Assembly (NCBI GenBank): GCA_029553855.1
Contig: JAKPKE010000018.1
Location: 1 to 64,000, forward strand
Length of the DNA: 64,000 nt
Reading direction: 5' to 3'
Source of the DNA: Bacillota bacterium
GTDB taxonomy: Bacteria; Bacillota; Clostridia; Lutisporales; Lutisporaceae
A program made the position numbers and the translations under genes. Under the pieces are notes generated by a model. The model saw nothing but the letters and a program-made list of their open reading frames with translations. It was not told the DNA's origin and searched no databases. Positions 1-64,000 of this stretch are shown piece by piece (position 1 is the first letter of the stretch; each line of letters starts with the position of its first letter).

Positions 1-28
1 GTGCATTCTTGCACGGGTTTTTCTCCAA

Positions 29-113
29 GCTATGGGCAATGGGCTATGGGCGAGGGGTTCAAGCTCAGCTTCGAAGCCCATTCCTGAAATCCTATAGCCT
101 ATCGCCTATTGCC
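29..113. repeat. Low-complexity inverted repeat of GGCTATGGG / CCTATAGCC type
   Basis: Positions 29-56 hold tandem-like variants of GGGCAATGGGCTATGGGCG. Positions 91-113 hold the roughly reverse-complementary CCTATAGCCTATCGCC and CTATTGCC, so the two blocks form an imperfect inverted repeat. The open frame at 9-206 runs through this repeat and ends without a recognisable domain, so I do not call it a gene. Bases 1-14 also form a small GTGC/GCAC hairpin. Bases 114-282 show nothing further that I can name. Confidence 0.5.
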
Positions 114-282
114 GAGCACGTTAGTGCGCATAATTTTCCCAATTACATGATGGCAGATGGTTATGAATCAGAGTTGAGCAAGAGGCTACTGTTGAAGATA
201 TTATAAAAGTACTCCAAATAAAAAGAAAACCAAAAAGTTACTAACGAAAGATGGGTTTTGAAGAAATGGGGCGAGAGTCATA

Positions 283-1170
283 ATGACAGTGGGGTTTAGA
301 AATTATACAAAAGAAGCAGGATTCACGGTTGATTTCCACAATGTCAGAGATTTCTTGATTAGGATAAATTCTGAAGAAGTTATTACTCCCGGATTTTTAT
401 GGGGTAGATGGGAATGGGCATTTTCTTTACCATATCTTGATACTGACAAACTATCAAAAATAGGTATTTGGGAAGATAATGGCAAAATTGTTGCTCTTGC
501 TACTTATGAACTGGAACTTGGGAGTGCCTATTTTTGTGTAGATAAAAGGTATAATTTCCTAAAAAGAGAAATGCTTATTTATGCAAAGGAGAATCTGGCG
601 AAAAGCGGTGAGTTTAAAGCGATTATTAATGATACAGATATTGAATTTCAAAGAATTGCTGCTTCTTTAGGGTTAAAGTCGACACAAGAAAAAGAGGCAA
701 ATTCTGTGATAGAAATAGTTTTAGATAAGATGGAGTATACATTGCCCCATGGATATAGAATTCAGAGCATAGCTGATAATTTTGATTTATCGAAATTTAA
801 CAGGATTTTATGGAGAGGATTCGACCACGATGGCGAACCACCAAAAACCGAAGAGCAAATGCTTATGAGAAAACATATCCTTTCGGGGCCACATCTGAAT
901 CCAAAGTTAAATATTGTGGTTATTTCACCTGATGGTCAATATGCATCATATTGCGGCGCATGGTATGATACTGCTACTTCCTATGCATTAATAGAACCGG
1001 TTGCAACTGATCCGAATTACAGAATGAAGGGGTTGGGTAAAGCTGCGGTTTTGGAGTCTATAAAAAGATGTTGTTTGCTTGGAGCAAAGAAAGCATATGT
1101 TGGTTCAGACCAGCAATTTTACTACCAGATTGGCTTTTATCCGATGCCCAATGATACTTGGTGGATATAA
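283..1170 (+). CDS. GNAT-family N-acetyltransferase (295 aa)
   Basis: A predicted cytosolic acetyl-CoA-dependent acyltransferase of unknown substrate. The C-terminal half (about residues 155-295) carries the GNAT acetyl-CoA-binding segment YRMKGLGKAAVLESI near residue 250, followed by the usual late beta-strand ending in QIGFYPM. The N-terminal half looks like a second, degenerate GNAT-like lobe, which fits the length of nearly twice a single domain. A weak Shine-Dalgarno (GGGCGAGAG) precedes the ATG. It sits in a run of small accessory genes that includes two more GNAT proteins. The family is clear; the substrate cannot be read from sequence. Confidence 0.8.
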   Translation: MTVGFRNYTKEAGFTVDFHNVRDFLIRINSEEVITPGFLWGRWEWAFSLPYLDTDKLSKIGIWEDNGKIVALATYELELGSAYFCVDKRYNFLKREMLIYAKENLAKSGEFKAIINDTDIEFQRIAASLGLKSTQEKEANSVIEIVLDKMEYTLPHGYRIQSIADNFDLSKFNRILWRGFDHDGEPPKTEEQMLMRKHILSGPHLNPKLNIVVISPDGQYASYCGAWYDTATSYALIEPVATDPNYRMKGLGKAAVLESIKRCCLLGAKKAYVGSDQQFYYQIGFYPMPNDTWWI

Positions 1171-1306
1171 GAATAGTTTTAAGGAATATTATTGTAATTG
1201 TTTATGACTTTTTGGGGTTGGAATGGAACATCGTAGTATTTAGATCATTGAATAACAGGAGGACAATATGGAACAATTTGCAAAAATTAATAAGGAGGTG
1301 TGCTTT

Positions 1307-1855
1307 ATGAAGGATTTTCAAATTGGGAGACCAAGAACGGAAGAAATAGATCTTATAAATGAATTTTTTGAAATTGTGATTAAAGATACCTTTACAAAAA
1401 ACAGTATTTCTAATTTGACGAAGTTGATGGAAGGCGAAATTGAGTGCAAGAAGAAATACCTCATGCAGGATATTGACAGCGAAGGAAGGGACAGGTTCTT
1501 TCTGGTAGTCAGGGATGAAGGCATGATTATCGGTACTATTGAGTATGGCAAGCCAAATGAACTGATATTGAAATGTACAGAGGGCGGATATATTGACGTG
1601 ATGGAAATAGGCACAGTGTTCGTACATCCGCAGTATCAGTTTAAGGGTATAGGAAGTATGATGCTCAGACTAATGTATAATGAGCTAAGAAAAAAAGGTT
1701 ATACTGAGTTCTGCCTTGACAGCGGATATAAGACGGCGCAGAAGACCTGGACCGGCAAATGGGGCAAACCGTCTTGCATAATGGAGAACTACTGGGGCAA
1801 GGGAGCGCATCACATGGTGTGGTGCGTGCAGTTGGAAGCTAAGCAAGCAGATTAA
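1307..1855 (+). CDS. GNAT-family N-acetyltransferase (182 aa)
   Basis: A single-domain GNAT acetyltransferase, cytosolic, substrate unknown. The acetyl-CoA motif is QFKGIGSMMLRLMYNEL, preceded by a beta-strand with VFVHPQYQ, which is the typical V-x-P-x-x-Q/R arrangement. The frame is open from an ATG at 1268, but the strong Shine-Dalgarno AAGGAGGTG at 1292-1300 sits ideally before the ATG at 1307, so I take 1307 as the start. The C-terminus, rich in Trp and Gly (TWTGKWGKPS), is unusual for a minimal GNAT and may contribute to substrate binding. Confidence 0.8.
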   Translation: MKDFQIGRPRTEEIDLINEFFEIVIKDTFTKNSISNLTKLMEGEIECKKKYLMQDIDSEGRDRFFLVVRDEGMIIGTIEYGKPNELILKCTEGGYIDVMEIGTVFVHPQYQFKGIGSMMLRLMYNELRKKGYTEFCLDSGYKTAQKTWTGKWGKPSCIMENYWGKGAHHMVWCVQLEAKQAD

Positions 1856-1951
1856 CAAACCGATACTTGTGAAGATTGCGGGGGAAGCAGTAATCGTGTT
1901 TAAAACAGAAATAGAAATTTAGATTTAATTTAAATTTATGGAGGGCATAAC

Positions 1952-2284
1952 ATGGCAAAATATGAGAAGAACATTACCGGGCAATTCGAGTATGCAGTAA
2001 ACCGCTTGCATGAAGACATAATGAACAATGCACTGACAATGAATTTAGTGGATGAAAGCAACCATACTATCGGAAATACTAAAATAGCAGTTCGCGTATA
2101 TGACAAATACTTCATGCGGAACGGAAACAGGGCTAGTTTAAGTTTAACTGTAGTCGGCCATGACAATGATATCTTTGTTTCAGCAATTGGTGCCGGAGGC
2201 GGGCAAGGCGTCATATTCAACTTCAGTTTAGGCGCTGAGAGCGATTTGGTAGCAATAGTAGAAGATAGTGTAAAACAAATGTAG
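1952..2284 (+). CDS. DUF6054-like small protein (110 aa)
   Basis: A small soluble protein with no signal peptide or membrane segment. The pattern MAKYE...G.FE, then IGNTKIAVRVYDKY, then SLSLTVVGHDNDIFVSAIGAGGGQG matches my recollection of the DUF6054 family of Firmicutes, whose function is unknown. A clear ribosome site (ATGGAGGGCATAAC) precedes the ATG. It lies 13 bp upstream of the PhnB-like gene, so the two may be cotranscribed. The family assignment is from memory and not from a search. Confidence 0.6.
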   Translation: MAKYEKNITGQFEYAVNRLHEDIMNNALTMNLVDESNHTIGNTKIAVRVYDKYFMRNGNRASLSLTVVGHDNDIFVSAIGAGGGQGVIFNFSLGAESDLVAIVEDSVKQM

Positions 2285-2297
2285 GAGGAAGGTTATT

Positions 2298-2723
2298 GTG
2301 GTTAATGTGACACCAAGCTTTAACTTAAAAGGGCAATGTGAAGAAGCTATAGCATTATATGAAAAGGCATTCGGTGCTACAACTAAGCTTATTTTGCGAT
2401 ATTCTGACGCCGATGAGAGAGATTGGAACTTCCCATTGACGGATGAGCAAAAAAACTTGATCTATCATGCGGAAATGCTTATTGGAAATCAGCGTGTGTT
2501 TTTCTCGGATATTATGGAATTTGACCTGTCGAAGGGTATATCTCTGTTTTTGGCAATTATTTTTGAAGATGCTGAAAGCGTTAAGAGGGCATATGAAATA
2601 TTAGAGGACGGAAGTACAATAATCTATCCTATGAAAAGCACCACATACAGTTCCTGTTTTGTTTCCCTGGTTGATAAATTCGGATTTCGTTGGGTACTTA
2701 TGACTGAGCAAACAGGCCAGTAA
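2298..2723 (+). CDS. PhnB/VOC-family (glyoxalase-like) protein (141 aa)
   Basis: A member of the vicinal oxygen chelate fold, PhnB/DUF1338-like branch. The N-terminus shows the hallmark FNLKGQCEEAIALYEKAFGA and the C-terminus SLVDKFGFRWVLM, where PhnB-like proteins usually have a D-x-FG-x-x-W motif. These proteins act as small cytosolic dimers, and many have no known reaction. Translation starts at GTG 2298 after AGGAGGAAGG, just behind the preceding gene. The metal ligands of true glyoxalases cannot be assigned confidently here. Confidence 0.75.
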   Translation: MVNVTPSFNLKGQCEEAIALYEKAFGATTKLILRYSDADERDWNFPLTDEQKNLIYHAEMLIGNQRVFFSDIMEFDLSKGISLFLAIIFEDAESVKRAYEILEDGSTIIYPMKSTTYSSCFVSLVDKFGFRWVLMTEQTGQ

Positions 2724-2847
2724 TTTCCAATAATGAGCATTATCTATAATTGAGGATTTGAATAATGTGCATTAAGGTTTTTCTTTATTTGACTTGCTGA
2801 TATAATATATATGAAGCACGGTAATCGTATTAAGAAGGGGTAATTGA

Positions 2848-3129
2848 ATGGATAGATTAACGAAAGCATTGGGTAATAAGAAGTTTTATGTTACAGATAA
2901 TGAAAAAATAAATCATGATGAAAACGGATATTTCGGAGATGCTGTTGACAAGCTGGCAAATTTTGAAAATGCATATGATAGTTTATTAGAAAGTCAAAAA
3001 GAAATATCAGAAGAAATGGAAAAGCTTAGAGATGAAGGCAATACACGATCATTTAAATTCAAAGAGCTGATGGCTAAGAAAATTACCAACAATAATATTA
3101 TGGCTCTTTTCAAGGCTTATGGTTTGTAA
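2848..3129 (+). CDS. Small hypothetical protein (93 aa)
   Basis: I do not recognise this protein. It is hydrophilic and mostly helical, with a Glu/Lys-rich segment (about residues 45-66) that could form a short coiled coil. It has no cysteine cluster, signal peptide or membrane span. A good Shine-Dalgarno (AAGAAGGGG) lies just before the ATG, and the gene stands between separate units, with a GNAT gene 41 bp downstream. Size and composition resemble small phage- or plasmid-borne proteins, but no phage gene flanks it. Confidence 0.55.
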   Translation: MDRLTKALGNKKFYVTDNEKINHDENGYFGDAVDKLANFENAYDSLLESQKEISEEMEKLRDEGNTRSFKFKELMAKKITNNNIMALFKAYGL

Positions 3130-3170
3130 TAAAAGCACCGCCGTCAAAAAATTAGTATGGAGAAGGTTCA

Positions 3171-3668
3171 ATGAACGATAAAGCATTAAGATACGGCCCT
3201 TATGAGCTGGGGCAGGAAAAAGCAATATCGGATATGATTTGGGAAGTATTCTGCGAATTTGAAGCGCCCGGATACTCAAAGGAAGGGATTGAAATCTTCC
3301 GGGAATTCATTAATTCGGAGAGGCTTGCAAATGACATAAGAAACAATGGATTCAAGATATATTGCTGCTTTGAGGATGATACCCTCGTTGGCGTTCTGGC
3401 AGTCAGGAATCCGGCACATATTTCGTTATTGTTTGTAAAAAAGAGCCACCACAGAAGGGGAATTGCCAAGGAACTTCTGAATCTGGCGGTTACAGGTGTT
3501 TTATGGAATAATCCCGATACAGAAGAATTGACAGTCAACTCTTCACCCTACGCGGTTGAAATATATAAAAAAATGGGGTTTGAGGCTACTGATACCATGC
3601 GTGAAAAAAGTGGTATAATATATATGCCAATGAAAAAACTATTAATCCAAACAGAAGGAGGTGCATAA
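3171..3668 (+). CDS. GNAT-family N-acetyltransferase (165 aa)
   Basis: A single-domain acetyltransferase. The acetyl-CoA-binding loop is HHRRGIAKELLNLAV, preceded by ISLLFVKKSHH, and the C-terminal part ends with the usual YKKMGFEATD strand. Start ATG 3171 follows GGAGAAGG. The substrate is unknown. The next gene starts about 39 bp downstream. Confidence 0.8.
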   Translation: MNDKALRYGPYELGQEKAISDMIWEVFCEFEAPGYSKEGIEIFREFINSERLANDIRNNGFKIYCCFEDDTLVGVLAVRNPAHISLLFVKKSHHRRGIAKELLNLAVTGVLWNNPDTEELTVNSSPYAVEIYKKMGFEATDTMREKSGIIYMPMKKLLIQTEGGA

Positions 3669-3706
3669 AACCGTTAAATTTGAATAAATTTGAAAGGGGA
3701 AAGCAT

Positions 3707-4477
3707 ATGCCGGAAACAGAAGATTTAAGACTCGCAGTACTTATAGATGCAGAGAATATTCCGTATAAGAACATAAGAGGCATATTGGAAGAAGTAACGA
3801 AGTATGGTACTCCTACTATAAAACGAATATATGGGGATTGGACAAACTCCCTCTTATCGGGATGGAAAAATTATTTGCTTGAAAATGCAATAACGCCTGT
3901 TCAGCAGTACAGCTACACTACAGGCAAGAATTCCTCCGATTCCGCCCTTATTATTGATGCAATGGATATACTGTACTCCGAAAAGGTTGACGGATTTTGT
4001 ATAGTTTCAAGCGACAGCGACTTTACAAGGCTTGCTACACGGCTTCGTGAAGCCGGTATGAAGGTTATTGGAATAGGAGAGAGGAAGACTCCCAATGCGT
4101 TTATCGTAGCCTGTGATAAGTTCATTTACATTGAGATAATAAACACACCAGTCAAAAATGGTGCTTCTTATACAAACGGTTATCATAAAGAAGATGTTAT
4201 TGAGCAAGAATCCAAGAATAACTCGGTGGAGATAGGCAATGATATTATAAATCTTATATCCGCGTCGGTGAATGATGTCGCCGATGATAACGGCTGGGCT
4301 TTCCTTGCCGATGTCGGTAATCTGATATCCAAGAAACAGCCTGATTTTGACTCCAGAAACTACGGCTTCTCGAAACTTACGCCACTGGTAAGGAGTCTTA
4401 AAAGTTTTCAGATCGAGGAAAGGGAATCCGGCAATTCGAGGATTAAGCATATTTATATCAGGAATAAGAATAAATAA
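3707..4477 (+). CDS. NYN-domain ribonuclease-like protein with C-terminal LOTUS/OST-HTH-like domain (256 aa)
   Basis: Predicted RNA-binding, PIN-like nuclease. The N-terminal NYN/LabA-type domain (about residues 8-140) shows LAVLIDAENIPY, then KNSSDSALIIDAMDILY, then CIVSSDSDFTRLATRLREAGM. These supply the acidic residues expected at a metal-dependent nuclease site. The C-terminal part (about 165-256) reads like an OST-HTH/LOTUS winged helix (WAFLADVGNLISKKQPDF...YGFSKLTPLVRSL). The upstream TTG at 3680 also opens the frame, but the GAAAGGGGAAAG Shine-Dalgarno favours ATG 3707. The cellular target is unknown. Confidence 0.8.
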   Translation: MPETEDLRLAVLIDAENIPYKNIRGILEEVTKYGTPTIKRIYGDWTNSLLSGWKNYLLENAITPVQQYSYTTGKNSSDSALIIDAMDILYSEKVDGFCIVSSDSDFTRLATRLREAGMKVIGIGERKTPNAFIVACDKFIYIEIINTPVKNGASYTNGYHKEDVIEQESKNNSVEIGNDIINLISASVNDVADDNGWAFLADVGNLISKKQPDFDSRNYGFSKLTPLVRSLKSFQIEERESGNSRIKHIYIRNKNK

Positions 4478-4531
4478 TTTCTGATTTTTCTTAATAATTA
4501 AGAGCAAATTGTTGAGAGGAGGGTTGTCTAT

Positions 4532-5152
4532 ATGAAAACTATTGATAAAATATTCGGCAGTTTGATAATTGGATTCATTATTCCGGTAATCAGTTTGTGT
4601 ATATTCTGGTGGGGCAGTTTCCTCCTTGGGCTTGACGAAGGCGGTTGGTTGCTATTTGGTATAACACTGGGTGTTTTTATTGATATGGCAATCCTTCGAA
4701 TTCTTGTGAGCAGGATGTACAACTTTAATACAATAGTTCTTATTGTGCTATTTGTCATATATTCCATAGGAATATTCGGTTTCTTTATGGGAGTACCGGT
4801 TTTCAACGTAATTGCCGGCATGATGGCTGCTTTTTATATCGGAAGGAAGATGAAGCTTAAAGGTGCCGATAGTAATATCTTTAAGGCGAATTTAACGAGA
4901 ACAAATGTTTTCTCAACACTTATGCTTATTGTAATCTGTATATGCTCGGCATACATAGCTCTGAATGACCCATACACGGGTGACAACCTCAAAGGCATGT
5001 TAAATTTAAACTTTAATGTGACAACAGAAATGATTTGGGGTCTTATTATTATCGGAGGGGTCTCGCTGGTGGCATTTCAATATGTTATTTCCATTCTAAT
5101 CGGCAGGCTGGCATATTATATGCCAGACAAAGAAATCAGCAATATGGGTTGA
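4532..5152 (+). CDS. Multi-pass membrane protein, function unknown (206 aa)
   Basis: No recognised family. Hydrophobicity suggests about five or six membrane spans, for instance around residues 8-30, 38-58, 65-95, 125-145 and 165-190, with short loops. Start ATG 4532 follows GAGAGGAGGG. It is 7 bp upstream of a second membrane protein gene, and together with the YdcZ-like gene these make an apparent three-gene membrane operon (4532-6358). Confidence 0.6.
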   Translation: MKTIDKIFGSLIIGFIIPVISLCIFWWGSFLLGLDEGGWLLFGITLGVFIDMAILRILVSRMYNFNTIVLIVLFVIYSIGIFGFFMGVPVFNVIAGMMAAFYIGRKMKLKGADSNIFKANLTRTNVFSTLMLIVICICSAYIALNDPYTGDNLKGMLNLNFNVTTEMIWGLIIIGGVSLVAFQYVISILIGRLAYYMPDKEISNMG

Positions 5153-5159
5153 GTGTGTT

Positions 5160-5930
5160 ATGACCAAGGGAAAAAAGCTATACCTTGCAATAGTAGTCGC
5201 TATAATCGTAGCCTTGGGCATATGGTCGATAATATTGGATTTTTCAAGGTTTTCAAGCCTGAATTTTGAATATGATATATATCCAAGCGCTCTTTTGAAG
5301 AGAATCAATGTCATCCTTGCAGCATCAATTGCATGGTCTGCAGGAAGGGATAGGCTAAGCCCAAGAGACAGCGTAATGATGAAAATCATATTTTTATTCA
5401 TATGCCTTGCCGAAAGCGCTTTTGCATTCAGATGGAGAGAAGCCGGAATATGCCTGTTCGCTGTATGCCAGATATTGCTTGCAGTTAGACACAGTACAGG
5501 CTTAATTTATGGGTTGAACCATGCAGATATTTTACAGAAAAAACGTCTGTTGATAATAAGTTTGGTTATAATTGCAATGCTTGCTGCATTTCCAATTCTG
5601 TTAAATAAGATTATTATTATACACAAACCAGTATTTATTGTATACTTATATGGATTGCTGCTCAGTGTATCATTATGGGCCGGACTGGCTAACAGTATAC
5701 TCGGTATGCTTCCGGGAAAAAACTCGGGGATGGCTGCTGCAGGTATGATATGCTTCTATTGCTGTGATGTATTGGTTGGGCTTGATGCGGTGTTGAAAGC
5801 AGACTTACCCTGGCTGATGGCCAACAGCTTTATTTGGATTTTTTATATCCCGGCTCTTGTTTTACTGGCACTAAGCAGCTATAAGCCGGAAAATATATTT
5901 TTTAAGACTGACAAAGGAGCAGCGGAATGA
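5160..5930 (+). CDS. Multi-pass membrane protein, possibly YhhN/TMEM86-like (256 aa)
   Basis: Strongly hydrophobic, about seven or eight spans. The late segment GMICFYCCDVLVGLDAVLK followed by a Trp-rich span ending in PALVLLALS is reminiscent of the YhhN (lysoplasmalogenase-like) family. The match rests on impression only, and the function should be treated as unknown. It overlaps the next gene by 4 bp, which indicates translational coupling. Confidence 0.5.
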   Translation: MTKGKKLYLAIVVAIIVALGIWSIILDFSRFSSLNFEYDIYPSALLKRINVILAASIAWSAGRDRLSPRDSVMMKIIFLFICLAESAFAFRWREAGICLFAVCQILLAVRHSTGLIYGLNHADILQKKRLLIISLVIIAMLAAFPILLNKIIIIHKPVFIVYLYGLLLSVSLWAGLANSILGMLPGKNSGMAAAGMICFYCCDVLVGLDAVLKADLPWLMANSFIWIFYIPALVLLALSSYKPENIFFKTDKGAAE

Positions 5931-6358
5931 AAGGCATATTGTTGTCAATAGCGGCAGGATTATTCATAGGCCTCCAGGGAGTATTCAATGCCCGGGTTGG
6001 AGAGAAGATAGGTTTTTGGGAAGCCAATACTTTTGTTCATGCAACTGGGCTGGCATTTACCCTTATCATGCTATTAATCACCGGAAACGGAGGTTTTTCA
6101 AAGCTTGGTGAAGTTAAAAAGCTGTATATGCTTGGAGGCGTTTTGGGAGTACTGATAATATTCAGCGTTATGAAAGCAATTATAGCACTTGGCTCAACAT
6201 TTACAATAGCTATCCTCTTGGTTGCACAGCTTATTACAGCGACTATAATCGATTCCTTCGGGTTATTCGGAAGTCAGGTGGTCAAATTCGGTGTATCTAA
6301 ATTCATAGGTATAGCAATAATGATCGCAGGTATAATAATATTTAACATAAAAGGCTGA
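5927..6358 (+). CDS. DMT-superfamily YdcZ/DUF606-like transporter (143 aa)
   Basis: A half-size drug/metabolite-transporter-type membrane protein with about five spans. Typical features are the N-terminal GILLSIAAGLFIGLQGVFNA and the central GGVLGVLIIFSVMKAI, with LVAQLITATIIDSFGLF near the end. Proteins of this size act as dimers, and the substrate is unknown. ATG 5927 overlaps the preceding stop by 4 bp. It is the last gene of the membrane operon. Confidence 0.75.
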   Translation: MKGILLSIAAGLFIGLQGVFNARVGEKIGFWEANTFVHATGLAFTLIMLLITGNGGFSKLGEVKKLYMLGGVLGVLIIFSVMKAIIALGSTFTIAILLVAQLITATIIDSFGLFGSQVVKFGVSKFIGIAIMIAGIIIFNIKG

Positions 6359-6442
6359 TTTCTATACTAAATACCTGTATTTTGGACTTCTTTCCTGAAT
6401 ATGAATTACTATATCCAAGTATTTGAGTTTGGAGGGATAGTA

Positions 6443-7159
6443 ATGAAATTCAGGCTTATAATAATCACTAAAACAAAGCTACTCGCAATAACTATTGTGC
6501 TGGCGGCTTTGCTTCTTTTTGCCTTCGCATTGAGGAAAATAAGCATAAACACGATGAATTTTTATGATCCGATTTATAAAGGCCGGGAAGACGAAAAAGA
6601 AATAGCCTTTGCCTGCAATGTTGTCTGGGGAGAGGAGTATCTGCCTCAGCTATTAAAGCTGCTGAAGGATAAAGAATTGAAAATAACCTTTTTTATTGGC
6701 GGTCGGTGGGCTGAAAAGAATCCGGAGCTGCTTATGAATATACATAATGACGGACATGAGCTGGGCAATCATGGATACAAGCATTTGTACCACAGCAAGC
6801 TTACCCCCGAAGGGAACAGACAGGAGATTTTGAAAACGGAAGAAACAGTAAAAAGTATTACCGGCTGCAAAACATCGCTTTTTGCACCGCCTTACGGAGA
6901 TTTGAACAATATGGTGATAGAAACCGCAGAGTCCTTAGGTTACAAAGTAGTTTTGTGGAGCATAGACACAATAGATTGGAATACCAGAGATTATAACAAA
7001 ATACTTCAGCGTTTGGAGAAGAAGCATCACAATGGCGCAATAGTTCTTATGCACCCAACAAAGGTTACTATAGAGGCATTACCACAAATGGTAGCAACCT
7101 TGGAAAAGTATAGCTATGAAATAACAACTGTAAGTGATGTAATCGACAGTGTGCAATAA
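6443..7159 (+). CDS. ylxY: YlxY-type sporulation polysaccharide-deacetylase-like protein (238 aa)
   Basis: NodB-homology fold behind a single N-terminal membrane anchor or signal segment (about residues 8-28). The domain reads IAFACNVVWGEEYL, then ITFFIGGRWAEKNPELL, HELGNHGYKH, LFAPPYGDL, VVLWSIDTIDW and IVLMHPT. The metal-binding H-x-x-x-H pair is kept, but the usual TFDDG catalytic/metal aspartates are replaced by ACNVV, so classical deacetylase activity is doubtful. That substitution and the place just before the M16 peptidase gene match YlxY of the Bacillus sporulation cluster. Start ATG 6443 follows GGAGGGATAG; an earlier in-frame ATG at 6401 lacks a ribosome site. Confidence 0.8.
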   Translation: MKFRLIIITKTKLLAITIVLAALLLFAFALRKISINTMNFYDPIYKGREDEKEIAFACNVVWGEEYLPQLLKLLKDKELKITFFIGGRWAEKNPELLMNIHNDGHELGNHGYKHLYHSKLTPEGNRQEILKTEETVKSITGCKTSLFAPPYGDLNNMVIETAESLGYKVVLWSIDTIDWNTRDYNKILQRLEKKHHNGAIVLMHPTKVTIEALPQMVATLEKYSYEITTVSDVIDSVQ

Positions 7160-7194
7160 AGATCTCCCATTGTACATAGTAATAAATAAAATAA

Positions 7195-7223
7195 TTGAAA
7201 AAGAATTATACATTATATATAAT
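7195..7223 (+). promoter_or_regulatory. Sigma-A-type promoter for the peptidase-dut-ymxH unit
   Basis: TTGAAA at 7195-7200 and a perfect TATAAT at 7218-7223 are separated by 17 bp. The gene start is 42 bp downstream of the -10. Confidence 0.6.
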
Positions 7224-7264
7224 TAGGTGTACGGTTCAGAATTAAATACATCAGGAGGTTAAGA

Positions 7265-8521
7265 ATGTTTCAAAAAGAGCTTTTAAAAAACGGCATACGA
7301 ATAGTAACTGAAGAAATACCGTATGTTAATTCTGTTTCAATAGGTTTATGGATTAAGGCCGGGTCAAGATATGAGAGCATAGAGAATAATGGGATTTCCC
7401 ATTTTATTGAGCATATGCTGTTTAAGGGCACCAAAAAAAGGTCGGCAAAAGAAATTGCCAATAGTATTGATAAAATCGGCGGACAACTGAATGCATTTAC
7501 ATCAAAGGAATGCACGTGCTTATACGCCAAGGTGCTGGATGCACATTTTGATATTGCTCTGGATGTGCTGGCGGATATGTTTTTTAATTCCAACTTCGAC
7601 CATGAAGATATCGAAAAGGAAAAAGGAGTAGTCCTGGAAGAAATAAATATGTATGAAGACTCACCGGAGGATCTTGTTCATGATCTGTTCAGCCAGACGG
7701 TATGGTCCGGCAATTCATTGGGAATGCCGGTATTGGGAACGGAAAGCTCCCTCGGGAACCTGAAAAGGGAGAAAATATTGGATTATTTCAATAACAACTA
7801 TATACCTCAGAATATAGTGATCTCCGTGGTAGGCAACATTAAACACACGGATGCGGTCAAAAATGTCAGGGAATATTTTGAAAAATCGAAACCCGGTAAT
7901 AGAGAAGCTATACAAACCCCTACACCAAATTTTGAACCCGAATATATGTTCAAGAACAAACTTACGGAGCAGGTTCATCTTTGTATGGGTTTTGTTGGTG
8001 TTGATATCAAAAGTGAGGCTTATTATCCAATGCTGATTTTGAATAATATATTCGGCGGTGCTATGAGTTCAAGGCTATTCCAAAAAATAAGGGAGGACAG
8101 GGGCCTTGCGTATTCAGTATTCTCATACCCATCCTCTTTTGTGGATTGCGGATTATTCTCCATTTATGCAGGTTCAAAGCCGTGCAACCTGAAAAGCGTA
8201 GCAGAGCTGATTATGGAAGAAATTAATATATTAAAGGAAAAGGGTATTACAGAAGAAGAGCTGTATGATTCGAAAGAACAGCTTAAAGGAAGCTATATAC
8301 TCGGCCTGGAGAGCACAAGCGGGAGAATGATATCTATCGGTAAATCGGAGCTTATTCTTAAAAGAGTATATACTCCGGCTGAAATATTGGAGAAGATCGA
8401 CAAGGTTGATATCGAAAGCACAAATAAGGTAATTAATTACATTTTCGATAAGCGCAATATGGGTGCAGCAGTTATAGGCAGCATGAAAAAAAATACCAAT
8501 ATAAAAAAATTGTTTGCTTAG
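7265..8521 (+). CDS. mlpA: M16-family zinc peptidase, MlpA/YmxG-type (418 aa)
   Basis: A processing-peptidase-like metalloprotease. The inverted zinc motif HxxEH is present as HFIEHMLFKGT (about residues 48-58), with the downstream glutamate in KEKGVVLEEINMYEDSPEDL. The second half contains the typical GGAMSSRLFQKIREDRGLAYSV segment. Length matches the bacterial YmxG/MlpA group, whose Bacillus member is encoded next to dpaA/spoVFA. Start ATG 7265 follows AGGAGGT. Downstream come dut and ymxH, probably on the same transcript from the promoter at 7195. The natural substrate is not known from sequence. Confidence 0.9.
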   Translation: MFQKELLKNGIRIVTEEIPYVNSVSIGLWIKAGSRYESIENNGISHFIEHMLFKGTKKRSAKEIANSIDKIGGQLNAFTSKECTCLYAKVLDAHFDIALDVLADMFFNSNFDHEDIEKEKGVVLEEINMYEDSPEDLVHDLFSQTVWSGNSLGMPVLGTESSLGNLKREKILDYFNNNYIPQNIVISVVGNIKHTDAVKNVREYFEKSKPGNREAIQTPTPNFEPEYMFKNKLTEQVHLCMGFVGVDIKSEAYYPMLILNNIFGGAMSSRLFQKIREDRGLAYSVFSYPSSFVDCGLFSIYAGSKPCNLKSVAELIMEEINILKEKGITEEELYDSKEQLKGSYILGLESTSGRMISIGKSELILKRVYTPAEILEKIDKVDIESTNKVINYIFDKRNMGAAVIGSMKKNTNIKKLFA

Positions 8522-8591
8522 GCAGAAATTAAGGTTACCAGGCTGCAAATGCAGCTGGAATGTATTTGATTAGCAGCAGGGAGGGTTTGAA

Positions 8592-9050
8592 GTGGATGAG
8601 ATAATCGTTAAATATATAAGGACAAGCACCGTCAAAAGAGTAGAAGCGAAGACACCGGAATATGCTACTTCAGGATCTGCAGGGCTGGATTTGAGTGCCT
8701 GCATCTCGGAAGACATCGTTGTTAAACCCGGAGAAATAGTAATGGTGAATACGGGAATAGCAATACAAATTCCCCACAGCGGCATAGGAGGTTTCATATT
8801 CCCCAGAAGCGGGCTGTCAAGCAAATATGGGATATCCCTTGCCAACTGCGTAGGGGTAATTGATTCGGACTATACCGGTGAGTTAATATGCCCTGTAATT
8901 AACCATGGCAGCAGCGACTATACAATTAAGTGCGGCGACAGAATAGCTCAGATAGTATTCTTGCCTGTGCTGAAAGTTAAACTTCAGGAAGCAGAAAACC
9001 TAATAACAACAGAAAGGGGGTCAGGAGGTTTCGGGTCTACAGGAATCTAA
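8592..9050 (+). CDS. dut: dUTP diphosphatase (152 aa)
   Basis: Hydrolyses dUTP to dUMP and pyrophosphate, limiting uracil in DNA and supplying thymidylate synthesis. All trimeric dUTPase motifs are visible: GSAGLDLSA (motif 1), PRSGLSSKYGI (motif 2), GVIDSDYTGE (motif 3, substrate-binding), GDRIAQIVF (motif 4) and the C-terminal P-loop-like RGSGGFGSTG (motif 5). Start is GTG 8592 after AGGGAGGG. Its insertion between the M16 peptidase and ymxH differs from the Bacillus order. Confidence 0.95.
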   Translation: MDEIIVKYIRTSTVKRVEAKTPEYATSGSAGLDLSACISEDIVVKPGEIVMVNTGIAIQIPHSGIGGFIFPRSGLSSKYGISLANCVGVIDSDYTGELICPVINHGSSDYTIKCGDRIAQIVFLPVLKVKLQEAENLITTERGSGGFGSTGI

Positions 9051-9116
9051 ATATGGAATATTTGCCTGCCTCACTAATATAATTATATATATCAATAATT
9101 ATGGTGAGGTGATACC

Positions 9117-9365
9117 ATGCGATTCAGCAAGTTAGGCGGGAAGGAAATAGTATCGCTGCCGGATTGTGAGAAGCTGGGGTATTTAGGCGACTGTGATTTG
9201 GCAATCGATGGAGAAACCGGGAAGATAAAGTCGCTGATAGTGCCCGAGAATAAAGGCACGCTTTCCTTCTTTATCGACAGAAGATATATTGAGATTCCGT
9301 GGGAAAGAATAAAAAAAATAGGCAATGATATGATAATAATTGATTTTGCAGATATATTGAAATGA
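9117..9365 (+). CDS. ymxH: YlmC/YmxH-family PRC-barrel sporulation protein (82 aa)
   Basis: A short PRC-barrel protein found next to dpaA/spoVFA in spore formers. Typical features are the opening MRFSKLGGKEIVSL, then LGDCDLAIDGETGKIKSLIVP and the closing IPWERIKKIGNDMIIID. Function is unresolved; the family is linked to sporulation by context and name. Start ATG 9117 follows GGTGAGGTGA. A terminator follows immediately, so dpaA is expected to have its own promoter. Confidence 0.85.
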   Translation: MRFSKLGGKEIVSLPDCEKLGYLGDCDLAIDGETGKIKSLIVPENKGTLSFFIDRRYIEIPWERIKKIGNDMIIIDFADILK

Positions 9366-9371
9366 ATTGTT

Positions 9372-9420
9372 AAGGAGTGTCGCGAGACTACCGGATAAGT
9401 AGCTGACGGCACTCCTTTTT
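9372..9420 (+). terminator. Rho-independent terminator after ymxH
   Basis: Stem AAGGAGTG (9372-9379) with CACTCCTT (9410-9417), followed by a T-run to 9420. Confidence 0.75.
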
Positions 9421-9429
9421 GCATTAGGA

Positions 9430-9545
9430 GAAAAATGTGACATAGTCACATTTTTCAGTCACGAGTCGCTAGTCGCGAGATACGAGAAAAGTCAGGGTAT
9501 TCCTTGGGGGTCAAAGATCCTTCACTGCGTTCAGGATGACATACT
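9430..9545. repeat. Intergenic dispersed-repeat-like sequences
   Basis: This stretch contains GTGACATAGTCAC, a block of CGAGTCGCTAGTCGCGAG and ATACGAG variants, and near 9529-9541 the palindromic TCCTTCACTGCGTTCAGGA. The last is, from memory, a type of short dispersed repeat seen between genes in several bacterial genomes. It has no open frame. A similar CGAGGTACGAGG-rich tract occurs at 30518-30560. Confidence 0.45.
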
Positions 9546-9605
9546 ACCTCAACAATCTGAGCATTTTGCACAAAGGTGCCATAATATACTATGTAATCCC
9601 CCGTA

Positions 9606-9876
9606 GAGTATAGTCACACAGGGGCAAAGCCTTTGTATATCATCTAACACCTATATGGAGAGCAAATACCGGCGTGGGGAAGCTATTTTTGACGAAACCT
9701 TCCATTGACCTCGGAACGGGAATACCTCCAGGTAAAATCATCAGACGGGCCTGCAGAGATGGGACCCTCGCCAATGATTTTGCTGGCTTTGGAAGGTGAG
9801 GAGAACATACTTCCCCTACAGACGGAGTAATTCACAAACTATGTCGCATTATACTCCTTATCCGCAACACCTTTTT
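9606..9876 (+). ncRNA. Candidate structured non-coding RNA (rod-like, 6S-like shape)
   Basis: Nested complementary segments define a long interrupted hairpin: GAGTATA 9606-9612 with TATACTC 9850-9856; CCG 9669-9671 with CGG 9823-9825; GGGGAAG 9676-9682 with CTTCCCC 9810-9816; CCTTCC 9698-9703 with GGAAGG 9791-9796; CCAG 9728-9731 with CTGG 9783-9786; AAAATCAT 9734-9741 with ATGATTTT 9774-9781. A T-rich stretch (CTTTTT) follows near 9871. The helix order is colinear over about 250 nt, which chance would rarely give. I cannot name a family. The shape recalls 6S RNA, or it could be a long leader of dpaA. The strand is inferred from the neighbouring genes. Confidence 0.4.
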
Positions 9877-9919
9877 AAATTTCCCTAAAAGCTGGATTAA
9901 GCGTCATAATTGGACTATC

Positions 9920-9947
9920 ACGATTAAGGTAGTATTGACATATTATA
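9920..9947 (+). promoter_or_regulatory. Sigma-K-like promoter upstream of dpaA
   Basis: CATATTATA at 9939-9947 fits the mother-cell sigma-K -10 pattern CATAnnnTA, with an AC at 9920-9921 17 bp upstream as the short -35 element. The dpaA start is 28 bp downstream of the -10. Bacillus spoVF is known to be sigma-K controlled. A TTGACA (9935-9940) overlaps but lacks a spaced -10 of its own. Confidence 0.45.
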
Positions 9948-9975
9948 TATTACCTTTTTTTATGGAGGAATATAT

Positions 9976-10860
9976 ATGAAGAGCCTAAGATACCTTATTA
10001 TAGGCGGTGATGACAGGCTTGCAGAACTTGCAGCAATACTGGAAAGGAACGGAGATAATATCGCTACCTACGGCATGGATATGATAGAGATAGAGGGAGT
10101 GTTTAATTACCTGTCTCTTGAAAAAGCATTGGAAAATTCCGATATTATTGTCTGCCCTGTACCGTTTTCTAAGGAAGTATACAAAATCAACTCTAAGTAT
10201 TCAAGCGTTGATATTGAAATTGAAGAGTTATTTAAAAAACTGGGGAAAGGGAAAACACTTGTACTTGGAGCAATAAACAGCTATTCCAGAGATATGGCAA
10301 TAAAATACAATATAGAATATATGGATTACTGCATGGATGAAAGCTATCAGATATTAAACGCCATACCAACTGCCGAAGGTGCTCTGTCAATTTTAATCAA
10401 CGAAACTAAGGAGACGTTGTACGGAAGCAAAATACTCGTTCTTGGCTATGGCAGGATAGGTAAGCTAATTTCTGAGTATTTGAAGGCTTTAAGGGCGGAG
10501 GTTTATGTGGAAGCAAGAAAAGACTCAGATCTTACCTGGATAACTGCAAGAGGCATGAATGCAATACCGATGGATCAGCTTTCTTTGTACCTGGGGGAAA
10601 TGGATGTAATTGTGAATACAATTCCCGCGATGGTTTTAGATTGCACCAGGCTTGACAAGGTAAAAAACGATGTTTTTATATTAGACCTGGCATCAACCCC
10701 CGGCGGAACTGATTTTATATATGCAACAGAAAAAGGGATACAGACAATTCATGCCCTTGGAATTCCCGGGAAAATAGCATGCAAATCGGCGGCAGCATAC
10801 ATTTACAATACTATGCAAAAAATTCTATATAGGCAGAAAGGAGTAGATTATGAAAGTTGA
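9976..10860 (+). CDS. dpaA: Dipicolinate synthase subunit A (294 aa)
   Basis: With DpaB it oxidises dihydrodipicolinate-pathway intermediate to dipicolinic acid in the mother cell, for loading into the spore core. The protein begins with a Rossmann-like strand (YLIIGGDDRLAELAAIL), and its second NAD(P)-binding motif is ILVLGYGRIGKLISEYLKA (about residues 152-170). DLASTPGGTDF and ALGIPGKIACKSAA are typical of SpoVFA. Length is that of the family. It overlaps dpaB by 11 bp. It is intact, but its partner is split by an inserted element, so the enzyme can form only if dpaB is restored. Confidence 0.93.
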   Translation: MKSLRYLIIGGDDRLAELAAILERNGDNIATYGMDMIEIEGVFNYLSLEKALENSDIIVCPVPFSKEVYKINSKYSSVDIEIEELFKKLGKGKTLVLGAINSYSRDMAIKYNIEYMDYCMDESYQILNAIPTAEGALSILINETKETLYGSKILVLGYGRIGKLISEYLKALRAEVYVEARKDSDLTWITARGMNAIPMDQLSLYLGEMDVIVNTIPAMVLDCTRLDKVKNDVFILDLASTPGGTDFIYATEKGIQTIHALGIPGKIACKSAAAYIYNTMQKILYRQKGVDYES

Positions 10861-11132
10861 AGGACTTAATATCGGGTTAGCAGTAACCGGATCATTTTGT
10901 ACATTTGAAAAACTAATACCTGAAGTAGAAAATCTGATCCAGCAAAATGCAAATGTGTATCCAATATTCTCCACAAATGCAGCTACAATGGACACAAGGT
11001 TCGGAAAAGCGGAAGACTGGATAAGAAAGTTTGAGGAAATAACCGGGCACAGTGTAATAAAAACCATTGCCGATGCTGAACCGATAGGACCAAAAGGGCT
11101 GATTGATATTTTAGTAATTGCACCCTGTACAG
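10850..11132 (+). CDS. dpaB: Dipicolinate synthase subunit B, 5' segment of a gene split by an excisable element
   Basis: Encodes the first 94 residues of DpaB/SpoVFB plus the first base of codon 95. It starts with LNIGLAVTGSFCTFEKLIPE, which fits the flavoprotein-like fold of the family, and reaches LIDILVIAPCT. Beyond 11132 the frame leaves the family sequence and runs into the element to a stop at 11377, so the unexcised gene would give a 175-residue non-homologous fusion. ATG 10850 follows AGAAAGGAG and overlaps dpaA. Joined to 14046-14353 the frame is 591 bp, 197 codons with stop, giving a 196-residue protein of normal family length. I infer regulated excision; permanent inactivation is the alternative. 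Confidence 0.92.
11128..11132. other. Left attachment-site core (attL)
   Basis: TACAG shared with the right junction, flanked on the left by dpaB sequence GCACCCTG and on the right by element sequence AGAAGGCG. The predicted empty site (attB) would read CCTGTACAGG at the seam, a 10-bp palindrome centred on TA. The crossover dinucleotide must lie inside TACAG. Confidence 0.8.
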
Positions 11133-11140
11133 AGAAGGCG

Positions 11141-12553
11141 TTAAAAATACAAAACTATATCAACTTGATCCTTATAGGCTTTGATATATTTTATCAGGCG
11201 GGAGCATATTTGTTTAAGGATAACAGGCTCCAATGCAGAAATACTACCTTTCAGCCCGGAAAAATAAGCATCATAATTTTCTTCATCCGTAGCTTCTTCA
11301 GAACGGCTCTGCTCGGATTTCCTTTTTTCCAATTTGTTTATTTGAAGCTCAATTTCATTTATTCTTTCAGTGAATAGCTTATTGTCCTTTATTTTATATT
11401 CCTCAAAAAGGTTGAAATAGTGGGACTTCAATTTTTGAAGACGGCTTAATTGCGATTCGATAGAGGTCAGCCTGGAGCCCTTATTATCAGGTATTGAATT
11501 ATTCCGGTTAATGATGCTGAAAGCGGTCTTGTGCAGGGTTTTGTCGTCAAAAACCGCAGTAATTGCCTGTGAAACTTTTTTCTCCAGCTTTTCAACATTT
11601 ACATAATTGGAACATCTGCAGCACCTCAGGTATTTGTATTTCTTGCCTTTAGAGACAGTATAGAATATTTTCAGGACAGAATTGCATTTCATGCAATACA
11701 CAATAAAAGATATTGAATCGGAAGGGGTTCCGGCTTTCTTTTTTTGATGCTTATTGCTTAGATCTTGAGCCCTGTTCCACAGGTCTTCGGTAATGATCGC
11801 CGGGTGGGCGTTTCTTATTTGATATTCTTTTTCAGTTTTTATTTTATGCCTGTTAATGCCTATATAGACAGGATTGTTAATTATATAGGAGATGCTGCTG
11901 CTTCTATATTTGCTTCCCCTCTTGGTTTTGCAGCCAATATTGTTCAAATGGCTGGCAATAGCGGAATAATTCAATCCATTGTCTATATAAAGACTAAATA
12001 CTAATCTGACTATATCAGCCTCTTTTTTATTAATACTTAACTTTTTTTCTATATTATCATAACCCAGCACTGAGGATGCTTTCCCGCCTTTTCTTGCGAA
12101 TTCAGCAAGTCCCAGCCTGACATTTTCAATAATTGTATTTCTTTCAAATTCAGCAATGGACCCCAGCAGCTGAAGTGTCATTCTGCCCACAGGGGTAGCA
12201 GTGTCAAATTTCTCGGAACAGCTCGCAAAATAGACATTATTGCTTTCAAGAATATCAATAACATAAAGCAGATCCTTAAGGTTTCTTGACAGTCTTGATA
12301 TTTTCCAGACCAGTACGAGGTCAAACTTCTTTTTACTGCAATCTTCTATCAGCCGCTTCAGACCCTCCCTATCCTTAAGACTTTTCCCCGATATGCCCAA
12401 ATCCGTATATACATCGTATATTTCCATATTGTAAGCACTGCAATACTGCTTCAAAATCCCCTCCTGGGCCTGGGCGGATTGTCCTTCAATTGCCTGCTCC
12501 TCAGTGCTTACCCTTATGTATATGGCAACCTTATTCCTATTCTGACCATTCAT
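11141..12553 (-). CDS. Large serine recombinase of the dpaB element (470 aa)
   Basis: A SpoIVCA/SprA-type site-specific recombinase predicted to excise the element. The N-terminal resolvase domain (about residues 8-150) has the nucleophile serine in AIYIRVSTEEQ and the arginine-rich VWKISRLSRN. A recombinase domain follows (about 165-265), then a zinc ribbon with CMKC and CCRC pairs (about 287-325), a Lys/Glu-rich coiled coil (about 360-430) and a short C-terminal tail. The stop codon is 8 bp inside attL. The proposed ATG has GGGTGAGGG almost abutting it. No promoter was found with confidence, though CATACATA on the minus strand (12635-12642) resembles a sigma-E -10. Confidence 0.93.
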   Translation of the reverse strand: MNGQNRNKVAIYIRVSTEEQAIEGQSAQAQEGILKQYCSAYNMEIYDVYTDLGISGKSLKDREGLKRLIEDCSKKKFDLVLVWKISRLSRNLKDLLYVIDILESNNVYFASCSEKFDTATPVGRMTLQLLGSIAEFERNTIIENVRLGLAEFARKGGKASSVLGYDNIEKKLSINKKEADIVRLVFSLYIDNGLNYSAIASHLNNIGCKTKRGSKYRSSSISYIINNPVYIGINRHKIKTEKEYQIRNAHPAIITEDLWNRAQDLSNKHQKKKAGTPSDSISFIVYCMKCNSVLKIFYTVSKGKKYKYLRCCRCSNYVNVEKLEKKVSQAITAVFDDKTLHKTAFSIINRNNSIPDNKGSRLTSIESQLSRLQKLKSHYFNLFEEYKIKDNKLFTERINEIELQINKLEKRKSEQSRSEEATDEENYDAYFSGLKGSISALEPVILKQICSRLIKYIKAYKDQVDIVLYF

Positions 12554-12642
12554 ACCCTCACCCGGAGTTCACATATAATAACCGATTTGGATTAATAAGC
12601 ATATGTATAAAATGCTATAATTTTTTTCGCACTTTATGTATG

Positions 12643-12670
12643 TTGTTTTTAACTATAGAATTGATATAAT
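12643..12670 (+). promoter_or_regulatory. Sigma-A-like promoter for the RelA/SpoT-domain gene
   Basis: TTGTTT (12643-12648), 16-bp spacer, TATAAT (12665-12670). The gene start is 44 bp further on, after AAAGGAGAAA. This suggests vegetative expression of the cargo gene. Confidence 0.5.
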
Positions 12671-12714
12671 TTATATGCAGGTTCCTTTAACTATATTTAT
12701 AAAGGAGAAATTAT

Positions 12715-14019
12715 ATGAGTTTGATTAATGAATTTCTTCAGAGATATGCAAAGGAATATGATTTCTACAATAAGCTTGCCCATCAGGTGGCTGTGATCTG
12801 TGAATCCATTATACAAAGAAGCGGAATCAGGGCAATAGTAACCTACCGCGCTAAAAAGCCGGACAGCCTGAGAGAGAAGCTGATTAAAAGAAACTCCTTT
12901 AAAAAATATCAGAATATAGAACAAATCTACAGCGACATTGTGGATTTATCCGGAGTAAGAATAGCTATTTATTTTCCGGGGGACAGGGAAGAAATCGGAA
13001 AACTGATAGAATCGGAATTCAATACAGAGAAAATAAAAAGATTTCCCAATACTGAGCAGAAGCATTATCAGGAGATATCATTCAACAGACAATTCACGGG
13101 TTATGATGCGGTACACTACAGAGTCAAGATAAAAGAGAATAAGCTTGAGGATAATAACAAAAGATTTGCACATGCACAGGTGGAAATCCAAATTGCCTCC
13201 TCTCTAATGCATGCATGGGCTGAAGTTGAGCATGATCTGGCTTACAAGCCGCAGATAGGAAGTCTTTCGGAGGAAGAGCTTACTATACTGGATGAACTTA
13301 ACGGTATTATTCTGGCCGGAGAAATAGCTTTGGAAAAACTGCAGAAAGCTTTTAAGCGCAGGATAGCTTCCATGGAGCAGCAGTTCAACAACCATTATGA
13401 GCTGGCAGCATTAATCAGGAGGAAAATTAACCGCAGCTTGTTGGAGGACTACTATATGGGCAGGGTAGACATATTATTAAAGTTCCTTCAAAAAATCGAA
13501 TTGGATAACCCAAGAAAAGCCTGTCCATACATGAGTTCTCTTGATAACATAAGAACAATACGGGGATACAATACAATCGTAGATTATTTTGCAGACCTTA
13601 TACTGAATCAAAACCCCGATTATTACAGTCAATATGTAGAGGCAAAGTATGAATCCAGCTATAATAATCCTTATGTATCAATTCAGAAGCAGATAATGCT
13701 CAGCAAAGAAAATACGCTGCTTGGTATATTTATAGAAAAGTGGATAGTGCTGGAAAAGACAGTAAAGTCGATGGTGCAGGATAATGAAGATAAAGAGGAA
13801 TCAAAAGTCAGAATTGAGCACAGGGAGCCCCTGGCCAGTATGGTTAAAAGGGATATAACGGCTGACGAGCTTATGCTTGAGGATATAAAACATCTTGAAG
13901 GAATCAGGAATAAAATTATTTACAGCACGGAAATGCCTGATAATCAGCAACTGGAAAACTCTATACAGTTAATATCCTTTATATTAAAGAGACTGTCCGA
14001 GCAGTCCGAAGGCAGGTAG
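12715..14019 (+). CDS. RelA/SpoT synthetase-domain protein with HEPN-like C-terminal region (434 aa)
   Basis: The N-terminal half (about residues 35-200) is a (p)ppGpp-synthetase-type nucleotidyl pyrophosphotransferase domain: YRAKKPDSLREKLIKR, DIVDLSGVRIAIYFPGD, GYDAVHYRVKI and VEIQIASSLMHAWAEVEHD, with the catalytic-type glutamate and EH..Y residues present. No HD hydrolase or TGS/ACT domain is seen. The C-terminal part (about 250-434) is helical and ends in LEGIRNKIIYS, close to the HEPN R-N-x-x-x-H motif but with Tyr for His. The architecture suggests a small alarmone synthetase or toxSAS-like protein rather than housekeeping Rel. It is the only cargo besides the recombinase. A role in defence or element maintenance is inference. 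Confidence 0.8.
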   Translation: MSLINEFLQRYAKEYDFYNKLAHQVAVICESIIQRSGIRAIVTYRAKKPDSLREKLIKRNSFKKYQNIEQIYSDIVDLSGVRIAIYFPGDREEIGKLIESEFNTEKIKRFPNTEQKHYQEISFNRQFTGYDAVHYRVKIKENKLEDNNKRFAHAQVEIQIASSLMHAWAEVEHDLAYKPQIGSLSEEELTILDELNGIILAGEIALEKLQKAFKRRIASMEQQFNNHYELAALIRRKINRSLLEDYYMGRVDILLKFLQKIELDNPRKACPYMSSLDNIRTIRGYNTIVDYFADLILNQNPDYYSQYVEAKYESSYNNPYVSIQKQIMLSKENTLLGIFIEKWIVLEKTVKSMVQDNEDKEESKVRIEHREPLASMVKRDITADELMLEDIKHLEGIRNKIIYSTEMPDNQQLENSIQLISFILKRLSEQSEGR

Positions 14020-14040
14020 TTTTGAACGATAATAATTGGC

Positions 14041-14045
14041 TACAG
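14041..14045. other. Right attachment-site core (attR)
   Basis: Second copy of TACAG, preceded by element sequence AATAATTGGC and followed by dpaB sequence GCAATACTTT. Excision here keeps one TACAG copy and rejoins codon 95 as GGC (Gly). Confidence 0.8.
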
Positions 14046-14353
14046 GCAATACTTTATCAAAATTAGCCAATGCAATTACAGACACGCCTGTGCTCATGGC
14101 AGCGAAAGCCCACGTAAGGAACGGGAAACCTATAGTAATCGGAATCTCTACAAATGACGGACTAGGAATAAATGCAAAAAATTTGGCAATATTACTGAAT
14201 TCCAAATATTACTTCTTCATTCCTTTTGGTCAGGATAATCCTACGGGAAAGAGAAACTCCTTAATTGCAAAAATGGAACTTCTGATCCCAACCGTAGAAA
14301 TGGCAATGGAAGGTAAGCAGTTTCAGCCGGTGGTAATTGAGAATTTTGTGTAA
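14046..14353 (+). CDS. dpaB: Dipicolinate synthase subunit B, 3' segment
   Basis: Encodes residues 95-196 of the restored DpaB. It begins in codon 95 and continues NTLSKLANAITDTPVLMAAK, then PIVIGISTNDGLG and YYFFIPFGQDNP, all typical of SpoVFB, and ends in QPVVIENFV. The frame is open from a TTG at 14036, but there is no ribosome site before it, so separate translation is unlikely. Sequence conservation of this half argues that the split gene is still under selection. Aspartokinase follows 24 bp downstream. Confidence 0.9.
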
Positions 14354-14377
14354 ATTTGCCTTGGGAGAGGATAATAT

Positions 14378-15607
14378 ATGAAAATACTTGTACAAAAATT
14401 CGGCGGAACCTCTGTTTCTACCCAGGAAAGAAGAGATATGGTAGCAGATAAAATTGAAAAGGCATTAAAAAATGGATTTTTCCCGGTTGTTGTTGTATCT
14501 GCAATAGGGAGAAACGGCGACCCATATGCTACCGACACCCTCATAAAGTTAGGAAACTCCATAGGGGTCAAAAGCAGCCCAAGGGAAATGGATTTGCTTA
14601 TATCCTGCGGAGAGATAATATCCTGCGTCATGCTGGCGAATACAATAAAAAAGGGAAAGCATGACAGCAAAGCCCTCACCGGAGGTCAGGCAGGAATAAT
14701 AACCGACGAGAACTTTGGCGATGCAGAGGTAATAAATGTAGACCCGCAAAATATATATGACAGTATAAAGAAAAATGTAATACCTGTAATTGCAGGTTTC
14801 CAGGGCAAATCGGAAAAGGGCGAAATAACAACCCTTGGAAGGGGCGGCAGTGATGTTACGGCTGCAATAATTGCCGAAGCGCTTAATGCAGAAGCCATCG
14901 AAATCTATACTGATGTTGAAGGGATAATGACAGCCGATCCCAGTATAGTGCCAAACGCAACGGTTATGGACACCATATATTATAATGAGGTATTCCAAAT
15001 GGCTGAGTATGGATCAAAGGTGATTCACCCCAGGGCCGTGGAAGTTGCCATGAGAAGCAGCATACCGCTTATTATCAAGAATACGTTGACTGATTCAGCC
15101 GGAACCCTTATAACAAACTGCGACAAAAATAGAAAATACAGACATGATAAAAATAATAAAATACTGACTGCCATAGCCCAAGTCAGCGGCAGGGTAAGAG
15201 CCAGGATAGTCTTTGACGGCTCTGCCGGGGAATACGAAAACGACAAACATCTTTTCAGTATTATTGCATCTGAAGGAATAAGCATTGATATGATTAATGT
15301 CAATCCTGATTTCAAGCTGTTCATAATAGAAGATTCCAACAAAGAGAAGCTGGAAAAAGTCCTTGAAAGACACGGTTATAATTATGAGCTTAAACCTGAT
15401 TGCAGCAAGGTGACAATAATAGGGAATAAAATGAGAGGAATACCCGGAGTTATGGCAAAAGCAATCAGCGCCCTGGCGTCGAAGAACATTGAAGTGCTTC
15501 AGACTTCTGATTCACATACTACAATTTCCTGCCTGATAGAAAGTTCATATACCAATGAAGCTGTCAATGCACTCCATCAGGAATTCGGGCTTGGAAATAT
15601 AGGTTAA
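14378..15607 (+). CDS. dapG: Aspartate kinase (409 aa)
   Basis: Phosphorylates aspartate, the first step to diaminopimelate, lysine and dipicolinate. The kinase domain opens with VQKFGGTSVS and has GGQAGIITDENFGDAEV, TTLGRGGSDVTAAIIAEAL and VEGIMTADP. Two C-terminal ACT regulatory domains lie at about 270-335 and 345-409. The adjacent dpaAB and the absence of a separate beta-subunit start suggest the DapG-type enzyme, which in Bacillus is inhibited by diaminopimelate; the effector here is inferred. Start ATG follows GGGAGAGG. asd and dapA, which flank dapG in Bacillus, are absent. Confidence 0.9.
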   Translation: MKILVQKFGGTSVSTQERRDMVADKIEKALKNGFFPVVVVSAIGRNGDPYATDTLIKLGNSIGVKSSPREMDLLISCGEIISCVMLANTIKKGKHDSKALTGGQAGIITDENFGDAEVINVDPQNIYDSIKKNVIPVIAGFQGKSEKGEITTLGRGGSDVTAAIIAEALNAEAIEIYTDVEGIMTADPSIVPNATVMDTIYYNEVFQMAEYGSKVIHPRAVEVAMRSSIPLIIKNTLTDSAGTLITNCDKNRKYRHDKNNKILTAIAQVSGRVRARIVFDGSAGEYENDKHLFSIIASEGISIDMINVNPDFKLFIIEDSNKEKLEKVLERHGYNYELKPDCSKVTIIGNKMRGIPGVMAKAISALASKNIEVLQTSDSHTTISCLIESSYTNEAVNALHQEFGLGNIG

Positions 15608-15621
15608 AATCAAATCATAAT

Positions 15622-15666
15622 AAGAATTTCCGGATTGCCGCAATTTTTCCGGGAATTCTTTTTTGT
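15622..15666 (+). terminator. Rho-independent terminator after dapG
   Basis: AAGAATTTCCGG (15622-15633) pairs with CCGGGAATTCTT (15649-15660), followed by TTTTTT. Confidence 0.8.
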
Positions 15667-15811
15667 TGTGAAGTCGTCTTTATTCTCACTGCCAATATAT
15701 GTTATTATATATTTGGTTTATAAATGTAGAAGAATTTGATTCTAATGAAACCAAAATGAGAAAATGCAGTCTAACTATATAGCGTCAATTTATTATGGAA
15801 GAGTGAACAAT

Positions 15812-16519
15812 ATGGATAAAATCATTGAGCTTTCAAATGTAAGAAAAATATACAGAATGGGAGATGAAAAAGTAGTAGCCCTTGACAGTATAAGCTTCGG
15901 TATAGAGAAAAGAGAGGTATGCTGCCTGCTGGGAACTTCCGGTTCTGGGAAATCTACCATCCTGAACCTGATGGCGGGGCTGGAAAAACCGACAAAAGGC
16001 GAAGTAAGAATTAAGAAATATAATCTTGAAAGACTGAATGAAAGGCAGTTGGCAAAGCTCAGGCAGAAATACATAGGTTTTGTTTTTCAATCCTATAATT
16101 TGCTGGAACACTTTACCGCATTGGAAAATGTGGCCCTACCGCTGATTTTTAAAGGAGTTGCAAAAGGCATTAGAGAAAGAAAAGCCAGGGACATGCTGAA
16201 GGCTGTCGGACTTGGAGATCGAATGAACCACAAGCCGTCACAAATGAGCGGGGGACAGCAGCAGCGAGTCAGCATTGCCAGAGCATTTATCACAAACCCG
16301 GAGATAGTTTTTGCAGATGAACCTACAGGCAATCTGGATACAAAGACCACCGGCGAAATAATGAACTTGATCATAGGAATGGCCGAAGAACATAACCAAA
16401 CACTTGTGATTGTGACTCATGATCTGGAAATAGCGGGGTATGCCAATAGGATAATACATATAAAGGACGGAAATGTTGAGAGAAATGAAATTCAGAATGA
16501 AAAGGCGGGAATGTATTAA
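15812..16519 (+). CDS. ABC transporter ATP-binding protein, MacB/LolD-type (235 aa)
   Basis: ATPase of a type VII-like (MacB) transporter. Walker A is GTSGSGKSTIL, the signature is [15 protein letters not shown] and Walker B is [13 protein letters not shown] with a downstream VIVTHD. An ATG at 15764 is in frame, but ATG 15812 with GGAAGAG upstream aligns with the family start (MDKIIELSNVRK). It is followed after one base by the surface protein gene and then by the permease, so the three form one operon. Confidence 0.9.
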   Translation: MDKIIELSNVRKIYRMGDEKVVALDSISFGIEKREVCCLLGTSGSGKSTILNLMAGLEKPTKGEVRIKKYNLERLNERQLAKLRQKYIGFVFQSYNLLEHFTALENVALPLIFKGVAKGIRERKARDMLKAVGLGDRMNHKPSQMSGGQQQRVSIARAFITNPEIVFADEPTGNLDTKTTGEIMNLIIGMAEEHNQTLVIVTHDLEIAGYANRIIHIKDGNVERNEIQNEKAGMY

Positions 16520-16520
16520 T

Positions 16521-18902
16521 ATGAAGAGGAGATTATTTATTGTTTTTTTAGCGGCAGTAATGGCCTTTACGGGAGCTGTGCATGTCAGTGCGGCTGCTCA
16601 AGGGGATATTGAGGTGGATTATGATCCTATTACTCCATCAAAGATTAACAGGGGGGATAGGTTCTCAATAGCTTTCAAACTTAAGAATGTAAGTGGTGAA
16701 TCAATAACAGAATTAAGCTACTCTATAACCACCAACAGCAATTTTAAAGTTTTAAGCGGAGATTCAAGCAAGGATCCTGCACATCTTGATCCAGAGGTAT
16801 ATAATGTTAATTTAGAGTACTTGGGAGGCAGCAGGAACCTTCCCATTGCATTAACGTATAAAAAAGGTACGTCAGCCTCGGGCACAGTATATGAAAATAT
16901 TGAGATTACTGAAATAGACGAAGACAGCTCATCTTCATCCTCCGGCAGTTCCGACAGCGAACCAAAGCTTATAATAGAAAGCACTTCGATACCTTCGGCA
17001 GCTGCCGGAGATACAATGAAAATACCCCTTACCATAACAAATGAAAGCCGTTATGCTGCCAGGAACATTACCGTAAAGCTGTCTCCCGGAGATTCGGAAA
17101 ACACCCCATTTGAAATGAACAGCCTCAATCTTTTTCAATCTATAAATACTCTAAATTCAAAAAAAAGTGATCTTATAGTTTTCAATCTGAAAGTCAAGCC
17201 CTATGCAGAGGAAAAGACTTATGAAATGAATGTGGAATTCAAGTATTACAATTCAAAGAACACTTATTTTACAAGCAGCGAAAAGATTTACGTGAAAATC
17301 ATAAATAGCGGAAATGAGCCAATATTGACAATACAGGATATCAAATACAGCGCAAACCCCGTAAAAGCCGGGGAGAAAATTCAAGTCAGCCTTAATATCT
17401 CCAATATGGGCGACACGGACGCTGAGGGAGTCAAGCTTTCCGTCGAAGGACTGAAAAAAGACGAGTTCACTTTGTCCAGCGGCGTTGACAGCTTCTATTT
17501 CGACAGGATAAAAGGCAATGAAAAAAAGAATATATTATTGAATCTATTGCCCGCAGATTCTATGGGTAACGGAAATTACGGCCTTGAAATAAAAATGGAA
17601 TACAAGGATCAACGTAAGGTCAGCCATTCTGATGCTATTAGCTTTTTTATTAATGTCCAGGGCAGAAGCAAAAGCTCTAATGTGTTGTTGAAAAATATCG
17701 CAGCCACGCCTAAGGAAGTCAAGGCAAATGAGAATTTTACGCTAAGTTTTGATGTTTGTAATGAGGGAGTATCTGCTGCAAGGAATGTCAAAGTAACTGT
17801 GAAAGGCGAGGACGGAATAATATCCAAATCCCCCGATGTGAAAATCCTTGAAGAACTTGCGGCAGGAGAAGTGAAAAAATTAGAATACATACTCTATGCA
17901 AACAGCGAGGCAAAAACTCAGAACCATAATCTATTGATAAATCTTGAATATGAGGATGCAGAAAGAGATAATTCCAAGAATACGGTCAATCAGTATGCCG
18001 GAATATATGTAAACGGCGGAAACAATAAAATTACTCCGAAAATAATCATAAGCAACTATAGCTTTGAGCCAAAAGTAGTCAGGGCCGGTGAAGAATTCAG
18101 CCTGGACCTGACCTTTATGAATACAAGCTTAACAAAAACAGTCAACAATATTAAGATTTATCTGACCGGAATAGATTCAAACAAAGAGGGAAATGTAGTA
18201 TTCACACCAGTCGGCAGCAGCAACACCTTTTTTATTGATTCGATAAAACCCAAGGGAGTTGCCGCAAGAAACATAAAAATGTACACAATACCCGATGCAC
18301 AGCCAAAATATTACAATATTACAGCAAATATCGAATATCAGGATGGCGAGGGAGCTGAATACAAAGCCGAAGAGCTTATAGGAATTCCCGTAATTCAGCA
18401 GTCCAAGCTGGATGCTTCTGAAATAAATCTTCCAATGGAGGTTTTTGTAGGCCAACCCACTCCGATAAGCCTTCAATACTACAACAAAGGGAAAACAAAG
18501 CTTTCAAATCTTATGATTAAAGTTGAAGGCGATTTTCAGATAGAAAACGGAGAAGCTTATATCGGCAATTTCGAATCAGGCTCCAGCGATTACTATGAAG
18601 CAATGCTTACTGCGGCGCAACCCGGCGCCGCTAACGGAAAGGTGAAATTCAGCTTTGAGGACCCTTCGGGTGAGGAATTCACATATGAAAGGGAGTTTAA
18701 CATAAATGCCGTGGAAATGCCCCCCATGGATATACCTGGGGATATGCCACCGATGCCTGTAAGTACTAAGGATAAAATAATGAACAAAACAATCAAAAAT
18801 AAATATTTCTGGATTGGTATAGCAGTTGTTGCTGCCGGAATTTTCACATCCAGGAAGCTTATAAAAAACAAGAGAAGGAAGGGTATGGAGTTGGATGAAT
18901 AG
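16521..18902 (+). CDS. Secreted, membrane-anchored CARDB-like repeat protein of an ABC exporter (793 aa)
   Basis: A signal peptide (RRLFIVFLAAVMAFTGAVHV) leads into about five repeated beta-sandwich modules resembling CARDB/COG1361 domains. Each has the pattern of Pro, then 'aGe.f.l.l.f.N.g...a.nv.v.l' (for example VRAGEEFSLDLTFMN and VKANENFTLSFDVCN). A Ser-rich linker lies near residues 137-145. A membrane span (YFWIGIAVVAAGIFTS) and a basic tail close the protein, so most of it is exposed outside the cell. It is encoded between the ATPase and permease genes, which suggests an accessory or MacA-replacing subunit. A longer reading from 16473 overlaps the ATPase gene and lacks a better start. 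Confidence 0.8.
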   Translation: MKRRLFIVFLAAVMAFTGAVHVSAAAQGDIEVDYDPITPSKINRGDRFSIAFKLKNVSGESITELSYSITTNSNFKVLSGDSSKDPAHLDPEVYNVNLEYLGGSRNLPIALTYKKGTSASGTVYENIEITEIDEDSSSSSSGSSDSEPKLIIESTSIPSAAAGDTMKIPLTITNESRYAARNITVKLSPGDSENTPFEMNSLNLFQSINTLNSKKSDLIVFNLKVKPYAEEKTYEMNVEFKYYNSKNTYFTSSEKIYVKIINSGNEPILTIQDIKYSANPVKAGEKIQVSLNISNMGDTDAEGVKLSVEGLKKDEFTLSSGVDSFYFDRIKGNEKKNILLNLLPADSMGNGNYGLEIKMEYKDQRKVSHSDAISFFINVQGRSKSSNVLLKNIAATPKEVKANENFTLSFDVCNEGVSAARNVKVTVKGEDGIISKSPDVKILEELAAGEVKKLEYILYANSEAKTQNHNLLINLEYEDAERDNSKNTVNQYAGIYVNGGNNKITPKIIISNYSFEPKVVRAGEEFSLDLTFMNTSLTKTVNNIKIYLTGIDSNKEGNVVFTPVGSSNTFFIDSIKPKGVAARNIKMYTIPDAQPKYYNITANIEYQDGEGAEYKAEELIGIPVIQQSKLDASEINLPMEVFVGQPTPISLQYYNKGKTKLSNLMIKVEGDFQIENGEAYIGNFESGSSDYYEAMLTAAQPGAANGKVKFSFEDPSGEEFTYEREFNINAVEMPPMDIPGDMPPMPVSTKDKIMNKTIKNKYFWIGIAVVAAGIFTSRKLIKNKRRKGMELDE

Positions 18903-20259
18903 CATCGATATTGTAAGAATTACCCTGAAAAACCTTCTGAGAAGGAAAACGAGAACCCTGCTGACGGTAATGGGGGTTATTATCGGCACCGCTTCAATAG
19001 TAATAATGATTTCCATAGGTATTGGCATGAACGAAGGCTTTAAACAAGAAATATCAAGAATGGGAAGCCTCAATACAATTAACGTCCGATCCCCTGAAAC
19101 AGGGATGTATTACGGGAACTATGAAGAGGGAAATGCCAGAGGAAATACAAAAAAAATGCGGGATTTAGATGATACTGCCGCGGCCGATTTTTCAAGAATC
19201 AGCGGAGTTGATTCCGTCATACCCTTTATAGAAACTCATGGTAAAATAAAAATAGGTAAATATATCGGTTATATTCAGCTTCAAGGGATTGATCCAAAGT
19301 ATATGGACAAATTAGGCCTGAAGGTTTCAGAGGGAAGACTTCTTGAAAGCGAAGACAAAACGAGCGTAGTGTTCGGCTTTGGAGTAAACAATAATCTATA
19401 CAACCCTAAGGCTATGAACAGATACGGATGGGGAGGCGGCAACCCGGAGGTAAATTTGATAAACGATAAAATAATGCTTTCTCTTGACATGTCTTATGGC
19501 GAAGAGTTTTACTATGGAGAAGAAATAAACCGAAAAAAGCCTTTGACGTATAAAATCAATGGGGTCGGTGTACTTGAGGAAGGAAGCTATGAGTATTACA
19601 ACAGTGCATTCATTGATATTACACAGTTTAAGAAAATAGTGAAGGACTTTAACAGAGGAAAGAACCAGAATGACAATTCCATGGATTACAGAAATATTAA
19701 GGGTTATTCAAGAATAATTGTTAAAGTAAAAGATATAAAGGATGTCCAAAAGATACAAAAACAGATAAAGGATATGGGCTTTTATGCAGACAGCCTTACC
19801 GATATTCTTGAATCAATGCAGAAGACCACCTCAAGTATAAGAATTGTTCTGGGCGCAATCGGTGCGGTATCCCTGCTGGTTGCATCCATAGGCATAACAA
19901 ATACCATGGTGATGTCCATATATGAGCGTACCAGGGAAATAGGAATTATGAAAGTAATAGGATCCTCCCTGAGCGATATAAAAAAAATGTTCCTTTTTGA
20001 AGCAGCAACAATAGGGCTTTTGGGCGGTATAGTCGGATTGCTTTTAAGCTATGCATTATCATTCGGCCTGAATAAGGCAGGCTTCGCGCTGATGGGTTTT
20101 TTCGGCCCCGGAGGCGAAGGGAGCAAAACATCGATTATACCATTATGGCTGGCAGGCTGTTCAATGCTGTTTACAACAATCATAGGTTTAGTTTCAGGCT
20201 TTTACCCGGCAAGAAGGGCAATGAATCTAAGTGCATTAGAGGCAATAAGGAGAGAATAG
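18895..20259 (+). CDS. ABC transporter permease, FtsX/MacB family (454 aa)
   Basis: Membrane partner of the ATPase at 15812. It has an N-terminal span after LLRRKTRTLLTVMGVIIGTASIVI, a MacB-type extracellular (periplasmic-core-like) domain of about 270 residues, and three C-terminal spans with ERTREIGIMKVIGSSLSDIK and ending FYPARRAMNLSALEAIRRE. It overlaps the preceding gene by 8 bp. A tyrosine- and glycine-rich stretch (GMYYGNYEEGNARGNTK) in the extracellular domain is atypical. The substrate is unknown. Confidence 0.88.
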   Translation: MNSIDIVRITLKNLLRRKTRTLLTVMGVIIGTASIVIMISIGIGMNEGFKQEISRMGSLNTINVRSPETGMYYGNYEEGNARGNTKKMRDLDDTAAADFSRISGVDSVIPFIETHGKIKIGKYIGYIQLQGIDPKYMDKLGLKVSEGRLLESEDKTSVVFGFGVNNNLYNPKAMNRYGWGGGNPEVNLINDKIMLSLDMSYGEEFYYGEEINRKKPLTYKINGVGVLEEGSYEYYNSAFIDITQFKKIVKDFNRGKNQNDNSMDYRNIKGYSRIIVKVKDIKDVQKIQKQIKDMGFYADSLTDILESMQKTTSSIRIVLGAIGAVSLLVASIGITNTMVMSIYERTREIGIMKVIGSSLSDIKKMFLFEAATIGLLGGIVGLLLSYALSFGLNKAGFALMGFFGPGGEGSKTSIIPLWLAGCSMLFTTIIGLVSGFYPARRAMNLSALEAIRRE

Positions 20260-20273
20260 ATAAGGGTGTGCAT

Positions 20274-20327
20274 TATAAAGCAGCTATGTGTAGTCATGCA
20301 TGTGTGACTACACATAGCTGCTTTATA
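20274..20327. repeat. 23-bp perfect inverted repeat with 8-base loop
   Basis: Arms 20274-20296 and 20305-20327 are exact reverse complements over 23 bp (core AGCAGCTATGTGTAGTCA), with loop TGCATGTG. It lies 15 bp after the permease stop. Only a weak T-stretch (GCTTTT) follows, 8 bp later. It could be a terminator, an mRNA 3'-end protector or a relic of a small palindromic element. Bases 20328-20468 hold no gene that I can see. Confidence 0.7.
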
Positions 20328-20468
20328 GCGAAATGCTTTTCTTCAATTTAAACAAACTATTATGTTTTCCTTTCTTTCTGTATATCGATTGCATTAAAGG
20401 TAAAAATAGTAGTCATAAGTATAGTTTAACAAGATTATGCTTTTAATGAATCGGGAGTGTGATTATTT

Positions 20469-21203
20469 TTGAGTGATTTTTATATATTTGACTCTGATGA
20501 AGAGACAGGAGCAGGAGGAAAGGACGATTACAAGGACGAAAAGGATAAAGCCGCCGAGAGTATAAAGGAGCTTGGGGAAGTAAAGGTGCCATTATTCAGG
20601 AGCAATATTCACTGTATAACTGTAATCGGTCAGATAGAGGGACATGTGCTATTGCCGCCCCAAAACAAGTCAACTAAATATGAACACATAATACCCCAGA
20701 TTGTAGCAGTTGAAGAAAACCCAGAGATAGAAGGGCTTCTGCTGATACTTAATACAGTAGGGGGAGATGTCGAAGCAGGCCTTGCACTTTCAGAGCTTAT
20801 TGTAAGCATGAGTAAACCTGCGGTTTCTCTTGTACTCGGCGGCGGCCACAGCATAGGAGTGCCTTTAGCCGTATCAGCAACTCACTCCTTCATAGCGCCT
20901 ACGGCAACAATGACAATACACCCAATAAGAATGAACGGTTTAATTATCGGCGTACCGCAGACCTTCGATTATTTTAATAAAATGCAGGAGCGCATAATCA
21001 GGTTTATAGTTGAGCACAGCAATATAGATGTGGATTTGTTGAAAAAACTTATGTTTACTACCAGCGAGCTTGCAAATGATGTAGGTACAGTGCTTGTAGG
21101 AGCTGAAGCAGTCAGATATGGTCTTATTAAAGATATTGGAGGGCTCCACCAGGCCATTGCAAAGCTTCGCAGTCTCATAACAGATGCGAAACAAAACGCA
21201 TAA
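20469..21203 (+). CDS. tepA: ClpP-like serine protease, TepA family (244 aa)
   Basis: Cytosolic ClpP-fold protease, the TepA/YmfB type encoded near ftsK/spoIIIE in spore formers. The conserved core is [25 protein letters not shown]; the nucleophile serine lies in [16 protein letters not shown] and the histidine in [11 protein letters not shown]. An acidic/Lys-rich N-terminal tail (about residues 8-40) precedes it. Start is TTG 20469 after GGGAGTGTG. In Bacillus it is linked to translocation and germination-related roles; its physiological substrate is not certain. Confidence 0.85.
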
Positions 21204-21338
21204 GCCCTATTGCATACTGCAAATATGCGCATGGATTACTTTACTATTAGTTGGGAGCCTCCGGTTGCATGCATTACTAAATAAGACTATAATATCATTA
21301 GAGAAAAATCAGGAATTATCAAATTATGGGGTGATTAC

Positions 21339-23597
21339 TTGGCAAAGAAAACCATGCAGAATAATATAAAGTATGAAATAGCGGGAGTATCACTGATATT
21401 AGCCAGCATATACATATACATTAGTCTTTTCAGCGAAAATTCAGGCATTGTAGGGGAAAAAATCAGGATTCTCCTTCTTGGGATTTTCGGGCTTGGTGCA
21501 TATATAGTGCCGATACTTATTATTATAATTGGTTTAGCCATGGTGTACCGGAAGAACGAAATGCAGATAAATATCAAGTTTTATTCTTTCTGTACATTTT
21601 TGCTGGCGGCGCTCATAACGTTGTTTTTAGCCAATTATGCCGAAATAGAAGGCGCTGATGCAAAATGGCTTGACTCAGTAAAATATTACTATGCCCTTGG
21701 CACTTTAAACACAGGCGGAGGAGCAATAGGCGCTTTTTTCGGCTACGCCTTCATTAAGCTTTTTGGCATGATAGGAACAATATCTATTGTTGCGGCATTT
21801 TACATAGTGTCTATATTAATGTTTACAGAAATATCAGCAATGCGTATTCTTGAATTTACCAAAAAGTCCTTTAAGGATTTATATGGATATATCAGGAACA
21901 GAGACAGAGAGGCTGCAATTACAAGGGATTTGCAAATGAAACAAACGACTATGAATCACAATGAAAACGGGTTATTGGAGACCGAAGATAAAAAGGTTAA
22001 GATTCTTGATTTTACAAGGCGTTTTGATAAAGACTTTAAAAACAAAACGGAAAGTGGGGTCCAAGAAAGAGTAAAAGATATTGCGGAAGTTACCGAAATT
22101 AAGGACAAATCCGTCAAAGATAATACAGCAAAGACTTATGAGGCATCGAAAATAGTGCCTGTAAACAACAGACATTATGAAAATTACAAGCTGCCGGGCA
22201 CAAACCTTCTTTCATTGCCTATGGGAAACAAATCAGGCAATGGGAAAAAAGAAGTAATGAACAATGTAAAAATTTTAGAGGATACCCTTAAGAATTTTGG
22301 AGTCAGCGCCAATATCTCACAGGTTTCGGTAGGGCCAACCATTACAAGATATGAGCTGCAGCTTAGCCCGGGAGTAAAGGTAAGCAAAATACTAAGTCTT
22401 GCAGATGATATATCCTTAAGCCTTGCATCACCGGGTATAAGAATTGAAGCTCCAATACCCGGAAAAGCTGCAATAGGAATTGAAGTACCTAACAAGGATA
22501 TTTCCATGGTACTTTTGAGAGAGGTATTGGAATCAGAAGAATTTAAAAAACAAAAGTCAAAGATTTCTTTCTGTCTGGGAAAAGACGTCGCAGGTGCCAC
22601 TATAGTAGCGGACCTTTCGAAAATGCCGCATCTTCTTATTGCAGGCTCCACGGGCTCGGGCAAAAGTGTATGCATAAATGCACTGATTGCAAGTATATTA
22701 TATAAGGCAACCCCTGATGAGGTTAAGCTTTTGCTTATTGATCCAAAGGTTGTTGAGCTTAGTGTTTACAATAAGATTCCTCACCTTTTGGTTCCGGTGG
22801 TGACCGACCCCAAGAAAGCCGCGGGAGCATTGAATTGGGCTGTTATGGAAATGACGGAGCGTTACAAGAAATTTGCAATGAATAATGTAAGAGATATTTA
22901 TGGCTACAACAAATCCGACAAAGAAGGGCTTGAAAAACTGCCGCAGATAGTAGTAGTAATAGATGAACTGGCAGACTTGATGATGGTTTCTCCCGGAGAA
23001 GTTGAAGATTCCATTTGCAGATTGGCTCAGATGGCCCGTGCGGCGGGGATACATCTTGTTGTTGCTACCCAAAGACCTTCTGTTGATGTCATTACAGGAT
23101 TGATAAAAGCGAATATTCCTTCCAGAATATCCTTCGCAGTATCCTCTCATGTTGATTCAAGGACAATTATCGATATGGGCGGTGCTGAAAAGCTTCTGGG
23201 GAAAGGCGACGCTCTCTTCTACCCTGTAGGAGAAGCAAAACCCGTAAGGGTTCAGGGGGCATTCGTATCGGAAAAGGAAATAGAAAGACTGGTAGGTTTT
23301 ATTAAAGACCAGATTCCCGTAAACTATGATAATCAAATAATAAAGGAAATTGAACAAAAAGTCGATTTTAATGAAAACAATGAGGCCGATGAACTGTTGA
23401 ATGATGCAATCAGAATGGTAGTAGAAAGCGGACAGGCATCGATACTCATGCTTCAAAGAAGACTAAAAATAGGCTATAGCAGGGCTGCAAGGATTATTGA
23501 TCAATTGGAGGAACGGAATATAATAGGAGGATTCGAGGGAAGCAAGCCAAGGAAGGTGCTTATGAGCAAAGAAGACCTTGATGAAAAAATGCAATAG
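21339..23597 (+). CDS. spoIIIE: FtsK/SpoIIIE-type DNA translocase (752 aa)
   Basis: Septum-located ATP-driven DNA pump that clears chromosome from the division or sporulation septum. It has four N-terminal membrane spans (about residues 10-165), a variable hydrophilic linker (about 170-290), then the motor: AGSTGSGKSVCINALI (Walker A), LPQIVVVIDELADLMM (Walker B) and ATQRPSVDVITGLIKANIP. The C-terminal gamma winged helix (about 685-752, SILMLQRRLKIGYSRAARI) recognises orientation sequences. TTG 21339 is preceded by GGGGTG. It is the only FtsK-type gene in the window, so I cannot tell whether it serves division, sporulation or both. Confidence 0.92.
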   Translation: MAKKTMQNNIKYEIAGVSLILASIYIYISLFSENSGIVGEKIRILLLGIFGLGAYIVPILIIIIGLAMVYRKNEMQINIKFYSFCTFLLAALITLFLANYAEIEGADAKWLDSVKYYYALGTLNTGGGAIGAFFGYAFIKLFGMIGTISIVAAFYIVSILMFTEISAMRILEFTKKSFKDLYGYIRNRDREAAITRDLQMKQTTMNHNENGLLETEDKKVKILDFTRRFDKDFKNKTESGVQERVKDIAEVTEIKDKSVKDNTAKTYEASKIVPVNNRHYENYKLPGTNLLSLPMGNKSGNGKKEVMNNVKILEDTLKNFGVSANISQVSVGPTITRYELQLSPGVKVSKILSLADDISLSLASPGIRIEAPIPGKAAIGIEVPNKDISMVLLREVLESEEFKKQKSKISFCLGKDVAGATIVADLSKMPHLLIAGSTGSGKSVCINALIASILYKATPDEVKLLLIDPKVVELSVYNKIPHLLVPVVTDPKKAAGALNWAVMEMTERYKKFAMNNVRDIYGYNKSDKEGLEKLPQIVVVIDELADLMMVSPGEVEDSICRLAQMARAAGIHLVVATQRPSVDVITGLIKANIPSRISFAVSSHVDSRTIIDMGGAEKLLGKGDALFYPVGEAKPVRVQGAFVSEKEIERLVGFIKDQIPVNYDNQIIKEIEQKVDFNENNEADELLNDAIRMVVESGQASILMLQRRLKIGYSRAARIIDQLEERNIIGGFEGSKPRKVLMSKEDLDEKMQ

Positions 23598-23643
23598 AAA
23601 ACCTTTTTCGTGACATTTTTACGGCTGGGAGGAGAGAAGATTT

Positions 23644-24981
23644 TTGAAGCTGAAAGCAGCAATTGTGTCTCTTGGATGCTCTAAGAACCTTATTGATTCA
23701 GAGGTTATGGCAAAGAGCATCCTTAATAATGATTTTGAGTTAATTGGCGATGTACAGACTGCAGAGATAATAATAGTCAATACCTGCGGTTTTATCGACA
23801 GCGCGAAGCAGGAGTCAATTGATACCATACTTGAAATGTCAGATTATAAGAAAATCGGCAAATGTAAAGCCCTTATAGCTTCAGGCTGCCTTGCGGAACG
23901 TTACAGAGAGGACTTGATAAAAGAGCTGCCTGAACTGGATGCGATCATCGGTACGGGTGATTACAAGGATATTACGGAAGTGATGCAACGGGTGCTGGCA
24001 GGAGAAAAAGTAATCAGATACGGACATCAGGAACTAATTGATATTAATAAGCTTCCAAGGCAGTTATCCGATTTCGGGGCATCAACATACCTGAAAATTG
24101 CCGAAGGCTGTGACAACAGGTGCAGCTATTGCATCATACCGACTCTTAGAGGCAGATACAGAAGCAGGAGAATTGAAGACATAATGGAAGAAGCTTGGAA
24201 TCTATCAAGGAATGGAATTAAAGAGCTCAATTTAATAGCTCAGGATATTACCAGATACGGTATTGACCTGTATAAAGATTATAAATTAATCGATTTGTTG
24301 AATAAACTTGCCGAAATAGACGGTATAGAATGGATAAGACTTCTTTATTCCTATCCCGACGAATTTAATAATGAATTGATAGATACAATGACGAAAAACG
24401 AAAAGATCGTTAAGTACCTGGATATGCCAATACAACATGCCAGCAATAGAATATTAAAGAAAATGGCTCGCAGGGGCAGCAAAGAGAAAATACTTGAACT
24501 AATTGAAAAGCTTAGGACAAGCATGCCGGAAATAGTACTAAGGACGTCTCTTATTGTAGGTTTCCCAGGAGAAACAGAAAAAGACTTTCAGGAACTTTAT
24601 GATTTTGTTTCAAGGGTAAAATTCAACCGGCTCGGAGTTTTTGCTTATTCAAGAGAAGAAAATACATCAGCTTGCAATATGCCTGATCAGATTCAAGAAA
24701 CGGTAAAGCAGGATCGACTGGAAAGGATTATGCTTTTGCAGAAGGGCATTTCAGAGGAATATAACAAAAAACTCATCGGGAAAACAATAAAAGTACTGAT
24801 TGAAGGTTTTTCAGAAGGTGAATACTTTGGAAGAAGTTATATGGATGCTCCTGAAATTGACGGAAAAGTATATTTTACTTCAAACAATCCTTTAACACCG
24901 GGCGATTTCTGTCATGTGGCCGTAAAACGGGCTTACGAATATGATTTAGTAGGGGAGAAAGCAGATGAACCTTGCAAATAA
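23644..24981 (+). CDS. rimO: Ribosomal protein S12 methylthiotransferase (445 aa)
   Basis: Radical-SAM enzyme that adds a methylthio group to an aspartate of ribosomal protein S12. The N-terminal UPF0004 domain has the three cluster cysteines in SLGCSKNLID, VNTCGF and ASGCLAERY. The radical-SAM motif is CDNRCSYCIIP (CxxxCxxC). The C-terminal TRAM domain is at about 375-440. RimO rather than MiaB is favoured by SLGCSKNLID and the absence of the MiaB-type opening. Start TTG 23644 follows GGGAGGAGAG. It overlaps pgsA by 17 bp. Confidence 0.92.
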   Translation: MKLKAAIVSLGCSKNLIDSEVMAKSILNNDFELIGDVQTAEIIIVNTCGFIDSAKQESIDTILEMSDYKKIGKCKALIASGCLAERYREDLIKELPELDAIIGTGDYKDITEVMQRVLAGEKVIRYGHQELIDINKLPRQLSDFGASTYLKIAEGCDNRCSYCIIPTLRGRYRSRRIEDIMEEAWNLSRNGIKELNLIAQDITRYGIDLYKDYKLIDLLNKLAEIDGIEWIRLLYSYPDEFNNELIDTMTKNEKIVKYLDMPIQHASNRILKKMARRGSKEKILELIEKLRTSMPEIVLRTSLIVGFPGETEKDFQELYDFVSRVKFNRLGVFAYSREENTSACNMPDQIQETVKQDRLERIMLLQKGISEEYNKKLIGKTIKVLIEGFSEGEYFGRSYMDAPEIDGKVYFTSNNPLTPGDFCHVAVKRAYEYDLVGEKADEPCK

Positions 24982-25507
24982 AATCACAGTTTTAAGAATA
25001 CTTATGATTCCGGTTTTCATGCTTTTTATGCTGCTGGAGTTTCCTTTTCATATGGAAGCCGCCTTGTTGGTATTCCTTGCGGCATCATTGACAGATAAGT
25101 TGGATGGGCATATTGCACGGAAATTCAATATGATAACCGATTTTGGCAAATTTATGGATCCCCTCGCCGACAAGCTGCTGATTACCGGAGCTCTTGTGGT
25201 ACTTATACAGTTAGGGAGGATAGAGGCATGGATTGTGTTTGTCATACTGACAAGGGAGTTTGCAGTAACAGGACTTAGGAGCCTGGCTGCCGCACAGAGC
25301 ATTATTATAGCTGCCGGTAAATATGGAAAAATTAAAACAGTGGTACAAATAATAAGCATAGCAATATTGATTCTGGACAATTTTCCTTTTAGTCTGATAA
25401 ATATCCCAATGGACATTATTATGATTTATATAATGCTCATTATTACAGTATTATCGGGAATTGATTATTTTAACAAGAATATGCAGGTTATATTAAAAAT
25501 GAAATAG
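24965..25507 (+). CDS. pgsA: CDP-diacylglycerol-glycerol-3-phosphate 3-phosphatidyltransferase (180 aa)
   Basis: Membrane enzyme making phosphatidylglycerophosphate, the precursor of phosphatidylglycerol. The CDP-alcohol phosphotransferase signature is present as DKLDGHIARKF followed by DFGKFMDPLADK, giving the D-x2-DG-x2-AR-x8-G-x3-D-x3-D pattern. There are about five or six spans and the family length of about 180 residues. Start ATG overlaps the end of rimO and uses GGGGAGAAAG within it. Confidence 0.92.
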   Translation: MNLANKITVLRILMIPVFMLFMLLEFPFHMEAALLVFLAASLTDKLDGHIARKFNMITDFGKFMDPLADKLLITGALVVLIQLGRIEAWIVFVILTREFAVTGLRSLAAAQSIIIAAGKYGKIKTVVQIISIAILILDNFPFSLINIPMDIIMIYIMLIITVLSGIDYFNKNMQVILKMK

Positions 25508-25532
25508 GATTACACAAGACATGGAGGCAAAT

Positions 25533-26768
25533 ATGAAAGGTGAAATTATCGCTGTAGGCACAGAATTACTGCTTGGGAACATAGTGAATACAAATGCCCA
25601 GTATCTTTCACAGAAAATGGCGGATTTGGGCATAGACGTATTTTATCATGTTGCAGTTGGAGACAATATGCAAAGATTAGTTGATACTGTTAGAACAAGT
25701 TTGAATCGGTCGGATATTATTATCACATGCGGAGGTCTGGGCCCTACAACTGATGATATTACTAAAGAAGGGGTATCGGAGGCTCTTGGTGTAAAGCTGC
25801 TGCCGGATAAGGCAAGTATAGAAAAAATCAAGGAAATATTCAAAGCATATGAAAGACCGATGACTGATAATAATATTAAGCAAGGCTATATTCCCGAGGG
25901 GGCCATAGTACTTGAAAATAATAACGGCACCGCCCCTGGCATATTGGTAGAAAAGGACGACAAAATTGCGATATTGCTTCCGGGACCGCCAAATGAACTG
26001 TATCCTATGTTTGAGGAAAAGGTGCTGCCATACCTTAAGGCTAAGGTACATTCCACTATTAGATCCAGGATGCTTCGCGTAGTTGGCATAGGAGAGTCGG
26101 CCGCAGAAGACATGCTTAAGGAAATAATCAGCAGTCAGACTAATCCCACAATAGCTCCTTATGCAAAAGACGGAGAGGTGCATTTGAGAATTACTGCAAA
26201 AACGGACAATCCTGAAGAGGCGGACAGGCTCATTGTACAAATGGAGCAAAAAGTGAGATCAATACTTGGAGAAAATATATACGGTTATGATGAAGAAAGC
26301 CTGGAAGAAGTTGTCCTAAGGCTTCTTCAGGAAAGAAAAATGACTCTTTCACTGGCAGAATCCTGCACCGGAGGGCTTATTGCCAATCGTTTGACGGATA
26401 TACCCGGAGCATCTGCCAGCCTTATGTGCGGAATTATCAGCTACAGCAACGAATCAAAAACAAATATTCTTGGGGTAAAAGAAGAAACCATAAGGAATTA
26501 CGGAGCCGTGAGCAGTCAAACGGCAGAAGAGATGGCAATCGGTGCAAAAAGAGTCGGCAATACGGATATCGGTATATCCGTTACAGGCATCGCGGGACCT
26601 GACGGGGGCAGTGTTGAAAAGCCTGTAGGACTCTGCTATATTGGAATCTCAATAGGGGATAAAGTAAAAGTCCATAGGTTGAGGTTTAATGGAAACAGAA
26701 AGAGATTAAAATGGAATTTCAGCAACAGGGCACTTGATTATTTAAGAAGAGAACTCCTTTTATTATAG
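25533..26768 (+). CDS. cinA: CinA-family competence/damage-inducible protein (411 aa)
   Basis: Two domains: an N-terminal MoaB/MogA-like part (about residues 1-170, GEIIAVGTELLLGNIVNTNA and TCGGLGPTTDD) and a C-terminal CinA/PncC nicotinamide-nucleotide amidohydrolase part (about 255-411, SLAESCTGGLIANRLTD and VTGIAGPDGG). The activities are NMN deamidation and ADP-ribose pyrophosphatase in characterised relatives. The frame opens at ATG 25521, but GGAGG inside that stretch points to ATG 25533. It is next to recA, as in many Firmicutes. Confidence 0.92.
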   Translation: MKGEIIAVGTELLLGNIVNTNAQYLSQKMADLGIDVFYHVAVGDNMQRLVDTVRTSLNRSDIIITCGGLGPTTDDITKEGVSEALGVKLLPDKASIEKIKEIFKAYERPMTDNNIKQGYIPEGAIVLENNNGTAPGILVEKDDKIAILLPGPPNELYPMFEEKVLPYLKAKVHSTIRSRMLRVVGIGESAAEDMLKEIISSQTNPTIAPYAKDGEVHLRITAKTDNPEEADRLIVQMEQKVRSILGENIYGYDEESLEEVVLRLLQERKMTLSLAESCTGGLIANRLTDIPGASASLMCGIISYSNESKTNILGVKEETIRNYGAVSSQTAEEMAIGAKRVGNTDIGISVTGIAGPDGGSVEKPVGLCYIGISIGDKVKVHRLRFNGNRKRLKWNFSNRALDYLRRELLLL

Positions 26769-26795
26769 AAATAATGGAAATATTATGTAATTGTA

Positions 26796-26846
26796 TTGAC
26801 TAATATATATCATTATAATATAATAGAAATATAAGAACGTTTGTTC
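26796..26846 (+). promoter_or_regulatory. recA promoter with LexA operator
   Basis: TTGACT (26796-26801), 17-bp spacer, TATAAT (26819-26824). GAACGTTTGTTC at 26835-26846 is a perfect GAAC-N4-GTTC SOS box lying over the predicted transcription start. Confidence 0.85.
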
Positions 26847-26899
26847 GATGTGCATATAATATACACACACGGAAGGAAGGTGCAGCAGGAATCTGCGAA

Positions 26900-27940
26900 A
26901 TGATGAATGATAAGAAAAAGGCAATAGAAATGGCTTTCAGCCAGGTAGAAAAGCAATTCGGAAAAGGCTCAATTATGAAGCTTGGCGAAGCCACAAAAAT
27001 GAGTATTGAATCTGTTTCCACCGGTTCAATAGAACTGGATATAGCATTAGGAATAGGTGGAGTTCCAAGGGGAAGAATAGTTGAGATTTTTGGACCTGAA
27101 TCTTCGGGCAAAACTACGGTAGCATTGCATATAATAGCGGAAGCACAGAGGAATGACGGAGAAGTCGCCTTTATAGATGCCGAGCATGCTTTGGACCCTA
27201 ATTATGCAAAGAACCTTGGAGTGAATATTGATAATCTTATAGTATCACAGCCGGATACAGGGGAACAGGCCCTCGAGATCGCAGAAACACTTGTTCGCAG
27301 TGGAGCGATTGATGTAGTAGTTGTTGACTCTGTAGCAGCATTGGTTCCCAAGGCGGAAATAGACGGAGAAATGGGAGATGCACATGTAGGCTTACAGGCA
27401 AGGCTTATGTCTCAAGCGCTTAGAAAGCTTGCAGGTGCAATAAACAAGTCAAGGACTACCGTAATATTTATAAATCAGCTTAGAGAAAAAGTCGGCGTCA
27501 TGTTTGGCAATCCGGAAACAACACCAGGGGGGAGGGCACTTAAGTTCTATGCATCGGTAAGGCTTGAGGTAAGAAAGATCGAAAACATCAAGCAGGGCAA
27601 CGATATGACAGGAAGCAGAACAAGGGTAAAGGTAGTTAAGAATAAAGTAGCACCACCTTTCAAACAGGCAGAGTTTGATATTATGTATGGTGAAGGTATC
27701 TCCAAAGAAGGAAGTATCCTTGATGCGGCAGTGAATAACGATTTGATTATAAAGAGCGGTTCATGGTATTCCTATGGGGATGCAAGAATAGGACAGGGCA
27801 GGGAAAATGCCAGGCAATACCTTAAGGAGAACCCTGAGCTTGCTGCAGAATTAGATAAAAAGATTAGAGAAATGTTCAATCTTGGAATATCCAGAGCAAA
27901 ATCAGCAGACGAAGAAGATATGCAGGCAGACACCGAATAA
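26900..27940 (+). CDS. recA: Recombinase A (346 aa)
   Basis: Central strand-exchange ATPase and SOS co-protease. Walker A is [13 protein letters not shown], with [30 protein letters not shown], loop L1/L2 regions ([20 protein letters not shown]) and the usual acidic C-terminus. Length is standard. Two adjacent ATG codons begin the frame. The LexA operator upstream, together with lexA at 51.7 kb, shows SOS control. recX follows and could be partly cotranscribed. Confidence 0.98.
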
Positions 27941-28053
27941 TGCCGTATAATGATCCTGATACAGCAATAACCTCTATCATAATAAGATGCAATTATGCTT
28001 TTGCATTTTGTTAAAGGGTGGAGGTTAATTCTTTAAATAAGGTTGTGGTATCA

Positions 28054-28671
28054 ATGAGAATAACAGGTATTGAAGAACAGAAAAAAAATAATAAAAGATG
28101 CAGCATTTATGTAGATGATGAGTATTATTGTTCCGTTGACAAGGACATATTAGAAGAATTGAGCCTTTCTGAAGGAACACAGCTAAATGAAGACGAGTTC
28201 AATAATATTATAGAAGCAATACAGTACAAAAGTGCTCTTAGAACAGCCCTTTATATGCTGGCCCGCGCTTCGAAAACCGAGAAGGAGATTAAAAATCGTC
28301 TTGCAGAAAAGCAATACCCCGAAAAAACAATAATTCAGGTGTTAAGATATTTAAGAGAAATAAACTACATTAATGATGAAATATATACAGAAAGCTTTAT
28401 AAGAAGCATGAGGGAACTGGCCGGAGTAAGCAGAAGGTCTCTTTATTACAAGCTTGCTGCCAAAGGAATCGACAATGATATTATACAACAAATGCTCGAT
28501 GAGGCAGAAATCGACGATTATGATTCAGCTTTGAAGACTGCACGGAAAAAGGCCGCCGGAATGGCTGGCAGCAGGAAGGAAAAGGCATTAAAACTGTTTA
28601 GCTATCTTTACAGAAAAGGCTTTGGAATGGAAATATGCAGAAAGGTAATAGATGAGCTTGATCTTGAATAA
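28054..28671 (+). CDS. recX: Regulatory protein RecX (205 aa)
   Basis: Modulator of RecA filaments made of three-helix repeats. The N-terminus MRITGIEEQKKNNKRCSIYVDDE aligns with the family start, and repeats such as ARASKTEKEIKNRL and YLREINYINDEIYTESFI follow. The frame is open from GTG 28018, but the family start favours ATG 28054; GTG 28045 is also possible. No strong ribosome site is near any of them. Its place after recA is usual. Confidence 0.88.
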   Translation: MRITGIEEQKKNNKRCSIYVDDEYYCSVDKDILEELSLSEGTQLNEDEFNNIIEAIQYKSALRTALYMLARASKTEKEIKNRLAEKQYPEKTIIQVLRYLREINYINDEIYTESFIRSMRELAGVSRRSLYYKLAAKGIDNDIIQQMLDEAEIDDYDSALKTARKKAAGMAGSRKEKALKLFSYLYRKGFGMEICRKVIDELDLE

Positions 28672-28751
28672 GTCTTAGTATATGAACCATTTCAGCAAAA
28701 TTCACCGAATTATTCAAGTCATTCTTAAATTGTTTGAATTGTCTCAATAAC

Positions 28752-28780
28752 TTGACAAAATTATGTATAAGTAATAGAAT
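28752..28780 (+). promoter_or_regulatory. Sigma-A-type promoter upstream of rny
   Basis: TTGACA (28752-28757), 17-bp spacer, TAGAAT (28775-28780). The rest of the 260-bp gap before rny shows no further feature that I can name; its leader would be about 145 nt. Confidence 0.65.
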
Positions 28781-28931
28781 TATTTTGATGTGGTGTATAC
28801 ATTGTGAGTTTAATGTTCTTATGATTTACTCGTTTATCTGTGAATGATAAGTTACGAAAATAGTTTATGAAGGTCGTTACCGATAGTCAATAGAATATCT
28901 TTAATAGGGAGGTGAAATTGTTATCGAACCA

Positions 28932-30452
28932 GTGAAATATTTGGCAATTGCACTAATTACCTTTGTTATAGGGTATTTAGTTAGAAGATATATTGCTGAA
29001 TCGAAGATAAAAAACGCTGAGGAGCAGGCTTCAAAGATTTTAAAAGAAGCTGAAAAACAAGGCGAGACCAAGAGGAAGGAAGTCGTACTGGAAGCTAAGG
29101 AGGAAGTCCATAAGCTTAGATCAGAGCTGGATAAAGAGGTTCGGGACAGAAGAAACGAAGTCCAGCGGATAGAAAGAAGATTAATTCAAAGAGAAGAGAG
29201 TTTAGATAAAAAAGTTGAAGTTCTTGAACAGAGAGAAGAATCCATAACCAAAAGGCAAAAAGAAATACAAAAATCTCATGAAGAAGTACAGGAACTTTAT
29301 AGAAAACAAGTTGAAGAATTGGAAAGATTATCGGGCTTATCATCAGAAGATGCCAAACAGCTGCTTTTAAACAACATTGAAAAAGAAATAAGACACGAAG
29401 CAGCAATAATGATCAAAGAAATTGAATGCAAAGCAAAAGAAGAAGGAGAACGGAAGGCCAGGGAAATAATAGGCAGTTCCATTCAAAAATGCTCTGCCGA
29501 CCATGTTGCCGAAACAACAGTTTCTGTTGTGCAGCTGCCCAACGATGAAATGAAAGGCAGAATAATAGGTCGGGAAGGCAGAAATATAAGAACGTTGGAA
29601 ACACTAACAGGTATTGATTTAATCATCGATGATACACCGGAAGCAGTAATACTGTCTGGTTTTGATCCAATTAGAAGAGAAGTTGCAAGAGTTGCCCTTG
29701 AAAAGCTTATTGTTGACGGGAGAATTCACCCTGCAAGAATTGAGGAAATGGTTGAAAAGGCCAAAAAGGAAGTTGATAACTATATAAGGGAGCAAGGAGA
29801 ACAGGCAACCTTCGATACGGGAGTTCATGGATTGCACCCGGAGATTATAAGACTTTTAGGTAGACTTAAATTCAGAACAAGTTATGGGCAAAATGTTCTG
29901 AAACACTCAGTAGAAGTGGCCCACCTTGCCGCAGCAATGGCTGCAGAACTTGGTGCCGATATTAAGATAGCAAAAAGAGCCGGTCTTTTACATGACATAG
30001 GAAAAGCAGTAGATCATGAGGTTGAAGGCCCCCATGTGCAGATTGGCGCTGATATTGCGAAGAAATACAAGGAATCCGGTGAAATAGTTCATGCCATAGC
30101 GGCACATCATGGAGATATTGAGGCTACGACCATCGAAGCCGTTTTGGTTCAGGCAGCCGATGCTATTTCTGCTGCAAGGCCTGGAGCCAGAAGAGAAACT
30201 TTGGAATCTTATATTAAACGTTTGGAAAAAATCGAAGAAATAGCTAATTCATTTGATGGAGTTGAAAAATCTTTTGCTATTCAAGCCGGTAGGGAAGTCA
30301 GGATTATGGTTAAGCCGGAAGATGTCAGCGACAGCGAGATTATATATATTGCAAAAGACATTGTTAAGAAAATCGAAGATGAACTTGAATATCCCGGTCA
30401 GATAAAAGTAAACGTTATCAGGGAAACCAGAGCAATTGAATACGCAAAATAG
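28932..30452 (+). CDS. rny: Ribonuclease Y (506 aa)
   Basis: Membrane-tethered endoribonuclease that initiates mRNA decay. An N-terminal span (about residues 2-18) is followed by a long coiled coil (about 25-185), a KH domain (about 195-255, [21 protein letters not shown]) and an HD domain (about 320-420, [27 protein letters not shown]). The start is unclear. GTG 28932 is 15 bases beyond a strong GGGAGGTGA (28908-28916), and no standard start codon lies at the ideal distance, so a rare ATC (28923) or ATT (28917) start is conceivable. Confidence 0.95.
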
Positions 30453-30458
30453 AAATGT

Positions 30459-30495
30459 GCGGCGATAATGCAAAATGCATGAAGCCGCCTTTTTT
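30459..30495 (+). terminator. Rho-independent terminator after rny
   Basis: GCGGC (30459-30463) with GCCGC (30484-30488), inner ATGCA/TGCAT pairing, then a run of Ts. Confidence 0.75.
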
Positions 30496-30517
30496 AATAA
30501 TACTAGTATATATACGG

Positions 30518-30560
30518 GGTTCGAGGTACGAGGTTCGGGGCGCGAGGTATAAGATTCGAT
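30518..30560. repeat. Short CGAGGTACGAGG-type low-complexity tract
   Basis: Variants of TTCGAGGTACGAGG, GGGGCGCGAGG and ATAAGATTCG in tandem. The composition differs from the AT-rich surroundings and resembles the CGAG tract at 9465-9490. Confidence 0.4.
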
Positions 30561-30599
30561 AGTTTGGGAATAACTACGTTTTATGTTTTGGAGGTATAT

Positions 30600-31367
30600 A
30601 TGAACATATTATTTATTGGGGATGTTGTAGGCAGACCCGGACGAAATTATTTATCCAGAAACCTCCCCAGGCTCATAGAAGAAAATTCTATCGATTTCAC
30701 TATTGTAAACGGAGAAAACAGTGCAGGCGGAATAGGAATAACCAAGAATACATATGATGAGCTTGTAAGCTTGGGGATTGATATGATCACCCTGGGCAAT
30801 CATTCCTGGGTAAAAAAAGAGATTCTTGAATTCATAGAAGAATCCGATAAACTTGTAAGGCCTGCCAACTATCCAAATGGTGCTCCCGGCATGGGTTATA
30901 GAATAGCCGAAAAGTCAGGGAGAAAAATCGCAGTAATCAACCTATGTGGAAGAGTATATATGGATTGTATTGAATGTCCATTTAAGACAATCGATGCAAT
31001 ACTTTCTGATATCAAAGAAAAGGCCGATATAATAATAGTCGATTTTCATGCTGAGGCTACATCGGAAAAGCTTGCAATGGGGTGGTATCTTGACGGAAAG
31101 GTACATGCCGTATTAGGTACCCATACCCACGTGCAGACTTCGGATGAAAGAATATTGCCTTGCGGGACTGCTTACATTACTGATGTAGGAATGACCGGCC
31201 CTAAGGAATCGGTATTGGGAGTTGAAAAGGAAACTGTAATTAGAAAATTCATGACCGGTATGCCTGCGCGCTTTGAAGTGGCAGGCGGCGAAGCAGGTAT
31301 TGGAGCTGCAAAGATACAACTTGATGATAGTAATAAAGTTATTGGTATAAATAGAATAATGGAATAG
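30600..31367 (+). CDS. ymdB: YmdB-type metallophosphoesterase (255 aa)
   Basis: Cyclic-nucleotide phosphodiesterase-like enzyme of the TIGR00282 family. The calcineurin-fold metal ligands are seen in ILFIGDVVGRPGR, VNGENSAGGIGIT, TLGNHSWVKKEI, IVDFHAEATSEK and VLGTHTHVQTSD. It follows rny as in Bacillus, where YmdB influences sporulation and biofilm decisions. ATG 30600 with GGAGGTATAT upstream is preferred to the in-frame opening at 30564. Confidence 0.93.
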   Translation: MNILFIGDVVGRPGRNYLSRNLPRLIEENSIDFTIVNGENSAGGIGITKNTYDELVSLGIDMITLGNHSWVKKEILEFIEESDKLVRPANYPNGAPGMGYRIAEKSGRKIAVINLCGRVYMDCIECPFKTIDAILSDIKEKADIIIVDFHAEATSEKLAMGWYLDGKVHAVLGTHTHVQTSDERILPCGTAYITDVGMTGPKESVLGVEKETVIRKFMTGMPARFEVAGGEAGIGAAKIQLDDSNKVIGINRIME

Positions 31368-31421
31368 TTGAAATACGGATTAATTGTCATAATTTCATAT
31401 TATGCTAAATTGTAGAAGAAA

Positions 31422-31448
31422 AGAGGATTTATAGAAAACTTGTAGAAT
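31422..31448 (+). promoter_or_regulatory. Sigma-H-type promoter of spoVS
   Basis: AGAGGATTT (31422-31430) fits the -35 pattern RnAGGAwww and GTAGAAT (31442-31448) the -10 pattern RnnGAAT, with an 11-bp spacer. Bacillus spoVS is known to be sigma-H dependent. Confidence 0.7.
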
Positions 31449-31506
31449 AGGTTATAGTATTGTATTTTGAAATTTAGTAATGTATTACATATTAGGGGGG
31501 CTATAA

Positions 31507-31767
31507 ATGGAAGTTTTAAAGGTATCAGCCAATTCAAAACCAAATTCTGTTGCAGGAGCTTTAGCAGGAGTATTAAGAGAAAAAGGCTCCGCAGAGATAC
31601 AGACAATAGGTGCAGGAGCATTAAATCAGGCAATCAAGGCTGTAGCCATCGCCAGGGGCTTTGTAGCACCTGGGGGCATTGATCTGGTCTGCATTCCTGC
31701 TTTCACCGATATACAGATAGACGGTGAAGAGCGAACGGCAATAAAACTAATTATAGAACCAAGGTAA
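31507..31767 (+). CDS. spoVS: Stage V sporulation protein S (86 aa)
   Basis: Small Alba-like protein needed for normal progress past stage V. Nearly the whole length is the highly conserved family sequence: EVLKVSANSKPNSVAGALAG, IQTIGAGALNQAIKAVAIAR and the C-terminal GEERTAIKLIIEPR. Start ATG follows AGGGGGGC. It is monocistronic: a sigma-H-type promoter precedes it and a strong terminator follows. Confidence 0.97.
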   Translation: MEVLKVSANSKPNSVAGALAGVLREKGSAEIQTIGAGALNQAIKAVAIARGFVAPGGIDLVCIPAFTDIQIDGEERTAIKLIIEPR

Positions 31768-31773
31768 AGTCTT

Positions 31774-31809
31774 TAATACCTGCTTTCAAAAAAGCAGGTA
31801 TTAATTTTT
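31774..31809 (+). terminator. Rho-independent terminator after spoVS
   Basis: TAATACCTGCTTT (31774-31786) and AAAGCAGGTATTA (31791-31803) pair perfectly, with TTTTTT after. A weaker GGCGGC/GCCGCC hairpin follows at 31820-31844. Confidence 0.9.
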
Positions 31810-31894
31810 TATCTCATAGGGCGGCAAATGCGGCCAAGGCCGCCTTTGGTAATATATATTAAAAGTGATATAATAAAATGTATACACGGGCAAA

Positions 31895-31922
31895 TATCAC
31901 AAATTCTTTAGAATTTGTGATA
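31895..31922 (+). promoter_or_regulatory. Perfect palindrome overlapping a -10 box upstream of the PHP gene
   Basis: TATCACAAATTCT (31895-31907) and AGAATTTGTGATA (31910-31922) are exact 13-bp arms around TT. The right arm runs into TATAAT (31921-31926), and GTGATATAATA also occurs 53 bp upstream (31865). This looks like an operator over a promoter. Confidence 0.5.
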
Positions 31923-31974
31923 TAATACTATTTGTTAATATCGAATATACCGGTTGTATTGTGCTGGAGGAAAT

Positions 31975-32799
31975 ATGTTATATGCTGACTTACACGTACA
32001 TACAAATGCTTCGGATGGACTTATGAGCCCTGATGAAGTGGTATGTTGGTCAAAAAAGAAAAGACTGGCGGCAATAGGGATAACAGATCATGATACAGTC
32101 AATGGCATTAGCCTTGCAATAGATGCTTCTTCCAAGTATGGAGTTGAAATAGTACCCGGAATAGAGCTTAGCACCATATTTGAAGATGAAGAAATACATA
32201 TCCTGGGCTATTTTATTGACTATAAAGCGGAATGGTTTCTTGATATCCTCAAAAAGATACAGAATTCCAGATTTGAAAGGGCTGAGAAGATAGTAACCAA
32301 ACTTAATGGTCTGGGTTTTGATATAACAATGGAAGAAGTCAGAGCCTTGGCTAACGGTGGGATAGGCAGACCTCATATTGCCAGGGCAATGATTAATAAA
32401 GGATATGTAGAAAATATAATCGGAGCTTTCAGGGAATACATCGGAAAGGATTGTCCTGCATATATAGAACGGTATAAGCTAAGCTGCGGAGAGGCAATAG
32501 AAATAGTAAAAAAGATCGGGGGAATAGCCGTATTAGCTCACCCTGGTTTAATCAAAAAGAAAGAAAATATCAGTAAAGCAATAGCACTTGGAGTTGATGG
32601 TATTGAAGTATATCATCCAAAGCACGATGATGAAATAATTAAATATCTATTTACAATAGCAAATTCAAAAAAACTGTTGATTACAGGAGGCTCCGATTGC
32701 CATGGGATGAAATTGAACAATGAACCGATATTGGGAAGCTGTGCAGTTGATTATAAATATGTAAAAATGCTTAAAGCAGCTGCTGAAAAATACTATTAA
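31975..32799 (+). CDS. PHP-domain phosphoesterase (274 aa)
   Basis: Metal-dependent hydrolase of the YciV/RNase AM-like PHP group. Ligands visible are DLHVHTNASDGLMSPDE, GITDHDTVNGI, VPGIELST, IAVLAHPGLIKK, DGIEVYHPKHD and TGGSDCHG. Relatives act on 3',5'-bisnucleotides or short RNA ends. ATG 31975 follows GGAGGAAAT. The palindrome upstream suggests dedicated regulation. Confidence 0.85.
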   Translation: MLYADLHVHTNASDGLMSPDEVVCWSKKKRLAAIGITDHDTVNGISLAIDASSKYGVEIVPGIELSTIFEDEEIHILGYFIDYKAEWFLDILKKIQNSRFERAEKIVTKLNGLGFDITMEEVRALANGGIGRPHIARAMINKGYVENIIGAFREYIGKDCPAYIERYKLSCGEAIEIVKKIGGIAVLAHPGLIKKKENISKAIALGVDGIEVYHPKHDDEIIKYLFTIANSKKLLITGGSDCHGMKLNNEPILGSCAVDYKYVKMLKAAAEKYY

Positions 32800-32823
32800 G
32801 CATACCTGTAAGGAGGAGTAAAT

Positions 32824-34215
32824 ATGAGTGATGTAATGATTAAAAAATTATACAGAAACACAGGGGAGTACATAAATAATAATATTAGTGTATCCGGGTG
32901 GGTAAAAACAGTAAGGTCATCGAAGAACTTTGGTTTTATTGAATTGAATGATGGAAGCTTTTTTAAAAATTTACAAATTGTTTTTGAAGAGGATCTGGAA
33001 AATTTCAATGAAATATCAAAGCTTTCCGTAGGTTCTGCCTTGAGCATTGAAGGTTTGCTTGTCGAGTCCCCCGGGGCAAAACAGCCCTTTGAGCTAAAAG
33101 CTAAGAAGATAGCAGTGGAGGGGCAGTCATCTTCTGATTATCCTTTACAGAAGAAAAATCATTCCTTCGAATTTTTGAGATCAATAGCGCATCTAAGACC
33201 AAGAACAAATACTTTTTCAGCTGTTTTCAGAGTGCGGTCTCTGGTTGCTTATGCAATACACAAGTTCTTTCAAGACCAGGGTTTTGTATATGTTCATGCC
33301 CCTATAATAACAGGCAGTGACGCGGAAGGCGCCGGAGAAATGTTCCGTGTTACCACCCTGGATATGGAAAATGTTCCAATTATGAAGGAAGGGGAAGTGG
33401 ACTACAATAAGGATTTCTTCGGTAAATCAACAAATTTGACAGTTAGCGGACAACTGAATGTAGAATCCTTCTGTATGGCATTTAGGAATGTATATACCTT
33501 CGGGCCTACGTTCAGGGCCGAGAACTCAAACACTGCAAGGCATGCCGCAGAATTCTGGATGATAGAACCTGAAATTGCTTTTGCAGAGCTTTCCGATAAC
33601 ATGGTGCTTGCAGAGAGCATGGTTAAATATATAATAAATTATGTATTGGAAAATGCACCTGAAGAGATGGAGTTTTTCAACAAGTTTATCGACAATACAC
33701 TTCTTAAAAGACTCGACAATGTAGTAAGTTCAGACTTTGGTGTTATTACGTATACCGAAGCGGTGGATATTCTTATTAAATCAGGAGTAGACTTCGAATA
33801 TCCCGTGGAATGGGGAACCGACCTTCAGACGGAGCATGAAAGGTATCTTACAGAGCAAGTATTTAGTAAACCGATATTTGTAATCGACTACCCAAAAGAA
33901 ATAAAAGCTTTCTATATGAGAGTTAATGAGGATAATAAAACTGTAGCAGCAATGGATCTTTTGGTTCCGGGGGTAGGAGAGATAATTGGAGGCAGTCAGA
34001 GGGAAGAAAGACTCGATGTACTTGAAAAGAAAATGGACGAAATGAGACTTGATAAAGAAAATTATTGGTGGTACCTTGATTTAAGAAAATATGGCGGTGT
34101 CAAACACTCAGGATATGGGCTTGGTTTTGAAAGGATACTGATGTATATTACCGGAATAAGCAATATAAGGGACATAATACCCTTCCCAAGGACGGTAAAG
34201 TCCGCCGAATTCTAA
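32824..34215 (+). CDS. asnS: Asparagine-tRNA ligase (463 aa)
   Basis: Class IIb aminoacyl-tRNA synthetase. An OB-fold anticodon-binding domain (about residues 15-105, [20 protein letters not shown]) precedes the catalytic domain with [15 protein letters not shown], motif 2 [22 protein letters not shown] and motif 3 [13 protein letters not shown]. The HAAEFWM and ENSNT segments fit AsnRS rather than AspRS. Start ATG follows AAGGAGGAG, 24 bp after the PHP gene. Confidence 0.96.
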
Positions 34216-34260
34216 AGAAGAAAATAATCGCAAACTGATTGCGATTAGTGATTGTAACTA

Positions 34261-34336
34261 TGGCAGGGGTACAGCGACTCGAACGCTGAACCAACGGTTT
34301 TGGAGACCGCTACTCTACCAATTGAGCTATACCCCT
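34261..34336 (-). tRNA. tRNA-Trp (anticodon CCA)
   Basis: A 76-nt cloverleaf on the minus strand: acceptor AGGGGTA/TACCCCT, D-arm with AGCTCAATTGGTAGAGT, anticodon loop CTCCAAA, T-arm with GTTCGAGTC, discriminator G and an encoded CCA end. It opposes asnS. Confidence 0.96.
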
Positions 34337-34402
34337 GTAATACTCATTAATTATATATAAAAAAGCAGCTTTAGTCAATAGATTATTATACCTGCCTTAT
34401 TC

Positions 34403-34681
34403 TTATTCTTTAAACAGACCTCCAAACATTCTATTGCTGATTTTGGGGAAAAAGAGAAAGACTATCAGCAGCAAAACCCACCAGTTATCATTCAGCATAA
34501 AGCCTTTAACAGTATTGCTTACTCCGCCTACTAATTCCTTTACCGGCAGTGCAGGTATTGTAAAAGGCGCAGAAGCCGCAGAGATAACCGGGAATAGTTT
34601 TGAAAGAATACCGCGTGCCGGCGAAGCCACCGGTGTTGATGCAGGCGGTCATGTAGCTGGGGATAAGCCTCTTTGACCCAT
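34403..34681 (-). pseudogene. Small C-terminally anchored membrane protein gene with an in-frame TGA
   Basis: From ATG 34681, preceded by GGGGG, the frame reads MGQRGLSPAT, then TGA (34649-34651), then PPASTPVASPARGILSKLFP and continues to a hydrophobic span (NNW-type WWVLLLIVFLFF) and a stop at 34403. Without the TGA the product would be 92 residues. A GTG at 34630 inside the frame could give 75 residues but has no clear ribosome site. This may be a nonsense mutation, a sequencing error or read-through. No family recognised. The Pro/Ala/Ser-rich front and one span suggest a small coat-associated or membrane protein. Confidence 0.5.
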
Positions 34682-34772
34682 TAAATAACCCCCTTTCAAT
34701 ACTATACAGAATAAAACAATCCTCTATTTTATATTATGAAGCTTTGTCTTTTTAGTTACATAGTTTTTACTA

Positions 34773-34800
34773 TAAAAGGAGAGTTGCAACTCTCCTTTTA
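34773..34800 (-). terminator. Perfect 28-nt palindrome, terminator of the SASP gene
   Basis: AAAAGGAGAGTTG joined directly to its reverse complement, starting right at the SASP stop codon and ending in TTTTA on either strand. Confidence 0.65.
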
Positions 34801-35016
34801 TCAGAACCTTGTTCCTGTTGTTCCTGCCATGCTTTTTTCGGCTGTTTCTATTAGCTTTCTTACCATCTGTCCGCCGATTTTCCCTGCGTCTCTCGCTGCT
34901 ATATCGCCATTGTAGCCTTCTTTTAAGCTGACGCCTACTTCTGTCGCAATTTCATACTTAAACCTATCAAGTGCTGCTGCTGCGTGAGGCACTGCTTTTC
35001 TTTTATTGCCCGGCAA
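34801..35016 (-). CDS. Alpha/beta-type small acid-soluble spore protein (71 aa)
   Basis: DNA-binding protein that coats and protects the spore chromosome. Family features are KYEIATEVGV (with the germination-protease cleavage region), GYNGDIAARDAGKIGGQMVRKLIE and the near-terminal helix. The frame extends back to 35061, but AAGGAGGTGAATAAA places the start at TTG 35016, giving MPGNKRKAVPHAAAALD. The 225 bp between this and the next gene contain no clear feature apart from AT-rich promoter-like sequence. Confidence 0.93.
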   Translation of the reverse strand: MPGNKRKAVPHAAAALDRFKYEIATEVGVSLKEGYNGDIAARDAGKIGGQMVRKLIETAEKSMAGTTGTRF

Positions 35017-35241
35017 TTTATTCACCTCCTTGATTGATTGGTATGTATATATAGTTGACAATAATTAATGTACTACTATTTTAAGTAAGCTTTAGAGTTT
35101 TAATTCAAGTAATTATTGGTTAATCCATATAACTTTGTATTTCATTAATATACCTTAATATCCATCACAAAAAATTCGATGATAATGCAAATAATAATGA
35201 TGTCATGTTAAATGACAGTAAACAAAGAAGGGAGATTACCA

Positions 35242-35946
35242 ATGAAAGAAAAAAAACCATCATTAAAAGCATTTTGTACTGTAATAGCAATTTGTATATT
35301 TATTGCTTTCAGCAATTCAATTTTTGCTGATAATTATACCGCGCCAGCCCCAGAAACAAATAACAAGACATATGAAGTCAATCACAAACAATACTTGGAA
35401 AAAGCTATTGCAGACTTGGTGCAAGAAGGTAAATTATCTAAAGGAAAAGCTGAAAAAATACTGGAATACAAAAGGAAAAAAGAGCATGATCGCAGCGAGC
35501 TTACCGGTGATCAGAAGAAACATTCAAATATGAAATTTAAAAAAGGAAGTCTGTTAGGGGATTTAAGAAGGGATAACATACTGACTGATACCGAAGTTCA
35601 GCTTATCAGGGAGAAGCTTCGTGAAATGAAGGATGCCAGACTTGCTGACAGAATACAAATCCTTATAGAAAAAAATGTCCTTACGCAAGAAGACGTAAAC
35701 AATATGAGCACATATATGGCTAAAGTCCGCGAAGAACGAAAAGCACAAATAGAAAAGATGTTAAAGATGAATCCTGACGAAAGAAAAGAGTATTTTGAGA
35801 GCATTAAAAAAGAACGAAAAGACATAATTACCAGAATGGTCGAAGACAAAGTAATAACAAAAGAACAGGCTGCAGAAATTAGAAGAGCATTACCTGAATT
35901 AAGAAGATCAAGAATTAGAAAACCAGATCGAAAGAGAATGCAATAA
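35242..35946 (+). CDS. Secreted helical repeat protein, function unknown (234 aa)
   Basis: A signal peptide (AFCTVIAICIFIAFSNSIFA) and then about 200 charged, helical residues. A motif of about 15 residues, roughly 'lve.g.lt.e.a..i', recurs four times: LVQEGKLSKGKAEKI, LRRDNILTDTEVQLI, IEKNVLTQEDVNNM and MVEDKVITKEQAAEI. This resembles DUF2680-type small repeat proteins. Start ATG 35242 follows AAGAAGGGAG; an earlier ATG (35212) lacks one. It lies just before a convergent two-component system, which could regulate it. Confidence 0.65.
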   Translation: MKEKKPSLKAFCTVIAICIFIAFSNSIFADNYTAPAPETNNKTYEVNHKQYLEKAIADLVQEGKLSKGKAEKILEYKRKKEHDRSELTGDQKKHSNMKFKKGSLLGDLRRDNILTDTEVQLIREKLREMKDARLADRIQILIEKNVLTQEDVNNMSTYMAKVREERKAQIEKMLKMNPDERKEYFESIKKERKDIITRMVEDKVITKEQAAEIRRALPELRRSRIRKPDRKRMQ

Positions 35947-35966
35947 ATGCTGGTATTAGTGAGGGA

Positions 35967-35987
35967 CCCCTGCATACTTTGCAGGGG
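35967..35987. terminator. Hairpin between convergent genes
   Basis: CCCCTGC (35967-35973) pairs with GCAGGGG (35981-35987), extended by GGAC/GTCC. It has no long T-run; placed between the secreted protein and the histidine kinase, it may serve both. Confidence 0.5.
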
Positions 35988-35994
35988 CTGTCCA

Positions 35995-37443
35995 TTATAT
36001 TATTGGAAGTTCAATCTGGAATAGTGCACCCGACTCATAGTTCTCTGCAGTAATTATTCCATTATGCTTCTCTATAACATTCCTGCTTATCGCTAAGCCA
36101 AGTCCAAAACTACCCTTTGAGCCTTTAAAGAATCTGTCGAATATATTAGGAAGCTCTGCAGATTCAAAACCCGGGCCGTCATCCGATATCCTTATCCTTA
36201 CTGTCCTTTCATCAATGAGCTCTGATTTTATCGTTACAATACTTTTCGCATAACGTAAACAGTTGCTAAGAATATTGCTGATTGCTCTTGAAAGCTTTTC
36301 CTCATCTGCAGTAATGCTTACATCGTTTTCCATTAAATCAAGAACAATTGTAATATTACTTTTTGATGCTATCCCATTCATTCGATAAGTGCAACTACGA
36401 AGCAGTTCATTAATGTCTAGAGTATAGAAATGATAGTTTTCTTCAATTGCATCCAAACGGGACAGGTACAGAAGATTTTCCACAAGCTGAGCCAGACGTT
36501 TGGATTCATCTATAATAATATCTGCAGCAGAATCGCTTTCCGTAATACTATATTTTATACCTTCTGCATAGCTTTGAATAGACATAAGCGGGGTTCTAAA
36601 CTCATGGGATACATTTTGCAGGAATGTTTTTTGCGCTTTGTCATAAGCTTCAAGCTTTTCAGACATCAAATTGATACTATTTACAAATGCGCTGAATTCA
36701 TCATATACGGGTGTTGTTATCTTCGTTCCGAAGTTTCTTTCAGCTATTGATTGTATATGTTGATTGAGTGTGTTGAAAGGAGCAGATATTTTCTTTGATA
36801 AAACAGAAGAAATCAATATAATAATAAAAGCCGACAGCAGAAGAATCATAAGAAGAATTAAGTTAATAGCAAATTGCAGCTTATTTATATTTTGAAGACT
36901 GGAATAAATGACTATCCAGCCTAAGCCAAAGTTATTTTTCTGAGATACCGGCTTTATTACCGCAATATATTCTGTACCTGTATAATGGAAGTCAAGATAG
37001 CTTTCTTTATTTAAATCTTTTGATTTGTCTATTTCTGCAGAAATTTTATTCAACAGGTCTGTACCCGCAGTTGTATACCATTCAACGGGGGGATCAATGA
37101 TATTCTTATTATTATCCAGCAAAATGTAATCAGCGTCTAGCACAGAAAGAGGTTCTCTAAGAGACCTATCCAACATAAAATAATACCTGAACACTCTGTT
37201 TTCCCTTTCTTCATTAAATGGCCGAGGAATAGGAGTACTATCGCTTCTCTGAAAAATATCAGGACCCCTTCTCAATGCTGTACCTTCAGTACGAGATGCT
37301 ATCTTATTCAACTGTTCGATTAAATCCCTTTCAAAATAAATACGTATTGCGATATTAAATATAGCAGCTACTAAGGCTATTAGCATAATAATGACAACAA
37401 GGTTATACTTAAATATTCTCCATTTTATTGTATTGCTTTTCAT
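35995..37443 (-). CDS. Sensor histidine kinase (482 aa)
   Basis: Membrane sensor of a two-component system. Span 1 is at about residues 10-32, an extracellular sensor region at about 33-190, span 2 at about 195-215, then a HAMP domain, the HisKA motif SHEFRTPLMSIQSYAEG and HATPase boxes NILSNCLRYA, RISDDGPGFE and GSFGLGLAISRNV. The frame opens at 37485, but GGAG at the end of the regulator gene and ATG 37443 give the better start, 5 bp after the regulator stop. The signal is unknown. The divergent efflux operon is a likely target. Confidence 0.92.
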   Translation of the reverse strand: MKSNTIKWRIFKYNLVVIIMLIALVAAIFNIAIRIYFERDLIEQLNKIASRTEGTALRRGPDIFQRSDSTPIPRPFNEERENRVFRYYFMLDRSLREPLSVLDADYILLDNNKNIIDPPVEWYTTAGTDLLNKISAEIDKSKDLNKESYLDFHYTGTEYIAVIKPVSQKNNFGLGWIVIYSSLQNINKLQFAINLILLMILLLSAFIIILISSVLSKKISAPFNTLNQHIQSIAERNFGTKITTPVYDEFSAFVNSINLMSEKLEAYDKAQKTFLQNVSHEFRTPLMSIQSYAEGIKYSITESDSAADIIIDESKRLAQLVENLLYLSRLDAIEENYHFYTLDINELLRSCTYRMNGIASKSNITIVLDLMENDVSITADEEKLSRAISNILSNCLRYAKSIVTIKSELIDERTVRIRISDDGPGFESAELPNIFDRFFKGSKGSFGLGLAISRNVIEKHNGIITAENYESGALFQIELPII

Positions 37444-37448
37444 ATTTA

Positions 37449-38144
37449 TTATTCTCCATCCATTAGCCTGAAACCGAAGCCCCATACAGTCTCAATTTTC
37501 AGTGTAGAACCCGATTCCAAAAGCTTCTTTCTAATTCTTTTTACCATATCATCAGTTGCCCTTGTTTCAACTTCATTTTCAAAACCCCAGACCTTATCCA
37601 GCAGTTCGCTCCTGCTTACAGCTCTGTCCTTATTTACCGCAAGATAATAGAGCAGGGAGAATTCCATTCCAGTAAGCCCAATGTCCTTTCCATCAAATTC
37701 TGCCTTTTTAGTATTATTATTTATAGATATGTCCGATAATTTTATTCCCTCGCCAGTTCCTATATGCATCTTATCCAATTCAATTCTTCTGAAAATGCTT
37801 TTGATTCTCGCAATCAACTCCATGGGGCTAAAGGGCTTTGTAAGATAATCATCGCAGCCAAGGGTTAATCCTGCTATTTTATCCGGGTCCGTGTCTTTGG
37901 CTGATACTATAATTACCGGCACACCACTCATTTGACGCACTTGGGAACATAGGGAATATCCATCCACTCCAGGCATCATTATATCTATTATAAGCATATC
38001 CGCAGGTTTGGCTATAAAAGCTTCGTATATGGATTTTCCATTATTAAATACTTCTACTTCATAACCTTCTTTTATTAAAAAAGATTTTATAATATTGCAG
38101 ATATTTACCTCATCATCTGCGACATAAATCAGCTTTTTACCCAT
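37449..38144 (-). CDS. OmpR-family response regulator (231 aa)
   Basis: A receiver domain (YVADDEVNICNIIKSFL, phospho-acceptor Asp in MLIIDIMMPGVDGYS, Lys in LTKPFSPMELIARI) and a C-terminal OmpR winged helix (about residues 130-228, GLTGMEFSLLYYLAVNKDRA and ETVWGFGFRL). It is the first gene of the unit with the kinase and is divergent from the efflux operon at 38.4 kb. Confidence 0.94.
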   Translation of the reverse strand: MGKKLIYVADDEVNICNIIKSFLIKEGYEVEVFNNGKSIYEAFIAKPADMLIIDIMMPGVDGYSLCSQVRQMSGVPVIIVSAKDTDPDKIAGLTLGCDDYLTKPFSPMELIARIKSIFRRIELDKMHIGTGEGIKLSDISINNNTKKAEFDGKDIGLTGMEFSLLYYLAVNKDRAVSRSELLDKVWGFENEVETRATDDMVKRIRKKLLESGSTLKIETVWGFGFRLMDGE

Positions 38145-38371
38145 ATAAATTCACCCCATAACTAATTCTATCATATAATTATTAAATTACATTTGATAAA
38201 ATCTTTTGCTGCAATTCTGCCACAGATTTGCGGAGATTTATTGTTATATGAAGATGTAAAATTATAGAGGAAGCAGTCAGGCTGCATAGGGGCAGTTTAT
38301 GTGGATAACTAAGCTTATCTGCATTGTATAATAGGATTATATGAAAAAATGTGATAGAAAGGAAAAGTGTA

Positions 38372-38410
38372 ATGAATTTCCCTATGCTTTCATTATACAA
38401 GGTAGCATGA
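38372..38410 (+). CDS. Possible 12-residue leader peptide upstream of the efflux adaptor
   Basis: ATG 38372 follows GAAAGGAAAAG and encodes MNFPMLSLYKVA. Its stop TGA (38408-38410) directly abuts the adaptor ATG (38411). The adaptor itself lacks a clear Shine-Dalgarno, so translation may be coupled through this mini-gene. The upstream 38145-38371 interval contains a TATAAT at 38327-38332. Confidence 0.4.
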   Translation: MNFPMLSLYKVA

Positions 38411-40315
38411 ATGGACTTAAACACAAGTATAGGCACTAGGTTTAGGAGTAAAGCATTAAAAAAAAGGCTGACAGTAAGCATTTTTATAATCCTTATTATA
38501 GCAGCGGCTATACTTGGTGTAAATTATTTTAAAACAAAGAACACCAGAGGGAATGCTGCACAGCAGACAACAGCGATGGTGAGAAGAGGGGATCTGAATG
38601 TGCATGTGTCGGGGTCAGGTCCTATAAAGCCGTCATCCAAGTATGCATTAACCTCGAATGTAAGCGGGACCCTCACAAAGATATACTATAAGGACGGAGA
38701 TAAAGTAAACAGCGGGGATTTAATTTTTGAAATAGATGATAAAGATACACAGCTTCAAATTAAACAATTGCGAAACAGCATAGCCCAGGCGCAGCTTACA
38801 AGGGACCGTAATATGAAAGAACTGTTATCCGGAAATATTACTGCCCCTATAGACGGCGAAATTACAAATCTTCAGATAAGAGAGGGTGACAGCATCTCAA
38901 ATAATAGTATGATGATGACTATTACCGATAAGTCAAAACTAAAGCTGTTGGTTTCATTTAATAATACATATCGAAGTAAATTATCAGTCGGGCAGGTCAT
39001 AACCGTAAATGTTTTTGATGCGAGCCATGATGAACTGTATGAAACGAATGGAAGTATAATGACGATCAGTACCCCAAGTTTTATTACTGCGAATGGTTCT
39101 GAAGCATATAATGTTGGGGTTGAAATAGACAATACAGGGACTATTTCGGAAGGAATGATTGCAAACGTCTCAATTAATGTTGATGGGTCGGTAATAACAA
39201 GTAAAGGAAGCAGTACCTTAAGTTTCTTAAAAAGTATGACAATAAAAGCGGCCTCCGGCGGAGTGGTAAGCAAACTTATTGCGGAAAACGGTCAGAATGT
39301 CAAACAGGGTGATTTGTTGGCAGAGTTGGATAATAGGGACTTGGAGCTTACCATACAAACAAATGATCTTAAGCTGGAGGATTTAAATTCACAGCTTAAG
39401 ACAACAGAGGAAAGGTTGAAAGACTATAAAGTATATGCACCCTTTGATGGCACATTTACATTAAATAGTATTGAGCAGGGTAACAGTATAAAACAGGGGG
39501 ACATTCTAGGAAACCTTGCGAATTACGATATTATGGAGTTCAATATCAACATAGATGAACTTGATATATCAAAGGTAAAAGTTGATCAGGATGCTAAAGT
39601 GACAATAGATGCCCTTCCCGAGACAACGGATACACCTCTTCAGGGTAAAGTCACTAAGATTGCAGTGGAGGGTTCTTCTTCAAACGGTGTATCTGTTTAT
39701 CCTGTTACTGTTCAGATTGAAAAGAATTCAGAATTAAAGGGAAGCATGAGCGCAAACGCTGAAATAATTGTTATTAAGAAGGAAAATGTCCTTTATGTTC
39801 CTGTAGGTGCAGTACAAAAAAGAAATGGCAAAAGCTACGTAAATGTTTTAACAGGAGCGGAAAATGTCGGAATGACAAGAAGAAACCGCAGCGCGGAAAC
39901 GGCTGAAGAAGCTGAAACATATGGGAGATCAGAATCAAACAGCGAAGCAGGAGTAAATAAAAGAACAGAATCAAATAGTGGAGCAGAAACAAGTAGAAGG
40001 CCGGAAGCAAGCAACGGAGCAGAAGCAAGGGGAGTAACAGAAGAAAACAACAAGACGGAATCAGACGGAAGGGCGGAAAGAAACAGACAGCAGACTGAAC
40101 CGACACAAATAGAGACGAGGGAAGTAAAAATTGGAATAAGTACGGAGGAATATATCGAGATAATCAGTGGATTGAAACAAGGAGAATCAGTTGTTGTAAC
40201 ATCTTCTTCAAACTCCAACAGTAATCGACAGAGAATGTCGGATGGTATGACAATTCCGATGGGTGGCGCCCCTTCAGGCGGCGGCGTGAATTTCAGAACC
40301 ATACAAAGGCAGTAA
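38411..40315 (+). CDS. HlyD/MacA-type efflux adaptor with two lipoyl-like units (634 aa)
   Basis: Membrane-fusion protein of a tripartite-like exporter. One N-terminal span (VSIFIILIIAAAILGVNYF) precedes the core. Two biotinyl/lipoyl-like segments are seen (YALTSNVSGTLTKIYYKDGD... and AASGGVVSKLIAENGQNVKQGD), with short coiled coils and beta-barrel domains. The region at about residues 495-575 is a degenerate tandem of Ser/Asn/Glu/Thr/Arg-rich repeats (RRPEAS, KRTESN, GRSESN), an apparent low-complexity insert before the last strand. The ATPase, permease and TolC-like genes follow. Confidence 0.85.
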   Translation: MDLNTSIGTRFRSKALKKRLTVSIFIILIIAAAILGVNYFKTKNTRGNAAQQTTAMVRRGDLNVHVSGSGPIKPSSKYALTSNVSGTLTKIYYKDGDKVNSGDLIFEIDDKDTQLQIKQLRNSIAQAQLTRDRNMKELLSGNITAPIDGEITNLQIREGDSISNNSMMMTITDKSKLKLLVSFNNTYRSKLSVGQVITVNVFDASHDELYETNGSIMTISTPSFITANGSEAYNVGVEIDNTGTISEGMIANVSINVDGSVITSKGSSTLSFLKSMTIKAASGGVVSKLIAENGQNVKQGDLLAELDNRDLELTIQTNDLKLEDLNSQLKTTEERLKDYKVYAPFDGTFTLNSIEQGNSIKQGDILGNLANYDIMEFNINIDELDISKVKVDQDAKVTIDALPETTDTPLQGKVTKIAVEGSSSNGVSVYPVTVQIEKNSELKGSMSANAEIIVIKKENVLYVPVGAVQKRNGKSYVNVLTGAENVGMTRRNRSAETAEEAETYGRSESNSEAGVNKRTESNSGAETSRRPEASNGAEARGVTEENNKTESDGRAERNRQQTEPTQIETREVKIGISTEEYIEIISGLKQGESVVVTSSSNSNSNRQRMSDGMTIPMGGAPSGGGVNFRTIQRQ

Positions 40316-40327
40316 GGAGGGGCTGCT

Positions 40328-41008
40328 ATGATAGAAATAAAAAACATGAGTAAAATCTACAGGATAGGCGATGTGGAAGTAACTGCATTAAATAATGTAA
40401 GCTTGAACATAAAACAATACGAATATGTGTCGATTATTGGGCCTTCCGGCTCGGGAAAGTCTACACTTATGAATATGATTGGCTGTCTTGATATACCTAC
40501 AAAAGGAGAATACCGCCTTGATGGTGTTGAAGTGAGCAGACTAAAGGATGAAAAACTTGCAGAAATCAGAAACCGCAAGATAGGGTTTATATTTCAAGGC
40601 TTCAATTTGCTTCAAAAACTTAGTGCTTTCGAGAACGTAGAGCTTCCCCTTATCTATCAGGGGCTGCACAGCAGAGAAAGAAATGATAAATCAATAGAAG
40701 CGCTTCGATTGGTAGGCCTTGAAGACAGAATGCGACATAGGCCTGCGGAGCTTTCGGGAGGCCAGCAGCAGCGGGTTGCTATTGCCAGGGCTTTGGTAGG
40801 CAATCCCTCAATAATACTGGCTGATGAGCCTACAGGAAACCTTGATTCAAAATCCGGTAAAGAAATCATAAACTTACTGAAAGAACTACACCGGAAAGGC
40901 AGCACAATAGTACTAATAACTCATGACCATGAAGTCGCTGTACAAGCCGAAAGGATCATACACATACAGGATGGGGAAATCTTAGAGGACAAGGCGGTGG
41001 TGGGATAG
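40328..41008 (+). CDS. ABC transporter ATP-binding protein, MacB-type (226 aa)
   Basis: Energises the efflux pump. Walker [13 protein letters not shown], signature [16 protein letters not shown], Walker [14 protein letters not shown] and the H-loop LITHDHEVA are intact. Start ATG after AAGGAGGGG, 12 bp behind the adaptor gene. The permease starts at the next base after its stop. Confidence 0.93.
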
Positions 41009-42187
41009 ATGGGCTTTATTCAAGCATATAAAATGGCAATTAAAAGTATCCGCAGTAATAAGGTACGTTCCTTTCTAACCATGTTGGGAGTAATAATAGG
41101 GGTATCGTCAGTTATAACGGCCGTTGCCTTTGCACAGGGGAGTACAAAGAGGGTGATAGATACAATATCGAGCATGGGTACAAATCTGATTCAGGTTAGT
41201 ATAACGGGAAGGAACAGCAATAGGAATGTTACATATAATCAAATTAAGGAATTTTCTGAGGAAAACAGTGTTGATATTGCAGCTGTAGCACCCCAGTCCA
41301 ACTCCACAGCAACAGTCAAGTATAAGACAAAAAACAGGGATACCACAGTGCTGGGAACAAGCCCGGATTACCAGACAATCAGAAGTGTTGGTGCATATAT
41401 AGGGCGTTTTCTGGTACAAAATGATCTTGACAGCATGCAGAGGGTTGCGATTATTGGTACAGCAGTTGTCAATGACATTTTTGAGGGAACAAACCCTATA
41501 GGGCAAAAAATCAAAATCAATGGACAGCTGTTTTCTGTAGCTGGAGTTCTGGAAGAAAAGGATGGGGGGCAGGATAACGGAGCAGACGATATGGTTATTA
41601 TTCCGGTTACTGTTGCACAGAGGCTTTTTCGTTCTGGGACTATCAGAAATTATGCAATCCAGGCAAAAAGCCCGGAAACAGTAGATAGTGCAATGGAAAA
41701 GATAAATGAATTTCTTACAAAAATCTATAAAAATCCTGATGCTTACAGGGTTTTCAACCAGGCAGAGATGCTCGAAAATTTGGATAATATGACTGGAACT
41801 ATGACAACGGTACTTGCGGGAATTGCAGCGATATCCCTTGTCGTAGGAGGTATAGGGATAATGAATATAATGCTTGTATCCGTTACAGAAAGGACTAAGG
41901 AAATTGGTATAAGAAAGGCTATTGGTGCCAAGAAAAAAAATATTCTTTTACAGTTTCTTATAGAGGCAATCATTGTAACAGGTATAGGCGGTCTCTTGGG
42001 CATACTCATCGGATTGTTCATTATACACTTTATTATTGGCGGATTTGAACTTGTACCGGAGGTCTATTCCATACTCTGGATAGTTATTTCTTTCGAAATA
42101 TCACTGGTTGTAGGTATTATTTTCGGACTCTTTCCTGCATATAAAGCAGCAAGTTTGAATCCAATTGAAGCTTTAAGATCAGAATAA
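41009..42187 (+). CDS. ABC transporter permease, MacB/FtsX family (392 aa)
   Basis: Membrane subunit with the MacB architecture: span 1 in VRSFLTMLGVIIGVSSVITAVAF, a core domain (about residues 45-265), and three C-terminal spans with ERTKEIGIRKAIGAKKKNIL and ending in FPAYKAASLNPIEALRSE. It lies in the operon adaptor-ATPase-permease-TolC-like. Confidence 0.93.
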   Translation: MGFIQAYKMAIKSIRSNKVRSFLTMLGVIIGVSSVITAVAFAQGSTKRVIDTISSMGTNLIQVSITGRNSNRNVTYNQIKEFSEENSVDIAAVAPQSNSTATVKYKTKNRDTTVLGTSPDYQTIRSVGAYIGRFLVQNDLDSMQRVAIIGTAVVNDIFEGTNPIGQKIKINGQLFSVAGVLEEKDGGQDNGADDMVIIPVTVAQRLFRSGTIRNYAIQAKSPETVDSAMEKINEFLTKIYKNPDAYRVFNQAEMLENLDNMTGTMTTVLAGIAAISLVVGGIGIMNIMLVSVTERTKEIGIRKAIGAKKKNILLQFLIEAIIVTGIGGLLGILIGLFIIHFIIGGFELVPEVYSILWIVISFEISLVVGIIFGLFPAYKAASLNPIEALRSE

Positions 42188-42198
42188 GGGAGAAAAAA

Positions 42199-43347
42199 AT
42201 GAAAAAAACAAGATATATTATATGTACAATAATATGCCTGGCACTTTTGTTTAATGGCACTGCCGCTTCCGAACCTACGGAAAGCGGAATATTGACCCTA
42301 AATGAAGCAAAGGAACTTGCATTAAAAAATAATATGCAGCTTAAGCTTCAGCAAATCTATATACAACAGGCTTCTGACAATTACGATAAAGTATATGAAA
42401 ATAACAAAAGAACCAGTAAAGGAGATTACACAGATGCTGCAGAAAGGGCTGCCGCCGATGTAGCCCGAAAAATTTCAATAGAAAACGCTGCTTCAAACTT
42501 GAGAAAAGCCATATTCAATAGAAACGATCTGAAGAGGGCATCTGACTATAACGTTACTATAGCTTATTACAATATATTAAAATCAATATATTCACTTGAG
42601 GATCAGAAAAGAAACGTAGAATTAAAAGAAAAAACTTTGGATGCAGCTGAAATGAAATATAGATTTGATTTAACTGACAAGAACTCTTTAACACAAGCGG
42701 AGGATTCCCTTGAGGCTGCAAAAGCATCGTACGATAAAAGTCTTTCCGACGTAAAGGATAATATGGCAGCTTTAAGTAAGCTTATCAAGAGAGATCTTGA
42801 TTTTTACAGTGATAAGATGGATATGAATATAATACTGCCAAATATAAATGATCTGGATCTTGGTGCAATAAAGAAAGATAATATAATAAATAACCCCAGC
42901 TTTTTTACCGCAAAGGAACAATATGATGTAGCAGAATATAAGCTTGAACTTACAGAAGAAAAGTATGATCATTACCGCGGGCTCCCAAACAGAGCATCAG
43001 AAATTATGGAAAAGTTCGAAGACATTCTTTATGAAGCACAATGGAATTTTGACGAAATAAAATATAACTATGATGAAAAGGAAAAAGAGTTAGTTATATC
43101 GCTAAATAATCAATTTTCCAGCATAAACAGCATGCAGGAAAGCTATAAAAGTCAAAAGAAAAAGATAGAAGAAGGAGAATCTTCGTTACAAAAAGATAAA
43201 ATTAAGTTTCAGATGGGTCTGATAACAAATTCCGTTTTGGAACAAAATCAGTCAAGCCTTGAAAATCTAAAGAATCAATTGAATATTATTAATATTAACA
43301 TGAATATTCAATATACCTCTATTACTCAATACAGCCCGTTGCAATAA
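42199..43347 (+). CDS. TolC-family-like secreted coiled-coil protein (382 aa)
   Basis: A signal peptide (RYIICTIICLALLFNGTAAS) is followed by TLNEAKELALKNNMQLKLQQ, the typical opening of TolC/OMF repeats, and two long helical segments with EAAKASYDKSLSDVKDN and SSLENLKNQLNII. In Gram-negatives such proteins are outer-membrane channels. In a cell with no outer membrane the role is unclear, perhaps a wall-spanning or structural partner of the MacAB pump. Start ATG after AAGGGAGAA. Confidence 0.75.
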   Translation: MKKTRYIICTIICLALLFNGTAASEPTESGILTLNEAKELALKNNMQLKLQQIYIQQASDNYDKVYENNKRTSKGDYTDAAERAAADVARKISIENAASNLRKAIFNRNDLKRASDYNVTIAYYNILKSIYSLEDQKRNVELKEKTLDAAEMKYRFDLTDKNSLTQAEDSLEAAKASYDKSLSDVKDNMAALSKLIKRDLDFYSDKMDMNIILPNINDLDLGAIKKDNIINNPSFFTAKEQYDVAEYKLELTEEKYDHYRGLPNRASEIMEKFEDILYEAQWNFDEIKYNYDEKEKELVISLNNQFSSINSMQESYKSQKKKIEEGESSLQKDKIKFQMGLITNSVLEQNQSSLENLKNQLNIININMNIQYTSITQYSPLQ

Positions 43348-43569
43348 TTTAAACAGTACATATTGAATAATCAATAAATACAATCATTCTCATTTGAAAA
43401 CTTTTTACATCTACCAATGCTTGTAAACACTATGTTTTTATTATCATTTGTGATTGACAAATGATATTTAATGTTATAACATATCATTAAATAATGTGTA
43501 GAATAAAAATAGAACAGGCGAATGTCAGATTATTTAGCCGGGCTGATTCAATTAGCAGCAAGTATAATT

Positions 43570-43610
43570 AATACTTGTGGGACTATTGTTAACATTGTTG
43601 CACAAGTATT
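43570..43610 (+). promoter_or_regulatory. Hairpin in the leader of the cation-efflux gene
   Basis: AATACTTGTG (43570-43579) pairs perfectly with CACAAGTATT (43601-43610), followed by TTATTTTTTG 27 bp before the start codon. The palindrome ATGTTATAACAT lies upstream (43471-43482). This may be an attenuator or operator. The rest of 43348-43636 holds nothing more that I can identify. Confidence 0.4.
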
Positions 43611-43636
43611 GTCTTATTTTTTGAAAGGAGATAATC

Positions 43637-44584
43637 GTGAATAATCTAATAAGCAAGATAACAGATTGCCTGATCCTCATATTTATTAAAAATGCTAAAC
43701 CAGAAAAGAAGGTATCTGATCAAGTAACAAGACGAAAGTATGCATATCTGGAAGCTTATGTAAGCATTATTGGAAATTTAGCTCTTGCTGCATTGAAGGT
43801 TGTGCTTGGATTAACGCTTAACAGTATTTCTCTGCTTGCCGACGCGGCTCACACCGCGGCGGATGTTCTGACCTCAATCATAGTTCTTCTCGGATTCAAG
43901 CTTTCAAGCTCTCCGGCTGATGATAAGCACCCTTACGGCCACGGAAGGGTTGAGTTTATAGCAACATTTGTTATTTCATTAATGCTGCTTGTGGTTGGTG
44001 CCGAATTCGCCAAATCATCATATAGCCGTCTGATATCAAATGCTGAGGTAAAGGGAAGCATTGGTGTTGTAGCAGTTATGTTATTTGGAGCAGTGTTTAA
44101 GGAGTGGATGGCAAGATTTTCTATAGACTTAGGCAATAGAACAAATTCACCGGCCCTTGTCGCAGACGCATGGCATCACAGAACGGACGGGATTGCCTCC
44201 ATACTTGTAGCTGTAGCAATTATTGCTTCACAGTACGGATATTATAAGGTGGATGCCATATTCGGACTTTTAGTATCAGCACTGATAATATACACGGGAA
44301 TCACTATTGCTTTAGGCTCTGTTTCCCAGCTAATGGGAGAGGCACCGGGGGAAAATGAGCTGAACGAAATTGAAAACATTGCGTTATCAGTTTCCGGCGT
44401 TTCCGGCGTTCACAAGATAAGTGTTCATAACTATGGGTACCACAATGAAATATCACTCCATATTCAGGTTGATAACGGTATGTCCCTTGTTGAAGCGCAC
44501 GATTTATCTGAACGTGTTGAAAGAATAATTGAAGAAAATAAGAACTGCAAAGCTATTGTTCATGTAGAACCTATAGTTGAATAA
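43637..44584 (+). CDS. Cation diffusion facilitator family transporter (315 aa)
   Basis: Proton-coupled divalent metal exporter of the cytoplasmic membrane. About six spans; the site-A ligands are in LADAAHTAADVLTS and in the fifth span VADAWHHRTDGIAS (HxxxD), with HPYGHGRVEF between. A cytosolic C-terminal dimerisation domain follows (about residues 225-310, VHKISVHNYGYHNEISLHIQ). Zn, Fe or Mn are plausible substrates. Start is GTG 43637 after GAAAGGAGA. Confidence 0.92.
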   Translation: MNNLISKITDCLILIFIKNAKPEKKVSDQVTRRKYAYLEAYVSIIGNLALAALKVVLGLTLNSISLLADAAHTAADVLTSIIVLLGFKLSSSPADDKHPYGHGRVEFIATFVISLMLLVVGAEFAKSSYSRLISNAEVKGSIGVVAVMLFGAVFKEWMARFSIDLGNRTNSPALVADAWHHRTDGIASILVAVAIIASQYGYYKVDAIFGLLVSALIIYTGITIALGSVSQLMGEAPGENELNEIENIALSVSGVSGVHKISVHNYGYHNEISLHIQVDNGMSLVEAHDLSERVERIIEENKNCKAIVHVEPIVE

Positions 44585-44600
44585 TAGTCAAAATAAATAT

Positions 44601-44641
44601 AAAAGTACGTTAATGATGATATGTTTCATTAACGTACTTTT
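44601..44641. terminator. Bidirectional terminator between CDF and mgtE genes
   Basis: AAAAGTACGTTAATGA (44601-44616) and TCATTAACGTACTTTT (44626-44641) are perfect arms, with A-runs and T-runs on both sides. Confidence 0.9.
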
Positions 44642-44645
44642 TAAT

Positions 44646-45980
44646 TTATACTCCCAACAACCATGTAGCTAAAGAAAAATAAATGAATAGTGCGAATGCA
44701 TCAACAATTGTAGTAATCAAAGGACTGGCCATTATTGCAGGGTCAAGCTTCACGCTTTTTGCTGCAATTGGAAGCAATCCTCCTACGACTTTTGCGAGTA
44801 CGACAGTACAAAATAATGTGATTGAAACTGTGAATGCTATAGGTGTATTTACCTTTTCAAAATAAAGCAATCTCAAGTAATTGATACCTGCTAATGCAGC
44901 GCCGACTATCAGACTGACCCTCAATTCCTTCCAAAACACTTTAAATGAATCCCTCAATTCAATTTCGCCAAGGGCCAATCCCCTTATTATAAGCACTGAA
45001 GACTGTGAGCCTGCATTCCCACCCGTATCCATAAGCATAGGTATGAAAGCTGCAAGTATAACAACCGAATGCAATATATTTTCATATTTTCTTATTATAT
45101 TTCCTGTAAATGTAGCAGAGATCATCAAGATCAATAGCCACATTATTCTATTCTTTGCTAATGCAAAGGCGCTGGTTTTCAAATATTCCTCATCGGAAGG
45201 CTGCATAGCAGCCATTTTTTGAAGGTCTTCGGTGTTTTCACGATCTATTATATCAACAATATCATCAACTGTAATAATTCCAACCAATCTTCGCTCATTA
45301 TCCACAACGGGCATAGTGAGCAAATCGTACTTTTTGAACAGCATTGCAGCATTTTCCTGGTCATCTAAAGTACGGATATATATTACGTCATCGTTCATAA
45401 TATCAGACAGTAGGTCTGTTCCATTGCTCAATATCAGTTTTCTGATGGATATTACACCTTCAAGCTTTCTGTTCTTGTCAATTACGTAGCATGTATTTAT
45501 CGTTTCTTTATCAATACCGGTAAGCTTAATATGCTGAATTGCTTGATTTACAGTCATCTCTTTCTTTAAGTCGACATATTCGATAGTCATAATGCTTCCG
45601 GCCGAATCTTCCGGATAATTCAGGAATTGATTTATTAGCTTTCGCATATTGTAATCGGTGCTCATCAAAATCTTTTTTACAAGGTTTGCCGGCATTTCTT
45701 CAATGATATCTATTGCATCATCAAAAAATAACTCTTCAATAATAGTCTTTGTCTCTTTCGCTGTTATCGATTCAATGATATGCTGCTGCAATTCAACGGG
45801 TATATATGAGAAAACACCTGCAGCAATATCTTTGGGAAGTATACGGAATATTTTTACTAATTGATGCTTTTCAACTTTTTCAAGTATTTCAGCAATATCA
45901 ACTGTATTCATTTCCAATAATTCATTTCGTATTTCTATAATCTTGTTTTCATTGATCAGCTCAGTTATTCTCTTTTCCAT
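44646..45980 (-). CDS. mgtE: Magnesium transporter MgtE (444 aa)
   Basis: Mg2+ channel/transporter. The N domain (about residues 1-125) is followed by two CBS domains (about 130-250, TCYVIDKNRKLEGVISI and TMPVVDNERRLVGIITVDD), a plug helix, and five C-terminal spans with MLMDTGGNAGSQSSVLIIRGLALGE and the acidic pore residues of the family. The start ATG at 45980 lies behind AAAGGAGGT inside a perfect CTCCTTTAAAGGAG palindrome (45989-46002). The M-box upstream indicates Mg2+-dependent control. Confidence 0.96.
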   Translation of the reverse strand: MEKRITELINENKIIEIRNELLEMNTVDIAEILEKVEKHQLVKIFRILPKDIAAGVFSYIPVELQQHIIESITAKETKTIIEELFFDDAIDIIEEMPANLVKKILMSTDYNMRKLINQFLNYPEDSAGSIMTIEYVDLKKEMTVNQAIQHIKLTGIDKETINTCYVIDKNRKLEGVISIRKLILSNGTDLLSDIMNDDVIYIRTLDDQENAAMLFKKYDLLTMPVVDNERRLVGIITVDDIVDIIDRENTEDLQKMAAMQPSDEEYLKTSAFALAKNRIMWLLILMISATFTGNIIRKYENILHSVVILAAFIPMLMDTGGNAGSQSSVLIIRGLALGEIELRDSFKVFWKELRVSLIVGAALAGINYLRLLYFEKVNTPIAFTVSITLFCTVVLAKVVGGLLPIAAKSVKLDPAIMASPLITTIVDAFALFIYFSLATWLLGV

Positions 45981-46113
45981 TTCAGTACCTCCTTTAAAGG
46001 AGCCGTACTGCCGGAGCGACAGCTACGGCTTCAGATGATTTATTTTTATTGCCACTGGGTAAAGGGCCAGAATCCATAACTGTCACCATCCTTTCAGAAA
46101 ATAAAATCTCTTT

Positions 46114-46305
46114 AACTCAATGAGTAAAGAGAACAATAAACTTGAAAATCCATCTTTACCCGTTGAGTTTCAGCACTCCGCAGCTTAGGATAAACCAGCT
46201 ACATTAGGTAAAGCCTTAATCCGGCAATACCTGCTGACCCGTTGGTGTCTCTGGACATTTCCGGGCAGTAGCATATTTCTGCGTAGTAACCTCACCTAAC
46301 AAGAT
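46114..46305 (-). promoter_or_regulatory. M-box (ykoK) magnesium riboswitch with expression platform
   Basis: Read on the minus strand from about 46305: GTTAGGTGAGG, CTACTGCCC, AATGTCCAGAGAC, ACCAACGGGTCA, TGTAGCTGG, TCCTAAGCTGCGGAGTGCTGAAACTCAACG. These match the conserved M-box order. The 3' strand AACTCAACGGGTAAAG (46154-46169) can pair with CTTTACTCATTGAGTT (46114-46129), which precedes a T-rich stretch, so Mg2+ binding could switch termination. Bases 46003-46113 also hold a GCCGTA/TACGGC hairpin near the gene start; 46306-46493 is AT-rich and carries no other gene. Confidence 0.93.
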
Positions 46306-46493
46306 GCCTATATGATATTATTATTGTATTATTGCATCAACTAATATGTTACTATACAAAACAAATAAAGTAAAGGGAATAAGGACCTGTATTGCAAAGT
46401 CTTTTTATATGTTATATATTATTGGAAGAAGTTTACTGAGCAGAATAGAATACATAGTAATGCTTAAATCTCAGCAAAGGGGAAGATGTATAT

Positions 46494-47975
46494 ATGCCTA
46501 AATCCATTATTATAATTGGAGCCGGGATGGGAGGTATGGCAGCAGGGATTTATGGCCAGATGAACGGCTTTGAAACCCGTATTTTTGAGATGCATAATCG
46601 TCCCGGAGGACAATGTGCTTCATGGCAGCGCAAAGGCTATACCTTTGATGCATGCATTCATCATCTGATGGGCTGTTCACCTGAGATGAGAATAAACCAG
46701 ATCTGGTCTGAGCTTGGAGTAATGCCGAGAGAGTTGGCATATACCAAAGAATGTGTCAGCGTTGTTTCCTCCGATAGGAAGGTCTTTTTTGATTATTATG
46801 ATACGGATCGACTGGCGGAGCATTTGCAGGAACTTGCTCCCCAGGATAAGCAGGTTATCCTGGATTATATCGAAGGGATTAAGTTATTTGCAAAATATGA
46901 TATTATGGGAGAATTAATGGTGGGGGGTATCCCAGGCATTTTGAAACAACTGCCCGCTATTCCGAAAATTACCAAGTGGTTCAAGCCGACAATGGCTGAT
47001 TTTGCAAAACGTTTTTCCGATCCTTTTTTGCAAAAGGCATTTCCGCTGTTGGAATACTCTATGCCATTTCTGCCTTTTGCCATTCATCTTTCCAAACATG
47101 CCTGCGGACTTAAAAGGGATATTGCATGGCCGATTGGTGCAAGCAGCGGCTTTTCTGATTCTATGGCAAAACGTTATGAAGATCTGGGAGGGGAAATGCA
47201 CTGCCGAAGGAAGGTATCCAAAATAATTGTCAAAGATGGGAAAGCCATAGGCGTCAAATTTGGAGACGGCAGTGAAGAGTATGCAGATATCGTTATTTCC
47301 AATGCCGATGGCCGTAATACTCTGCTTGATATGCTTGAAGGAAGATATATGAATGCACGGCTTAAAGAATACTGCAGCGAACCCGAGGATGAAAGCAATT
47401 GGGCGGTGCATGTTTTCCTTGGCGTAAACCATGATCTTTCCCAGGAACCCTCCAGCATAATTATGCTGCTTGATCATCCGGTAACTATAGCAGGTCATAA
47501 AACAGATTCATTGGATATGCAGCTTTATGGCTTTGACAAAACAATGGCACCGGAGGGAAAAGGGGTAATAAAAGTTGAACTGGTGTCGAAATACTCATAT
47601 TGGAAGGAACTGTCAACAGATCGAATAGCCTATGAAGAGGAAAAACAAAAAGTCGCAGAGCAGGTTATTGAACTTATAGAAAAATATTTTCACGGAATAA
47701 GGAGTCAGATTGAGGCAATAGATGTGCCGACCATACTGACCTGGGAACGTTTTATGGGAGGGACCCATGGATTCTGTAACGGTCCGAATAAAAAGCCGGA
47801 CTTTATCGGGAACCTGATCAAGAACAATGATATGATAATTCCGGGGCTTGAAAATTTTTATTTTGTCGGAATATGGGCAACATCAATGGGTGCTCTGTTT
47901 GCAAATGCGCTGTCGGGGAAAAAGGCCATCCAAAGAGTTTGCAGAAAAGAAGGAGTTAAATTTACCACTATTTAG
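46494..47975 (+). CDS. CrtI-like FAD-dependent oxidoreductase (493 aa)
   Basis: A phytoene-desaturase/NAD(P)-amine-oxidase-like flavoenzyme. The N-terminal dinucleotide motif is SIIIIGAGMGGMAAGIYGQ, followed by IFEMHNRPGGQCASWQRKGY and FDACIHHLMG. VISNADGRNTLLDML sits mid-protein, and the C-terminal FAD motif is LENFYFVGIWATSMGALFANALSGK. Start ATG follows AAAGGGGAAG. The gene stands alone; no carotenoid genes flank it, so the substrate is unknown. Confidence 0.85.
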   Translation: MPKSIIIIGAGMGGMAAGIYGQMNGFETRIFEMHNRPGGQCASWQRKGYTFDACIHHLMGCSPEMRINQIWSELGVMPRELAYTKECVSVVSSDRKVFFDYYDTDRLAEHLQELAPQDKQVILDYIEGIKLFAKYDIMGELMVGGIPGILKQLPAIPKITKWFKPTMADFAKRFSDPFLQKAFPLLEYSMPFLPFAIHLSKHACGLKRDIAWPIGASSGFSDSMAKRYEDLGGEMHCRRKVSKIIVKDGKAIGVKFGDGSEEYADIVISNADGRNTLLDMLEGRYMNARLKEYCSEPEDESNWAVHVFLGVNHDLSQEPSSIIMLLDHPVTIAGHKTDSLDMQLYGFDKTMAPEGKGVIKVELVSKYSYWKELSTDRIAYEEEKQKVAEQVIELIEKYFHGIRSQIEAIDVPTILTWERFMGGTHGFCNGPNKKPDFIGNLIKNNDMIIPGLENFYFVGIWATSMGALFANALSGKKAIQRVCRKEGVKFTTI

Positions 47976-48590
47976 AACAACTATGGTGCGAAAAGACAGA
48001 TGATAATGATTATCGTTAACAATATGTCAAACAGACATTCCTGTGTAAATGCAAAATAATTTCTTCGTTATATATTTTCTTATGAATTCGGGAAATTATT
48101 TATATGAAACATGTTAAATTTGATATTCCGGTGAAAATGTTAATATTTGATAAACTTAGCTGAATTAAATAATAAATAAACTCGCTAAGCATTGATATTA
48201 GCCAATTCATAAAATATGTAAAAAATATGACGCGTTTAAATCGCTTATAAGCGATTATAAACGCGTGGGTAATAGTATAGGACCTCGAGAATATTTGCTG
48301 AAAATCTTGATTTGATTTAGGAGCATAGTTGACGGCAAGTTACAGCATAAATTAAATAATAACACGAGGGAGCAAATTATTATAATCTGCCAATATATGA
48401 TATACTGTATATGATGATTATTAAAGACCAAAATATTGTCAGCATTCTAAATATAAAGCTGATTTTGAATTACTGAAATAAATTTTATGTTTCAGCAGGG
48501 CTTAGCCCCCTCTATGTCGAATATTGTAATTGCGCGAAATAATCATTTCGCGCAATATTGGTATTATTTTACCTAAAGGAGACATGTAAT
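47976..48590. other. Gene-free region with Fur-like box and two strong hairpins
   Basis: No coding frame is credible in these 615 bp. Positions 48001-48019 read TGATAATGATTATCGTTAA, close to a Fur box. Positions 48230-48266 form ACGCGTTTA/TAAACGCGT outside ATCGCTTATAAGCGAT. Positions 48529-48540 (ATTGCGCGAAAT) and 48545-48556 (ATTTCGCGCAAT) form a perfect 12-bp hairpin 34 bp before the recombinase start. The rest is AT-rich. Confidence 0.55.
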
Positions 48591-49541
48591 ATGCACGAAT
48601 TGCCGGATATTGCAATTGAATTTCTTAATTATATGGAAACCATTCGCGGAAAATCAAAAAATACTATTATCGCTTATAGCTATGATCTTGTTCTGTTTTT
48701 AAAATATATTAAAATGAAACGCGGCTATATAGCTTCAGATATGAAAATTGACGATATTCCCGTCCGTGACGTTGATTCATATATGCTGAGCAATATAAGC
48801 CTTGCTGATTTATACTCCTTCCTCTCCTTCGCTGCAAACCAGAGAGACAATAAAAACTATGCAAGAGCTCGAAAGGTTGCCTGTATCAGGTCCTTCTTCA
48901 AATATCTTTATAAAATGAAAATAATTAATGATAATCCCAGCTTAGAACTTGAATCGCCTAAAATCACCTCCAGGCACCCGGTATACCTTACCTTGGAGGA
49001 AAGTAAACGTCTTCTCTCATCAATTGATGGCGAAAATAAAGAAAGAGATTATGCAATTATAACGCTCTTTTTGAACTGCGGGCTTCGTCTTTCTGAATTG
49101 ATAAATATTGACATCAATAAAATTAGCGGAGACACACTTACGGTTATTGGAAAAGGAGACAAAGAACGGACGGTATATTTGAACAATGCATGTATCGAGG
49201 CAATAAAAGATTATTTAAAGGTCCGCCCTGCCAATCAAGTAAAAGATAAGAATGCTTTGTTTTTAAGCGAAAGAAAACGTAGAATAAGCAAAAGATCTGT
49301 ACAGTACCTTGTAAAAAAGTATATAAATGCCTCCGATCTGGATACGGACAAGTACTCCCCCCATAAACTGAGACATACGGCAGCTACTCTGATGTACAAA
49401 TATGGAAAAGTCGACATCAGATCACTGCAACAGATTCTTGGACATGAAAATATTTCAACGACTCAGATTTATACCCATTTAGATGATGAAATCCTTAGAA
49501 ATGCTGTAAATGCAAATCCTCTTTCCGATGAAAGAAAATAG
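48591..49541 (+). CDS. Tyrosine recombinase, XerC/D-like (316 aa)
   Basis: Site-specific recombinase. An N-terminal SAM-like core-binding domain (about residues 5-100, EFLNYMETIRGKSKNTIIAYS) precedes the catalytic domain. Its R-K-H-x-x-R-H-Y set is visible in NCGLRLSELINID, GKGDKERTV, SPHKLRHTAATLM, LGHENISTTQIYTHL. The size and location near lexA fit a chromosomal Xer-type enzyme rather than a phage integrase. ATG 48591 follows AAAGGAGACA. A dif site is not recognised nearby. Confidence 0.88.
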   Translation: MHELPDIAIEFLNYMETIRGKSKNTIIAYSYDLVLFLKYIKMKRGYIASDMKIDDIPVRDVDSYMLSNISLADLYSFLSFAANQRDNKNYARARKVACIRSFFKYLYKMKIINDNPSLELESPKITSRHPVYLTLEESKRLLSSIDGENKERDYAIITLFLNCGLRLSELINIDINKISGDTLTVIGKGDKERTVYLNNACIEAIKDYLKVRPANQVKDKNALFLSERKRRISKRSVQYLVKKYINASDLDTDKYSPHKLRHTAATLMYKYGKVDIRSLQQILGHENISTTQIYTHLDDEILRNAVNANPLSDERK

Positions 49542-49586
49542 AAACAGCAAGGATTAAAAACTTAATCGTATTAATCCTTGCTGTTT
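49542..49586. terminator. Bidirectional terminator
   Basis: AAACAGCAAGGATTAA (49542-49557) pairs with TTAATCCTTGCTGTTT (49571-49586). The right arm also codes for the end of the minus-strand gene. Confidence 0.85.
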
Positions 49587-49819
49587 TCATCACCGTAATC
49601 AACTACATAACCTTCTTCATAAATCCAATCTTCCAGGTCATCTGCAGCACTTTCATCTTCTATTATTTCGTCTATCTCGACACTTACGTAATCAACAGGC
49701 TTATCAATGCAAGCGCAGCAATTATCGCAGTTTTTATTCGGATTAAGATCACATATATTGCATTCCCCGCAGTCAATACATTCTCTGTCCATTAATACAC
49801 ATTCTTTCTTGTATGCCAT
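49571..49819 (-). CDS. Small cysteine-rich, acidic-tail protein (82 aa)
   Basis: The first half has seven cysteines in CIDCGECNICDLNPNKNCD and CCACID patterns, suggesting a small metal- or Fe-S-binding knuckle. The second half is strongly acidic (EIDEIIEDESAADDLEDW). The upstream ATG at 49834 is in frame, but GGAGGCATGCAAT favours ATG 49819. Similar short Cys-rich proteins occur in clostridia, to my memory without known function. Confidence 0.65.
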   Translation of the reverse strand: MAYKKECVLMDRECIDCGECNICDLNPNKNCDNCCACIDKPVDYVSVEIDEIIEDESAADDLEDWIYEEGYVVDYGDENSKD

Positions 49820-49964
49820 ATTGCATGCCTCCATTAATGTTATTCTACATCAGTTATGCCGTGTTTACAATTATGTTAATGCAATTGCTTTAAGTAAATC
49901 TACATATATACCGATAATTTAATTATAAGCGAATTTTTTATCATGACAAAAGGTGGTGTTATTT

Positions 49965-51155
49965 TTGTTCAGTATTGCCGTTAACCTGTTTATATTTATT
50001 GCTTATATTTTTATTTTGATTATTGAGTTCATTTTAATGAAGATTGTTGATCTTAGATTCAGTACCCCCTGGCTAATCACTACCCTTGCATACATCATGT
50101 TCATTAGCTACCAGGTGCTGGCGAGGGTCATCGAGGCCCTGGAGAAGGGTAAAGTCAGGGCAATGTTATACAATATCATGGATGTAGTAAACGGAATACC
50201 CCTTATTAACAAAAATGATCGAATAATTATACAATGGGATATCATTTTTAAGAAGCTGATAGATAAAAAAGAATACGCACTATACGATAGTATAATTAAA
50301 ATCAAGACAAAAACAATAGATCATTATGTAAATGAGTACCCCTCCCTCCTTCTAAACAGCTCTATGGACATAATCGAAAGAAATGTCAAAATAGACACAA
50401 AATCCTTGGTCAATAGAGATAATGAAAACAAAGGATTAGAGGGTAAGGAACTGGATATCAGCGAAGATATAAAAAACACACTTTTTATAAGATATATAGA
50501 TTCAAATAAAGTAACCTTCAGCAATTTCGATTCTTCTATCTATATTGATGTATTGCTGAATGATGAGTATGAACCTCAGGAATATGAAAAGCTATGTGTT
50601 GAGCCTAATGATAGATATGACGGCTTCTCCCTGACTGCATTTTACAAAAACAACAAGTATACTATTGTCCCCAGAACAATGCTTATTGACAAAAGGATTG
50701 ATAAGGAAAAATGGTTATACCGAAATATTGATAAAATAATGCAAAGCGCTCGAAATATTGCTGCAGAAATAAAAGATTATGAGATTATCATTGATGAAAT
50801 AAGTTTAAAAGGCTTATTATCTGATTATGTTAATAATAAAGAAAATCAAGTTCCTGAATTCTACTTTAAGTGCATTGAGGAAAACTATCTGGTTTTCAAC
50901 GGATTAATAAAAGAAAAGGAAACTGCCGTGGCATACTGTTTATTGGAAACGAGTCCCAGCGGCTTTGAAATCAGGCTGATAAAATACGAAATATTAATCG
51001 ATGGTGTGATAAAAACTTCAGATGAAGAAAAAACTGTTGTTATTGGCAATACATATCAGCCGCTTATAACAATAATGGAGAATATGCCGATTATATCAAA
51101 TAATATCAGATTGTTGATATCAAATCAGGATATTGAGGAATTGATCGTAAAATAA
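49965..51155 (+). CDS. Membrane-anchored protein of unknown function (396 aa)
   Basis: Two N-terminal membrane segments (about residues 3-27 and 36-54) are followed by about 340 soluble residues with mixed helix and strand. There is no recognisable catalytic motif and no cysteine cluster. TTG 49965 follows AGGTGGTG and is preferred to GTG 49953. Lying alone between the Cys-rich gene and the yneA-like gene, it gives no operon clue. Confidence 0.6.
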   Translation: MFSIAVNLFIFIAYIFILIIEFILMKIVDLRFSTPWLITTLAYIMFISYQVLARVIEALEKGKVRAMLYNIMDVVNGIPLINKNDRIIIQWDIIFKKLIDKKEYALYDSIIKIKTKTIDHYVNEYPSLLLNSSMDIIERNVKIDTKSLVNRDNENKGLEGKELDISEDIKNTLFIRYIDSNKVTFSNFDSSIYIDVLLNDEYEPQEYEKLCVEPNDRYDGFSLTAFYKNNKYTIVPRTMLIDKRIDKEKWLYRNIDKIMQSARNIAAEIKDYEIIIDEISLKGLLSDYVNNKENQVPEFYFKCIEENYLVFNGLIKEKETAVAYCLLETSPSGFEIRLIKYEILIDGVIKTSDEEKTVVIGNTYQPLITIMENMPIISNNIRLLISNQDIEELIVK

Positions 51156-51196
51156 TTTACGCGCAAAATTATAAGCAAATCATTATATATGCATCT

Positions 51197-51487
51197 TTAT
51201 TTGTAGCTTGGGAAATATAATAATTCCCCGGGTTTGATATTTGCGCTCTGCAAATCATTAATTTCCATAACTATAGATATATATTCTCTTATGTCCATGT
51301 TGTCAGCATATTTCCTTGATATACTCCACAATGTATCACCCGCCTCTATATATTCCGGGACCATGGTAACATCGTTATTCACCCTGGCACTTACCGCTAA
51401 TGTAAAAAGCAGCGAAATTACAACAAACATAACTGTACCCATGGAAATCAGGAACCTTGCTTTGCTTTTAACAATATATTTCTTCAT
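51197..51487 (-). CDS. yneA: LysM protein, YneA-like SOS cell-division inhibitor (96 aa)
   Basis: A single membrane span or signal (residues about 9-30, RFLISMGTVMFVVISLLF) and a C-terminal LysM domain (EYIEAGDTLWSISRKYADN...IKPGELLYFPS). In Bacillus, YneA, encoded divergently from lexA, delays division during DNA damage. The same arrangement, and LexA boxes in its promoter, support that role here. ATG 51487 follows GGAGGTTATTTT; the longer frame to 51523 is unlikely. Confidence 0.85.
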   Translation of the reverse strand: MKKYIVKSKARFLISMGTVMFVVISLLFTLAVSARVNNDVTMVPEYIEAGDTLWSISRKYADNMDIREYISIVMEINDLQSANIKPGELLYFPSYK

Positions 51488-51503
51488 AAAATAACCTCCA
51501 TAC

Positions 51504-51552
51504 GAACATATGTTCTTAACCATATTTTATACGAACATATGTACTATGTCAA
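51504..51552 (-). promoter_or_regulatory. yneA-like promoter with two LexA boxes
   Basis: On the minus strand TTGACA (51547-51552) and TAAAAT (51524-51529) are 17 bp apart. GAACATATGTAC-type box 51533-51544 lies in the spacer and the perfect GAACATATGTTC at 51504-51515 lies just downstream. Confidence 0.88.
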
Positions 51553-51653
51553 GGATTATTTTTGATATTTGTGAATATATGTATAATAGAGTAATTTCAA
51601 CTCTTTAAAGCATATAGTCCTCCTAAAACCTCATAATTAATCTGATATACTGC

Positions 51654-51692
51654 GAACATATGTTTGAAATATTAAAATCATTATGTTATAAT
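51654..51692 (+). promoter_or_regulatory. lexA promoter with LexA box (autoregulation)
   Basis: TTGAAA (51664-51669), 17-bp spacer, TATAAT (51687-51692). GAACATATGTTT at 51654-51665 overlaps the -35. Confidence 0.85.
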
Positions 51693-51740
51693 TGAAAAAG
51701 CGATTATTATGAAATATTTACCGTAAAGATGGAGTGTATT

Positions 51741-52361
51741 ATGAATATAGATGACTTAAGCAAAAAACAATTGGAAGTATTAAAATTTATCAAGAAAGAA
51801 ATCACAAAAAAAGGATATCCCCCCTCCGTCAGGGAAATTTGTGATGCCGTTAAGCTCAAATCTACTTCTACCGTGCATGGCCATCTTGAACGGCTTGAAA
51901 GGAAAGGATACATCAGGAGAGATCCTACTAAACCGCGCGCCATTGAAGTTCTTGACAGCAACAGTTCAATAATCACAAAGAAAGAAATGGTGGAGCTTCC
52001 CGTCGTGGGTAAAGTCACTGCCGGACTGCCCATACTTGCGGATGAGAATATTGAGGATACTTTCCCCGTGCCTGTAGATTTTGTTGGCAACAGCGATGCT
52101 TTTATGCTTATTGTTAAAGGTGACAGTATGATAAACGCAGGTATATTTGATGGCGATTATGTTATCGTAAGGCAGCAGAAAGTTGCGAAAAACGGCGATA
52201 TTGTAGTTGCATTGCTTAATGATGAAGCCACTGTAAAGACTTTCTACAAAGAAAATGATTACTTCAGGCTGCAGCCGGAGAACCCATATCTTATGCCAAT
52301 AATAGTCAGGGAGCTTTCCATACTTGGCAAGGTGATAGGAGTTTTCAGATCAATAAGGTAA
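51741..52361 (+). CDS. lexA: SOS repressor LexA (206 aa)
   Basis: Represses recA, the yneA-like gene and itself until RecA triggers self-cleavage. The winged helix-turn-helix (about residues 1-65, [25 protein letters not shown]) binds the boxes above. The cleavage site is Ala-Gly in GKVTAGLPI, the nucleophile Ser in [15 protein letters not shown] and the Lys in [13 protein letters not shown] 51741 with GGAGTG before it is preferred to ATG 51729. Confidence 0.97.
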
Positions 52362-52369
52362 TTAAATTG

Positions 52370-52400
52370 ACAAAGCAAATAGATTTACTATTTGCTTTGT
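52370..52400. terminator. Bidirectional terminator between lexA and the exporter operon
   Basis: ACAAAGCAAATAG (52370-52382) pairs with CTATTTGCTTTGT (52388-52400), followed by ATTTTTA. Confidence 0.85.
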
Positions 52401-53620
52401 ATTTTTATACCTTCCTTTAGGGTTTCGTCAGGGGATAAAATTATGTTTTCCCCTTCTTCAAGGCCCTTCAATATTTCAACCTGATCGTTATTCCCTATGC
52501 CCTTTACTATTGCCCTTAATTTTGCTTTACTGTTTTCGATAACAAATACATGGTCTCTGCCCTGATAATTGAATACTGCCTTTTCGGGGATTATTAGCGT
52601 CTCTTTCCTGCTTCGTGTTATAATCTTTACATTCATTTCGTACCCCGGTCTCAGTTCTTCTGTCAGATTATCAGATTCGATTTCTACTCTGATTCTTTTC
52701 TGTTCTATACCAAGATCAGACATAATGCTTTCAGCCTTAGGGTGTATTTTCCTGATTTCGCCTTTGATACTCATTATTCCTATGTCTTCATTGTCAATTA
52801 TTACGGGTGTACCCGGCTTGATTCCGGCTATATCTTCTGCAAGTACATAACACTCAATATAATAGCCCTTAGATCCTCCTATATCAAATAGTAATGTTCC
52901 CGCTTGCACCATATTTCCTTCTTTTATTTCTGCCGTCATTACCGTACCGTCAATAGGAGATCTCACAATCATATCTTCAGACTTCAGCTTCAACTGCTCA
53001 ATTCCTGCATTTATTTCAGAAAGCTGTGCCTCATACTGCTTTCTCACATTTCCCGATATCTCTTTTTCCGCAAGCTTCAGGCTGCTTGCAGCTGTTTCCA
53101 ATCCCGCCTCTGCCGCTGCCAGATTAGTAAGCGAGTTTCTATATGTTTCCAGGCTTAAAGCACCTGCTTCATACAACACTTTGTTGCTGTCCGCAGTTCT
53201 TTTCAATTCCTCATATAAAGCTTCTGCAGAACGTACCTGTGCATTAAGCCTCCGAATATCTTCATCATCCGCAGGATTTTTGGCTTCATCGAATTTTGCT
53301 GTTATTACCAGCTTTTGAGCTTCCAATGCCTTTATCTTAAGCAGTAAATCGCTGTTATCAATCCTTGCAAGTACCTCCCCTGCTTTTACTGTTTCCCCTG
53401 CCTTTTTAGTTACTTGAAGAATTTTCCCTGCTGAGACTGAATACACTGCAATTTCCTCTTCAAGAAGCAGATCTCCGATTTCTTCAATATATTCTTCAAT
53501 GCTTCCTCTGATGACTTTTCCGAATTCAACAGTAATTGCTGAACTCCCCATTTTAATTTTCACGGCAGCTATCAAGGCAATTACTATAATAAGACTTATC
53601 CAGGCAGTTCTTTTCTTCAC
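52388..53620 (-). CDS. HlyD/RND-type efflux adaptor (410 aa)
   Basis: Last gene of the TetR-controlled exporter operon. An N-terminal span (AWISLIIVIALIAAVKIKM), a lipoyl half (VSAGKILQVTKKAGETVKAGEVLARIDNSD), a coiled coil (about residues 90-210), a second lipoyl half (IVRSPIDGTVMTAEIKEGNMVQAG) and beta-barrel segments to the end. Start is GTG 53620 after GGGGGTGTTG. Confidence 0.9.
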   Translation of the reverse strand: MKKRTAWISLIIVIALIAAVKIKMGSSAITVEFGKVIRGSIEEYIEEIGDLLLEEEIAVYSVSAGKILQVTKKAGETVKAGEVLARIDNSDLLLKIKALEAQKLVITAKFDEAKNPADDEDIRRLNAQVRSAEALYEELKRTADSNKVLYEAGALSLETYRNSLTNLAAAEAGLETAASSLKLAEKEISGNVRKQYEAQLSEINAGIEQLKLKSEDMIVRSPIDGTVMTAEIKEGNMVQAGTLLFDIGGSKGYYIECYVLAEDIAGIKPGTPVIIDNEDIGIMSIKGEIRKIHPKAESIMSDLGIEQKRIRVEIESDNLTEELRPGYEMNVKIITRSRKETLIIPEKAVFNYQGRDHVFVIENSKAKLRAIVKGIGNNDQVEILKGLEEGENIILSPDETLKEGIKIQSK

Positions 53621-53631
53621 TTCAACACCCC

Positions 53632-55989
53632 CTATGATATGCGGCTCTTTAACGCATCAATAAAATTAAGATTATAGATCTTTTTTAAGGTGGCAAGCTG
53701 TGCAATTATTACAAAGACTATTGAGGCTGCGGCAGCCTGCATAAAAAACTTCGGTGACAGGATGAGAGGAAAAGTTATCATCTCAGAGCTGAAAGAATCA
53801 GCCATACCGGTAATCATGCCTGCACCAAGCGGGATGCCAACTATTATTGCAATTCCTGTCATTATTAAGTTTTCCTTGCTAATCATATTAAAAATACTCT
53901 TTTTATCAAAGCCCATTATGCGTAAAGCGGCTAATTCCGTTGTGCGTTCTGAAATACCAATGATAGTTGCATTATATATAAGGGCAAATCCTAAGATACC
54001 TCCAAATAAAGTATATAAATATACTGCCAGATTCATAGTATCCAGGTATTCTACAAAGGACTGCCTCATATCTCCGACAGAGTTTATTGATGAAATGTTT
54101 TCTGCAGCCCTAAGTTTTTCTTTAAGGTCGTCATGAGATGCAATGGATGCTCCTGTAATCATCTGCTTATCCAGGAGAATTGATTCCATTGCCTCAATAT
54201 TCATATATGCGTTTGCCCCCAAATATTGTTTAACGATGCTGATTACCGGAAGCATAACATCTTCCTTACGTGGAAGAAAATTTTTGATTGTTATCATATC
54301 GCCTTCACGTACGTTAAGTGATTTTGCTATGGACTCGGTAATAAAAATCCCTTTATCCGACAACTCAACAATACTATCATCAATGTCAACAAACTTGTGA
54401 AAAACTGTTTGCCGTGGTACTCCTATTATGTTTACGGTTTTTTTCTTCCAGCCGTTTGTAAGTTCAAAAGGGTAATCCACCCTTGGTTCAATCCTTTTTG
54501 CATCAATCAAATGGCCTAAATCCGTTATCACTCTCTTATTCATGGGCCGTGTGAAATTTACTATATAATCCATTTTCTGATACTCGCCGAATTGGAGTTC
54601 AAACATAGACACCATACTGCTTACCATATATAATGGAACAACATTAATTCCATAAGCTAAAGCCAGACCTATCACAAGAAAGGAAAATCTTCTTTTATTT
54701 CTCATAATATTTCTGATTACCACTTTCCAGCTGAAAGGAATATGCTTCCAGAACGAAGCTGCTTTTTCCAGCAATATACGCTTTCCTGCTTTCGGTGCTT
54801 CAGGTCTCATAGAGTCAGCAGGCATGATCCGAAGTATTCCTCTTGCTCCAAAAAGTCCGGAGCCTATGCAAAACAAGCCGGTTAGTAAGATAGCATTCAA
54901 AATATAGTTATATTTTATTTCTATGCCTGAAAGGGGAATATTGAAAAAAGATACAAATACCAGACTCATCGGCTTTGACAAAAGCAATCCTCCCGTAATT
55001 CCCAGGACTGAACCAGCAAGTCCTATTGCCAATGAAAATTTGGTATAGTGGGATAAAATGTTAAAGCTACTGTACCCCAAAGCCTTTAAGACACCTATGG
55101 CCATCCTGTCGTTGTTGACAATCCTTGAGATCATAATAGAAATTATAATTGTCGCAACCGCCAAAAACATAACTGGCAGAACTGATGACATTGTTTCAAT
55201 TCCGTCAATTTTTTGATTTAATACATTATTGCTCAGTTGATCTTCTAGTTTGATTATTCTTTTCAATCCATACTTGTCTAATTTTTTTTCCAAATGGTCT
55301 ATTATATCTTCAACATTGCTCTGTTCATTTATTTTAATAAGAACTTGGTTGTAGCTTCCCCTGTGACCGAAGATATGCTGGGCAAATGCCTCACTTACAT
55401 AAACTACTCCAAACTTTTCATGAGCCGGTAAAAGGGATTGCTCATTTTCCATTACATAAATATATTCCGAACTTGCAGCTATGCCGGAAACCCTCAGATT
55501 GTGTGTCTTGCCGTTTATATACGGAGTTATGATTTCATCCATTCTTATATTCCTTGCATTGGCAAACTGCTCCAGCAATATTGCATTATCATCGCCCAAT
55601 TCAGTTCTGTTGCCTTTTATCATGTATAGCTTGTTTATTATTCCGCCGCCTTTGGGAAGTGACATTATTCTAATATTCACCTTTTCATCCTTATCAGCAA
55701 CCTGCAAGGGCACATCGACACTTATACGCCCTTGTACTTCAACTATGCCATTGATGGACTTCAAATCATACACTGCAGAGTTAGGGATTCTCATAAGCTC
55801 AATGGTTAAATCGCTTATATTGGTTATATTATAATAATGATCAACTGCATTTTGAATGTTGATGGTTGTAATACTGAATAATATATATATGCATAATGCA
55901 ACAGCAACGATTACCGTAATTGAAACAAACTGGCCCTTTGAATTTCTGACCATTCGCAGCAACCTGATATTCAGCTTTTTCATTACCAT
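53632..55989 (-). CDS. ABC transporter permease with two FtsX domains (785 aa)
   Basis: About eight spans in two FtsX-like halves, at about residues 20-400 and 425-785. Each has a span, an extracellular domain and three further spans, with DRMAIGVLKALGYSSFNI in the first and ERTTELAALRIMGFDKKSI in the second. It overlaps the ATPase gene at TAATG. Start could be ATG 55989 or 55983. A heterologous-exporter permease of unknown substrate. Confidence 0.9.
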   Translation of the reverse strand: MVMKKLNIRLLRMVRNSKGQFVSITVIVAVALCIYILFSITTINIQNAVDHYYNITNISDLTIELMRIPNSAVYDLKSINGIVEVQGRISVDVPLQVADKDEKVNIRIMSLPKGGGIINKLYMIKGNRTELGDDNAILLEQFANARNIRMDEIITPYINGKTHNLRVSGIAASSEYIYVMENEQSLLPAHEKFGVVYVSEAFAQHIFGHRGSYNQVLIKINEQSNVEDIIDHLEKKLDKYGLKRIIKLEDQLSNNVLNQKIDGIETMSSVLPVMFLAVATIIISIMISRIVNNDRMAIGVLKALGYSSFNILSHYTKFSLAIGLAGSVLGITGGLLLSKPMSLVFVSFFNIPLSGIEIKYNYILNAILLTGLFCIGSGLFGARGILRIMPADSMRPEAPKAGKRILLEKAASFWKHIPFSWKVVIRNIMRNKRRFSFLVIGLALAYGINVVPLYMVSSMVSMFELQFGEYQKMDYIVNFTRPMNKRVITDLGHLIDAKRIEPRVDYPFELTNGWKKKTVNIIGVPRQTVFHKFVDIDDSIVELSDKGIFITESIAKSLNVREGDMITIKNFLPRKEDVMLPVISIVKQYLGANAYMNIEAMESILLDKQMITGASIASHDDLKEKLRAAENISSINSVGDMRQSFVEYLDTMNLAVYLYTLFGGILGFALIYNATIIGISERTTELAALRIMGFDKKSIFNMISKENLIMTGIAIIVGIPLGAGMITGMADSFSSEMITFPLILSPKFFMQAAAASIVFVIIAQLATLKKIYNLNFIDALKSRIS

Positions 55990-56693
55990 TCAATCCTTTC
56001 AGGAGGAATAGGACACTCATTCTCTTTTATTTCAACTATACGCCCGCTTCTCATTTTTATTACCCGGTCCGCCATATCACCTATAGCCGTGTTATGAGTG
56101 ATGATAATTACAGTTTTATTATATTGCCGGTTAATTTTATGCAGCAATATAAGAATCAGCAAACCTGTCTTGTAATCAAGAGCACCCGTAGGTTCATCAC
56201 AAAGCAGCAAAAGCGGATTTTTCGCTACTGCCCTTGCGATTGCAATACGCTGCTGCTCTCCTCCGCTCATTTGTGAAGGGAAGTGCTCCTTTCTATCATC
56301 TAACCCTACTTCCTCCAAAACCTTATCAATGTTTAAGGCATTCTTGCATAGCTCTGTTGCAAGCTCAACATTTTCTTTTGCAGTAAGATTAGCCATTAGG
56401 TTATAAAATTGAAATACAAATCCCACCTTATCCCTTCTATATGCGGTAAGCCTTCTATCGTTATATTTGTTGATTTCTTCACCCTTGACGGTTACTTTTC
56501 CTTTTGATGGTAAATCCATACCGCCTAAAATGTTTAGAAGTGTGCTTTTCCCTGAGCCGCTGGGTCCGAGTATTGCAATGAATTCTCCTTCATAGACATC
56601 AAAGCTGGCATCTTGGAGCGCATTAACGCTTATCTCGCCCATCAGGTAATCTTTGCCGACATTTTCAACCTTCATAAGTATGTTTTTTCCCAT
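55983..56693 (-). CDS. ABC transporter ATP-binding protein (236 aa)
   Basis: Walker [13 protein letters not shown], signature MSGGEQQRIAIARAV, Walker B LLLCDEPTGALD and H-loop VIIITHNTAIG are intact. MacB/LolD-type ATPase paired with the double-FtsX permease. GGGGGAGAG sits before the ATG; a GTG one codon earlier is also possible. It lies 30 bp after the TetR gene in the same direction. Confidence 0.92.
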   Translation of the reverse strand: MGKNILMKVENVGKDYLMGEISVNALQDASFDVYEGEFIAILGPSGSGKSTLLNILGGMDLPSKGKVTVKGEEINKYNDRRLTAYRRDKVGFVFQFYNLMANLTAKENVELATELCKNALNIDKVLEEVGLDDRKEHFPSQMSGGEQQRIAIARAVAKNPLLLLCDEPTGALDYKTGLLILILLHKINRQYNKTVIIITHNTAIGDMADRVIKMRSGRIVEIKENECPIPPERIEW

Positions 56694-56725
56694 CACCCTC
56701 TCCCCCTTAACTGCATTGATTTTCG

Positions 56726-57304
56726 TTATTCTTTGCTCCCCAGCATACCATATTTAATAAAGTCAAAAAAGCTTTCATAAAGCTTAAGCTGTTTGCCCTC
56801 ATCATATAAAAAGTCCATGTTCTTCATTGCAGAAGGTAAATTCATGAGAAGCTCCGAAACAAAATCTATATCCATTTTTCTTATTTCTTTTTTATTCAAC
56901 CCATCCTCCAGTATACGCCTCCATATGGGCAAGGTCTTCTCCTGCTTAATTGATATGATCCTTTCAAGTATGTTTTTACGCTTGGCAATATCCCTGAATA
57001 GAATAATTGGGTATTTTTTCAATAAGTCCAAACTATAATTATACAGAAATTCTATTTTCTCAATAGTATGATATTCTTGAGAAATAGTTTTCATAATATT
57101 ATTTATGTGGACTTCAATACTATTCGTTAACACTTCAATAAATAGGTCTTCCTTTGAATGGAAATGCTTATAAATAGTCATTTTGCTGATTCCGGCCTCA
57201 GAAGCAATCTGATTCATTGAAACAGTATCGTACCCATATTTCCAGAATAGCTCTTCTGACTTTTCCAATAGCTTTTTCAGCTTCTTCTCACTCTGTCCGG
57301 CCAT
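56726..57304 (-). CDS. TetR-family transcriptional regulator (192 aa)
   Basis: Probable repressor of the exporter operon that it heads. The helix-turn-helix is at about residues 12-55 (YGYDTVSMNQIASEAGISKMTIYKHF, with K-x-x-IYKHFHSKEDL). The C-terminal ligand domain is helical. ATG 57304 after GAGGTGGT is favoured over GTG 57313. A palindromic operator lies over its promoter. Confidence 0.92.
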   Translation of the reverse strand: MAGQSEKKLKKLLEKSEELFWKYGYDTVSMNQIASEAGISKMTIYKHFHSKEDLFIEVLTNSIEVHINNIMKTISQEYHTIEKIEFLYNYSLDLLKKYPIILFRDIAKRKNILERIISIKQEKTLPIWRRILEDGLNKKEIRKMDIDFVSELLMNLPSAMKNMDFLYDEGKQLKLYESFFDFIKYGMLGSKE

Positions 57305-57330
57305 ATGTACCACCTCATAATTTTAAGACA

Positions 57331-57358
57331 ACTATACTTTTGTACTATTTGAGTACAA
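57331..57358 (-). promoter_or_regulatory. Promoter and TetR operator of the exporter operon
   Basis: On the minus strand TTGTAC (57353-57358) and TATAGT (57331-57336) are 16 bp apart. TTGTAC-N7-GTACAA (57340-57358) is a perfect palindrome covering the -35 and spacer. Confidence 0.7.
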
Positions 57359-57392
57359 TATTATTATACTTCTTTTCGTAAATCACTGCAAG

Positions 57393-57413
57393 AAAAAACC
57401 ACCTGAATGGTGG
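57393..57413 (-). terminator. Rho-independent terminator after the DUF6179-like gene
   Basis: CCACC/GGTGG stem around 57399-57413 with TTTTTT on the minus strand. Confidence 0.75.
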
Positions 57414-57446
57414 ATAGTAAAATAATAATTCAAATATGAGATTTAA

Positions 57447-58793
57447 TTATAAATAAAAAACTCCGTCCAGCATATGTGTAATGTCTTCCTGTCTTTTTGC
57501 ATCCAAGTTTTTTACATAATCGATGATTCTCACTTCCCATTCCAAGTAAGGATTCCAGTCGGCGGCTGTGCTGTGCTTTTCAAATAAGAAGTGCATTAAT
57601 ACCGCTATTTCAGTGTCATTAAAGGAGCTAAACAACTCCGTGAATTCATCGTAAGAAAAACAAGCATTCAACACTTCAATAAGATCCTTTATGCTATGTA
57701 CCTGCTTGATCATAGCAATTTTATCGGATAAATATCTGCAACTTCGCATTTCTTCAATGAGGTTTCTTAATGATTTATCACTCATAGTGCCACCGTCATA
57801 ATAGTGAAACACCGGCACTTTCTCTTCCTGTTCATGAAATCCGGGAAACAAATTATCAAAATTGCCTGTTTCCTTCAGCATCCGGATTCTGCTCATTAGT
57901 CCGGATGCAGTGCTTTTTAAATACTCCCTCGAACTGATATCTTCAATACTAAGTATACTGCAGAGCTTTTCAGCCGATGTAATGAGATTCTCCAGTGCTT
58001 CCTCCTCCGTCCATAATCGAAAGAGGTTAAGAAGGTCAACCCGGTCTGCATCGTTAACGTCAAGTAGAAAGATATTTTTGTCAAGCAAAGCCAGGCCCGT
58101 TGCATTTGTTAAAACAGGTTCAAACATATTTATCAGCTGTTCCCTATAATCGTGGCAATATCCTTGCAGCAGTGATGTGATAAGGCTGCTGTTAAAATGG
58201 AGGCAAAATTTGTTTTCGATAATCAGTCTGCTCAAGTATTCATTAATATACTCAATTCCCGATAGTTCAGGGATACTATGACATAGCTGATAGTCTATCA
58301 TACATGGAATATCATGAGCAAAAAATCGATAATCGTATTTTTTAAAGAAATATTCTATTTCTCTTAATGTATCATGGTAGGAAATGTTATCAATGTCAAG
58401 GGCGGTTTTCTTTGCCTCAGACAGAAGTTTCCTGCCCAAGTCGATTTTAGTCGCCACAACTCTTTGCCCATGTGCGAAAAGATCAGACAGGCTCTCGCTT
58501 TTTAGTTTTATGGCACCCTCATCTATGCCGCTCTCTTTAAGGTATATCCCTATACAATAGCATATGGAAGCCAAAAGCTCCTGTGCCGTTTCAATAGGAA
58601 CAGAGCTGCTGTCCCCCATGGTGAAGCGGCCGGTCTGCCTCCCAAGCAGCTGCCACAATTGGCTTTGAATATTTCCCATATCTTCCGCAGACAATATACC
58701 ATTTAAAACTGAGTATTCGACTACAAATGAAAAACATTCCCTGCTGTTTTTTGCTATCCCGTTGTATGAAATTATTTTATTATTATCTTCCAC
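57447..58793 (-). CDS. DUF6179-like protein (448 aa)
   Basis: A soluble, largely helical protein with no signal peptide. From memory it matches DUF6179, a clostridial family of unknown function found next to DUF6323. Noticeable segments are FFKKYDYRFFAHDIPCMIDY and LRNLIEEMRSCRYLSDKIAM. Start is GTG 58793 behind GGGGGC. It lies 11 bp after its partner gene, with a terminator downstream, so the pair is a two-gene operon. Confidence 0.6.
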   Translation of the reverse strand: MEDNNKIISYNGIAKNSRECFSFVVEYSVLNGILSAEDMGNIQSQLWQLLGRQTGRFTMGDSSSVPIETAQELLASICYCIGIYLKESGIDEGAIKLKSESLSDLFAHGQRVVATKIDLGRKLLSEAKKTALDIDNISYHDTLREIEYFFKKYDYRFFAHDIPCMIDYQLCHSIPELSGIEYINEYLSRLIIENKFCLHFNSSLITSLLQGYCHDYREQLINMFEPVLTNATGLALLDKNIFLLDVNDADRVDLLNLFRLWTEEEALENLITSAEKLCSILSIEDISSREYLKSTASGLMSRIRMLKETGNFDNLFPGFHEQEEKVPVFHYYDGGTMSDKSLRNLIEEMRSCRYLSDKIAMIKQVHSIKDLIEVLNACFSYDEFTELFSSFNDTEIAVLMHFLFEKHSTAADWNPYLEWEVRIIDYVKNLDAKRQEDITHMLDGVFYL

Positions 58794-58804
58794 GATGCCC
58801 CCGT

Positions 58805-59275
58805 TTAAAACGGCCGCCCATACACATCTTTATCGTCAACCCTATATCCATATCTGGTGTTGCGGCACAGTTCCTCAAGGCTCGTTCCGCTCAAATACTC
58901 CAGGGAACCTTGGCAAACTGTATCAAAATGCTGTTTCATGAATGAGATAAGCTCGTCATCCGAAATTAATTCCATGGACTCATTTTTAAAATAGTAAAAG
59001 GAATCCTGTAACTCCAGTATGGTATCCTCATAATTATCCTGTGAAATATAAGGGGAATCACAAAACTCATAAATCAATTTTTTCAAAATACCCCTATCAA
59101 ACTCCATTCTCCCGGTATCCCTAAGAGCTTCAAATCTTTTTTCGACTATATTATGAATTTGCTGCTCCGTTAGGCTAAGCCCATATCGGAGTGTTAATTC
59201 ATTACAATTACGAAGCTCGTCGGCAGTCTGAATTTTTTGCATATCAATTAATGTCAATGAAAACCTATCTTTCAT
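58805..59275 (-). CDS. DUF6323-like protein (156 aa)
   Basis: A small soluble protein with the pattern LTLRYGLSLTEQQIHNIVEKR, then FDRGILKKLIYEFCDSPYIS and FMKQHFDTVCQGSLEYL. Its size and the partner gene point to the DUF6323 family, function unknown. Start ATG follows GAGGTGATGA. Confidence 0.6.
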   Translation of the reverse strand: MKDRFSLTLIDMQKIQTADELRNCNELTLRYGLSLTEQQIHNIVEKRFEALRDTGRMEFDRGILKKLIYEFCDSPYISQDNYEDTILELQDSFYYFKNESMELISDDELISFMKQHFDTVCQGSLEYLSGTSLEELCRNTRYGYRVDDKDVYGRPF

Positions 59276-59380
59276 TTCATCACCTCTTCAAACAGTATAT
59301 CCGTACAATAGTAAAATAACCAGTCTTGATTTTTTACATATTTTGTGCTATGATAATTATAGAAAATAACAATTTAATGC

Positions 59381-59409
59381 AAAAAGGGAGCGGTCTTGGC
59401 CGTTCCCTT
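59381..59409 (-). terminator. Terminator after the COG4100 gene
   Basis: AAGGGA-CGG / CCG-TCCCTT stem (59384-59409) with TTTTT on the minus strand. Confidence 0.75.
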
Positions 59410-59468
59410 AGTTTTCAGACAAACCTCTTCAATTTCTATATACGTATACGTGACTATACATGACCGCC

Positions 59469-60761
59469 TTATATCGTCACATATCCCTTGTTCGCCAGGT
59501 TCTGCAGAGCGTAAATAATCCCTATTTTTACGTGTTCAAAGGTCACTCCCCCCTGCAAGTATGCAATATAGGGAGGTCTTAAAGGTGCATCTGCGCTCAG
59601 CTCAATGGAGGCCCCCTGCACAAAGCCCCCTGCCGCCATTATTACAGGATCATTGTAGCCCGGCATTTCCCATGGCTCCGGACTTACGAAGGAATCAACG
59701 GGGGAACCCTTCTGGATGCCCTGACAGAAAGCAATAAGGGCTTCGCTGTCTCCGAATTTTATTGCTTGTATAATATCGCTTCTGCGGGAATTGTATTCAG
59801 GATTTACTTCAAATCCAAGTTTGCTGAAAAGCCTGGAACAAAACACTGCCCCTTTTAATGCTTCCGATACAATATGGGGGGCAATAAACAAGCCCTGAAA
59901 AAATAGTCTGTTCATGCCTAGTGTGGCACCGCATTCCTTGCCGATTCCCGGTGCGATGAGCCTGTTGGCGGCCATTTCCACCAGATGCGCCTTTCCGCAC
60001 ACATATCCTCCTGTCGGTGCAATACTTCCTCCCGGATTCTTGATCAATGAGCCCGCCATTATATCAGCGCCTATCTCCGTAGGCTCCTTAAGATCAAGAA
60101 ATTCCCCGTAGCAATTGTCAACCATGCAGACAATATTCGGGTTAATGATTTTTACAAGCTTTATCGTGTACTCTATATCCTCAAGAGTAAGAGGAGATCT
60201 CCAGGAATAGCCCAAAGATCTTTGCAATAATACCATCTTTGTATTTTTGTTTATTCTCTTTGTAATTTCATTATAGTTGATTTTACCGGCCTCATTAAAA
60301 TCAATCTCGCTGTATCTCACATTTAGCTCTCTTAAACAACCCGGAGGACAATTATCTATCCCAATAATACCCTCCAGTGTATCATAAGGCCTTCCTGTAA
60401 CAGACAGAAGCTCATCACCGGGTCTTAATACACCATATAAGCAAAGTGATAATGCGTGGGTTCCCGATACTATCTGGGGCCTTACAAGGGCATCCTCGCA
60501 GCCGAATACATCTGCATATACCTTGTCTAATGCTTCACGGCCTACATCTCCATAGCCGTAACCCGTAGAGTAATTAAAATGCATTTCACTTATTCTGTTC
60601 TTCTGCATTGCGCTTAGAACCTTATATTGATTATATTCACTTATTTCATCAATCTTCTGGAATTGGCCGGATACCTCTTCCTCGGTAGATACACAAATAT
60701 CTATTGCTTTTTTGCTGATATTCAGCTTGTTAATAAGATAGTCCATTGTTTTATAATGCAT
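59469..60761 (-). CDS. PLP-dependent methionine gamma-lyase-like protein, aluminium-resistance family (430 aa)
   Basis: A COG4100/YnbB-type fold-type I PLP enzyme (cystathionine beta-lyase-like). YGYGDVGREALDKVYA, IVSGTHALSLCLYGVLRPGDE, MVDNCYGEFLD and the cofactor lysine in GSLIKNPGGSIAPTGGYV fit the family. It starts at ATG 60761 after GAGGTGCTG. It lies in the ynbB-hfq-miaA-mutL neighbourhood usual in Firmicutes. The reaction is unproven. Confidence 0.9.
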   Translation of the reverse strand: MHYKTMDYLINKLNISKKAIDICVSTEEEVSGQFQKIDEISEYNQYKVLSAMQKNRISEMHFNYSTGYGYGDVGREALDKVYADVFGCEDALVRPQIVSGTHALSLCLYGVLRPGDELLSVTGRPYDTLEGIIGIDNCPPGCLRELNVRYSEIDFNEAGKINYNEITKRINKNTKMVLLQRSLGYSWRSPLTLEDIEYTIKLVKIINPNIVCMVDNCYGEFLDLKEPTEIGADIMAGSLIKNPGGSIAPTGGYVCGKAHLVEMAANRLIAPGIGKECGATLGMNRLFFQGLFIAPHIVSEALKGAVFCSRLFSKLGFEVNPEYNSRRSDIIQAIKFGDSEALIAFCQGIQKGSPVDSFVSPEPWEMPGYNDPVIMAAGGFVQGASIELSADAPLRPPYIAYLQGGVTFEHVKIGIIYALQNLANKGYVTI

Positions 60762-60847
60762 TGCAGCACCTCATTTTCTCTCGTTTCAACAATTAATTTT
60801 ATCATATTTCAAATGTCAAGACAATGCATCCGTTGCTAAAAACATCA

Positions 60848-60873
60848 AGCCCTTGTAAAATACACAAGGGCTT
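60848..60873 (-). terminator. Terminator after hfq
   Basis: AAGCCCTTGT (60848-60857) pairs with ACAAGGGCTT (60864-60873); GATGTTTTT follows on the minus strand. Confidence 0.75.
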
Positions 60874-60895
60874 GCTTGTCTTATATGCAGTAAAT

Positions 60896-61153
60896 TTATT
60901 TGCTTACATTCTCCTGGGGTTTGCTGTCACTGAAAGCAAAATTAATTGGTTTTAACGGAATAATTGTAGAGATTGCATGTTTATACACAAGCTGCTGTTT
61001 TCCATCGTTATCCAATACTATTGTGTAATTGTCGAAGCCTCTTACATTACCTCTGAGCTGAAAACCGTTAACCAGGTATATAGTTATGGCAGTGCGCTCT
61101 TTCCTGACCTGATTAAGAAATACATCCTGTAGATTTATGTTTACTTTATTCAT
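60896..61153 (-). CDS. hfq: RNA chaperone Hfq (85 aa)
   Basis: Sm-like hexamer that helps small RNAs pair with mRNAs. [20 protein letters not shown] and [20 protein letters not shown] form Sm1; [10 protein letters not shown] is the Sm2 motif. ATG 61153 follows GGAGGGGAATCGG; the longer frame to 61183 is not needed. It lies downstream of mutL and miaA, as in many Firmicutes. Confidence 0.95.
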
Positions 61154-61234
61154 CCGATTCCCCTCCAAAATAAAATAATCCAATTACCAGGTTTATATAT
61201 ATTTATATTATTATATAATTATTTGTTATTTATT

Positions 61235-62197
61235 CTATATTAAAGGAATTTTTCCTGCAATATATCTAATAATATTTTCCAGCTGAATTTCTCTTTTAAA
61301 GAAGTTGTCAATGTTGATCCAGTTTATGCGCGCATCCCTTCTGAACCAGGTAAGCTGTCTTTTAGCATAATGTCTGGTGTTTCTTTTTAGTATTCTTATG
61401 GTTTCATCCAATGAAACCACGCCCTGCAGATAATCGGATATCTCTTTGTATCCTAGTGCCTGCATTGAGTTCATTCCGGTGTTGTATCCCATCTTTATAA
61501 GCCCCTCTACCTCTTCTATCAGCCCTTCCGAAATCATTCCGTCCACCCGGGCGTCTATCCTGTCGTAGAGCTTCTTTCTGTCAAGTGTAAGAGCTATGTA
61601 CGCGAACTCATACCTTGGAGGCTGTTTCCGGGATTCTTCCTGATAATAAGAAATCGGCTTGCCGGTATGTTTGTATACCTCCAAGGCCCTGATTACTCTT
61701 CTCAAATCATTGGGATGCAGCTTATTATAGCTTGCAGTGTCTATAGTTTCCAGCATTCCGTGTACATAAAGCGAGCCTTTGCGGTAAGCCAACTTCTGCA
61801 TTTCTTCCCTGAATTCATCATCGGATATAAAGTCCGTAAAATTCAGGTTATTTATCAGAGAATTAATGTAGAGCCCTGTGCCCCCCGTAATTATCGGCAG
61901 TTTTCCTCTTTCGCTTATATCCCTTATGTATTCTTCAGCCTTTTCTCTGAACAGTGCAACGCTGAAATCCATATCAGGAGTGACCTCGTCTATCATATAG
62001 TGTTTTATGCCCTGCATTTCGCCTTGACTTAGCTTTGCAGTCCCAATATTCATGTATTTATATACCTGTGCAGAATCAGCAGATATTATTTCTCCGCAAA
62101 GATTCCTGGCCAATGCAAGGGATATATCTGTTTTACCAACTGCTGTAGGTCCTGCCAATATACATATTTTGGGGAGCTTCTCCGTTGCAGGAATCAA
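61235..62197 (-). CDS. miaA: tRNA dimethylallyltransferase (320 aa)
   Basis: Adds a dimethylallyl group to A37 of tRNAs reading U-starting codons. P-loop GPTAVGKTDISLALA, SADSAQVYKYMNIGTAK, TGGTGLYINSLI and RRVIRALEVYKHTGKP with NTRHYAKRQLTWFR near the end are all typical. Start is TTG 62197 after AGAGGTG, 21 bp behind mutL. Confidence 0.95.
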   Translation of the reverse strand: MIPATEKLPKICILAGPTAVGKTDISLALARNLCGEIISADSAQVYKYMNIGTAKLSQGEMQGIKHYMIDEVTPDMDFSVALFREKAEEYIRDISERGKLPIITGGTGLYINSLINNLNFTDFISDDEFREEMQKLAYRKGSLYVHGMLETIDTASYNKLHPNDLRRVIRALEVYKHTGKPISYYQEESRKQPPRYEFAYIALTLDRKKLYDRIDARVDGMISEGLIEEVEGLIKMGYNTGMNSMQALGYKEISDYLQGVVSLDETIRILKRNTRHYAKRQLTWFRRDARINWINIDNFFKREIQLENIIRYIAGKIPLI

Positions 62198-62218
62198 ATC
62201 TCAACACCTCTGCAAACA

Positions 62219-63985
62219 CTATACTATTCTCTTGAACTTTTTTTCGAGCTCATACTTGCTCATTGTTATCATTGTAGGTCTTCCATGAGGGCAGGTATAG
62301 GGCATACTTGTTTTCCTAAGCATCTCTATTAGCTCCCGGGTCTCCTCCGGGGTAATAATATCACCCGCTTTTATTGCATTTTTACAGGCCATATTCAGTA
62401 CGATCTTCTCTAAGGGCGAAGCTGCACCCCCCGACGTATCCTTCAAAGAATCAAGAATATTGCTGAAAAATTCACCGCTGCAAGGTTCACCCATTATAAT
62501 CGGTATGGTTCTTATTGCCAGGGAATTTTCCCCGAACCATGAGATTTCAAAACCAAGATTCCCGAATATATGGCTGTTTTCTGAATATAAGGCCTTATCT
62601 GCTGGGCTGAGTTCTATGACAATCGGTACCACAAGCCCTTGAACGGCTATATTTTTTGTATTATACTTTTCCTTTATGTGCTCGTACATTATCCTTTCAT
62701 GAGCTGCATGCTGGTCTATCAAAAGGAAGGTATCGCCCTGCCGGCCTAAAATATATGTTTGAAATAGCTGACCGATTATGTCGATCGGTTTATTGGAGTT
62801 CTGCCCCGGGCTATACTGTTCCTTTAAAGGGAATTCGCTCTTTCTCTCATAATGAGAAGGATTTGTATCACATTCTTTCACGGAGACTGTATTATTATTT
62901 TCAAATATAGGCAATGCATCTGTGCCGGTAATTTGATAACCGGAGCCTGCTGCCTCCCGTGGCTCTGAATAATCGTTAAAGCTTTCAAATATCAGTTTGT
63001 TGCTGTTGAGACAGTTCTTAACCGCCAGGTACAGTGTATTGAATACCGCCCTTTCATCTGAGAATTTTACCTCTTGTTTGGAAGGGTGTACATTCACATC
63101 TACCATATCAGATTTTATGTTTATATTTATAATGCTGAAGGGATAACGGTTATTCATCAGCAATGTCTTATATGCCTGCTTCATTGCCTCTGCAAGCATT
63201 CTGCTTTTTATAAATCTATTGTTTATGGAAAATGTCATATAGGTAGAATTTCCTCTGGCTATTTCCGGTTTGCCTATATAACCTTCTATACTGATAATGT
63301 CATTGGAATGATCAAGATTCAGCATAGATTTCGCAATGTTCTTTCCGTATATGCATAGAATTACCGAAAGCAGGTCTCCGTTTCCGGGGGTATGCAGCAC
63401 TGTCTTGTTGTCTACGGTAAGCTTCACAGATATCCCTGTGTTCGTAAGGGCTAACTTTTCGACCATATCTGTTATTGCTCCCTGTTCAGAGATTTCACTT
63501 TTCAGGAATTTCAGTCTTGCGGGCGTATTGAAGAAAAGCTTCCTGACAGTAACGCTAGTACCTGTTGGGTAGCCTATATCCTTACTTTCAATAAGCTTGC
63601 CTCCTTTTATGATAATAAGGCCACCGGATGAATCATCTTCGGCTTTGGTCTTAAGCTCTACTTCAGATACAGCGGCTATGCTTGCCATTGCCTCCCCGCG
63701 AAAACCCAAGGTATGCAATCCCTGAATATCTCCGGAGGACTTTATTTTGCTGGTTGCATGTCTGAAGAACACATGTTCCATATCCTCCTTCAAAATACCA
63801 CAGCCATTGTCCGATACAGTTATTAATGCTTTACCCCCCTGCTGTATCTCGATACTTATAGCATCGGCTCCAGCATCTATAGAATTCTCCACCAGCTCTT
63901 TTACTATTGAGGCGGGTCTCTCTATTACCTCTCCGGCCGCTATTTTATTTATTGTTGTTTCATCAAGCAGATATATCTTACCCAT
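62219..63985 (-). CDS. mutL: DNA mismatch repair protein MutL (588 aa)
   Basis: GHKL ATPase domain with EVIERPASIVKELVENSIDA, DNGCGI and LGFRGEAMASIAAV. A variable linker (about residues 330-400) precedes the C-terminal endonuclease/dimerisation domain, which has DQHAAHERIMYE and CPHGRPT, the two metal-site motifs of nicking MutL proteins. ATG 63985 follows GAGGAG. It heads the mutL-miaA-hfq unit at the edge of the window. Confidence 0.96.
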   Translation of the reverse strand: MGKIYLLDETTINKIAAGEVIERPASIVKELVENSIDAGADAISIEIQQGGKALITVSDNGCGILKEDMEHVFFRHATSKIKSSGDIQGLHTLGFRGEAMASIAAVSEVELKTKAEDDSSGGLIIIKGGKLIESKDIGYPTGTSVTVRKLFFNTPARLKFLKSEISEQGAITDMVEKLALTNTGISVKLTVDNKTVLHTPGNGDLLSVILCIYGKNIAKSMLNLDHSNDIISIEGYIGKPEIARGNSTYMTFSINNRFIKSRMLAEAMKQAYKTLLMNNRYPFSIININIKSDMVDVNVHPSKQEVKFSDERAVFNTLYLAVKNCLNSNKLIFESFNDYSEPREAAGSGYQITGTDALPIFENNNTVSVKECDTNPSHYERKSEFPLKEQYSPGQNSNKPIDIIGQLFQTYILGRQGDTFLLIDQHAAHERIMYEHIKEKYNTKNIAVQGLVVPIVIELSPADKALYSENSHIFGNLGFEISWFGENSLAIRTIPIIMGEPCSGEFFSNILDSLKDTSGGAASPLEKIVLNMACKNAIKAGDIITPEETRELIEMLRKTSMPYTCPHGRPTMITMSKYELEKKFKRIV

Positions 63986-64000
63986 GTTTTACTCCTCTTC

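Follow-up and report, generated by a model that had tools for sequence, protein, structure and literature searches.

Known elements that interrupt sporulation genes include skin in sigK, vfbin in spoVFB of Bacillus weihenstephanensis, gin in gerE of Bacillus cereus and yin in yabG of Clostridium botulinum (PMC5595907, PMC10747680). Of these, gin is not a prophage and carries a restriction-modification system (PMC5595907). The 64,000-nucleotide stretch of a Bacillota genome analyzed here (the window) contains an element that, like these four, splits a sporulation gene and encodes a site-specific recombinase, and its precise excision would restore the reading frame. The host gene, spoVFB (dpaB), is the same as that of vfbin. 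However, unlike the described elements, this one consists of two genes within 2.9 kb, is neither a prophage nor an island, appears to have been inherited vertically across several genera of one family and has an alarmone-type cargo.

The element measures 2,913 bp from core to core and interrupts spoVFB/dpaB with divergently oriented recombinase and synthetase genes (Table 1). When the flanks were fused at the TACAG core, a dpaB frame of 196 codons with no internal stop was obtained, and the reconstituted DpaB was 83% identical to the uninterrupted DpaB of G005, a genome of the same genus. TACAG occupies the matching dpaB position in all of the related elements whose flanks or ends were read. 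Outer arms of the TTTTG...CAAAA type flank the core in most of the reconstituted attP sites, one of which is 85% self-complementary. The internal recombinase gene, the short direct cores at the ends and the in-frame restoration of a spore gene are the features of a sporulation gene-intervening element. The first-pass annotation had described the synthetase as the sole cargo, and this was correct since no plausible third gene fits between the cores at 11128 and 14041. A separate gene for an antitoxin or a directionality factor was sought in the window element and none was found. The g3 elements, and only these, have one extra open reading frame, located between the synthetase and attR; it encodes 211-235 residues, of which the N-terminal half is hydrophobic. 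Outside the element, about 600 bp of the window between ylmC and dpaA (9366-9975) hold no convincing gene; relatives such as L159 have a far shorter interval there.

Table 1. Coordinates of the spoVFB/dpaB element in the window and of the extra reading frame in g3 elements
Feature	Position	Strand	Basis
spoVFB/dpaB 5' part (dipicolinate synthase subunit B)	10850..11127	+	ends '..IAPC'; NCBIfam PRK08305/dpaB residues 1-98
attL, left TACAG core	11128..11132	.	identical core at both element ends
Large serine recombinase, 470 aa	11141..12553	-	Resolvase PF00239 1.3e-40; Recombinase PF07508 7e-23
Sigma-A-like promoter, TTGTTT-16-TATAAT, extended -10 (TG 12662-12663)	12643..12670	+	sequence
RelA/SpoT synthetase with degenerate HEPN-like tail, 434 aa	12715..14019	+	ATG start preceded by AAGGAG ribosome-binding site
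Synthetase domain, residues 3-180	12721..13254	+	PF04607 45-180; Foldseek RelP/RelQ
Middle helical region, residues 186-316	13270..13662	+	shared with tail-less 318-321-aa g7 (Lutispora) homologues
HEPN-like helical tail, residues 323-431	13681..14007	+	models, family motif, Pfam HEPN families on relatives
RNKIIY motif, residues 398-403, at HEPN RNxxxH position	13906..13923	+	homologue alignment
attR, right TACAG core	14041..14045	.	second TACAG copy
spoVFB/dpaB 3' part	14046..14353	+	NCBIfam PRK08305 residues 93-194
Extra ORF of g3 elements	L021:4389-5036; L022:7548-8252; L023:2265-2903; L024:7489-8121

The recombinase scored best against the NCBIfam models CcrB and CcrC, followed by XisF, all far below the cut-offs; the G002 recombinase is shorter, a frame of 372 residues. 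Similar recombinases beyond the family were found in two (G193 and G078) of 391 sampled genomes of the class, where inspection by eye showed phage-like neighbours and no dpaB nearby, and the pairing of recombinase and dpaB was thus seen only in this family. The closest recombinase outside the family (L190:5496-7037, 39% identity) adjoins a response-regulator gene and has phage-like genes on its opposite side, which suggests a prophage at that site. A search by eye for a sporulation promoter of the recombinase gave no convincing candidate. By analogy with the known elements (PMC5595907, PMC10747680), we infer that excision would take place in the mother cell.

The synthetase gene product is predicted to be a single-chain pyrophosphokinase of the RelA/SpoT superfamily. 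RelA_SpoT (PF04607) is the only Pfam domain in the 434-residue protein (E=5.5e-15, 56.1 bits against a curated cut-off of 27). The 68 full-length homologues compared represent several phyla, among them Bacillota, Pseudomonadota and Actinomycetota. Residues R45, K47, K55, R59, D77, R82, G129, Y130, H134, E157 and Q159 are identical in all 68; among these invariant positions are the residues expected in the ATP-donor and acceptor sites (R, K, K, R; D; the G-loop Tyr; ExQ). In sequence the synthetase motifs are thus intact, as the first-pass annotation had stated. The donor site of FaRel2 contains K66-S70-K74 (PMC11782079), and K47-S51-K55 of the window protein has the same spacing; position 51 is Arg in 40 of the homologues. 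The Arg of the EIQIR(T) motif of RelP and RelQ is replaced by Ala or Gly throughout the set, and therefore the acceptor may differ from that of RelP and RelQ.

An AlphaFold2 model was calculated from the family alignment (pLDDT 89.8, pTM 0.87). When the model was compared by Foldseek, the small alarmone synthetases ranked first and CapRel far lower. The synthetase fold is shared with RelP and RelQ (SAS1/SAS2) at target-normalised TM scores of mostly 0.6-0.79 and about 20% identity, and most active-site residues are common to these enzymes and the window protein. The latter differs from them in its additional middle helical region and HEPN-like tail as well as in the Ala/Gly substitution.

A sigma-A-like promoter precedes the synthetase gene. 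TTGTNN-17-TATAAT with TGN before the -10 box occurs at the corresponding place in L019, L030, L020 and L160; no corresponding extended -10 promoter was found in the g3 elements, and an automatic promoter scan of the window favoured a different TATAAT farther upstream. Expression of the synthetase during growth is suggested by the promoter sequence.

The C-terminal region of the model has no beta strands past residue 162. The tail is confidently predicted to be all-helical, in agreement with the helical character originally ascribed to it, and consists of helices 323-358, 373-380, 385-403 and 410-431, the third of which is closed by RNKIIY. The possibility was considered that the resemblance of this motif to the RNxxxH motif of HEPN RNases is accidental. 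However, the motif position is Arg in 66 and Asn in 58 of the 68 homologues and its final residue is His in 43, Tyr in 13 and Phe in 12, indicating that the resemblance is not due to chance and that the proposal of a HEPN-like motif with Tyr in place of His was sound. None of the eight element copies has the His, which is replaced by Phe in four to five of them and by Tyr in the others, so that the window protein lacks the RNase-active form of the motif. Tyr or Phe is likewise present, separately on the tree, in a Limnochordia-like clade of Bacillota.

When scanned singly, the tails gave weak matches to HepT-like (16), RiboL-PSP-HEPN (6), DUF4145 (5), Cthe2314-HEPN (5) and Csm6/Csx1 HEPN families; a single match means little because unrelated helical families match as well. 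A profile comparison of the tail with HepT aligned the two on RNxxxH with a score of 21.6 at a formal probability of only 8.5%, whereas none of 20 column shuffles exceeded 13.7 and three further controls scored 12.9-13.4. A Foldseek search of the PDB with the isolated tail placed HEPN and HepT chains at the top ranks with TM scores of up to 0.56, although without significance (best E 1.1). As in HepT and other HEPN RNases, the RNxxxH position lies at a helix end; unlike them, the tail is fused to a synthetase and the His is Tyr or Phe in the element copies. Because the homologues mostly retain the His and their tails weakly match HEPN families, the protein is best described as a RelA-HEPN fusion that has lost the RNase His. 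Motif, profile and fold taken together, the tail is very probably derived from a HEPN domain. Established HEPN RNases depend on the motif His, and the tail of the window protein is probably regulatory.

The first-pass annotation had also likened the protein to CapRel and other toxic small alarmone synthetases. CapRel, a fused toxSAS anti-phage protein, likewise joins in one chain a synthetase and a C-terminal domain with a potential sensing and inhibitory role. However, that domain of CapRel is a pseudo-zinc finger, whereas the one here is helical; the target-normalised TM score between CapRel and the model is 0.34-0.38 at 11% identity, and CapRel was not matched among PDB sequences in a profile search. 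CapRel membership was rejected, given the lack of a pseudo-zinc finger, the poor fold match and the nearer folds of RelP and RelQ, and toxSAS membership was likewise unsupported.

The distribution of the element was examined in 22 genomes of the order; most of the genomes used in this study are metagenome assemblies. The interrupted dpaB part with an adjoining recombinase gene was found in 10 of the 22. Wherever both ends of the element are assembled (8 genomes), the synthetase is present and the two genes are again divergent. The contigs of G006 and G009 stop just past the recombinase. The best-assembled carrier is G014 (record JAJGRE010000001, 'Calditrichales bacterium MX18-03'). The dpaB gene is uninterrupted in genus g7 (Lutispora) and in G005, a 99% complete genome that has neither the element nor such a synthetase gene. 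The element-borne synthetases form a single clade (100/100), and their protein distances correlate across genera with those of a host protein encoded next to the element, the aspartate kinase AspK (r=0.97), which points to vertical inheritance with occasional loss. Judged by these comparisons, the element is old, and its gene pair has been kept in place for a long time by related bacteria. The dN/dS ratio by the Nei-Gojobori method, limited to pairs with unsaturated synonymous sites, was 0.03-0.04 for the synthetase and about 0.17 for the tail. The synthetase is under purifying selection.

Copies outside the element were also observed. In G001, which belongs to the same genus, the synthetase gene directly follows ylmC at a contig end with its promoter kept (L160:1-356, G001:C14), and the assembly yielded no dpaA, dpaB or recombinase gene. 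Tail-less versions of 318-321 residues are present in all six Lutispora genomes (L011-L016). That of L. thermophila (L055) lies outside any element, adjoining an HI0933-like gene and one for a VanY-type carboxypeptidase.

Most relatives of the synthetase have no such recombinase gene beside them. Relatives with an intact RNxxxH motif are carried by prophages (L102, L100, L099 and L101), which makes a phage-defence origin plausible. L102 is flanked by genes for tail-fibre assembly and for the tail sheath, L100 has a GmrSD endonuclease gene nearby, and tail or portal genes lie close to L099 and L101. The E. coli prophage copy in NZ_CP040927 is one of the relatives that retain RNxxxH. Copies with 99% identity, annotated as GTP pyrophosphokinase, lie beside phage remnants in E. 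coli strains, and in other E. coli prophages the place of L102 is taken by an S1 peptidase gene. In P2, the fun(Z) exclusion gene presumably occupies the corresponding site. The hotspot that PMC9122126 describes in P2 was considered as the L102 site and rejected, as it is the gpA-gpQ site, a different one. The PADLOC candidate defence family PDC-S33 matches 67 of the 68 homologues with a best E of about 1e-10. In the window protein, residues 23-169 align to positions 49-175 of the 349 in that model, so that the tail is uncovered and the match is not full-length. Intact-motif prophage cargo, the E. coli copies and prophage site, and the PDC-S33 matches are three lines that favour a conflict-related origin. 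No recognisable defence gene was found among the few flanking genes checked of the non-prophage relatives L025, L026, L029 and L055. Phage records gave only three matches, all weak. A set of IMG/VR contigs (L110-L118; 67-463 kb), most of them large and viral, encodes relatives that share 42-48% identity with the synthetase region across about 216 residues and lack the HEPN motif. In six proteins of about 590 residues (L066, L067, L071, L079, L085 and L088), the first 311 residues match and a long TPR-like C-terminus takes the place of the HEPN tail. A search of the open-access literature found no account of RelA-HEPN fusions and no published test of PDC-S33; the fusion family is broad and apparently undescribed.

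These observations are best accommodated, at a rough probability of 0.5, by a growth-arrest enzyme of anti-phage-type ancestry that is now kept vertically by its hosts. The synthetase would be made in growing cells from the sigma-A-type promoter, with the helical C-terminal half holding or tuning it. A trigger, most likely phage infection and possibly another stress, would release synthesis of a pyrophosphorylated product, either a (p)ppGpp-type nucleotide or a modified tRNA end, and growth would be arrested. The ancestor probably had a HEPN RNase arm as well; here that arm, its His lost, may have been retained for regulation or sensing. In the sporulating mother cell, the recombinase would excise the element, and because dpaB would thereby be restored, the cargo would cost the host no spores.

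The steady retention of the gene, which follows AspK so closely, is more like that of a kept host function than of a defence gene; it is unlike that of typical fast-turnover defence cargo and counts against a purely defensive role. A close rival, tentative in its own right, is therefore a domesticated alarmone synthetase that supplies (p)ppGpp during growth and helps to set growth arrest or entry into sporulation, the element removing the gene from the mother cell only. Co-divergence with host genes, the very low dN/dS of the synthetase, the RelP/RelQ-like fold, the tail-less chromosomal relatives in Lutispora and the G001 copy next to ylmC, with no dpaA, dpaB or recombinase found there, all agree with this view. 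So does the finding that G000, G001, G002, G004 and G012 encode the long Rel but no other short synthetase. However, a further short synthetase is present in G008, G010, G011 and G014, G005 has an intact dpaB and no such gene, and the prophage-borne relatives suggest use in conflict.

G005 also weighs against the improbable idea of addiction cargo, in which the synthetase would act as a toxin whose misregulation or loss punishes cells that have lost the element. The element is compact, its cargo is kept in all eight readable cases and fused toxin-antitoxin synthetases such as CapRel are known, but there is no separate antitoxin gene, the location within a spore gene by itself disfavours imprecise loss, and mother cells are terminal. 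That the synthetase fold is reused as a directionality factor for excision is very unlikely: phage-type serine recombinases need such a factor to excise and the element has no other candidate gene, yet the synthetase residues are fully conserved, most relatives have no such recombinase alongside, and the factor could be encoded by the host. The least probable proposal is that the tail is still an active RNase in which other residues replace the HEPN His. Arg is retained in eight and Asn in seven of the eight element copies and the tail remains under selection, but the His is missing from every copy, with Phe in about half of them, and established HEPN RNases are generally known to require it.

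Taken together, the analysis indicates that the RelA-HEPN fusion, which is carried by a minimal spoVFB element and whose HEPN motif is degenerate, is real and well conserved, as far as sequence comparison can tell. A more far-reaching and doubtful reading is that an ancient, vertical two-gene developmental element makes an alarmone-type synthetase a programmed property of the vegetative and forespore chromosomes and not of the mother cell, the former HEPN RNase arm now acting as a regulator, and that this synthetase belongs to an undescribed, cross-phylum family of two-armed proteins in which a RelA-type synthetase is joined to a HEPN RNase. Most members seen of the RelA-HEPN family, which is found in several phyla and in prophages including those of E. 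coli, combine in a single chain a synthetase and a HEPN RNase motif that appears intact. The finding joins two questions usually treated apart: what sporulation-excised elements carry and why their hosts keep them, and how RelA-type enzymes take part in phage defence.
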